From: Azoarcus sp.
Lineage (GTDB): Bacteria; Pseudomonadota; Gammaproteobacteria; Burkholderiales; Rhodocyclaceae
Reading direction: 5' to 3'
Assembly (NCBI GenBank): GCA_031285965.1
Contig: JAITVD010000079.1
Span: 1 to 33,860 of the forward strand
DNA: 33,860 nt
Made by a program: the position numbers and the translations under genes. Positions 1-33,860 of the stretch are shown piece after piece (the first letter of the stretch is position 1; each line of letters starts with the position of its first letter). Below the pieces are notes generated by a model. The model did no database searches. It saw only the letters and a program-made list of their open reading frames with translations, and was not told the origin of the DNA.

Positions 1-270
1 CGCTCGCGTCGATTGTCCCGGAAACGATCAGGTTCTGCCGCCCGGTTCCGTCTTCTGACCCGTCAAACCCCTCTCCGCGAAGGGTATTGGCTGCCCTCAT
101 GTACCCTGCTGCGGCATGGCCGGCGCTGTTTGCCCAGCCCCCGCTTCTAGCGCACGCTTTAAGTGTCCCGGCAATTTCTTGCCCCGCATTGAAGCCCGGC
201 GCAGGATTCCGCGACAGGCTTGCGAACTCAAAAAGTACCGCTGCGGCACGCGGCCAGCCATTTCCCTCGG
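1..270 (-). pseudogene. Phage-type cytosine-C5 DNA methyltransferase fragment
   Basis: One minus-strand frame (codons ending at position 2 and every third base above it) is open from about 280 to the window edge and encodes about 90 residues. They include GWPRAAAVLFE, then QEIAGTLKA, GGWANSAGHAAAGYM, TLRGEGFDGSEDGTGRQNL and VSGTIDAS. From memory, strings of this kind (TLRAEGFDASEDGTGRGTPLV) are typical of the variable segment between the VPQRRRR region and the target-recognition part of prophage-encoded Dcm-like methyltransferases. Neither end is native: the 5' side joins maf sequence at about 262-270 and the 3' side leaves the window. No catalytic motif (PCQ, ENV) is inside the fragment, so activity cannot be judged. 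Family assignment is by remembered pattern only and is moderately sure. Confidence 0.6.
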
Positions 271-417
271 AAGCGGCGTTTCATCAACCTCGGCATCTTT
301 CTTGCTGGGGCGCAGCCGCTTGAAGTTCACGCCAATCTGGCGCAGCAGTTCGCGCCGCCTCGGGCTGGCGGAAGCGAGGGTGATGCAGGAAAAAGTCTCT
401 GGCATGGACAGGCTCAT
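262..417 (-). pseudogene. maf: maf, 5' part only (nucleotide pyrophosphatase), broken
   Basis: The start ATG at 417 overlaps the rlmH stop in an ATGA. The product begins [10 protein letters not shown] and carries the Maf N-terminal signature ASASPRRRELLRQIG at about residues 15-29, then the family's DETPLP motif at 45-50. Maf proteins are about 195 residues long and hydrolyse non-canonical or modified nucleoside triphosphates. Here recognisable homology stops at residue 52 (about position 262). The same frame runs on to a stop at 97-99 with sequence that does not resemble Maf, while another frame takes up a phage methyltransferase. The C-terminal three quarters, including the rest of the catalytic site, is missing, so the gene is non-functional as seen. 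The rsfS-rlmH-maf order is standard, which supports the identity. Confidence 0.75.
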
Positions 418-884
418 TCCCGGTGATAGGGATGGTTGCGCGTGATGCTCCATGCCCGATAGAGGGCTTCGGCGAGCAGCGGGCGGACGAGCGCGTGGGG
501 CAGGGTGAGGCTGGAGAGCCGGAGGGATTCGTGCGCGCTGGCCTTGATGGATGGGGCAAGCCCGTCGGGGCCGCCGATGATGAAGGCGATGTCCTGCCCG
601 CCGCCGCACCATTCTTCCAGGCGGCGGGCGAGCGCGACGCTGGTCAGTCCAACACCATGCTCATCGAGTATCACCCTGCGGCAACGAACTGGCAGGGCGG
701 CTTCGATGCGGCTTGCTTCGGCTTCCATCATCGATGCCGCCGTTTTTCCAGAGTTGCGCGGCTCGGCTTTGACCTCGACGAGTTCGAGCGGCAATTCGCG
801 GGGCATCCGGCGGGCGAAGTCGTTGAAACCGGCTTCTGCCCATGCGGGCATCCGTTTGCCGACAGCGACGGCGACCAGCCTCAT
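414..884 (-). CDS. rlmH: 23S rRNA (pseudouridine-1915-N3)-methyltransferase RlmH
   Basis: This 156-residue protein matches the E. coli family length of about 155. RlmH is a small SPOUT-class methyltransferase that uses S-adenosylmethionine to methylate pseudouridine 1915 in helix 69 of 23S rRNA, acting on assembled 70S ribosomes. The sequence shows the start [15 protein letters not shown], the cofactor-loop motif FIIGGPDG near residue 105, and the characteristic C-terminus [15 protein letters not shown]. The ATG at 884 lies 4 bp after the rsfS stop, and its own stop overlaps the maf start, so the three are probably co-transcribed. Nothing in it looks broken. Identification is secure from motifs and neighbours. 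Confidence 0.95.
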
Positions 885-888
885 GGGG

Positions 889-1254
889 TCATGCTTCCGC
901 TGCTTTTCCGGCGGATTCGGCGCGATGGGGGAGGGAACTCGTCCAGAGTTCTTCGAGCCGGTAATGGGCGCGGACGGCGGGCTGCATGACGTGAACCACG
1001 ATTTCGCCCAGGTCGACGAGCACCCATTCGCCGTTTTCCTCGCCTTCGATGCCGAGCGCCTTGATGCCCGCCGCGTTTGCGCGGTCGAGCACGTTGCGTG
1101 CCAGCGCCCGCGTCTGGCGGCCAGAGTCGGCGCTGGCAACGATGATGCGTTCAAACTGCGAAGTGAGCCGGGCCGTGTCGATGACTTCGATGTCTCGCGC
1201 CTTCACGTCTTCCAAAGCGTCGATGATGATTTGTTGCAGGTCGGATAGGTTCAT
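889..1254 (-). CDS. rsfS: Ribosomal silencing factor RsfS
   Basis: This 121-residue protein belongs to the RsfS (Iojap/YbeB) family. RsfS binds ribosomal protein uL14 on the 50S subunit and blocks joining with 30S when nutrients are scarce. The N-terminus [19 protein letters not shown] and the central stretch [16 protein letters not shown], followed by YRLEELW, are typical of the family. The ATG at 1254 is chosen because family homology starts exactly there; an A-rich stretch precedes it but no strong Shine-Dalgarno. rlmH follows after 4 bp. The usual upstream partner nadD is absent: the gene upstream is a DUF58 gene ending at 1355. The intervening 100 bp show no convincing promoter. Confidence 0.94.
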
Positions 1255-1354
1255 TCTTTGTTCGTGGGTTAAAAAAAGAAGTGGGAGATTGCGCCGCTGG
1301 CTTACCTCTTTCACTTTGAGGGAAAGGATTGCTTGATGGGCGGAAGGGGGGATT

Positions 1355-2662
1355 CTACAAGGCTCCGCTGCGTTTGAAGTCCAGATAGCGGTTGACCAGC
1401 GCCACGGGCAGCGCCGCCGGGGTGACATCGAGCACATGTGCGCCGTTGCGTTTCAGGCGCTCAATCATGGCGCTGCGGATGCCGATGTACTGTAGCGCGG
1501 CGGCGGCGTTGAGCGCCGTCTCAAACGAGGCGCGTGGCTCGGAGACGAGGCGCTGCACGGCGGTTTCCCGCAGGCTGGCAAGCAGCACCAGATGGCGGCG
1601 GCGCAAAACCTTGATGGCCTCGCGCAGTCCTTCGTCGTCCTCGCCGCGCAGGTTGGTCAGGATGAGCACGAGCGAGCGTTTGTGCACGGTTTGCGCGATA
1701 TGCGTGGCGGCGCTGCGGTAATCGGGCGAGTTGCTGCCCGGTTCCAAATCGAAAAGCCGTTCCATCAGATGATTCAGGGCGGCGCGGCCTTTTTGGGCGG
1801 GGATGTGCCGCGTGTCATGCCCAAAGCTCATGCAGCCAACGGCGTCGCCTTGCCGCAAGGCGACATGGGCGAGCAGCAGGAGCGCGTTGAGCGCCTCATC
1901 GAAATGCGACAGCGCACCGTCCTCCTTTGCCCGCATCCGGTTGCCGCAATCGAGCAGGAACATGATTTGCTGGTCGCGTTCGTCCTGATACTCGCGGGAA
2001 ACCAGCTTGTTGACGCGGGAAGTCGCTTTCCAGTCGATTTGGCGCGGGGTGTCGCCTTCGCGGTATTCGCGCAGTTGGTGGAAACTAAGCCCCTCGCCCC
2101 GGCGGCGGCGCTGGCGCACGCCCATCTGGCTTAGGCGGTTATCGGTGGCGAGCAGCGCGTATTTGGCGACGGCGGCGAAATTGGGATAGACGCGCACGCG
2201 GCAGGGCAGGTCAATGAATGCGCGGCGGCGCAAGAGGCCGAACGGGGAATCGGCCAAGGTTTCGACTCCTTTGAAAACGTGCTCGCCGCGTGCCGTGAAG
2301 CGCAGCCGATAGCTTGCGTGGGCGCGGCTCTGCGGCGCGAGGGCAAAGGTGAATGCCAGCCCCTCCATGTCGCAGGCCGTCGGGTAATGGTCGAAAACGC
2401 GGACAACGCTCTTTTGCGGCAACGAGTTGTCGATTTCCAGCAGCACTTCGCGCCACACGCCGACCGGCAGGGAATGGGCAATCCGGCGGGCGACGCGGGG
2501 CGGTGGATGCCGCCATGCCCGCCAAGCGTCGAGGAGGACGAACAGCAGGAGCGTAATGCCGCCCGCCGCCCACGGCGCGGCCCAGCTTGGCCAGAGGCTC
2601 GCGGGTATCGCCCAGACCAGCCATCCGGCAAGTATCCAGACGAGGCGCGGGGCGGGTCTCAT
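1355..2662 (-). CDS. DUF58 domain protein, partner of MoxR ATPase
   Basis: A 435-residue protein with two hydrophobic N-terminal segments (roughly residues 7-45) and a large soluble part. It carries the DUF58 signature: YREGDTPRQIDWKATSR with downstream LVSREYQDER and IMFLLDCGNRM, the last resembling the start of a von Willebrand A-like fold. DUF58 genes almost always sit beside MoxR AAA+ ATPase genes and are thought to act with them as a chaperone-like pair on membrane or exported targets; no enzymatic reaction is known. The ATG overlaps the MoxR stop by 4 bp (ATGA), consistent with tight coupling. It is the last gene of the operon that begins near 9160 or 8206. Family assignment is firm, function is not. 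Confidence 0.9.
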   Translation of the reverse strand: MRPAPRLVWILAGWLVWAIPASLWPSWAAPWAAGGITLLLFVLLDAWRAWRHPPPRVARRIAHSLPVGVWREVLLEIDNSLPQKSVVRVFDHYPTACDMEGLAFTFALAPQSRAHASYRLRFTARGEHVFKGVETLADSPFGLLRRRAFIDLPCRVRVYPNFAAVAKYALLATDNRLSQMGVRQRRRRGEGLSFHQLREYREGDTPRQIDWKATSRVNKLVSREYQDERDQQIMFLLDCGNRMRAKEDGALSHFDEALNALLLLAHVALRQGDAVGCMSFGHDTRHIPAQKGRAALNHLMERLFDLEPGSNSPDYRSAATHIAQTVHKRSLVLILTNLRGEDDEGLREAIKVLRRRHLVLLASLRETAVQRLVSEPRASFETALNAAAALQYIGIRSAMIERLKRNGAHVLDVTPAALPVALVNRYLDFKRSGAL

Positions 2663-3675
2663 TGGCGCGGCGCTTCGACGTGTTCGAGCAGGGCGTGGAG
2701 CAGTTGGTCTGCCGTGCGGCCTTCCATTTCAAAGTCCGGCGACAAGGCCACGCGGTGGCGCAGCGCGGGCAAGGCGACGGCTTTGATGTCGTCCGGGGTG
2801 ACGAAATCGCGCCCTGCCAGAACGGCGGCGGCCCTTGCGGCGCGAACCAGCGCAATCGAGCCACGCGGCCCCGCGCCAATCAGCAGGCCAGGCCATTCCC
2901 GCGTCGCCCGCACGATGCGCGTCGCGTAGTCGATGATGCGCGAGTCGACCGTCATTTGCGCCGTGACCTGCTGAATCAAGGCGACCGCCTGCGGTGAGGC
3001 GATGGGCTGCACGGCGGCGACGTTGAGGGAATCGCCTACTTGGTTGCGCGTGACCTGTTCGAGCATGGCGCGTTCTTCATCCAGGCTCGGGTAGTCGATG
3101 AGCACCTTGAGCAGGAAACGGTCAAGCTGCGCCTCCGGCAGCGGATAAGTGCCTTCCTGCTCGATGGGGTTCTGCGTTGCCATGACCATGAACGGATGCG
3201 GCAGGGCATGGGCTTCGCCTTCAATGGTCACTTGCTGCTCCTGCATGGCTTCGAGGAGGGCGGCTTGTGTTTTGGCCGGGGCGCGGTTGATTTCGTCGGC
3301 CAGCAGCAGATGGGTAAACACGGGGCCTCGGCGAACCTTGAACTCCTGCGCCTTGAGGTCGTAGAGCGCGTGCCCGGTCACGTCCGAGGGCATCAGGTCG
3401 GGCGTGAACTGGATGCGCGAAAAGCTGCCGTTGAATGTTTGCGCCAGCGCCCGGAAAAGCAGTGTCTTTCCAAGCCCCGGCACGCCTTCGACGAGCACAT
3501 GCCCGCCCGCGAAAAGGGCAATCAGCGTGTGGTGCAGCGCCGTTGCCTGTCCGGTCAGCGCCCGGCTGATTTCCGCCTTCATGCGGGAAGCGTAGAGGTG
3601 GACTTGTTCCAGATTTTTCTGGAAAGAATCTTCAGCTTCCGGGGCTGCCGGGGTTTGGGTCGTCGTGTCGTTCAT
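2659..3675 (-). CDS. MoxR-family AAA+ ATPase
   Basis: A 338-residue cytoplasmic ATPase. Walker A is GVPGLGKT at residues 64-71, Walker B is LLLADEIN at 123-130, and the following RAPAKTQAALLEAM and TQNPIEQEGTYPLPEAQLDRF are diagnostic of the MoxR group (helix-2 insert clade). MoxR proteins act as chaperone-like remodelling ATPases, usually with a von Willebrand A or DUF58 partner; here DUF58 is immediately downstream. The ATG at 3675 overlaps the DUF4350 stop (ATGA) and is preferred over upstream in-frame starts because homology begins just after it. The N-terminal 20 residues are polar and probably disordered. The client is unknown; the context of five membrane proteins suggests a cell-envelope role. 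Confidence 0.93.
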   Translation of the reverse strand: MNDTTTQTPAAPEAEDSFQKNLEQVHLYASRMKAEISRALTGQATALHHTLIALFAGGHVLVEGVPGLGKTLLFRALAQTFNGSFSRIQFTPDLMPSDVTGHALYDLKAQEFKVRRGPVFTHLLLADEINRAPAKTQAALLEAMQEQQVTIEGEAHALPHPFMVMATQNPIEQEGTYPLPEAQLDRFLLKVLIDYPSLDEERAMLEQVTRNQVGDSLNVAAVQPIASPQAVALIQQVTAQMTVDSRIIDYATRIVRATREWPGLLIGAGPRGSIALVRAARAAAVLAGRDFVTPDDIKAVALPALRHRVALSPDFEMEGRTADQLLHALLEHVEAPRQ

Positions 3676-4934
3676 AGTTTGTTCCGAAGAATATCCAGAA
3701 GGTGTGAATGGGCGGCGAATTGCTTTTCGTCGCGGGGGCGGCTGGTGTCGAGCAGGTCTCCGACGGCTTGCGCGGTCAGGGCGGACAGTTGCGGCACTCC
3801 GCTTGCTTGCGCGAAAAGGGCAATCTGCTGGGTCAATTCCTGAAACGTCAATCGGCTCCATTGCGGATGGCGCAGAAAAGCCTGTTTATAAAAATCTTCG
3901 CAAAGCGTCCGGTAAAGCACTTGCCCCTGTTTGCAGCGCCATAAATAGCGGGCGCTCGCCGCCACATGCTCGACGATGCTGCGGCGTTCGGCGGAACGGG
4001 CGGGCAGCAGGGAACCGAAGCGGCGCGAAATCATCCAGAGCCAGATGACGAGCAGCAAGGCGGCGGCAATAAGCACCGTTCCGGCGTAATTGAGCAGCCA
4101 GAGCCAGAGGGGCGGCACGTCGCTGCCATAGACGAACCAGACGCTTTGCCCTTTTTTCAACGAGGCCGCCCAGGCGAAAAGCGCGGCGTGGTCGTTTTCA
4201 CCAATCTGGGCGTTGTCGAGGAAATCGAGATTGGCAAGAACCGTGGCGCGTCCTTTGCCCCACATAAAACTCAAGCCGTAATTGCTTTCGTCCTTGCGCC
4301 GGGGGGCATCCGCGCCCGAATCCAGAATTTGCCAATCGCTGCTTCCGTCAAGGTCTTTGAGGCGCAACTTCGGATTGAACCGGGCTTTGATCTGCGTGCC
4401 GTCTGGCAGCTTGATGACTTGTGCCGCCGATGGCGTGGCATTGATTAGCCGCCCAAGCCAGTTAAAGAGAGCGTTCGTGTTCGTCTCCACTTCATCCGAA
4501 TCTTCCTCATTGATGGAAACGCCCAATGAGGCGAGCAGCACATCTGGAGAAGCGTTTTCTTTTTTGCGGCGCTCTGCCCGCTTGCCGCGATGTTGCTGGG
4601 ATTGCGGGGAGACAATCAAATGCCCGCCTTTTTCCACCCAATCTAGCAGCGCCTCATTTTGCGTGGCGGTGAGCCAGTGGCGCGGCGCGGTGAAAACCAA
4701 CGTTCCGCCGGACGAGGGCGGCTTTGTGTAAGCGGGGACATAGTGCGCCGCTGCGCCGTAACGCTCGGCCAGCCGACCCGCCGCGAGCAGCGGGTTGCGG
4801 GCGGCAGCGCCTTTGAAGCGGTCGGTGGCGATGGTTTCTTCAACGAATTCGATTTGGCTGTAGACCCACAGCCCAAACGCCAGCAACGCCAGCAGAAGAA
4901 CCAAGCCCGCCATTTTCCAGATAGAAATTCTCAT
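3672..4934 (-). CDS. DUF4350 domain membrane protein
   Basis: A 420-residue protein with an N-terminal membrane anchor (about residues 9-26), a periplasmic-type domain of about 230 residues, a second membrane segment (about residues 280-300, around LLNYAGTVLIAAALLLVIWL), and a cytoplasmic tail. The sequence after the anchor (ARNPLLAAGRLAERYG, then TLVFTAPRHWLTATQNEALLDWV and GGHLIV) matches the DUF4350 pattern, which resembles the GldG-like auxiliary part of ABC systems. It overlaps by ATGA with both neighbours, the DUF4129 gene upstream and the MoxR gene downstream, so translation is probably coupled. No catalytic residues are evident. Family call is reasonably sure, function unknown. Confidence 0.82.
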   Translation of the reverse strand: MRISIWKMAGLVLLLALLAFGLWVYSQIEFVEETIATDRFKGAAARNPLLAAGRLAERYGAAAHYVPAYTKPPSSGGTLVFTAPRHWLTATQNEALLDWVEKGGHLIVSPQSQQHRGKRAERRKKENASPDVLLASLGVSINEEDSDEVETNTNALFNWLGRLINATPSAAQVIKLPDGTQIKARFNPKLRLKDLDGSSDWQILDSGADAPRRKDESNYGLSFMWGKGRATVLANLDFLDNAQIGENDHAALFAWAASLKKGQSVWFVYGSDVPPLWLWLLNYAGTVLIAAALLLVIWLWMISRRFGSLLPARSAERRSIVEHVAASARYLWRCKQGQVLYRTLCEDFYKQAFLRHPQWSRLTFQELTQQIALFAQASGVPQLSALTAQAVGDLLDTSRPRDEKQFAAHSHLLDILRNKL

Positions 4935-5743
4935 GGGGCGGCTCCTCCGGCTTGCTGAAGGCGGCCAAATCCTGCCAGCAGGCCATCAAAGTCCGCAGGC
5001 GGGCGGTGCGCGTAGGCGAGGATGAGCCATGCGCGGGCGATGCGCCCGAAATCGTCCTTGCAGGCAGGCAGGGCGCTGCCGACGAGCAGGCGGATTTCTT
5101 CTTCCGTTGCGCCTTGCGGCAATTCGACGCGGTGGCGCGTCGCCATGAGCTTGAGGGTTCCGCGATAGAGCAGGCTCAAGGCTTCGGCGGCTTTCCCTTC
5201 CCGCCAGCAACGCTCGGCGATTGCCGCTATTTCTTCCGGCAGCGCCTCAACCGATTCAAGCGCAAGGGCGCTGTCGCTTTGCAGAACCGGGTTCCGTGCC
5301 GGACGGGCAGAGCCGCGCCGCCAGCCGAAAAAAGGCAGCCAACGCTTTGCGGAAACGATGAGGAGCACTACCAGCCCAAAAACCAGCAGCCATAGGACGA
5401 TTTCCCCAAACTGCGCGGCGGCGGAGGCATCGAAAGGTCTGCGGGGTTCGCTTTGCGATTCCTCGTTGTTGAGGCGTTTGATGGATTTGTCAAAAATATT
5501 CTTTTTCCCGTCGGCTTTCAGTTTCGGCACTTTAACGGTTTGGGTTCGGTCGAATACGGGTTCGGCGAGGACGGCGTCGATGGCTTTCCGCGCTTCGCCG
5601 ACATAGGCGGGTTGGGCGGCTTGTGGCGGAGGATTGAGCGCAGCCGCAGGGGGCGTTTGCGCGAATGCCTGGGCGGACAGAAACAGGCTCGCCAGCAGGC
5701 AGGGCATGAGCCAGCGCGGGATAGATGAGGCAAATGGCTTCAT
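4931..5743 (-). CDS. DUF4129 domain membrane protein
   Basis: A 270-residue protein. It starts with a cleavable-looking signal peptide (hydrophobic core PCLLASLFLSAQAFAQ, about residues 14-29), followed by a proline/alanine-rich periplasmic region, a single membrane segment at about residues 113-131 (IVLWLLVFGLVVLLIV), and a cytoplasmic C-terminal domain with RCWREGKAAEALSLLYRGTL. That last part, with its conserved tryptophan-containing end (ARAWLILAYAHR), is the DUF4129 domain, found next to MoxR/DUF58 and transglutaminase-like genes. Both ends overlap neighbours by 4 bp. Molecular role unknown; the topology suggests it links a periplasmic segment to the cytoplasmic MoxR machinery. Confidence 0.8.
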   Translation of the reverse strand: MKPFASSIPRWLMPCLLASLFLSAQAFAQTPPAAALNPPPQAAQPAYVGEARKAIDAVLAEPVFDRTQTVKVPKLKADGKKNIFDKSIKRLNNEESQSEPRRPFDASAAAQFGEIVLWLLVFGLVVLLIVSAKRWLPFFGWRRGSARPARNPVLQSDSALALESVEALPEEIAAIAERCWREGKAAEALSLLYRGTLKLMATRHRVELPQGATEEEIRLLVGSALPACKDDFGRIARAWLILAYAHRPPADFDGLLAGFGRLQQAGGAAP

Positions 5744-6513
5744 GGCGCGGCCTGCTGCGCGTTAAGGCGTGCGGCCAGCGTGCGGAAGCCCAGTTCAATG
5801 TCCCACCCCTCGATTTCGGTGCGCCGGTTCAGGTAGAGCATGAATCCGGCGGCAACGTAAAACGGTTCGATGATGCTCATAGCGAGCAGTCCGGCAAGGA
5901 TTTGGATGGCAAAGAACCAAGGCGACGTTTGGCTGTCGTCCCAGATAAATTCAAGGGACGGGGCGAATTCGGTGGGCAGCAGCAGGTAAAGCAGCCCCGG
6001 AATGCCCAAAAACAGAATCAGTTCAAGATGGATGCACAGAAAGAAGAGCCGTGCCGCGCCATGCCCCCAAAGCGCGCAGAAACGCTGCTTGCGCGTTTTT
6101 CCGCTGACGCCTTCAAGCTGCCATACCGGAAGCCTGAAGCTGCGGCGGGTCGAGAGCCGCCCGATGGTCAGGGCGCGGAAGAGGCCGGAATGCAGCAACA
6201 GGCGCGGCAGCGCGCGCAGGACATCGCGCCAGTTGGCTTTTACGCCGAACACGGCGCGGCTCAAGACATGCAGAAGCACCCGGTCGTAAAGCGGCTTTAG
6301 CCACCACGACAGAATCGGGATGTACGGCCAGCTTTCTTCATAATCAGACAAAAGCCACAGCAGCGCCGCTTCCAGAAAAATGACCGGAAGCAGGATGGCG
6401 AGCCACGCCGAATACAGGCTGCGCCAATGCGCCTGCACCAGCGCCAGCCCGAGGTCGGTTGCCTCCCAGTGCGACCGGGCGCGGATTTCGACGGCTAAGC
6501 CATCAGGTTTCAC
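5740..6513 (-). CDS. Polytopic membrane protein of the MoxR operon
   Basis: A protein of 257 residues if it starts at the GTG at 6513, which overlaps the end of the SpoIIM-like gene by 11 bp and has a G-rich stretch just upstream. A TTG at 6549 is the only longer alternative and adds 12 residues that do not look conserved. Predicted membrane segments lie around SAWLAILLPVIFLEAALLWL, LFFLCIHLELILFLGIPGLL and FFAIQILAGLLAMSIIEPF. The C-terminal stretch YLNRRTEIEGWDIELGFR is recognisable from proteins that stand beside DUF4129 genes in other betaproteobacteria. No domain name or enzymatic motif is recognised. Its stop overlaps the DUF4129 start, so it belongs to the same operon. Confidence 0.75.
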   Translation of the reverse strand: MKPDGLAVEIRARSHWEATDLGLALVQAHWRSLYSAWLAILLPVIFLEAALLWLLSDYEESWPYIPILSWWLKPLYDRVLLHVLSRAVFGVKANWRDVLRALPRLLLHSGLFRALTIGRLSTRRSFRLPVWQLEGVSGKTRKQRFCALWGHGAARLFFLCIHLELILFLGIPGLLYLLLPTEFAPSLEFIWDDSQTSPWFFAIQILAGLLAMSIIEPFYVAAGFMLYLNRRTEIEGWDIELGFRTLAARLNAQQAAP

Positions 6514-7507
6514 GCCGCGCCCCCATGAACAGGAAATAGGCGGCGACAAGCGCCCAGAGCAGCCCGCCGACGATGAACTTTTCCCTCACCGGCACGTAAG
6601 CGCCGGATGACCAGAAGGCTTCGATGAACGCGGCAATCAGCAGCATGGCCGTTGCGCCATAGACAATTTTCACGGCGGGGCGGGCGGCATGGAACAGCGC
6701 CTCGCCGCGCCGCTGCCGTCCGGGCGAAATCAAGGCGCGTCCCAGCATCAATCCCGCCATGCCGCAAAGCACGATGGCGGTCAGCTCGAAAGCGCCGTGC
6801 GCGATGACGAACTGGAAAAACCGTTCCGCCGAACCTTGCTGAATCAAGTGGGCGGAAACCGCGCCGAACAAAAGGCCATTGAAAATCAGATAGAAAAGCG
6901 TGCCTAGCCCAAACAGGAGGCCGGACGCGAAACACTGGAAGCCGATGGAAATGTTGTTGCGGATGTAAAAGCCGAACATCTGGATGTTGTCGTTGGCGGC
7001 TCGCCCCGACCCAGTCTTGATCTCCGTCGCGCCGCCCGCGCTGTACATTTCCTCCATATGGCGCACGTTCTCGAAATCGAGGAGGCTGTAGACCATTTCC
7101 GGCTGGAGATAGACCAGCAGCCCCATCAGCAGCCCCGGCAAATAAAGCAACGCGCTGGCAAGCCAGAAAAGGCGCGAGTGCTCGCGGACGAGCGCCGGAA
7201 AATCCTGGGCGAAGAATTGAGCGATGCCGTGCAGCAGGCGCGAACGCGCCCCGTAGAACGCTTGATGGCCGGACAGCGCGAGGCGGTCGAGACGGTCGAT
7301 GAGCGCGGGCGGATAGCGCCGTTCCCGCGCCAGCGCCAGATGCAGGCAGGCGCGTCGGTAAAGCGATGGAAAATCCGCCGGGTCTGGCGCGATTTCCGTG
7401 GTTTGTCCGTCCGATTTGCTTTGACGGCGCTTTGGGCGCGTGGCGAGCAGCGCCTCAAGCTGTCCCCATTCCTGTTCGTGGCGGCGGACGAACTCGTTTG
7501 GCGTCAT
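6503..7507 (-). CDS. SpoIIM-like (DUF95) integral membrane protein
   Basis: A 334-residue protein starting at ATG 7507; the TTG at 7510 is a less likely alternative. The N-terminal third (FVRRHEQEWGQLEALL, then ADFPSLYRRACLHLALARE) is cytoplasmic and helical. The rest contains about six membrane segments, including FWLASALLYLPGLLMGLLVYL, NNISIGFQCFASGLLFGLGT and FVIAHGAFELTAIVLCGMAGL. The AHGAFEL motif followed by GLMLG is the hallmark of the stage II sporulation protein M / DUF95 family. In non-sporulating proteobacteria such proteins accompany RDD and MoxR genes and have no assigned reaction. The gene lies 6 bp after the RDD gene and overlaps the next gene by 11 bp. Confidence 0.87.
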   Translation of the reverse strand: MTPNEFVRRHEQEWGQLEALLATRPKRRQSKSDGQTTEIAPDPADFPSLYRRACLHLALARERRYPPALIDRLDRLALSGHQAFYGARSRLLHGIAQFFAQDFPALVREHSRLFWLASALLYLPGLLMGLLVYLQPEMVYSLLDFENVRHMEEMYSAGGATEIKTGSGRAANDNIQMFGFYIRNNISIGFQCFASGLLFGLGTLFYLIFNGLLFGAVSAHLIQQGSAERFFQFVIAHGAFELTAIVLCGMAGLMLGRALISPGRQRRGEALFHAARPAVKIVYGATAMLLIAAFIEAFWSSGAYVPVREKFIVGGLLWALVAAYFLFMGARRET

Positions 7508-7513
7508 CAAGGC

Positions 7514-8206
7514 TCAACGCTCCCCGGCGATATGCCGCGCATAGCCGAGCAGGGAATCCGCGTCGACGGGCTGTCGGCTGCTTCGGGCGATTGCCGGACA
7601 GAGTATCTGCGCCAATTCCTGCACGCGATCTGGCGTCAGGCGCAGGGAGCGGGCGGCAAAAGCGACGACGAGTTGCTGTTCGGGCGAGGAAAGCCAGACG
7701 GGCGGCGGCAATGCCCGCCCCGGCGGGAGCTTTTCGGGCAGTTTGGGCTTGTCGAGATGGACGACGACGGTTTTTGCCACGATGTCGCCCAGCCGCTTGA
7801 AATCGCGGTTCAGGAACATCGAGCACAGCCCAAAGGCATAGAGAAAAGGCAAAATATCCACGGCTCGCAGCAAGTTGCGCACCACGGAAGCCGACCAGCC
7901 GACTGGCACGCCATCGTCCTGCAATACCGCCAGATTCAATATTTTCTTCCCCGGCGTCGCCCCGCGCTTCCAGACTTCAAAGAGCACCGGATAAAACCAT
8001 TCGAGCAAAAAAACGCCTATCGCAAAAAGGCCCAAGCCGAATTTGCCGAAGGGCGACAAAAATGTCAGCGCAATCATCCAGATAAAGAGACGGATGAAAA
8101 AATCGAGCGCCCATGCCAGCGCCCTCGGCACGGGTCCCGCCAGACGAAGGCGGATGCTGACTCCTTCAGGCGTTTCGATGGTGCGGACGGTATCGAGAAG
8201 GGGCAT
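7514..8206 (-). CDS. RDD family membrane protein
   Basis: A 230-residue protein with the RDD-domain layout: a short N-terminus (LDTVRTIETPEGVSIRLRLAG), a first membrane segment containing the conserved Arg/Asp positions (PRALAWALDFFIRLFIWMI), a second around FGLGLFAIGVFLLEWFYPVLFE, and the loop TPGKKILNLAVLQDDG that follows it in the family. The C-terminal about 80 residues are cytoplasmic. RDD proteins are small integral membrane proteins, a few implicated in ion or solute transport, most uncharacterised. The ATG at 8206 lies 15 bp after the upstream BPSS1780-like gene and the SpoIIM-like gene follows 6 bp downstream, so it is probably an early gene of the MoxR operon. Confidence 0.88.
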   Translation of the reverse strand: MPLLDTVRTIETPEGVSIRLRLAGPVPRALAWALDFFIRLFIWMIALTFLSPFGKFGLGLFAIGVFLLEWFYPVLFEVWKRGATPGKKILNLAVLQDDGVPVGWSASVVRNLLRAVDILPFLYAFGLCSMFLNRDFKRLGDIVAKTVVVHLDKPKLPEKLPPGRALPPPVWLSSPEQQLVVAFAARSLRLTPDRVQELAQILCPAIARSSRQPVDADSLLGYARHIAGER

Positions 8207-8221
8207 ATGGCGGGCGCGGGG

Positions 8222-9160
8222 CTATGCTTGCGGCTTCCTTGTGCCGCTGCGTTCGGGCTGCGCCGGGTCTGGATGCGGACGGCGGCGGCGTCTCCGGCGG
8301 GGAAATCCGAAAATGTCACGCGCCGCGACGTAAAAACTGGCGATTAGGCTGGGAATGGCAATCAGCAGGAAAACGACGCAAGCCACAATGCCAAGCCCTT
8401 CGGCGGTCAGTTCAAAAAAGTTGATGACGAGCGCCGCCAGAATGATGATGAAAAAACTGAAGCAGAAGCCATAGGTAAAAAGCGGCAGGCTGTTGAGGAG
8501 GCAGCCCTTCAGGCTGAAACCCAGCGCCTTGGGCACGGACAGCCGCCACCAGCCGATAAGCTGCGGCACGAACAGGCACACCATGCCCCATAGCACGAAA
8601 AGTATTGAGGTAAAGATGAGCGAGCTTCTGAACGGCGTGGAAGAAAGAATGGCGGAATCCGGTATGTCGGCAGCCGTGAGCAGCCGCCACATGATGCCGC
8701 CGTCAATCAGGCGGGTGCTCAGGAGCACGGCGTTCATCACGATGAAATGGCAAAAACCGGCCAGCAGCAGGTCGTATGCGTAGCGGCGAAAGCCCGAAAT
8801 CAGAAGGATGGGCGTGAGTTTGCGCTTGCGGTCAATGGCGCGGCAGCCGTTGAAAACGCCGAGCATCAGGCCGGGATACAAAATCGAGCTAAGCAGTTCG
8901 CCCACATAGGGCAGCATCGAGGCCATGATGATGGCAAGGATGAAGCTGAAGGTCAGGAAGCTGAGAAACGCGGGGTTGCGCCCCCACAGCGTGAAGCCTT
9001 CAATCAGCCAGTACCATCCATGCCACAAAGGAATCCGCCGGACTTTCAGCGGGCGGGTTTCATTCGGGCCGGGATGCCGCCTGCTCACAACGTCCGGCGG
9101 GAGGGAAGGCTGTTCGGTTTCGGTATCGCTGTTATTCATTTTGGGCAGAATATCAGGCAT
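8222..9160 (-). CDS. BPSS1780-like polytopic membrane protein
   Basis: A 312-residue protein if started at ATG 9160, whose A is the last base of the thrB TGA; a second ATG at 9139 (MNNSDTE) would shorten it by seven residues. After a polar N-terminus, RRIPLWHGWYWLIEGFTLW matches the start of the BPSS1780 family of betaproteobacterial membrane proteins. About six membrane segments follow (for example FLSFLTFSFILAIIMASMLP, FTSILFVLWGMVCLFVPQLI and LGIVACVVFLLIAIPSLIAS). The C-terminus is strikingly basic (FPRRRRRRRPHPDP). No function is known. It sits between thrB and the RDD gene and could belong to either transcript. Confidence 0.75.
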   Translation of the reverse strand: MPDILPKMNNSDTETEQPSLPPDVVSRRHPGPNETRPLKVRRIPLWHGWYWLIEGFTLWGRNPAFLSFLTFSFILAIIMASMLPYVGELLSSILYPGLMLGVFNGCRAIDRKRKLTPILLISGFRRYAYDLLLAGFCHFIVMNAVLLSTRLIDGGIMWRLLTAADIPDSAILSSTPFRSSLIFTSILFVLWGMVCLFVPQLIGWWRLSVPKALGFSLKGCLLNSLPLFTYGFCFSFFIIILAALVINFFELTAEGLGIVACVVFLLIAIPSLIASFYVAARDIFGFPRRRRRRRPHPDPAQPERSGTRKPQA

Positions 9161-10116
9161 CAGGCGCTAGGCAGGGGAGGCACGGCATTATGGACGCGCA
9201 GCCGCAAAACGTCACGAAATTCGTCCGGGTCTTTCACCAGCACCAGTTCCCCCTTGCGCGGCTGGTTGCGGGCTGCGAGCCGCGAAAGCCAGAACCGCAG
9301 CGCCGCCGCCCGCAGCATCAGCGGCCAGATGCCGCGCTCGGCATCGGAGAACGGGCGGGAGGCATGATAGGCGGCAAGCAGGGCATCCGCGCGCGCCAAA
9401 TCGAGCGCCCCGTCGATTTGGCCGCACCAGTCATTGACCGCGACGGCCACATCAAAGAGCAGGGCATCAAAACCAGCAAAGTAGAAATCAATCACCCCTC
9501 CAATGAATCCATCTTCCGCCCAGAGCACGTTGTCGCGGAAAAGGTCGCCGTGGATGGCACCAAAGGGCAGGCGCGAGAAATCGGCATCGGCGCTTTCCTG
9601 AAAACGCAGTTCGGCATCGAGCAGGGCCGCGTCGTCGTCGGACAGGCTGGGGCGGAGCAGGGCGGCGGTACGCGCCCGCCAATGCGCGCCGCGTGGATTC
9701 GGCTGCCGCCGCCCGTAAGAGCGCCCTGCCAGATGCAGCCCCGCGAGCATGGCGCCGATTCGGGCGCAGTGCTCAACGCTGGGGTGCGCCGCCGAGCTTC
9801 CCGGCAGGCGCGAAACCAGCGCGGCGGGCTTGCCAGCCAGCGTGCCCAGATATTCGTTGTCCCGGTTGGCAATGGGCGCGGGCACGGGCAAGCCGTGCCG
9901 GGCGAGATGGGACATCAAGTGCAGGTAATAGGGCAGTTCGGCGCGGGCGATGTCCTCGAACAGCGTCAAAACATAGCGCCCGAGCGTGGTCGTGACAAAA
10001 AAATTGCTGTTTTGGACACCGCCCGCGATGCCCTCGAATTTGAGCAAGCGTCCGATTGAATAATGCTCCAGCCAGCGCGTCAGGGCTTCTTCGGAAGGCA
10101 GGGTGAAAACGGACAT
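9160..10116 (-). CDS. thrB: Homoserine kinase, ThrB2 (Pseudomonas) type
   Basis: A 318-residue cytoplasmic kinase of the choline/aminoglycoside-kinase fold, the alternative homoserine kinase of pseudomonads and betaproteobacteria that phosphorylates L-homoserine in threonine synthesis. Diagnostic segments are the N-terminus FTLPSEEALTRWLEHYSIG, GIAGGVQNSNFFVTTT in the nucleotide-binding loop, the Brenner-type catalytic motif GAIHGDLFRDNVLW, and the metal-binding VIDFYFAG. The length matches the family. It lies 10 bp after the DUF2782 gene, with polA close by, an arrangement common in betaproteobacteria. The stop shares a base with the start codon of the next gene. Identification is secure. 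Confidence 0.93.
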   Translation of the reverse strand: MSVFTLPSEEALTRWLEHYSIGRLLKFEGIAGGVQNSNFFVTTTLGRYVLTLFEDIARAELPYYLHLMSHLARHGLPVPAPIANRDNEYLGTLAGKPAALVSRLPGSSAAHPSVEHCARIGAMLAGLHLAGRSYGRRQPNPRGAHWRARTAALLRPSLSDDDAALLDAELRFQESADADFSRLPFGAIHGDLFRDNVLWAEDGFIGGVIDFYFAGFDALLFDVAVAVNDWCGQIDGALDLARADALLAAYHASRPFSDAERGIWPLMLRAAALRFWLSRLAARNQPRKGELVLVKDPDEFRDVLRLRVHNAVPPLPSA

Positions 10117-10126
10117 GCGCCCAAAC

Positions 10127-10471
10127 TTACCAGCTTGTGAGCACCCAGGCGGGAACGATCAGCTTGCGGTTGCCGTCGGCTCGGACAAACTGGCCAGTCC
10201 CTTCGCGGTCGACCAGATAATAGGAAGCTCCATTCGGCGGCGTGACCTTGACCATATAGAGCTTGCCGCGAATGCGGAACTCGGTGACGGTATCTTCCCC
10301 GCGCTTGACGACCGTCACCTGGGGCAATTCTTCATCCAGCGGCTCAAGCCCTTCCGGCTCGGCGCAGGTCTCTTGTTTTTCTTCCGGCTCTTGCGCGAGC
10401 AGCGGCTGGGCTGCCATTGAGCCGGCGCAAAAAGCAAAGGCGGCAAGTACGGCGGAGAGTTTCGTGCGCAT
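10127..10471 (-). CDS. DUF2782 family exported protein
   Basis: A 114-residue protein with a clear signal peptide (MRTKLSAVLAAFAFCAGSMA, cleavage near AAQPLLAQ), then an acidic stretch and the DUF2782 core: PQVTVVKRGEDTVTEFRIRGKLYMVKV, PPNGASYYLVD, and the tail NRKLIVPAWVLTSW. Predicted periplasmic. DUF2782 proteins are short, unstudied, and typically encoded between polA and thrB in betaproteobacteria, as here. A GAGG sequence about seven bases before the ATG at 10471 is a plausible ribosome-binding site. It follows the LOG-family gene by 21 bp and is probably co-transcribed with it and thrB. Function unknown. Confidence 0.88.
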   Translation of the reverse strand: MRTKLSAVLAAFAFCAGSMAAQPLLAQEPEEKQETCAEPEGLEPLDEELPQVTVVKRGEDTVTEFRIRGKLYMVKVTPPNGASYYLVDREGTGQFVRADGNRKLIVPAWVLTSW

Positions 10472-10492
10472 GATGATCCTCTGTGGCTGGGT

Positions 10493-11215
10493 TCAGAGAT
10501 TAAGCATTATTTCATGCTCCTCGGGCAAGGGCATGAAGCCGCGAGTTTCGTAGTGCTTGAAAATAGCCTCGACCACGGCTTCCGGCTCGTCGATGACCTG
10601 CACCAGATCGAGGTCTTCGGGCGAGACCATGCGCTCGGCGACGAGCCGCTCCCTGAACCAATCGAGCAGCCCGCGCCAGAAAGCCCCGTTCACGAGGATG
10701 ATTGGAATCAGGCGGCTCTTGCTCGTCTGCATGAGGGTCATGGCTTCGAGCAGTTCGTCGAGCGTGCCGAAGCCGCCGGGCATGACGACATAGGCGCTCG
10801 CGTACTTCACGAACATGAATTTGCGCGCAAAGAAGTGCTGGAAAGTTTGGGAAATATCCTGATAGGCATTGCCTTTTTGTTCCAGCGGCAACTGGATGTT
10901 CAGTCCCACGGAAGGGCTTTTGCCGTAGAACGCCCCCTTGTTGGCGGCCTCCATGATGCCCGGCCCGCCGCCCGAGATGACGGCAAACCCGGCATCCGAG
11001 AGCAAGCGGGCGATGCGCTCCGCCTGCGCGTAGTAGGGATGATCCGGTTCGATTCTTGCGCTACCGAAAATCGACACTGCCGGACGGATGGCGCGGAGCC
11101 GTTCTGTCGCCTCGACGAACTCTGCCATAATCCCGAAGATTCGCCACGATTCGCGCCCGTTGAAACTGGGCGTGCCGTTGACCACGCTGGGCGGTAATTT
11201 TTCTTTTGCGCTCAT
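10493..11215 (-). CDS. LOG family protein (TIGR00730), possible nucleotide 5'-monophosphate N-ribosidase
   Basis: A 240-residue Rossmann-fold protein with the two LOG-family signatures: SGGGPGIMEAANKGA near residue 80 and MPGGFGTLDELLEAMT near residue 145. These are the PGGxGTxxE phosphate/ribose-binding motifs once labelled lysine decarboxylase. Characterised members cleave cytokinin or nucleoside 5'-monophosphates to free base and ribose phosphate. The longer N-terminus (FNGRESWRIFGIMAEFVEATE) is typical of the long TIGR00730 subgroup, closer to PpnN-like or uncharacterised bacterial members than to plant LOG, so the substrate is not certain. It is divergent from polA across a 41-bp gap that must hold both promoters. 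No strong Shine-Dalgarno precedes the ATG at 11215. Confidence 0.88.
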   Translation of the reverse strand: MSAKEKLPPSVVNGTPSFNGRESWRIFGIMAEFVEATERLRAIRPAVSIFGSARIEPDHPYYAQAERIARLLSDAGFAVISGGGPGIMEAANKGAFYGKSPSVGLNIQLPLEQKGNAYQDISQTFQHFFARKFMFVKYASAYVVMPGGFGTLDELLEAMTLMQTSKSRLIPIILVNGAFWRGLLDWFRERLVAERMVSPEDLDLVQVIDEPEAVVEAIFKHYETRGFMPLPEEHEIMLNL

Positions 11216-11256
11216 TTTTTGAGTTTGTGCCTTTTTGACCGCGAGGATTGTTTTTC

Positions 11257-13989
11257 ATGGCCACCTTGTTGCTCGTCGATGGCTCCAGCTATCTTTATCG
11301 TGCCTACCACGCGCTGCCCGACCTGCGCACCTCGCGGGGCGAGCCGACCGGCGCTATCCGTGGCGTTCTCTCGATGCTACGTCGGCTGGTCGGTGACTAC
11401 AAGGCGGATTACCGCGCCTGTGTGTTTGACGCAAAAGGGGCAACTTTCAGGGACGAATTGTATCCGCAATACAAAGCGCACCGCCCGCCCATGCCCGATG
11501 ACCTTGTTGCCCAGGTTGCGCCCCTGCACGAGGCGGTACGCGCCGAAGGCTGGCCGCTGCTCTCTGTCGCGGGCGTCGAGGCCGATGATGTCATCGGCAC
11601 GTTGGCCCGATTGGCTGGCGAGCGCGGATGGGAAACCGTCATTTCGACTGGCGACAAGGATTTGACCCAGCTTGTGCGCCCCGGCGTGCTTTGGGTCAAC
11701 ACGATGAGCGGGGAGGCGCTTGATGAAGCCGGGGTCGAAGCCCGATTTGGCGTGCTGCCTTCGCGCATCGTCGATTACCTCGCGCTGGTCGGGGACGCGG
11801 TCGACAACGTTCCCGGCGTGGAAAAATGTGGCCCCAAGACCGCCGCAAAATGGCTGGCCGAATACGGCAGCCTCGACAATCTGATGGCGCGAGCGGACGA
11901 AATGGGCGGCAAAGCCGGAGAAAACTTGCGCGGCCACCTCGATTTTCTGCCTTTGGCCCGACGCTTGGTGACGGTCGACACCCATGTTGCCTTGCCGTGC
12001 GGGCTGGACGAGCTTGCTCCGCGAGAACCCGACCTTCAGGCATTGGCGGCGCTTTACGAACGCTTTGAATTCAAAAGCTGGCTAGAGCGTGCCGCCACCG
12101 CGTCGCCCCCCGCGCCGGACGGCTTAGCGCGGCGCTTCCAGCCGGAAGAAACCCTTGGCGATGCGCCCGCCCAGGAACCGAACCGTTCCGCTTACCGCGC
12201 CATCGTCGATTGGGCGGATTTCGAGGCGCTGCTGAAACGGCTGGATTCCTCCGGCCTTGTCGCGCTCGATACCGAAACCGTTGGGCTTGAGCCGCTCACG
12301 GCGCGGCTGGTCGGCATTTCTTTTGGGTTTGCGCCGGAGGATGCCGCCTATCTGCCGCTGGCGCATCGCGGCGCGGACAGGCCCGCGCAACTGCCGTTCG
12401 ATGAGGCGCTCTCAAAGCTCAAGCCGTGGCTGGAATCGGAAGCGCACCCAAAAGTTGGGCAAAACATCAAATTCGATGCCCACGTTTTCGCCAATTGCGG
12501 CATTGTCCTGCGCGGCGTCATTCACGACACGCTGCTCCAGTCTTACGTGCTGGAAAGCAGCCGTCCTCACGATATGGATTCGCTTGCCAAACGGCATCTT
12601 GGCATTGCCACGATTCCCTATGCCGAAGTCTGCGGGACAGGCGCGAAACGAATCGGCTTTGACGAAGTGTCTTTGGATGCCGCAACCCGCTACGCCGCCG
12701 AAGATGCCGACATCACCTTGCGGCTGCACCAAAAATTATGGCCGCAGGTGGAAACGGTTCCCGCGCTGGCCGCGCTCTATCGGGACATTGAATTGCCGAC
12801 GCTCCCCGTGCTGCTGGCGATGGAGCGTACCGGGGTGCTCATCGACCCCTTCCTCCTTGCGCAGCAAAGCAGCGAACTGGGCCGGCGGCTGCTCGATTTG
12901 GAGCGCGAAGCCCACGCGCTGGCGGGAAAGGCGTTTAACTTGGGGTCTCCCAAGCAGCTTGGCGAAATCCTCTTTGGCAGCCTCGGGCTGCCCGTGCGCA
13001 AGAAAACCGCCACCGGACAGCCTTCGACCGACGAGGATGTTTTGAGCGAGCTTGCTGAGGATTACCCTTTGCCCAAGCTGCTGCTCGAATACCGCCGCCT
13101 TGCCAAGCTGAAGGGAACCTACGCCGACAAGTTGCCGCGCATGGTCAATCCGGCAACGGGCAGGGTGCATACCAGCTTTTCGCAGGCCACGGCGGTGACT
13201 GGGCGGCTTGCCAGTTCCGACCCTAACTTGCAAAACATCCCCGTGCGCACGTCGGAAGGGCGGCGCATCCGTGCCGCCTTTATTGCCCCGCGTGGCTGCC
13301 GAATCGTTTCGGCGGACTATTCGCAGATTGAGCTGCGCATCATGGCGCACCTGTCGAATGACGCCCGCCTGCTGGAAGCCTTTGCGCGAGGCGAGGACAT
13401 CCACCGCGCCACTGCCGCCGAAGTTTTCGGCATCGCGCCCGAAGCGGTCGCCCCCGAACAGCGCCGATACGCCAAAGTCATCAATTTTGGTCTCATCTAC
13501 GGCATGAGCGCGCACGGCCTTGCCAAGGCGCTCGGCATCGAGCGCGGCGCGGCACAAAGCTGGATTGAGCGTTATTTCACGCGCTATCCGGGCGTGGCCG
13601 CCTACATGGAACGGGTTCGGGTGCTTGCCCGCGAACAAGGCTACGTCGAAACCGTCTTTGGCCGCCGCCTCCACCTGCCGGACATCGCCGCCCGCCAGCA
13701 CGCCCGCCGCCAAACCGCCGAACGCGCCGCGATCAACGCGCCCATGCAGGGAACCGCCGCCGACCTCATCAAGAAAGCGATGTTCGACGTTTATCGCTGG
13801 CTAAACGAATCGAATCTCCGCTCGCGGCTGATTCTGCAAGTCCACGATGAACTGGTGCTTGAAGTTCCCGACGAAGAACTCGCCATTATCCGCGCCAACG
13901 TCCCCGGATTGATGGAAACCGCCGCCTCTCTAGTCGTGCCGCTGCGGGTCGACATCGGAGAAGGCGAGAACTGGGACGAGGCGCATTGA
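11257..13989 (+). CDS. polA: DNA polymerase I
   Basis: A 910-residue enzyme with the full three-domain layout. The N-terminal 5' nuclease starts MATLLLVDGSSYLYRAYHAL and has the acidic cluster AGVEADDVIGTLAR and STGDKDLTQLV. The 3'-5' exonuclease keeps the catalytic pair in VALDTETVGLE (Asp338, Glu340), so proofreading is probably active. The polymerase has motif A SADYSQIELR (Asp about 687), motif B RRYAKVINFGLIYGMS and motif C LQVHDELVLEVP (Asp about 864). It fills gaps in repair and removes RNA primers. ATG 11257 is preferred over an in-frame start at 11248 because family homology begins there and a GAGG lies upstream. The last 34 bases of the gene and the 12 bases after it are duplicated at 15004-15049. 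Confidence 0.97.
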   Translation: MATLLLVDGSSYLYRAYHALPDLRTSRGEPTGAIRGVLSMLRRLVGDYKADYRACVFDAKGATFRDELYPQYKAHRPPMPDDLVAQVAPLHEAVRAEGWPLLSVAGVEADDVIGTLARLAGERGWETVISTGDKDLTQLVRPGVLWVNTMSGEALDEAGVEARFGVLPSRIVDYLALVGDAVDNVPGVEKCGPKTAAKWLAEYGSLDNLMARADEMGGKAGENLRGHLDFLPLARRLVTVDTHVALPCGLDELAPREPDLQALAALYERFEFKSWLERAATASPPAPDGLARRFQPEETLGDAPAQEPNRSAYRAIVDWADFEALLKRLDSSGLVALDTETVGLEPLTARLVGISFGFAPEDAAYLPLAHRGADRPAQLPFDEALSKLKPWLESEAHPKVGQNIKFDAHVFANCGIVLRGVIHDTLLQSYVLESSRPHDMDSLAKRHLGIATIPYAEVCGTGAKRIGFDEVSLDAATRYAAEDADITLRLHQKLWPQVETVPALAALYRDIELPTLPVLLAMERTGVLIDPFLLAQQSSELGRRLLDLEREAHALAGKAFNLGSPKQLGEILFGSLGLPVRKKTATGQPSTDEDVLSELAEDYPLPKLLLEYRRLAKLKGTYADKLPRMVNPATGRVHTSFSQATAVTGRLASSDPNLQNIPVRTSEGRRIRAAFIAPRGCRIVSADYSQIELRIMAHLSNDARLLEAFARGEDIHRATAAEVFGIAPEAVAPEQRRYAKVINFGLIYGMSAHGLAKALGIERGAAQSWIERYFTRYPGVAAYMERVRVLAREQGYVETVFGRRLHLPDIAARQHARRQTAERAAINAPMQGTAADLIKKAMFDVYRWLNESNLRSRLILQVHDELVLEVPDEELAIIRANVPGLMETAASLVVPLRVDIGEGENWDEAH

Positions 13990-14001
13990 GGGGCGCGGCC
14001 T
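13956..14001 (+). repeat. Direct repeat, copy 1 (3' end of polA)
   Basis: The last 34 bases of polA including its TGA, plus 12 following bases. The same 46 bases recur at 15004-15049 with a single difference (C at 13995, T at 15044). Flanking bases differ on both sides, so the repeat boundaries are sharp. Copy 1 is the functional one, in frame with polA. Confidence 0.9.
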
Positions 14002-14080
14002 TTGCTGAGAGGAAAACCATTCTCAAAAGCATGCGGCAAAGTGCCGGAACAAACTACCGCTCTTTTAGGGAGATAGGCGC

Positions 14081-14983
14081 ATGAAAACATCGAAAGTTGT
14101 CAAAGCTGCTGTGATGGCATTGATTGTGGAATCGGCGTGCTGTGTGGTGACGGTGGCCAGCGCCCAATCGGGGCAGTGTCCGTTGGCTTCCGGCGGCAGT
14201 CGCTATACGGAGCATTCCGAAGCGTCGCACATGATTATGAAAGGGCAATTTCAGCAAGCCGAAGCCCTGCTTGAAAAGCTGCACCGCAGAAATCTTGCCT
14301 CGAGCGGCGGCGATTTATTGACATCGCGCGGTCTATACAGGTTATTGACCCTTATTCCGCAGACAGGAGACGAGGTGCGCAGATGGGCGGATAGCCAGCA
14401 GCAATCTTTTTTTGCGCAGCTTGTTGCGGGTATTTTTTACGTCAATCAGGCTGGCCGTGCGCGCGGGGGCAAGTTTTCCTCGGAAACGAGTCGGTCACAG
14501 TTCGCAGAAATGTCTAGGCTAGATGGCGTTGCAATAAGTTATCTGCAAAAGGCAATGCGGTTGAATCCGCGTTCAGCACTGCCGCAGAGCGTCATGATTA
14601 TCATTGGCACACGAGAAAACAAGGCTGCCGGGAAAGACGCCCGCCAATGGCTGCAAGCCGCTATTCAGGCAGATCCGAGCACGATGGCAGCCCGCGCTAC
14701 TGCAACCACTTTTTTAACGCCCCGATGGGGCTGGACATTTGAACTGCTGGATCAAATGATTCTACAGGCCAAAGAGTCATTGACCGCAGAGAATGCGCAC
14801 TACCTTGAGTTTTTGATGACACGGGGAAAGGCCAGCCACGAGGAAGTCATCGCTAAAAACATATCTGGTGCCCGCACGCTGTATCAGCGCGCCAAAGAAA
14901 TGTGCGTGAATGCCGCTGACGGGCAGGAAGAAATCAATCGGCCCCAGCGGCGAACAGATGCCAATGGGCGAACGGCAAGATGA
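14081..14983 (+). CDS. Exported DUF4034-like protein
   Basis: A 300-residue protein with an N-terminal signal peptide (hydrophobic AAVMALIVESACCVVTVASA, cleavage near AQSGQCP). A helical TPR-like body follows: IMKGQFQQAEALLEKLHR, then QSFFAQLVAGIFYVNQAGRARGG, AISYLQKAMRLNPRSALPQ and LQAAIQADPSTMAARATA. The segment TPRWGWTFELLD resembles the PRWGGSYE motif I associate with DUF4034 proteins; this is pattern recall, not a search. Function unknown, probably periplasmic. GGGAG lies about 10 bases before the ATG. The gene is visibly more A/T-rich than its neighbours, has a polar low-complexity C-terminus, and is bracketed by the duplicated polA 3' end, all suggesting recent acquisition. The 79 bases between polA and this gene show no clear promoter or terminator. 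Confidence 0.75.
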   Translation: MKTSKVVKAAVMALIVESACCVVTVASAQSGQCPLASGGSRYTEHSEASHMIMKGQFQQAEALLEKLHRRNLASSGGDLLTSRGLYRLLTLIPQTGDEVRRWADSQQQSFFAQLVAGIFYVNQAGRARGGKFSSETSRSQFAEMSRLDGVAISYLQKAMRLNPRSALPQSVMIIIGTRENKAAGKDARQWLQAAIQADPSTMAARATATTFLTPRWGWTFELLDQMILQAKESLTAENAHYLEFLMTRGKASHEEVIAKNISGARTLYQRAKEMCVNAADGQEEINRPQRRTDANGRTAR

Positions 14984-15003
14984 AACTTTAGGGCGGCGCT
15001 TAA

Positions 15004-15049
15004 CGGAGAAGGCGAGAACTGGGACGAGGCGCATTGAGGGGCGTGGCCT
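15004..15049 (+). repeat. Direct repeat, copy 2 (orphan polA 3' end)
   Basis: This 46-bp copy matches 13956-14001 at 45 of 46 positions and includes the last codons and stop of polA with nothing of polA upstream. It lies 20 bp after the DUF4034-like gene and 43 bp before the convergent end of the biosynthetic operon. The offset between copies is 1,048 bp. It reads as the scar of an insertion or unequal recombination downstream of polA. Confidence 0.9.
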
Positions 15050-15092
15050 GATGGTTTTCGTTGTTTTTTGATGGGCAGATGGCTTGGAACCG

Positions 15093-15599
15093 TCAAGCCC
15101 AGTGCATCTGCCAGCGTCCGGTATGTTCGCCTTTGCGCGGACTGTCCGGCTCGGCTTGGCCGCAGATGACGCGCTGGCAGCGTCCGGCTCGCAGCCAAGC
15201 GGCGGCAAGCGTTCGCGCCCGCTGCCAGTGCGTTGCCGCGTCGTCGGGCCAGGGCTGGTAGAGCGCGTTTTCAATGCAGGAAAAACGCTTTCGCAGGGTG
15301 GTGGCGGCGACAATGGGCTGCGAGGCGAGGAAATCAAACGGGAATACGGGTTCTCGGGCTATTTCGACACAGGAGACGAGGCGGTTTCCGATGTCGGTAA
15401 TGCCCGTGCGCGAACCCCACAGCACGATGGTCGGCATGTCGGGCTGCCCGTCGAGCATCGCCGCAACGCCAACAATGACTAGTTCAACCAATGGGCCAGC
15501 GCGGCGCAGCGGCATGGCGGCATGTTGCCGCGCAAGGGCGGAGAGGGCGTCCGGCTCAAAACGATGTTCCGTCACGGCGCTGGTTTTCGGAGGGTTCAT
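15093..15599 (-). CDS. Short ketosynthase-like protein without catalytic cysteine (possible chain-length-factor-like partner)
   Basis: A 168-residue protein. The segments GPLVELVIVGVAAML, PTIVLWGSRTGITDIGNRLV and PFDFLASQPIVAATTLRKRF resemble the N-terminal half of ketosynthases or of the beta-ketoacyl synthase-like partners (KS-beta/chain-length factor, ketoacyl-synt_2) seen in aryl-polyene and type II polyketide operons. The position expected for the catalytic cysteine is not a cysteine, and the C-terminal ketosynthase half with its histidines is missing, so it should not condense by itself. Full chain-length factors are about 400 residues and the short family about 240, so this is unusually small. 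It starts 13 bp after the active ketosynthase and is the last gene of the operon. Homology is remote; the family call is tentative. Confidence 0.6.
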   Translation of the reverse strand: MNPPKTSAVTEHRFEPDALSALARQHAAMPLRRAGPLVELVIVGVAAMLDGQPDMPTIVLWGSRTGITDIGNRLVSCVEIAREPVFPFDFLASQPIVAATTLRKRFSCIENALYQPWPDDAATHWQRARTLAAAWLRAGRCQRVICGQAEPDSPRKGEHTGRWQMHWA

Positions 15600-15612
15600 C
15601 TCAAAACGCGCC

Positions 15613-16704
15613 TCAGCCTGAAATGCCGCCCAAAAATGGCGGCGGCGCGGTTTTTTCCGAGCCGCTTTCCGGCGCGGGGCAGCGTTCAATGATGACAGCG
15701 GCCATGCTGCCGCCGAAGCCCGCAAAGCTGAACAGCAATCGCTGCGGTGAACATGCGCCGGATTGGTCGGACTGCGCCAGCAGGGCGGTGATTTCGGCGG
15801 GGCCGCTGGCACCCAGCGTATGCCCGATTTGGTGTTTGATGGGGCGTTCTAGCGGTCTGTTCGTGCCGAAAACGATGTTGAGCGCGGCGTTCTCGGCATC
15901 GTCGATGCCTGCCAAGCCGCCGCGATGCGGCTTGATGAAATCAATCTGGCTCGCGGCGAGTTTGGCATCATCCAGCGCGGCGGCGATGTTGGCGGCAATG
16001 GGGTGTCCGTCGGGGGCGGGCAGGGTGGGCGAATGGCCGTCGATGCCCATCCGGCAAGCGGCAATTCGCCAGCCTGATCCGGGGCGGGTTGTGAGAAGCA
16101 TTCCGGCGGCGGCTTCGCCGAGAATCAGCCCGTTGGCTTTCGGCGTTCGGGCGAGCAGTCCGAGGCTGGAAAAACCGGCAAGCGCCGTGGTGCTGGCAAA
16201 GTCAGCGCCAAGTACGATGGCTTCGTTGATTTCGCCTTGCGCAATGAGCGTAAAAGCGGCTTCCAGCGCGGCCAAGCCGGATGTGCAGGCGGTGGAAAAC
16301 ATCCACGGCGCGGCATCGCAGCCAAAGGCGAGCCGAATTTCCTGATTGAGAACGACGGTGTCATCAGCGGAAATGTCTGTGCTGCCCGCAATCCGCGCCG
16401 CCGCTTCGATTGCGCCGGTTCCGTTTGCGGAGGAGCCAACAAAAAGCGGCAGATGCCCTAATGCGGACGGCGGTTTTCCGTCGGCAAGCTCGGTTGCGAG
16501 CAAGTTCAGCGCACGGCGGGCGCGGACCGTCCAGTTTTCTTCCGCGAAGGGCAGGGCGAACCAAGGCCATGTTTCGCCGTGCAGCGTGTGTTCAGAGAGG
16601 TTTCTTCTGCCTGCGCGAAGCGTTCTGGCGGCTTCGGTGGCGCAGAGGCCGAGCGCCGACACATGGGCGATGCGGCGGATATAGACGGGGCGGGCGGCGC
16701 TCAT
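15613..16704 (-). CDS. Beta-ketoacyl-ACP synthase (KAS I/II type)
   Basis: A 363-residue condensing enzyme with the thiolase-like fold. The nucleophile is in FSTACTSGLAALEAA (Cys140). The two histidines are in IKPHRGGLAG (His260, replacing the usual AHGTGT context) and KHQIGHTLGASGPAE (His295). The Cys-His-His set indicates decarboxylative condensation of an ACP-bound extender onto an acyl chain. The altered surroundings of the first histidine and the GEAAAG in place of GEGAG mark it as a specialised synthase, not housekeeping FabF. Its ATG overlaps the ACP stop (ATGA), so the ACP is probably its dedicated carrier. At 363 residues it is shorter than FabF (about 410), mainly in the N-terminal region. 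Confidence 0.85.
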   Translation of the reverse strand: MSAARPVYIRRIAHVSALGLCATEAARTLRAGRRNLSEHTLHGETWPWFALPFAEENWTVRARRALNLLATELADGKPPSALGHLPLFVGSSANGTGAIEAAARIAGSTDISADDTVVLNQEIRLAFGCDAAPWMFSTACTSGLAALEAAFTLIAQGEINEAIVLGADFASTTALAGFSSLGLLARTPKANGLILGEAAAGMLLTTRPGSGWRIAACRMGIDGHSPTLPAPDGHPIAANIAAALDDAKLAASQIDFIKPHRGGLAGIDDAENAALNIVFGTNRPLERPIKHQIGHTLGASGPAEITALLAQSDQSGACSPQRLLFSFAGFGGSMAAVIIERCPAPESGSEKTAPPPFLGGISG

Positions 16705-16964
16705 TCAGCCGCTTTCCGCGCTGCCAGCCAAGCCGCGAGGCAGGCGACATTGGCGAAAATTTGGCGGGTTTCCTTGCTGTCCGTGACACGGACGCCAAAT
16801 TTTTTCTGCAAGGCCATCGAAAGCTGCAAGGCATCGAGCGAATCGAGGGCAAGCGGCGCTTCCGCGCCGAACAGCGGCTCATCGTCGGCAATGGAGGCCG
16901 GGTCGCGGTCTTTGTCGCAGGCTTGGACAATCAAGGTTTTGAGGGCATCTTTCAGGTCGTTCAT
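16701..16964 (-). CDS. Acyl carrier protein
   Basis: An 87-residue carrier protein. The phosphopantetheine attachment serine is Ser42 in APLALDSLDALQLSMALQ, close to the canonical DSLD/DSLE motif. The helices before (LKDALKTLIVQA) and after (CLAAWLAARKAA) fit the four-helix fold. The ATG at 16964 overlaps the permease stop and the TGA overlaps the ketosynthase start. It differs from housekeeping AcpP, which carries DSLDTVELVMALEEEF, and is likely devoted to this operon, carrying the acyl group that the ketosynthase extends and the BtrH-like enzyme may transfer. It needs a 4'-phosphopantetheinyl transferase encoded elsewhere. Confidence 0.88.
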   Translation of the reverse strand: MNDLKDALKTLIVQACDKDRDPASIADDEPLFGAEAPLALDSLDALQLSMALQKKFGVRVTDSKETRQIFANVACLAAWLAARKAAE

Positions 16965-18172
16965 GTCGGGCGGGCGCGGCAATTGAGAAAAACGGCGGCG
17001 GCTAGCGCCGCCAAGCCAAAGCAGGACAGCGCGAAGAAGCTGGGCAGGATGTCGGCAACGCCGCCTTGGCGCAGCATGGCTTGATGAAAGCCTTCAAGCG
17101 CCCAGTCCATTGGCGAGAGGCGCGTCCACTGCTGCATCGCGCCAGGCATGATGAAGCGGGGAACCATGATGCCGCCGATAGCGCCCATCAAGATGTTGCC
17201 GATGCCGCCCAGAATGGTGGCTTGCTCGCTGCTGCGTGCCAAGGAGGCGATGAGCAGCGCCCAGGCGGTTGCCGCGATGCTGACGGCAAGGCTCATCAGC
17301 AGCAGCGCGGCGATGCCTTGCGTTGTGGCGGGCAGGGCGAACGCCTCGCCGCCGCACAGCGGCACAAGCCAGCGGCCAACCGCGACCATGAGCACCGCCT
17401 GCATTTGGTTGATGAACAGATAAGGCGCGAATTTGCCCGCCAGCATCAAGCCGAAGGAGACGCGCTGGGCGCGGAGGCGCTGCAAAGTGCCGCGCTGCCG
17501 TTCGCCAATAAAGACCGCCGAAATCGGGATGACGACGAAAAACATCGAAAAAATAAGCCAAGCCGGAACGTTCTGCTGTACGGAAGAGGGCAGCGGGGCG
17601 CTTCCGTTGCCGTCGCGCCCAACCGTTTCGGCAATGATGGACGGCGGGCCGACGCGCTCCGTGGCGTGGCGAAGCTGCGGCAGCATCATGCTTTGCCCAA
17701 GGCGTTCGAGGACATGCGCAAGCCATGTCCTGATGACGGCTGTTTCGACGATTTGGCGGAATCCGCCGCGCATCGCGGCAGGCACGGCGGGGTCGGACAA
17801 GATGCGGATTTCCGGCGTTTGGTTCGCGCCGACCTGCTGGGCAAATCCCTGCGGAATGATGACCGCAAAAGCAATCTCCCTGTCCCGCACTTGACGGCGG
17901 ATTTCCGCTTCGCCAGAGGGGGAAGGCGTTTTGCGGAGAGCCTCGGTGTCGCCCATCTGCGCGTCGAGCGCGCGGGAAATCGGCGTTGCGTCAATATCCA
18001 GCACGGCATAGGCAAGGGAGGCTTCCCGCTGGCCGGAAAGCGAATCCGCGAGCGCCAGCGACATGACCAGAATGAAAACCGCAGGCATGGCAAAAAGCGC
18101 GGCCAGCGCGTGCCAGTCGCGCACAAGCGCCAAGCATTCTTTTTTCCAGAGTGCCGCCAACGGAATGAGCAA
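16961..18172 (-). CDS. ABC-2 type transporter permease
   Basis: A 403-residue ABC-2 permease: an N-terminal membrane helix (ALAALFAMPAVFILVMSLAL), a large extracytoplasmic domain of about 180 residues, and five C-terminal helices beginning with VPAWLIFSMFFVVIPISAVF. The connecting ERQRGTLQRLRAQRVS is the typical ABC-2 coupling region, as in YhhJ/DrrB-like exporters. The start is a TTG at 18172, chosen because AAGGAG stands seven bases upstream and no in-frame ATG is near. It follows the ATPase gene by 23 bp and overlaps the ACP gene by 4 bp. It should form the membrane part of an exporter for the operon's product, or for a lipid precursor of it. Confidence 0.9.
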   Translation of the reverse strand: MLIPLAALWKKECLALVRDWHALAALFAMPAVFILVMSLALADSLSGQREASLAYAVLDIDATPISRALDAQMGDTEALRKTPSPSGEAEIRRQVRDREIAFAVIIPQGFAQQVGANQTPEIRILSDPAVPAAMRGGFRQIVETAVIRTWLAHVLERLGQSMMLPQLRHATERVGPPSIIAETVGRDGNGSAPLPSSVQQNVPAWLIFSMFFVVIPISAVFIGERQRGTLQRLRAQRVSFGLMLAGKFAPYLFINQMQAVLMVAVGRWLVPLCGGEAFALPATTQGIAALLLMSLAVSIAATAWALLIASLARSSEQATILGGIGNILMGAIGGIMVPRFIMPGAMQQWTRLSPMDWALEGFHQAMLRQGGVADILPSFFALSCFGLAALAAAVFLNCRARPT

Positions 18173-18195
18173 ATGAATTCTCCTTTGCGGCGAAT

Positions 18196-18921
18196 TTATT
18201 CCCGGAGCGAATGCCCGGTGATTTCCATGAACACTTGTTCGAGCGTCCTGCCTTGCTTCACCTCCCCCGTTGGCCCCGCCCGCAGCACTTTTCCGCTGTC
18301 GAGAATCGAGACCTCTTGGCAGACGGCATCCACTTCCTCCATATAGTGGCTGCTATAGACCACGGTGCGCCCGTTTGCGGCGAAGCGGCGCACGGCTTCG
18401 AGCAAAAATTGGCGCGAGGCCGGATCGACGCCCACGGTCGGCTCATCGAGCAACAAGATTTCCGGTGCGCCGACAAGGCCGATGGCCAGATTCAGGCGTC
18501 GCCGCAGCCCGCCGGAAAGCTCTTCCGCCCGCTGTTTGGCAACAGCCTCAAGACGGGCAAAGGCCAGCGCCTCGTCGCACAGGCGCGTCCGCTGCGGGCG
18601 GGGAATACCTTGCACACCGGAGAAAAACGCAAGGTTTTCGGCGACCGTCAGCATCGGGTAGAAAGCGTAATCCTGCGGAACCAGCGCGATGGCGCGGGGA
18701 TGCGTCGCACGCCAAGCATCGAGCGGCTCGCCGACAATGGAAATTTGCCCTGCGGGGTGCGGGAGCAGTCCCGCCAGCAAGGAAATCAGCGTGGTTTTAC
18801 CCGCGCCGTTTGGGCCGAGCAAGCCGTGGACAGCGCCACGCGCAATGTTGAGCGAGATGCCGTCGAGCGCCAAGGGGGCGTTTGGGCGATAGCGGTAGCT
18901 GAGGGAGCCGATGCGAATCAT
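18196..18921 (-). CDS. ABC transporter ATP-binding protein
   Basis: A 241-residue nucleotide-binding subunit with all signature motifs in order: Walker A GPNGAGKT (residues 36-43), Q-loop VPQDYAFYP (about 81-89), signature LSGGLRRRL (135-143) and Walker B ILLLDEPTVGVDP (155-167), followed by the switch histidine in VVYSSHYMEEV. It resembles the DrrA/CcmA group that pairs with ABC-2 permeases, and the permease gene follows. The ATG overlaps the stop of the BtrH-like gene (ATGA), which ties the exporter to the biosynthetic genes. Confidence 0.93.
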   Translation of the reverse strand: MIRIGSLSYRYRPNAPLALDGISLNIARGAVHGLLGPNGAGKTTLISLLAGLLPHPAGQISIVGEPLDAWRATHPRAIALVPQDYAFYPMLTVAENLAFFSGVQGIPRPQRTRLCDEALAFARLEAVAKQRAEELSGGLRRRLNLAIGLVGAPEILLLDEPTVGVDPASRQFLLEAVRRFAANGRTVVYSSHYMEEVDAVCQEVSILDSGKVLRAGPTGEVKQGRTLEQVFMEITGHSLRE

Positions 18922-19925
18922 GAGCGGCGCAATGCTTTCTGGAGCGCGGCGAAAAATGTTTTTTCACGCGCCGCTTGCGTATGCAGCAGCGCCGCGAGAC
19001 GGCGGGTATCCAGCGGGTCACGGTCGCGGATCATGCGGGCGGCGGCCAGCGCGAATTCGCGCCAGAAGTCGCCGATGCCGACAAGCTGCTCGGCCAGTTC
19101 TGCTAGCGCCGGATGGCGGATGCGCACGGCGGCCTCTTCGAGAAAAGCGGCGTACATGAAGCGGAACCCGCCGCCGCCCGTCCCGATTTCTTCCTGCATC
19201 CGTACCAGATGCCCGACGTAGAGCTTGGCGGCCTGCGGGTCGGCGGTGGGCAGTCGCTCGAATGCGCGGGCAACCCGGATGATGCCTTTTGTGCCGATGA
19301 AAGGCAGCGGCGCGTGGAGCATGACCCGCGCGGTTTTTTTGATGGCGGCGGGAATGGCGCGTTCCCAATCCGGCTCCTGCGGGGCGCTTTTCGGGTAATA
19401 CAGCAGCCCTTTGGGCGCGAGCAGGCCACGCGCGAAACGCGCGCGGGCCAGGTCGGCGGGGGCGCAGCGCACGGGCGCTTCCAGCACGGGGTCGGAGAGC
19501 AGGTAATCCCCGGACGATTCGTCGCGCCCATAGGCAAGCAGGTTATGGGCGTTGAAATGAAAGCGGAAATCCGGCGGCATGAACGGCAGCCAGAAAACCG
19601 AAACCTGCAAGCCGACGACATGCCCGTCGGCAAGCAGCTTGTCGAGCTTTGCCGCGCCCGCTTCAGGGCTGCGGAATTTCTCGGAAACCATTGAAAAGCG
19701 CAGCGGTTTCTGTAGACCGCGAATGATTGCGCCGGGCGGCATCCGGTAAGAGACCAGCGGCATTCCCGAGAGTTTGATGAAAGGCAGAAAAGCGAACGCC
19801 AGCGCCGAGGACAGGCCGAACGCCATCGGCTCGGAAAGCGGCATGCCGTGATGGCGAGCGATGGCGCTCATGACGCCGCTTTCGCAGTGGGACGCTTGCT
19901 GGTGGTCGAAGCTGGAGGCCGTCAT
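18918..19925 (-). CDS. BtrH-like acyltransferase (BtrH N-terminal domain plus DUF4872)
   Basis: A 335-residue protein. The N-terminus has the BtrH pattern: HQQASHCESGVMSAIARHHG (His13, Cys14 as the likely nucleophile region), then LSEPMAFGLSSALAF. The middle segment FHFNAHNLLAYGRDESSGDYLLSDP contains the conserved histidine and aspartate of this papain-like fold. The C-terminal about 150 residues correspond to DUF4872. In butirosin synthesis BtrH moves an acyl group from an ACP onto an amine of the antibiotic, so an ACP-to-acceptor acyl transfer is the obvious hypothesis here, with the operon's ACP as donor. The acceptor is unknown. It begins 1 bp after the stop of the 131-residue protein gene and overlaps the ABC ATPase. 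Confidence 0.8.
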   Translation of the reverse strand: MTASSFDHQQASHCESGVMSAIARHHGMPLSEPMAFGLSSALAFAFLPFIKLSGMPLVSYRMPPGAIIRGLQKPLRFSMVSEKFRSPEAGAAKLDKLLADGHVVGLQVSVFWLPFMPPDFRFHFNAHNLLAYGRDESSGDYLLSDPVLEAPVRCAPADLARARFARGLLAPKGLLYYPKSAPQEPDWERAIPAAIKKTARVMLHAPLPFIGTKGIIRVARAFERLPTADPQAAKLYVGHLVRMQEEIGTGGGGFRFMYAAFLEEAAVRIRHPALAELAEQLVGIGDFWREFALAAARMIRDRDPLDTRRLAALLHTQAAREKTFFAALQKALRRS

Positions 19926-19926
19926 T

Positions 19927-20322
19927 TCAGTCGATTGCGCCCAATTGGCCGGGGTGGATGCCCAAGGCTTGCGCGTACCGCTCGCGCAAGCCTTCTGAAA
20001 GACGGGCGAATACGGCTGGGCGGAAATGGCGGCGCACCTGCCAGCGCCACAGCCCGGTTGCTTGCGCGAGCAGGGCAATATCCATGCGGGCGCGGTACAT
20101 GTGGGCTTCGAGCGGGGCGCTTTGTCCGGCGCGTGCGCGTTCCTGCGCGGCAGCGGCCAGCGCGTCGAACATCTGCACGGCTTGGCGGGTGACGGTTTCC
20201 TCGGCTTCCCATCCGCATGTCTGCACGAGGGCGAGTTGCCCATTGCGTGTACGCGCATACACGGCCTTGAGATGCCCGCCGTAAGTGGCGCTGTTTTCCT
20301 GTGGAACGTCGGCGGCGTTCAT
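19927..20322 (-). CDS. Unrecognised 131-residue protein of the biosynthetic operon
   Basis: A soluble 131-residue protein with no signal peptide or membrane segment and no family I recognise. The first part may be a small beta unit (GGHLKAVYARTRNGQLALVQT), followed by a tryptophan (CGWEAEE) and mostly helical sequence (VQMFDALAAAAQERAR, HMYRARMDIALLAQATGLW), then a basic stretch RWQVRRHFRPAVFARL. RWQVRRHFRPAVFARL could be part of a helix-turn-helix, but that is weak. It starts 2 bp after the DarB-like gene and stops 1 bp before the BtrH-like gene, so it is almost certainly co-expressed and could be an accessory or docking factor. No catalytic motif is apparent. Confidence 0.7.
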   Translation of the reverse strand: MNAADVPQENSATYGGHLKAVYARTRNGQLALVQTCGWEAEETVTRQAVQMFDALAAAAQERARAGQSAPLEAHMYRARMDIALLAQATGLWRWQVRRHFRPAVFARLSEGLRERYAQALGIHPGQLGAID

Positions 20323-20324
20323 TT

Positions 20325-21473
20325 TTACACCACCGTAAGGTGCATGAACCCGCTTGAAAAACGCCCGCTCTCCGGCACGAAGCAAAGCAGCCGATCGCCT
20401 GGCGCAAGCCGATTGCTGCGTCGCAGTTCGTCGAGCATGATGTAGATGGACGCGGAACCCGTGTTGCCCTTTGTTTCTAGGTTCGTAAACCAGCGCGTGA
20501 ACGGAATCGGCAGCCCGATTCGCGCCAGCGTGTCGTGGATGGGCTGGCGAAAGTAGTGCGACGACATATGCGGCAAAAACCAGTCGATTGCGTCGCTCTT
20601 GAGGTTGCGGCGAGCCATGAGCGCCAAGAGGGGCGTTTCCAGAGTTGCTTCAAGGATGTGGCGATCCAGCAGTTTGACATCCTGTTTTACCGCGAAAAGG
20701 GATTCTTCTGCCCACTGCTTTGGCGGGAACCGCGCCCAGCCGAGCAACGTGCCGTCGGGGTCGCGCTCGCCGCCCGCGTACATGCACACGGGCAAGCGAT
20801 GCGCGGCGGAGGAGAGTTCAATCCAGTCGATGCGAAGGCTGATCGCATCCGTGCGCGGTCGCGGTTCGACAAGAAAAGCGCCCGCGCCGTCGGAAAGCAT
20901 CCAGCGCAGGAAATCCTTTTCAAACGCGATAGCGGGATGTTTGGAGAGCGCCGCCGTGCGGGCGGCGCTTTCCGCTGAGAAATGCTCTGCCCGCATGATG
21001 ACGGACGGCAGTTCGGAACCCGTTGCCACGGCGTTTTTCGCTTCGCCGCTTTTGACCGCGAGCCAAGCGTATTTGAGGGCGGTCAGCCCCGACAGGCAAA
21101 TGCCAGCGGTCGAGACAACCTCACAGGCGGGATTGCCCAGCTCGCCATGCACCATGACACCGTGATTGGGCATGATTTGGTCGGGGATGGAGGTTCCGGT
21201 GACGAGGCATCGCAGGTCATTGAGCGGAAAACCGATTTCTTCCGAGAGCGCCAAAATGGCTTCGGCGGTGAGGCGGGCATTGGTATGCGTGGGGCATCCG
21301 GTTGCGGGGTCAATGGCGTAATGGCGGCTTTTGATGCCGTTCTGGCGCAAGACGATGGCCCGCGCGCGCGAGGGCTTGCCGCCGATTTGCCCCAAAACGG
21401 CCTCAATGGAAGCGTTATCGACTGGCGCGTTGGGCAGGGCGACCGCTGTGGCCGTGATGAAGGCTTCACTCAT
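20325..21473 (-). CDS. KAS III-type ketosynthase, DarB-like
   Basis: A 382-residue condensing enzyme of the FabH/KAS III superfamily. The catalytic triad is visible: Cys126 in STAGICLSGLTALKYA, His302 in FLPHMSSHYF and Asn337 in KGNTGSASIYIML. Length and motif spacing fit the DarB group that joins two beta-ketoacyl chains to a dialkylresorcinol or cyclohexanedione precursor, and its neighbour is a DarA-like gene as in dar operons. A different priming or condensation reaction is possible, since KAS III enzymes diverge widely in substrate. The ATG overlaps the DarA-like stop (ATGA). Confidence 0.82.
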   Translation of the reverse strand: MSEAFITATAVALPNAPVDNASIEAVLGQIGGKPSRARAIVLRQNGIKSRHYAIDPATGCPTHTNARLTAEAILALSEEIGFPLNDLRCLVTGTSIPDQIMPNHGVMVHGELGNPACEVVSTAGICLSGLTALKYAWLAVKSGEAKNAVATGSELPSVIMRAEHFSAESAARTAALSKHPAIAFEKDFLRWMLSDGAGAFLVEPRPRTDAISLRIDWIELSSAAHRLPVCMYAGGERDPDGTLLGWARFPPKQWAEESLFAVKQDVKLLDRHILEATLETPLLALMARRNLKSDAIDWFLPHMSSHYFRQPIHDTLARIGLPIPFTRWFTNLETKGNTGSASIYIMLDELRRSNRLAPGDRLLCFVPESGRFSSGFMHLTVV

Positions 21474-22405
21474 GGGTTCATGCGCGAGCCATCCGCGCCA
21501 GACGGTTGTTCATAGCGGCGGACAGCCTCGGCGAGGCGGCAGGCAAACAGCTTTGCGGCGAGGCGCTGCAAAACGAAGAGCAGGGGAACGACGGTCACAA
21601 TGATGGCGACAAGATAGAGCGCGAACAGCGCGAGCGCGGGAATCCGCCGCCGCTGTCCGGCGTGGCCGCAGACGCGGATAAGTTTTGACCACACGCGGAA
21701 AGATCGCTGCCCGGCGCGTTCGGACATGAGCAGATAAGGCACGACACTGACCGCCCGCAGGCCGCCCAGCATGGGCTGCCCACTTTTTTCCGCGTCGCGG
21801 GCCAGTGCCGTGGCGAGCGCCTTGCCAAACCTTTCCGCGCCTGCCGTTTGCTGGGGCGTAAGGCCGGCGGGCGGCATGCCCAGAAAGCGGTCGCGCCGTC
21901 CGGTCAGCATCCAGCGCGGCGTTGTGACGAAAGTGAGCAGCGGCGGGGATTCGTCGGTCAGCGCCGCATGGTCGACGAGCCGTCCTCCGGTTTCCGCGAC
22001 CAGCGCCCGGAATGTGTCTAACGCGGACAGCCACATGTTGCGGCAGGCCACGAGACTCACCACCGGCTTGCCCGCCAACAGGCGACGGGCTTGGCTGCTT
22101 TGCAGAAAGGCGGTCATGGGCTGCGAGGGGGAGAGATACCAGACCGTCCAGGCGAGGATGACCAAGTCAAAGTCGGCGGCATCCGGTACGCCGAGGGGTT
22201 TGTTGGGGCGCGGGTCAAGGCAGACCGATTCCGGGAATGCGTCCAGAAAGGCGAAAAACGGCCAAGGGAAGGGAAACGCGGGTTCTGGGCGCAGCACTTC
22301 ATGATGGACGCGGACGTTCTCTGTTGCGAGCGGTCGCGCCAAAGCGGCAACAACGTCGGAAAGTTGGCCGCTCTGGGAGTAGGAGACGACGAGAACGTTT
22401 TTCAT
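21470..22405 (-). CDS. Flavodoxin-fold protein, DarA-like ('dialkylresorcinol condensing enzyme' family)
   Basis: A 311-residue protein whose N-terminus MKNVLVVSYSQSGQLSDVV is a flavodoxin-type FMN phosphate-binding loop (SYSQSGQL). The second part of the fold is seen in DFDLVILAWTVWYLSPSQPM and KPVVSLVACRNMW. The C-terminal about 60 residues contain a hydrophobic helix (ALFALYLVAIIVTVVPLLFVL) that probably holds it at the membrane. Proteins like this, next to a KAS III gene, are annotated as DarA-like in other genomes; DarA is thought to aromatise the DarB product. The ATG at 22405 is 25 bp after the secF stop, so this is the first gene of the nine-gene operon. The DarA link rests on family memory and gene pairing. 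Confidence 0.72.
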   Translation of the reverse strand: MKNVLVVSYSQSGQLSDVVAALARPLATENVRVHHEVLRPEPAFPFPWPFFAFLDAFPESVCLDPRPNKPLGVPDAADFDLVILAWTVWYLSPSQPMTAFLQSSQARRLLAGKPVVSLVACRNMWLSALDTFRALVAETGGRLVDHAALTDESPPLLTFVTTPRWMLTGRRDRFLGMPPAGLTPQQTAGAERFGKALATALARDAEKSGQPMLGGLRAVSVVPYLLMSERAGQRSFRVWSKLIRVCGHAGQRRRIPALALFALYLVAIIVTVVPLLFVLQRLAAKLFACRLAEAVRRYEQPSGADGSRMNP

Positions 22406-22430
22406 GGACTGCGGCGCTCTCGGGCGCGAA

Positions 22431-23363
22431 TCACACAACCGCTTCTTGTTTCTGCGCTTTTGCTTTGGCGAACTGTTCGCGTGACACGCCGAGCCACATG
22501 ACGATGGGGCTGGCGACGAGCACCGAGGAGTAGATGCCGAAACAGATGCCGATAGTGAGCGCGAGCGAGAAGTAAAAGAGGGTTTCGCCGCCGAACAGCA
22601 GCATGGAGAGCACCATGACCTGCGTGGAACCATGCGTGATGACCGTGCGGGAAATGGTGCTGGTAATCGCGTGGTCGAGGACTTCGGGCGTTTTCATGTC
22701 GCGCCGCTTGCGAAAGGTTTCGCGCACGCGGTCGAACACGACGACCGACTCATTGACCGAATAGCCGAGCACGGCCAGCACCGCTGCCAGCACGGGCAGC
22801 GAGAACTCCCATTGGAAGCAGGCGAAAAAGCCCAAGATAATGACAACGTCGTGCAGGTTGGCGATGATGGCCGAAACGGCGAATCGCCATTCAAAGCGCA
22901 ACGCCAGATAGGCCACGATGCCGACGATGACCAGCAGCAAAGCCATCGCGCCGTCGCTGGCAAGTTCCTTGCCGACCTGCGGGCCAACGAACTCGACCCG
23001 TTTCACAGTGGCTTCCGGGCCTCCTGCCTTTCTGAGCGTTTCCCTGACTTTATCGCCGACTTTGGAGGTTTCCGCGCCGTCGCGGTTGGGCAGACGAATC
23101 AGGACTTCGCGGGCGCTGCCGAAGTTCTGCACTTGCGCGTCGGGGTAGCCGTCGCTGACGAGCGCCTGACGCAAGGGTTCGAGCGGGGCGGTTTCGGCAT
23201 AGCTGACTTCGACCAGTGTGCCACCGGTGAATTCAACCGACAGGTTTAGCCCGCGAAAACTGAGAAAGAGCACGGCCACGACGAAAGTCAGCAACGAAAT
23301 GACGTTGAAGATCGGCGCGTAGCGCATGAAGGGGATGTCTTTCTTGATGCGGAAAAATTCCAT
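22431..23363 (-). CDS. secF: Protein translocase subunit SecF
   Basis: A 310-residue inner-membrane protein of the SecDF complex, an RND-like proton-driven motor that pulls preproteins out of SecYEG on the periplasmic side. Typical segments are the start MEFFRIKKDIPFMRYAPIFN, the first periplasmic loop beginning LSVEFTGGTLVEVSY, and the conserved TM regions GYSVNESVVVFDRVRE and TRTVITHGSTQVMVLSMLLFGG-type sequence near residues 230-255. Length is normal. It follows secD by 27 bp. The darA-like gene starts 25 bp downstream with no visible terminator between them. Confidence 0.96.
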   Translation of the reverse strand: MEFFRIKKDIPFMRYAPIFNVISLLTFVVAVLFLSFRGLNLSVEFTGGTLVEVSYAETAPLEPLRQALVSDGYPDAQVQNFGSAREVLIRLPNRDGAETSKVGDKVRETLRKAGGPEATVKRVEFVGPQVGKELASDGAMALLLVIVGIVAYLALRFEWRFAVSAIIANLHDVVIILGFFACFQWEFSLPVLAAVLAVLGYSVNESVVVFDRVRETFRKRRDMKTPEVLDHAITSTISRTVITHGSTQVMVLSMLLFGGETLFYFSLALTIGICFGIYSSVLVASPIVMWLGVSREQFAKAKAQKQEAVV

Positions 23364-23390
23364 GATGAGGTGTTTCCTGTTCTGGCCGGG

Positions 23391-25304
23391 TCAGTGAATG
23401 CCGGGTTTCCATATTTGGCCGATGGAAAGCGTGTCGAGCTTGCGGCGGCGGCCATAGACGAGGTTGACGATCATCCGGGAGACGAGGATGGCGCTGAACA
23501 TCGAGGTCAGGATGCCTAGGCAATGCACCACGGCAAAGCCCCGTACCGGGCCGGAGCCGAATATCAGGAGCGCGACGCCCGCGATCAGGGTCGTGATGTT
23601 GGAGTCGAGAATGGTGTTCCAGGCGCGGTCATAGCCAGCGGTAATGGCAGCCTGCGGGGTGCAGCCGTTGCGCAGTTCCTCGCGGATGCGCTCGTTGATG
23701 AGCACGTTGGAGTCAATCGCCATGCCCAAAGTGAGCGCCATCGCGGCGATGCCCGGCAAGGTCAGGGTGGCTTGCAGCAAAGAGAGCAAGGCGACCAGCA
23801 AGAGCAGGTTGGCCGTGAGCGCGATGGAGGAAATCATCCCGAAGAGCACGTAATACACGCTCATGAACACGACGATGACGAGAAAGCCCCACAGCGTGGA
23901 GTTAAAGCCTTTTTCGATGTTCTCTGCGCCCAGGCTCGGCCCGACGGTGCGCTCCTCAATGATTTCCATCGGCGCGGCCAGCGCCCCGGCGCGGAGCAGC
24001 AGGGCGGTTTTGTTGGCTTCGGCGGTGGTCATGCTGCCGGAAATCTGCACCCGCCCGCCGCCGATTTCGGTGCGGATGACCGGGGCGGTCACGACTTCGC
24101 CCTTGCCTTTTTCGACCAGCACGATGGCCATATGCCTGCCGACGTTTTGCCGCGTAAGCTCGCGGAACTTGCGCGTGCCGGGGCTATCCAGAGTGAGGTG
24201 CACCGCCGGCTGGCTGTTTTCGTCGAAACCGGCCTGCGCGTCGGTGAGGTTCTCGCCGGTGAGTTCGACCTGCTTGCGAAGCAGCAAGGGGATGCCTGTG
24301 CTGTCCGCGTCTTCCGCTTGGCCTCGGTCGCGCTGTCGGCGCTCGATGTAAAGCTCCGTGCCATAGGGCGCTTGCGCCCGGCCTGCGGCGATTTCAAACG
24401 CTTGGCTGTCGCCGGGCGTGCCGTCGACCATGCGCAGTTCGAGCGTGGCGGTGCGCCCCAGGATTTCTTTGGCGATGGCCACATCCTGCACCCCCGGCAA
24501 CTGCACGACGATGCGGTCCGCGCCTTGTTGCTGAATCACTGGCTCGGCGACGCCCAGTTCGTTGATGCGGTTGTTTAGGGTGTTGATGTTCTGCCGGATG
24601 GCGAATTCGCGGATGTTCTGCTGGGCTTGCAGGTTCAGGGTGGCAATGAGCCGAAAGTCGTTGCTGCTCCCATCGCGCTCGGTCAATTGCAGGTCGGTGT
24701 TAAAAGACTGTATCGCGGCACGGGCGGCATCGCGTTGTGCCGCGTCGCGGAAACGGAGCACGATGTTTTCGTCTTCCCGCGCAACGCCCGCGTGACGCAC
24801 GTTTTTATCGCGCAACTGCCCACGCAGGTCTCCCGCGATGGCTTCTAGCCGACGGGAAATCGCGCCGGGCATGTCGACTTCGAGCAGGAAATGCACGCCG
24901 CCGCGCAAGTCCAGCCCCAAGTACATTGGCAAGGCATTGATAGCAGTGAGCCATTGCGGGGAATTTGGCAAGAGGTTGAGCGCCACGGTGTAGGAGGGGT
25001 CTTGCCTATTGGGGTTGAACTTCGCCTCGATGGCTTCCTTTGCGCGCATCTGTATTTCGGTGTCGGCAAAGCGCACGCGGATTCCGGTCGTGTCGGAAAA
25101 AATTCCCCTGTGCTCGATGTCGGCGGCCTTGAGCGCGTCCTCGATGCGACCGCTGTCCGCGACAGGGTCGATTTCCAGCGTGGGGCGGGCGCTCGAAATC
25201 TGCACGGCGGGCGCTTCGCCGAAGAAATTCGGCAAGGTATAGAGCAGCCCCCACAGCAGCACGGCAGCAATCAGGATATTTTTCCAAATGGGATAGCGGT
25301 TCAT
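23391..25304 (-). CDS. secD: Protein translocase subunit SecD
   Basis: A 637-residue RND-type subunit that works with SecF and YajC. It begins MNRYPIWKNILIAAVLLWG with the first membrane helix, followed by the long P1 periplasmic region. The family motif YLGLDLRGGVHFLLEVDM lies near residue 130, and the C-terminal membrane domain includes GMAIDSNVLINERIREELRNG and the conserved TTLIAGVALLIFGSGPVRGFA. ATG 25304 is chosen because SecD homology starts there; longer in-frame extensions have no family likeness. The gene lies 84 bp after yajC. Length and motifs are normal. Confidence 0.96.
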   Translation of the reverse strand: MNRYPIWKNILIAAVLLWGLLYTLPNFFGEAPAVQISSARPTLEIDPVADSGRIEDALKAADIEHRGIFSDTTGIRVRFADTEIQMRAKEAIEAKFNPNRQDPSYTVALNLLPNSPQWLTAINALPMYLGLDLRGGVHFLLEVDMPGAISRRLEAIAGDLRGQLRDKNVRHAGVAREDENIVLRFRDAAQRDAARAAIQSFNTDLQLTERDGSSNDFRLIATLNLQAQQNIREFAIRQNINTLNNRINELGVAEPVIQQQGADRIVVQLPGVQDVAIAKEILGRTATLELRMVDGTPGDSQAFEIAAGRAQAPYGTELYIERRQRDRGQAEDADSTGIPLLLRKQVELTGENLTDAQAGFDENSQPAVHLTLDSPGTRKFRELTRQNVGRHMAIVLVEKGKGEVVTAPVIRTEIGGGRVQISGSMTTAEANKTALLLRAGALAAPMEIIEERTVGPSLGAENIEKGFNSTLWGFLVIVVFMSVYYVLFGMISSIALTANLLLLVALLSLLQATLTLPGIAAMALTLGMAIDSNVLINERIREELRNGCTPQAAITAGYDRAWNTILDSNITTLIAGVALLIFGSGPVRGFAVVHCLGILTSMFSAILVSRMIVNLVYGRRRKLDTLSIGQIWKPGIH

Positions 25305-25388
25305 GGTCAGCGGTTTTGCGGGGAAAAAGGAGCGCGGCTTGTGGCTTGTATTTTCATGCGGGCGGCGTTCCGCCCGCAGCAAAGCGGG

Positions 25389-25736
25389 TCAAAGGCTTTT
25401 CAGCGTTCCTTTGGGCAGCACGGCGGTGATGGTCTGTTTCTGCACGGCGATCACGGTGTTGGCGGCGATTTCAACTTGGACGAAGTTGTCGCCCAGTTCC
25501 GCGACCTTGCCCGCGATGCCGCCGCCGGTAATGACTTCATCCCCTTTGGCGAGGGCTTCGAGCATGGATTTATGTTCTTTGGCACGCTTCATCTGGGGGC
25601 GAATCATCAGGAAGTAGAGCACCGCGATCATCAGGATGAAGGGCAGGAGGCTCCCCAAACTGCTTCCCATGCTTCCGGCGGCTGCGGCTTGTCCGGCATC
25701 GGCGGCGGGTTGTGCGTATGCGTTGGAAATCAGCAT
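25389..25736 (-). CDS. yajC: Preprotein translocase subunit YajC
   Basis: A 115-residue protein with one N-terminal membrane helix (LGSLLPFILMIAVLYFLMI) and the diagnostic FLMIRPQMKRAKEHKSML followed by LAKGDEVITGGGIAGKV. YajC associates with SecDF. GGAGC sits about eight bases before the ATG at 25736, and an extended -10 element lies at 25770-25778, so this is the first gene of the yajC-secD-secF transcript. The usual upstream genes queA and tgt are absent; pepP is upstream. Confidence 0.95.
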   Translation of the reverse strand: MLISNAYAQPAADAGQAAAAGSMGSSLGSLLPFILMIAVLYFLMIRPQMKRAKEHKSMLEALAKGDEVITGGGIAGKVAELGDNFVQVEIAANTVIAVQKQTITAVLPKGTLKSL

Positions 25737-25769
25737 TTTTATTGCTCCAAAAAAGGCATTAAACGGCAA

Positions 25770-25778
25770 ATTATAGCA
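25770..25778 (-). promoter_or_regulatory. Extended -10 promoter for yajC-secD-secF
   Basis: On the minus strand this reads TGCTATAAT, a perfect extended -10 (TGnTATAAT), placed so that transcription would start about 25-30 bases before the yajC ATG. No TTGACA-like -35 is seen at 16-18 bp, which is typical of extended -10 promoters. It lies between the pepP stop and yajC. It may also serve the biosynthetic operon by read-through. Confidence 0.6.
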
Positions 25779-25818
25779 GCCAGCGCGGTTGGAGCCGGAG
25801 TTTAATTCGGCGCATCGG

Positions 25819-27129
25819 CTAGCCGTCCTGCCCTTGCATCATTTCTTCTATTTCTTCGATTTCGCGTGGTGCGCCGCCAGTCAATATCTCGCAGCCGTCC
25901 GGCGTGACCAAGGCGTCGTCTTCAATGCGGATGCCGATGTTCCAGAAGGCTTCCGGCACGTCGTCTGTCGGACGGATGTAGCAGCCCGGCTCGATGGTCA
26001 ATGTCATGCCCGGCACGAAAGGTCGCCACGCGCCCCTGATTTTGTACGAGCCCGCGTCATGCACGTCCAGCCCAAGCCAGTGGCTTGTGCGGTGCATGTA
26101 AAAGCGGCGGTAGCTTTCCGTTTCTATCAAGTCCTGCGTGGCTCCTTTGAGCAGCCCGAGGTCGATGAAGCCCTGCGTGAGCACGGCCACGGCAGCTTCG
26201 TGCGGCGCGTTGCAGTCGTTGCCGGGGCGCACTTTGCTTTGCGCGGCGAGGTTGGCGGTCAGCACGAGCTGGTAGAGGTCGCGCTGCGGGCCGCTGAAAC
26301 GGCCATTGACCGGAAAGGTGCGCGTGATGTCGGCAGCGTAGCCGTCAAGCTCGCAGCCCGCGTCGATCAGCAGCAGTTCGCCGTTCAGCATCTGGCGGTC
26401 GTTATCGACGTAATGCAGCACACAAGCGTTTGGGCCGCTGGCGACGATGGACGGGTAGGCGGGAAATTGGCTGCCTGCAGCGCGAAAAGCGTGGAGCAGT
26501 TCGGCTTCGATTTCGTACTCGAAACGGTTGGGGCGCGTGGCGCGCATCGCCCGACAATGGGCGGCGGCGGTGATTTCGGCGGCGCGGCACATGGTCGCCA
26601 ATTCGGATTCGTCCTTGATGAGGCGCATCTCATCGAGCACGGCGGAAATCTCACGCACGGCGCTTGGCGCGGCATTTTCCGCACGCGCTGTTGAGCGAGC
26701 TTCCCTGATTGCGCCAAGGACGCGCCGATCCCATTCAGAATCAGCGGCCAAGCTCGTCCAGAGCGCGGGCTGGTTGGCGAGCAGGCCGGGGAGTTTTTTG
26801 TCAAGCTCTTCAATCGGGTAAGCCGCGTCGAAGCAGAAGCGTTCTGCGGCGGCGTTCGGCCCGTGCCGATGGCCTGTCCAGATTTCCTGCGCTTCGTTTT
26901 TGGCGCGGCAGAAAAGAATCTGGCGCGGCGATTCATCCGCTTGGATGACGAGGACGGCTTGCGGCTCGCAAAAGCCGCAGAGATAAAAGAACTGGCTGTC
27001 GGCGCGGTAGGGAAAGAAGTTACCCCCGTTGCGCTCGCGTTCCGGCGCGGTGGGGATGACCGCGATGCCGCCGCCCGCCGCCATCATGGCATCAATCAGG
27101 CGGTCGCGCCGGGCGCGGAAAATATCCAT
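25819..27129 (-). CDS. pepP: Xaa-Pro aminopeptidase (aminopeptidase P II)
   Basis: A 436-residue cytoplasmic metallopeptidase (M24 family) that removes an N-terminal residue preceding proline, using two Mn ions. The N-terminal creatinase-like domain contains FFPYRADSQFFYLCGF. The catalytic domain has the five-ligand set in LLIDAGCELDGYAADITRTFP (two aspartates), RTSHWLGLDVHD (histidine), TIEPGCYI (glutamate) and GIRIEDDALVT (glutamate). The ATG at 27129 (MDIFRARRD) fits the family start. A GTG at 27144, in GTGA overlap with the upstream stop, would add five residues and is a real alternative. It overlaps or abuts the upstream unrecognised gene. Confidence 0.93.
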   Translation of the reverse strand: MDIFRARRDRLIDAMMAAGGGIAVIPTAPERERNGGNFFPYRADSQFFYLCGFCEPQAVLVIQADESPRQILFCRAKNEAQEIWTGHRHGPNAAAERFCFDAAYPIEELDKKLPGLLANQPALWTSLAADSEWDRRVLGAIREARSTARAENAAPSAVREISAVLDEMRLIKDESELATMCRAAEITAAAHCRAMRATRPNRFEYEIEAELLHAFRAAGSQFPAYPSIVASGPNACVLHYVDNDRQMLNGELLLIDAGCELDGYAADITRTFPVNGRFSGPQRDLYQLVLTANLAAQSKVRPGNDCNAPHEAAVAVLTQGFIDLGLLKGATQDLIETESYRRFYMHRTSHWLGLDVHDAGSYKIRGAWRPFVPGMTLTIEPGCYIRPTDDVPEAFWNIGIRIEDDALVTPDGCEILTGGAPREIEEIEEMMQGQDG

Positions 27130-27140
27130 CGGCGGAAAGC

Positions 27141-27821
27141 TCACTTTTGGGTTTGCCAGAGATGTATCAGCGCGTCACGCGATTTGGCAATGTCGGCAAT
27201 CGCCACGTTGATGAGCGGGCCGGAGAGCGTGTGGCCTTCGCAATTGCCGGTTATCCGCACGGCTTCATCCGCCGCGACCAGCGTGACGGTTCCGACGCCT
27301 TGGCGCAGATGGTTCTGGCGGTGAGGCTCATCGACCATGACGCTGCCGTTGGTCAGGTTGAGCGTGGCATTAACCGTAATGTCCGTAAATGTGCCGCCGG
27401 ACTTTAGCTGACCCTGTATCTGACAGGGGACGAGGCGGTATTCGTTGATGAACGCCAAGGCGCGGCGGCGCAAAAGGCGTTGCAGTTCCGCAGGGTCTTC
27501 CGGCGTTTTTCCGGTGATCTGACGCGCCAGGTCATCGAATTCCTCATCGGTCAGATGTGGCGCGGCGGCAATCATGCTCCCGCGATTGATTATCGGAACG
27601 GAAAGGTTTTTGGCGTCGAGATGGCAATGATGCGCGATGACGCTGGCGTTGATTTTGGCGAGCTGGGCAATCGTGACCTTGGGCATTCCCTGAAGCACGA
27701 GCGGCCCGAGAATGTCGTTGAGCTTTTTGCACAGGGCGGCAGGGTCATGAACCAGCAGCGCATCGGGCGCGGCAACTTCAAATTCAAAAGCGACACGCAG
27801 TTTCAGGTTGGCCTTTGACAT
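27141..27821 (-). CDS. Unrecognised conserved-looking 226-residue protein
   Basis: A soluble protein of 226 residues, with no signal peptide or membrane helix, and no family I can name. It reads as a real gene: the start ATG at 27821 has GGGAG about 10 bases upstream, codon use matches the neighbours, and it fits snugly between fba and pepP. Notable segments are VIAHHCHLDAKNLSVPIINRG (two adjacent histidines and a cysteine), LTDEEFDDLARQITGKTPEDP, LRRRALAFINEYRLVPCQIQG and a beta-rich C-terminal half with TVNATLNLTNGSVMVDEPHRQ. I considered GTP cyclohydrolase FolE2 and rejected it because its signature blocks are missing. Function unknown. Confidence 0.78.
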   Translation of the reverse strand: MSKANLKLRVAFEFEVAAPDALLVHDPAALCKKLNDILGPLVLQGMPKVTIAQLAKINASVIAHHCHLDAKNLSVPIINRGSMIAAAPHLTDEEFDDLARQITGKTPEDPAELQRLLRRRALAFINEYRLVPCQIQGQLKSGGTFTDITVNATLNLTNGSVMVDEPHRQNHLRQGVGTVTLVAADEAVRITGNCEGHTLSGPLINVAIADIAKSRDALIHLWQTQK

Positions 27822-27843
27822 GGCATGGAACTCCCAGTTGGGC

Positions 27844-27865
27844 CGATGCGCGAAAAAGCGCATCG
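27844..27865 (-). other. Perfect 8-bp inverted repeat between fba and the 226-residue gene
   Basis: CGATGCGC, a six-base loop, then GCGCATCG. It lies 24 bases after the fba stop and 22 bases before the next start, just upstream of that gene's ribosome-binding site. There is no U-run after it on the minus strand, so it is a poor intrinsic terminator. It could be an intercistronic mRNA-stability or processing hairpin. Confidence 0.5.
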
Positions 27866-27889
27866 AACGCAAAGAAGCGGCGCGTTGGG

Positions 27890-28954
27890 CTAACGGATGG
27901 TCTGGGCGAGTTCGCCATCCTTGTAGCGCGAGGCCATTTTTTCGAGCGAAACGGGCTTGATGCGGGAAGCCTGCCCCGCGCAGCCGAACGCCTCGAATCG
28001 GGATACGCAGACGGCCTTGGCCGCCTCGCGGGCAGGCTTGTTGTATTCGCGGGGGTCGAATTTGGACGGGTTCTCAAACAGGAATTTGCGAATCGCCCCA
28101 GTCATGGCAAGGCGAATATCGGTGTCGATGTTGATTTTGCGGACGCCGTATTTGATGGCAACTTGGATTTCTTCCACCGGCACGCCGTAGGTTTCTTTCA
28201 TGTCGCCGCCGAATTGCCGGATAATGGCAAGAAGCTCCTGCGGAACCGAGCTTGAGCCGTGCATGACCAGATGGGTGTTGGGCAACCGCGCGTGGATGGC
28301 TTTCACGCGGTCGATGGCGAGAATGTCGCCGGTCGGCTTGCGCGTGAACTTGTACGCGCCGTGGCTCGTGCCGATGGCGATGGCGAGCGCGTCGCAATCG
28401 GTTTGCCGGACGAAATCCGCCGCCTGTGCCGGGTCGGTCAGCAGCATCGAATGGTCGAGCGTGCCTTCCGCCCCGATGCCGTCCTCCTCGCCCGCCTGTC
28501 CGGTTTCGAGCGAGCCGAGGCAGCCCAGTTCGGCTTCTACTGTTACGCCGATGGCGTGCGAAAATTTCACCACTTCGCGGCTCACTGCGATGTTGTATTC
28601 ATAGGAAGAAGGCGTTTTGCCATCTTCGAGCAACGAACCGTCCATCATCACGCTGGAAAAGCCGGAACGGATGGCACCCATGCAAATCGCCGGGCTTTGC
28701 CCGTGGTCTTGGTGCATCACGATAGGAAGATTGGGGCAAGCCTCCACCGCCGCGTCGATGAGGTGGCGCAGGAAGGCTTCACCCGCGTATTTGCGCGCCC
28801 CGGCGGATGCCTGCATGATGACCGGGCTGTCGGTCTGCGCGGCGGCTTCCATGATGGCCTGAACCTGTTCCAGATTATTAACGTTGAACGCGGGCAGGCC
28901 ATAAGCGTTTTCGGCGGCGTGGTCGAGCAACTGGCGCATGGATACGAGAGGCAT
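27890..28954 (-). CDS. fba: Class II fructose-bisphosphate aldolase (Calvin-cycle type)
   Basis: A 354-residue zinc aldolase that splits or forms fructose 1,6-bisphosphate (and sedoheptulose bisphosphate in the Calvin subtype). It starts [19 protein letters not shown]. Zinc ligands are visible in [11 protein letters not shown] (His84), [16 protein letters not shown] (His198) and [10 protein letters not shown] (His232); the active-site region [15 protein letters not shown] precedes the catalytic loop. The sequence belongs to the class IIB group often labelled CbbA or Fba in betaproteobacteria. GGGGGAG stands just before the ATG. pgk lies 1.8 kb upstream on the same strand, so the glycolytic cluster is partly preserved but interrupted by other genes. 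Confidence 0.95.
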
Positions 28955-28966
28955 CTGTTTCTCCCC

Positions 28967-28990
28967 CTCCCGGCGTTCTCCGTCCGGGAG
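28967..28990 (-). other. Hairpin in the fba leader next to its ribosome-binding site
   Basis: A 7-bp perfect inverted repeat (CTCCCGG, ten-base loop, CCGGGAG) whose 3' arm, on the mRNA, ends directly at the G-rich Shine-Dalgarno region before the fba ATG. It could modulate ribosome access. No known riboswitch is recognised. Confidence 0.4.
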
Positions 28991-29022
28991 CGATATGTTG
29001 AAAATTGGGATTGAAGCGGCGC

Positions 29023-29052
29023 ATTTTATCTTGCGGATGGGTTATGCGACAA
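29023..29052 (-). promoter_or_regulatory. Probable sigma-70 promoter for fba
   Basis: On the minus strand, TTGTCG (29052-29047) stands 18 bp before TAAAAT (29028-29023), four and five matches of six to the consensus. Transcription would begin near 29015, giving a leader of about 60 bases that contains the hairpin at 28967-28990. Confidence 0.45.
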
Positions 29053-29244
29053 CATTGAGCCAGACGTAATTATTTGCGCCAAGACGATTTTTGGAGCCTT
29101 GTTTGGCCACCTAGAACCGGATAGCCAGTACTTGCCATATGGATTTTGCGGCTCGTTGAAGATAGCAGATTATTTCGTGCGCTACCGAGGGCGGGGACAT
29201 GGGCGTGAGGGATATATCACATCAGCCGGCCTAGATGGATAAGA

Positions 29245-29250
29245 TATAAT
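29245..29250 (+). promoter_or_regulatory. Candidate -10 box for the small plus-strand gene
   Basis: A perfect TATAAT 35 bases before the ATG at 29286. No good -35 hexamer is seen at the right distance and there is no TG extension, so it is only a candidate. Confidence 0.35.
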
Positions 29251-29285
29251 GAAAGAGTTTTCCGAAAAATGACGTGTGGAAAAAA

Positions 29286-29735
29286 ATGAACGCTGCCGCG
29301 TGGTTGTTCCTGTTTCTGCTGGTCGGTGCGCTGCTTTATTTGATGGTGTCTCGCGCAGGCGTACGGGCGAGGAAACAGAAACGCAGAAGTTCGCATGGAG
29401 CGCCCTCGGAGATAAGCAGGTTGCCTATGCGGGCATATAAGTACCGCGCCGTGGAGTTGCAGCTTTGCGATGACCCCTGCGAATCCGCGCTGGCGCTTGC
29501 GGGCAGGCGTTTGCTGAAATCGGAAGCCCCCGCCTTGCCTTTGAGCGGCTGCCATTACAAGAACTGCCTGTGCGCCTATACCCAGTATGACGACCGCCGC
29601 ATTTTGCGGCGCGAAGACCGCCGCCTCTTGCAGCGGCGAATCGAATCCTCCCCTTACGGAAGGCCAACGGACAGGCGGCTGAGCGAAGAGCGGCGCAAGG
29701 TTTTGCGGGACAGGCGCGGGCGCGGTTCCAACTGA
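29286..29735 (+). CDS. Small Cys/Arg-rich membrane-anchored protein
   Basis: A 149-residue protein from ATG 29286 (a GTG at 29274 would add four residues). It starts with a single membrane helix (MNAAAWLFLFLLVGALLYLMV), then a basic linker. A cytoplasmic domain follows with YKYRAVELQLCDDPCESALAL, APALPLSGCHYKNCLCAYTQY, and a run of DRR/RRL-type repeats rich in arginine to the C-terminus. The cysteines form C-x3-C and C-x4-C-x-C groups that could bind zinc or an iron-sulfur cluster. I recall similar short proteins (LPL..C..C.C.Y...DRR) in Rhodocyclaceae, without a known role. It is the only plus-strand gene between polA's surroundings and hemJ, converging on the hydrolase gene. Confidence 0.72.
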   Translation: MNAAAWLFLFLLVGALLYLMVSRAGVRARKQKRRSSHGAPSEISRLPMRAYKYRAVELQLCDDPCESALALAGRRLLKSEAPALPLSGCHYKNCLCAYTQYDDRRILRREDRRLLQRRIESSPYGRPTDRRLSEERRKVLRDRRGRGSN

Positions 29736-29778
29736 ACACGCAGTCTTGCCCCGTTGCTTGTGCCGACAGGCTCCGCAG

Positions 29779-30699
29779 TCAGGCGCGCCGCGCCGCCGAC
29801 AGAATCGCGGAAGCGAATGTTCCGGCCATCGCCTTGGGAAAATCATGCCCCATGCCGTCAATGGCGCGAAACTCCGCCCCTGGGATGGAATCTGCCGTGT
29901 CGCGCCCGCAAGCGACATTGATGAGCGGGTCGTCGTTCCCATGCAGCACGGTGGCGGGAGCGCGGATCGTCATCAATTGCTGCCGTCGGTCGCCCACCGC
30001 GAGCAACGCCGAAAGTTGGCGGATGACGCCCGTCGGATGAAAACCGCCGCGCTGGTATTCGGCGGCGAACATGGCGCGCAGTTCTTCGTCCGGCGTGGGA
30101 TAGGCGGGACTCATCAATACCTTTTGCCGCCAGACGCTGTCCTCGATGAGCGAGTCTTCGTCGCACGCTCCCGGCAGCGGCGCGAACAGCGCATGGAGGG
30201 CGGCGGGCGAGGGCGGCGGCAGCAAGGGGTTGCCGCTCGACGACATGATTGAAGTCAGCGACAAGCAGCGTTCGGGATGATTGGCGGCGAACAGTTGCGC
30301 CACCATGCCGCCCAGCGACGCGCCGACAATGTGCGCCGCGCCGATTCCGAGTGATTCGAGCAGCCCCGCCGCGTCATCGGCCATATCGGCGAGCGTATAG
30401 GGAATGGAAAACGCGGGCAGGGCGGACAACATGCCCGTAAATGGCAGCGCGAAAGACTGGACGCCCATCATCCGCCGAATATCGGGCAGCCCGAGCGTAT
30501 CCATTCGGGTGGACAGGCCAATGTCACGATTGTCGAAAGCGATGACCTGATACCCGGCGGCAGCCAGTTGTTCGATCAGCGCCGTTGGCCAGCGCGTCAG
30601 CGGTGTGCCAAGCCCCTGAATCAGCAGAATGGCAGGCGCGTTGGGTACGCCGCGAACGATGGTTTCCAGTTCGATTTGGCCGACTTTGACGAGGCTCAT
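29779..30699 (-). CDS. Alpha/beta-fold hydrolase
   Basis: A 306-residue hydrolase. The nucleophile elbow is VGASLGGMVAQLFA (G-x-S-x-G), the acid is in VLHGNDDPLINVACG and the histidine in AIDGMGHDFPKAM, giving a complete Ser-Asp-His triad. The oxyanion region is LIQGLGTPLTRWP and the family segment VIAFDNRDIGLSTRMD is also clear. No signal peptide, so it is probably cytoplasmic. Substrate cannot be told from sequence; esterase, lipase or aclacinomycin-methylesterase-like activity is possible. It begins 41 bp after pgk and may share its transcript. Confidence 0.9.
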   Translation of the reverse strand: MSLVKVGQIELETIVRGVPNAPAILLIQGLGTPLTRWPTALIEQLAAAGYQVIAFDNRDIGLSTRMDTLGLPDIRRMMGVQSFALPFTGMLSALPAFSIPYTLADMADDAAGLLESLGIGAAHIVGASLGGMVAQLFAANHPERCLSLTSIMSSSGNPLLPPPSPAALHALFAPLPGACDEDSLIEDSVWRQKVLMSPAYPTPDEELRAMFAAEYQRGGFHPTGVIRQLSALLAVGDRRQQLMTIRAPATVLHGNDDPLINVACGRDTADSIPGAEFRAIDGMGHDFPKAMAGTFASAILSAARRA

Positions 30700-30740
30700 G
30701 TCTGTTTGTCCGTGCGGGCGGCGTTGCGCGAAGGGAACCG

Positions 30741-31931
30741 TCAGTCCCTAAATCGCGCTTCCAGCGCGGCGATGGCGGGCAGCGTCTTGCCTTCGAGAAA
30801 TTCCAGAAAAGCGCCGCCGCCCGTGGAGATATAGCCAACATTATGGGCAATGTCGAATTTTGCAATGGCGGCCAGCGTATCGCCTCCGCCCGCAATCGAA
30901 AACGCCTGCGAGTGCGCGATGGCTGAAGCGAGCATTTTGGTTCCGCCCGCAAATTGGGGGTGCTCGAAAACGCCCACTGGTCCGTTCCAGACGATGACGC
31001 CCGCGTTGGCGACAATCTGCGCCAGATGCGCGGCGCTCTTCGGGCCGATGTCCAAAATGCGGTCGTGGGCGCCGACCTCATCAATGGAAACCGTGTTGGC
31101 GCGCGCCAGCGCCGAGACTTCGTCGGCCACGACCACATCCACGGGCAGGGGCACTTCCGCGCCGCGCCCGCGCATCAAATCCATCACCGCGTGCGCTTCT
31201 TCCAGCAGGTCGGGTTCCGCGAGCGATTCGCCGATGCGCTTTCCCGAAGCCAGCAGAAAAGTATTGGCGATGCCGCCGCCGACGATGAGCTGGTCGACCT
31301 TTTCGGCAAGCGACTTCAGGATGGTGAGCTTGCTCGAAACCTTTGCCCCGCCGACGATGGCGACCAACGGGCGCTTGGGGTTGCCCAGCGCGCGGGAAAG
31401 CGCGTCGATTTCCGCGCTCATCAGCAGTCCGGCACATGCGGCGGGTGCAAAGCGAGCGATGCCGTGTGTTGTGGCTTCGGCGCGGTGCGCGGTTCCGAAT
31501 GCATCGTTCACATAGACATCACAGAGCGCCGCCATTTTTTTTGACAGCGCCTCGTCGTCTTTTTTCTCGCCGATGTTGCAGCGGCAGTTTTCCAGCAAAA
31601 CGATTTGTCCCGGCTCGACGGTGAAACCGCCATCGACCCAATCGGCGATGAGTTTCACTGGCTGGCCGAGCAGTTGCCCAAGGCGCGTGGCCACCGGGGC
31701 GAGGGTGTCTTCCGGGGCGAACTTGCCCTCGGACGGGCGGCCAAGATGGGATGCCACCATGACCGCAGCGCCTTGGGCGAGGCAATGCCGAATGGTTGGC
31801 ACGGAAGCGCGGATGCGTGTGTCCTCCGTAATGTTGCCCGCGTCGTCCTGCGGCACATTGAGGTCGGCGCGGATAAAAACCTTTTTGCCGCGCAAATCGA
31901 GATCGGCGAGTTTTTTGACTTGCAGGTTCAT
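30741..31931 (-). CDS. pgk: Phosphoglycerate kinase
   Basis: A 396-residue glycolytic kinase that moves phosphate between 1,3-bisphosphoglycerate and ADP. It shows [12 protein letters not shown] with the substrate-binding arginine and aspartate, [29 protein letters not shown] and the C-terminal nucleotide loop [11 protein letters not shown]. The ATG at 31931 ([15 protein letters not shown]) fits the family; an in-frame ATG three codons upstream at 31940 is possible. Upstream, a TACAAT on the minus strand at about 32002-31997 might be a -10 box but lacks a good -35. The usual gap/tkt genes are not upstream; hemJ diverges instead. Confidence 0.96.
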
Positions 31932-32086
31932 TCTTGTCATTCCACGGAAATATAGGCGTTGGCGCTGCCACGGCCATTTGCCGGAGCACGGGCGGCATTG
32001 TAATGCTTTCGCCAATCTTTGATGGCTGATGGTTCACCGCAACCTTCGCATCCGCTAGGATGAAAGCCGTTAAAGTTTTTATCCAA

Positions 32087-32098
32087 CCCCCCCCCCCC
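32087..32098 (+). repeat. Homopolymer of 12 C upstream of hemJ
   Basis: Twelve consecutive C residues lie 14 bases before the hemJ ATG, just ahead of the AGGAAG ribosome-binding site, in the divergent hemJ/pgk gap. Tracts of this length slip during replication and are also a sequencing hazard, so the exact count may be unreliable. Confidence 0.9.
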
Positions 32099-32112
32099 GA
32101 TAGGAAGCCGAC

Positions 32113-32541
32113 ATGCTCATGTATAACACGATCAGAATTCTGCATATTCTTTTTGTCATCAGTTGGTTTGCCGGACTGTTCTACCTTCCGCGCATCTTTG
32201 TCAATCACGCGATGATTGAGGATGCCGCGACAAGCGAGCGGCTGACCATGATGGAAAGAAAGCTCTACCGTTTCGTGACCCCGATTGGCGTGCTTGCCCT
32301 CGTTTTTGGTGTGTGGTGGTGGGTCAATGTCTGGTGGGAAATCCAGCCCATCTGGCTGCACGTCAAACTGGTGCTGGTGCTGGTGTTGGTGGCCTACCAT
32401 CTCTATTGCGGGCATCTGGTGGAGGTTTTTGCCGCCGGGCGCAATCGCCACAGCCATATTTGGTACAGATGGTTTAACGAAATCCCTGTGCTGGCGCTGA
32501 TTGCGGTGCTCGTGCTGGTCGTTGTGAAGCCTTGGATGTGA
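32113..32541 (+). CDS. hemJ: Protoporphyrinogen IX oxidase HemJ
   Basis: A 142-residue integral membrane protein with four predicted helices. The start LHILFVISWFAGLFYLPRIFV and following NHAMIE match HemJ (formerly UPF0093), which oxidises protoporphyrinogen IX to protoporphyrin IX in haem synthesis. The essential histidine (His11) and lysine (Lys85 in WLHVKLVLVL) are present. AGGAAG lies five bases before the ATG at 32113. Its stop shares a base with the start of the methyltransferase gene (TGATG), so the two are probably translated together. Confidence 0.92.
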   Translation: MLMYNTIRILHILFVISWFAGLFYLPRIFVNHAMIEDAATSERLTMMERKLYRFVTPIGVLALVFGVWWWVNVWWEIQPIWLHVKLVLVLVLVAYHLYCGHLVEVFAAGRNRHSHIWYRWFNEIPVLALIAVLVLVVVKPWM

Positions 32542-33716
32542 TGAGCGTTCCCGTTTCCATGAACGAAGTTTTCTTTTCTCCCGTGCCGCGAGGGCTGGAA
32601 GGTTTGCTTGCGGAGGAATTGCGCATGCTTGGCGCGGCGGAAACCCGGATTTTGCCGGGAGGGGTTGAATGGCACGGCGATTGGCCCGCTTGCTGGCGCG
32701 CGAACTTGGAAAGCCGTCTGGCGACCCGCGTGCTGTGGCGCGTGGGGCATGGGCGCTACCGCAGCGAGGCGGATATTTACAAACTTGCCCGTGACCTGGC
32801 TTGGACGAAGTGGTTTACGCCGGATGAAACCATCCGGGTTTTCGTGACGGCTCGGCAGTCGCCGCTGAAAAGCCTGGAATTCATCACTTTGCGGATCAAA
32901 GATGCCGTATGCGACCATTTCCGCGCTACGCACGGCAGCCGCCCCAGCGTCGACACCGCGCAGCCGATGGTGCGCATCCATGCGTTTCTGAGCCGCGATA
33001 CGGCAACGCTTTATCTCGACACCTCAGGGGAGCCGCTTTACAAGCGCGGCTTCAAGCCGGGTACAGTGGAAGCGCCGCTCAAGGAAAATCTCGCCGCCGG
33101 AATACTGATGCTATCGGGCTGGCGGGCGCAATCGGACGAACCGCTGGCCGACCCCATGTGCGGGAGCGGGACGTTTCTTGCCGAGGCGGCACAGATGGCG
33201 CTGGGCATCGCGCCCGGTTTGGGGCGGCGGTTTGCGTTCGAGCATCTGCGCGGCTTCGACGCTTCCCTGTGGGATTCCCTCCGCAAAGCGGCTGAAGCGC
33301 GGCGGCAGCCCGCGCGGACGTTGCCAATCTATGGCTCTGACATCGCGGGCAGCCAGTTGCGGCGCACACGCGAAAACCTTGCCGCTGCGGGGCTGGAGCA
33401 CTGCGTGAGCCTCTCGAAAACCGATTTGCTGGAATATTCCCCGCCCGCGTCGGGCGGCGTGATGGTGGCGAATCCGCCTTACGGCGTGCGCTTGGGCGAA
33501 GCGGAAGAACTTGCGGCTTTTTATCCCCTCTTGGGCGACGCGCTCAAGCAGCGGTGGGCGTGTTGGCGCTGCTATCTGTTTTCCGCCGACATGAACTTGC
33601 CCCGCGCCATCGGCTTGAAGGCCAGCCGCCGAACGCCGCTCTATAACGGCGCGCTGGAATGCCGCCTGTTTGAATACAAGATGATCGCGGGCAGCTTGCG
33701 CGTGCCGCGCCAATAA
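32541..33716 (+). CDS. rlmL: THUMP-domain class I rRNA methyltransferase, RlmL type
   Basis: A 391-residue enzyme corresponding to the N-terminal half of E. coli RlmKL, which makes N2-methylguanosine 2445 in 23S rRNA. The N-terminus FFSPVPRGLEGLLAEELRML leads into the THUMP RNA-binding region (about residues 50-155, including DIYKLARDLAW). The SAM-binding motif I is ADPMCGSGTFLAEAA (204-210 core) and the catalytic NPPYGVRLG is at 311-319, which defines an amino-methyltransferase. The KPGTVEAPLKENLAAG stretch is typical of this family. ATG 32541 in the TGATG junction is chosen; ATG 32559 is an alternative. A related THUMP methyltransferase of slightly different specificity cannot be excluded. 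Confidence 0.88.
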   Translation: MSVPVSMNEVFFSPVPRGLEGLLAEELRMLGAAETRILPGGVEWHGDWPACWRANLESRLATRVLWRVGHGRYRSEADIYKLARDLAWTKWFTPDETIRVFVTARQSPLKSLEFITLRIKDAVCDHFRATHGSRPSVDTAQPMVRIHAFLSRDTATLYLDTSGEPLYKRGFKPGTVEAPLKENLAAGILMLSGWRAQSDEPLADPMCGSGTFLAEAAQMALGIAPGLGRRFAFEHLRGFDASLWDSLRKAAEARRQPARTLPIYGSDIAGSQLRRTRENLAAAGLEHCVSLSKTDLLEYSPPASGGVMVANPPYGVRLGEAEELAAFYPLLGDALKQRWACWRCYLFSADMNLPRAIGLKASRRTPLYNGALECRLFEYKMIAGSLRVPRQ

Positions 33717-33810
33717 ACGTCAAGCGCAATTCCAAGCTATTAGTAGGGTAGTGGTAGAAATCGGCCGGATTCGGGGAGCCAAAATCGGGCCGAAACCCGT
33801 GCGGTTGAAG

Positions 33811-33844
33811 GGAAATCAGTCTTTTTTCAAAAATTTTGATTTCC
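33811..33844. repeat. 8-bp inverted repeat in the terminal non-coding stretch
   Basis: GGAAATCA and TGATTTCC are separated by 18 A/T-rich bases. It lies in the final 144 bases (33717-33860), where I see no gene. It is about 95 bp after the rlmL stop; the loop is long and no clear U-run follows, so a terminator role is doubtful. Confidence 0.35.
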
Positions 33845-33860
33845 GGACGGATTTGGGGTT

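Follow-up and report, generated by a model that had tools for sequence, protein, structure and literature searches.

The nine-gene operon described here, part of a 33,860-nucleotide stretch of Azoarcus sp. DNA that we analysed as a whole (the window), is very probably a biosynthesis and export operon for dialkylresorcinols (DARs) of the type found in Azoarcus sp. BH72. DARs are ring lipids that are often coupled to yellow polyene pigments. We base the assignment on a gene order that matches the BH72 cluster, on curated NCBIfam cut-offs passed for DarB, DarG_fam and DarH_acyl, and on the presence of all nine genes in 45 of the 53 DarB loci with full flanks. Clusters of this kind have already been described, and the find is in itself ordinary. 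What our analysis suggests as new is a likeness of DarK to ApeC, a helix-turn-helix in DarD and the nomination of DarE as an ester synthase. This improves the annotation of DarD, DarE and DarK, which were published as hypothetical or loosely named proteins, and provides a testable candidate for the joining of polyene and resorcinol in arcuflavin-like pigments.

As the first-pass annotation had described, the nine genes share one strand, the minus strand, and run from 22405 to 15093:

21470..22405, minus strand: DarA-like, flavodoxin-like aromatase/oxidase of DAR synthesis (BH72 position and order, relatives' profile)
20325..21473, minus strand: DarB, ketosynthase/cyclase of the StlD/DarB family (NF005293, Cys-His-Asn triad)
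19927..20322, minus strand: DarD (Azoarcus name; NCBIfam family name DarG), 131 aa (NF053536)
18918..19925, minus strand: DarE (Azoarcus name; NCBIfam DarH_acyl), BtrH_N + DUF4872 cysteine acyltransferase (NF053550, PF14399, PF16169)
18196..18921, minus strand: DarF, ABC transporter ATPase (PF00005, E 4e-31; BH72 order)
16961..18172, minus strand: DarI, ABC-2 transporter permease (PF12698, E 7e-36)
16701..16964, minus strand: DarC, acyl carrier protein (PF00550, E 1.4e-6; Ser42)
15613..16704, minus strand: DarJ, ketosynthase with Cys140/His260/His295 (PF00109 and PF02801 above cut-off)
15093..15599, minus strand: DarK, half-size, chain-length-factor-like partner of DarJ (fold, Arg-Arg pair)

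The successive junctions measure -4, +2, +1, -4, +23, -4, -4 and +13 bases, in agreement with the ATGA overlaps and short gaps noted earlier. The darI gene starts with TTG and has AGGAG upstream, and promoter and terminator scans stayed at chance level.

The BH72 dar cluster (azo0283-azo0293), which is reported to give DAR 7 when expressed in E. coli (PMC3949708), has the same nine kinds of gene (darA, B, D, E, F, I, C, J, K), arranged in the same way, as judged from gene order and annotation (Table 1 of PMC3949708) rather than from the BH72 sequence. It differs by a PhD/PilT pair between the ABC genes (darG and darH in PMC3949708), which the window lacks. Hence, the operon is not uncharacterised, nor does it differ from classic dar clusters, as had been proposed; it matches a characterised pathway, an outcome that the proposal itself had named as its refutation. 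Since the order is kept in many genomes, the gene set is not a chance assembly. Scattering in relatives, also raised at that stage, applies to some of them: the genes are mostly clustered but are split in G018, in which DarB lies at 1.3 kb and the BtrH-like gene at 15 kb of one contig, and in G007, in which they lie on two contigs. A BtrH-like dar gene scores above cut-off in 16 of the 21 genus genomes examined (the source genome included); its absence from locus L099 is an artefact of a cut locus, and the equally long contig G018:C36 has it.

DarB reaches 585.1 bits against NF005293 (StlD/DarB; cut-off 450), its best solved relative is StlD (5gk0, profile E 4.5e-171), and the predicted Cys126/His302/Asn337 triad is present and invariant in 80/80 named loci. 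Against the 'exception' model NF053539 (resorcinol_DarB) it scores 474.7 bits, below the cut-off of 550, and we therefore file it in the wider StlD/DarB family. The genome's FabH-like match obtains 46.5 bits compared with the 585.1 of DarB, and a housekeeping FabH was rejected. DarA adjoins DarB with a 4-base overlap, and 77 of the 80 named loci with DarB have the gene as well. Its proposed flavodoxin fold is supported solely through relatives: DarA of the window matches nothing in Pfam or NCBIfam at E<=1 and is named by no curated model, whereas 2mwm, listed as a putative trp repressor binding protein, is matched by a profile of 30 relatives at E 8e-4, and FMN_red matches 3 of the 30 at E<=0.1.

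Judged by gene content, the first reading of an acyl or alkyl-ring product that is made by DarA/DarB chemistry on the operon's own ACP and leaves through an ABC exporter was right. In the pathway that we propose, DarJ, together with DarK as an ApeC-like chain length factor, would build a beta-ketoacyl chain on DarC. DarB would condense this chain with a second acyl chain and cyclise it, and the flavodoxin-like DarA would aromatise the ring to a 2,5-dialkylresorcinol, both as reported for homologues. DarE may then acylate a hydroxyl of the DAR with a carrier-bound group, most likely the completed aryl polyene, a step to which co-occurrence with aryl-polyene (APE) genes and an intact Cys-His-Asp set point. 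DarF and DarI would carry the product across the inner membrane. That product would be an arcuflavin-like DAR-polyene ester if the interrupted APE locus of the genome works, and free DAR otherwise.

The BtrH/DUF4872 call on DarE is borne out by BtrH_N (PF14399) and DUF4872 (PF16169) above cut-off, and NF053550 (DarH_acyl) matches at 456.5 bits (cut-off 300). Cys14, His127 and Asp145 are each invariant in 71/71 sequences; a single-sequence search of solved structures gave no match. Using PF13723 (chain length factor) as the APE marker, we find it in every genome with a BtrH-like gene in a class sample of 377, the source genome included (18/18, against 91/377 overall; hypergeometric P 1.9e-12, uncorrected for relatedness). 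NF053550 matched in 23 genomes at E<=0.001, and the 18 above the curated cut-off were counted as positive; among the five that remain (G158, G225, G256, G477, G510), G225 alone has PF13723. The marker also accompanies the BtrH-like gene in 42/42 named genomes, compared with 4/7 genomes with DarA-DarB only (Fisher 0.0019), a status that refers to the locus (L120 ends 2.4 kb past DarB). This survey searched 49 of 80 named loci; L166 was left out, and 30 were omitted by choice, namely 5 congener loci (L096-L100), 8 Variovorax, 9 Pseudomonas and 8 others (L103, L111, L115, L133, L135, L142, L145, L151). One of its matches, in G133 (L146), has only 34.8 bits, and those in G139 and G145 lie in ~745-residue frames. 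That the PF13723 match of G113 might be the DarK of L109, given their overlapping number range, was dropped, as that DarK does not match PF13723. Among 14 control genomes, NF053550 is found in none and PF13723 in one; among 100 relatives, 15 of 19 positives carry the marker.

Given this co-occurrence, we nominate DarE as a candidate polyene-DAR ester synthase on sequence grounds. The literature searched, which included few subscription papers, yielded no paper naming a BtrH-like protein as ester synthase; for flexirubin, the joining step is merely guessed at in the part of PMC3992019 considered here ('ligase-like enzyme', FlxW).

The source genome has an APE locus of its own on contigs C74 and C28, and an arcuflavin-like DAR-polyene ester is therefore a likely enough product in this organism, although we rate it as about an even call. 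C74 holds a PF13723 chain length factor, an acyltransferase, two ACPs, an AMP-ligase/ApeI fusion and a glycosyltransferase, as well as an LpxL-like acyltransferase and thioesterase-like, LolA-like and HpnN-like proteins; C28 holds ApeO/ApeP homologues. Several of the proteins (thioesterase, LolA, exporter) score under curated cut-offs.

The locus is also interrupted and carries inserts, we detected no second ketosynthase (ApeR) in it, and no ApeQ orthologue was found in the 97.8% complete assembly (a contig ends nearby; best KR matches 43-45% identity), whereas ApeQ is present in G008, the query genome, and in the congeners G009 and G013 at 84-85%. For these reasons free DAR, made and exported as such, is a possibility to be taken seriously, if a doubtful one; the BtrH-like enzyme would then move an ordinary fatty acyl group or trim a thioester, and the APE locus would be unrelated or dead. 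Loci with DarA and DarB only do exist, and four DarH-positive relatives (G003, G006, G011, G019) lack PF13723, PF22818 and an APE ligase orthologue, among them genomes as complete as G019 (98%) and G003 (93%). PF22818 is a weak marker, absent from G082, which has dar genes and PF13723, and below cut-off in G033 and G046. Against free DAR stand the unbroken pairing of BtrH-like gene and APE marker in the class and named genomes and the occurrence of the marker in no more than 4/7 genomes whose locus has DarA and DarB without the accessory genes.

Ser42 of the ACP is present and kept in 62/62 rows. Of the active-site residues assigned to DarJ, Cys140 and His295 occur in 59/59 rows; His260 is present but not conserved (His in 29/59, Gln in 30/59). 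DarJ was rejected as a housekeeping FabF (60.5 bits against a FabF model cut-off of 493.75), and by scores neither DarB nor DarJ groups with FabF/FabH, a check that had been proposed. DarK, taken for a mini-ketosynthase without cysteine, has four (77, 108, 141, 146), although no column conserved in >=90% of 55 sequences (window included) is Cys. It has the single thiolase fold of a half-size chain length factor (CLF) and resembles ApeC, the half-size APE chain length factor, with an invariant Arg-Arg pair. With the ApeO-ApeC pair of aryl polyenes (6QSP, 7F28) it shares fold, half size, Arg-Arg pair and adjacent ketosynthase; unlike ApeC, neither window DarK nor 10 relatives match PF13723 (Ketoacyl-synt_2). 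PF00109 weakly matches 2 of the 10, one at 21.0 bits, just above the cut-off of 20.8. An initial profile of 29 DarK members gave hhalign probabilities of 0.2 against a tight APE-CLF set and 47.5 against a wider CLF set. Iteration raised the CLF value to 93.6, but that search had recruited 11 CLFs (removed before profile building); the link is thus partly circular, and the assignment rests on the fold.

Passages of PMC10698177 describe one C2 elongation plus cyclisation by AmcF-AmcG. A DarJ-DarK pair of this cispentacin type, with ring chemistry unlike plain DAR, is very unlikely. DarJ matches AmcF (NF058662) at E 2e-22, and AmcG (NF058659) is the sole NCBIfam match of window DarK (E 0.028), but the scores fall far below the cut-offs (79.7 versus 325 and 14.1 versus 80 bits) and the candidate was rejected. 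None of nine further DarKs matches AmcG at E<=1, DarB is the cyclase of DAR clusters, and the operon has no AmcH-like ligase. Still less probable is a new acylated-amine pathway, leading to a lipopeptide or an aminolipid, in which the BtrH-like enzyme would acylate an amine, the acceptor of BtrH in butirosin: the BtrH_N and DUF4872 domains and the invariant Cys-His-Asp set agree with it, but the operon corresponds to a DAR cluster that has been characterised, we see no gene within it that would supply an amine, and the BtrH-like gene keeps company with APE genes. The idea of polyene transfer to a resorcinol hydroxyl has more support.

DarD is not the orphan that it had been taken for, given its match to NF053536 (DarG_fam; 148.7 bits, cut-off 70). 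Its C-terminal part probably carries a Cro/C1-type helix-turn-helix fold, and the claim that the operon contains no regulator is therefore unsafe. Its profile matches a designed protein among solved structures at E 0.004, with weaker rows below, and Foldseek returns HicB-like antitoxins at E about 0.2. We regard it as a putative helix-turn-helix-fold accessory protein, regulator or otherwise. The joint reading, in which DarE esterifies the resorcinol with a carrier-bound polyene, DarJ-DarK is a second, ApeO-ApeC-like half-size pair for the resorcinol chain and DarD is a helix-turn-helix protein turned enzyme partner, is tentative and falls somewhat short of an even call. If true, the accessory set would be a transferable 'polyene-to-resorcinol' module for coupling and export.

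Flexirubin genes (Flavobacterium, Chitinophaga) share DarA/DarB, the DarG family and a DAR joined to an aryl polyene, but window DarD falls below the cut-off of the flexirubin DarG model NF053545 (97.7 versus 170 bits). DarA and DarB of C. pinensis alone are reported to have yielded DAR, so DarJ, DarK and DarC are not strictly required there. Loci with DarA and DarB alone occur in Photorhabdus, some Pseudomonas, Brenneria and Fischerella; when those without DarA are included, such loci make up 6 of the 53 full-flank loci. They share DarB with the window and, except for Brenneria, DarA; unlike the window, they have neither DarD nor DarK beside these genes, and neither a BtrH-like gene nor the ABC pair (all at the thresholds used). 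The nearest named relatives of the source bacterium are termite-gut-type genomes. In the DarB tree, the DarA-DarB-only loci of Brenneria, two Pseudomonas and two Photorhabdus form one clade (support 100/98).

Nine minus-strand genes make up the dar operon, with junctions ranging from -4 (overlap) to +23 bases, and all nine had been correctly seen in the first-pass annotation. Lettered after Azoarcus BH72, they run in the following order.

22405 to 15093, minus strand: DarA-like protein; DarB; 131-residue protein (DarD); BtrH_N/DUF4872 protein (DarE); ABC ATPase (DarF); ABC-2 permease (DarI); ACP (DarC); ketosynthase (DarJ); mini-ketosynthase (DarK)

That annotation had proposed an uncharacterised lipid or polyketide-like pathway, which overlooked a published match: in gene kinds and order the operon corresponds to the BH72 dar cluster, as published in PMC3949708. 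Table 1 of that paper lists darA, darB, darD (hypothetical), darE (BtrH-like), darF (ABC ATPase), darG/darH (PhD, PilT), darI (permease), darC (ACP), darJ (ketosynthase) and darK (hypothetical). Compared by order and annotation, the two agree at 9 of 9 genes once the PhD/PilT pair, a BH72 feature absent from the window operon, is set aside. The operon is therefore of an already known kind, and its interest lies in a candidate ester synthase and in fold assignments for two small proteins. By position and domains, NCBIfam DarG and DarH are Azoarcus DarD and DarE. Window proteins pass the NCBIfam cut-offs for StlD/DarB, DarG_fam and DarH_acyl; the narrower resorcinol_DarB model is not reached by DarB (474.7 vs 550), nor flexirubin_DarG by DarD (97.7 vs 170). 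Among proteins of solved structure, StlD is the nearest relative of DarB.

The own assembly (2.34 Mb, 97.8% complete, 90 contigs) carries the window as contig C47. There secF precedes darA by 25 bases; SecF lies upstream of dar in 3 of 18 relatives' loci compared (L036 and L038, at most 30 bases; L041, ~350 bases), some of the remaining loci stopping close to the SecF position. The window ATPase (18196-18921) has 241 residues; the frame in L043, a relative's locus (G018:C36), has 307, the extra stretch lying ahead of the common C-terminal end. The dar set of L043, like that of L099, is split and inverted on one contig, with DarA-B-D at ~0.3-3 kb (+) and BtrH to DarK at ~11-16 kb (-).

In the DarB tree the window and its congeners form an eight-row set (100/86). 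The nearest named DarB loci are from Azoarcus sp. Jx357_bin15, Zoogloeaceae Mcx344_bin48, Betaproteobacteria Th196P3bin67, Azoarcus sp. Gx481_bin58 and Zoogloeaceae Kf353_bin75. Apart from Th196, we take these isolate names to denote termite-gut samples. Th196 is the termite Termes hospes (PMC7024585). Within the genus, the BtrH-like dar gene exceeds the cut-off in 16 of 21 genomes, own included; one congener (G015) has two copies, on separate contigs (C5 and C24).

Searching 80 named DarB loci with profiles built from relatives' proteins, at presence thresholds of our own, showed all nine genes in 57. Among the 53 loci of at least 21 kb, 45 have all nine, six have DarB alone or with DarA, and two are partial. 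Beta-proteobacterial loci mostly keep the window order; many Pseudomonas loci form two convergent blocks, DarA-B-D-BtrH and KS-ACP-permease-ATPase. DarD and the BtrH-like protein are present or absent together in 79/80 loci, the sole exception being the cut locus L099. The DarB triad is invariant (80/80), as are BtrH Cys14, His127 and Asp145 (71/71 each), ACP Ser42 (62/62) and ketosynthase Cys140 and His295 (59/59); His260 occurs in only 29/59, with Gln in the other 30.

Azoarcus DAR (dialkylresorcinol) proteins gave DAR 7 in E. coli, and BH72 produces arcuflavin, proposed to be DAR 7 esterified with a xanthomonadin-like polyene (both PMC3949708). DarA and DarB would make DAR, as reported for homologues, DarJ-DarK-DarC would supply the beta-ketoacyl chain, DarE would couple polyene to DAR, and DarF/I would export the product. 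DarE is a candidate for the joining step because, leaving aside the ketosynthase pair, no other accessory gene evidently encodes an acyl-transfer enzyme, because its catalytic residues are the same in all 71 named rows, and because its phyletic pattern follows polyene genes, more closely than that of DarA-DarB alone.

Among 377 genomes sampled evenly across the class (at least 95% complete), DarH_acyl, the model matching DarE, exceeds its cut-off in 18, own included, and all 18 carry the aryl-polyene (APE) marker PF13723 (background 91/377; hypergeometric P 1.9e-12, relatedness ignored). Five more match DarH_acyl below cut-off, one with PF13723. In named genomes PF13723 accompanies the BtrH-like gene in 42/42, vs 4/7 with DarA-DarB only (Fisher 0.0019). 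The 18 class genomes span 15 families by their labels, and in 8 of them the two matches share a contig, at most 30 kb apart. An export-only or fatty-acyl role for DarE would not predict co-occurrence with polyene genes, but part of it could stem from common inheritance of linked clusters.

Among 100 relatives, PF13723 occurs in 15/19 DarH-positive genomes (41/100 overall). The other four are congeners, G003 (93% complete), G006 (87%), G011 (66%) and G019 (98%), in which neither the weak marker PF22818 nor an APE ligase orthologue was found; the cases of G019 and G003 therefore suggest that a genome can keep its dar set in the absence of APE. In another congener, G004 (78% complete, no DarH match), DarB and the APE chain length factor are ~6-7 kb apart on contig C101, physically linking both pathways within the genus.

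The own genome has a single PF13723 match, in an APE run on another contig.

C74: chain length factor; acyltransferase; two ACPs; AMP-ligase/ApeI-like fusion; glycosyltransferase; LpxL-like acyltransferase; thioesterase-like; LolA-like; HpnN-like exporter, cut by the contig end

Scores of the last three fall short of the curated cut-offs. Contig C28, with ApeO and ApeP homologues 77 and 74% identical to those of congener G008, looks like the continuation. Several features count against a working APE pathway: an interruption of the C74 run after the glycosyltransferase and before the LpxL-like acyltransferase, by a DUF6402 protein and small ORFs (L027:9445-9852); a DNA cytosine-methyltransferase-like gene and 288-residue partner, by eye restriction-modification-like, between exporter and lipoprotein-like gene on C28 (L083:1141-2960, read by eye); unrelated genes after ApeP; and ApeQ (best match to the G008 query 43-45%, vs 84-85% in G009 and G013) and ApeR not found in the genome. 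ApeR may be dispensable, since ApeO-ApeC alone of two ketosynthases is reported to give a fully elongated polyene (PMC8358021). APE requires a ketoreductase, for which FabG might stand in. Elsewhere in the own genome, L084 (C66:30001-50000) holds two long frames of 2324 and 1496 residues, ~6 kb apart, with ketosynthase domains and resembling type I polyketide synthases.
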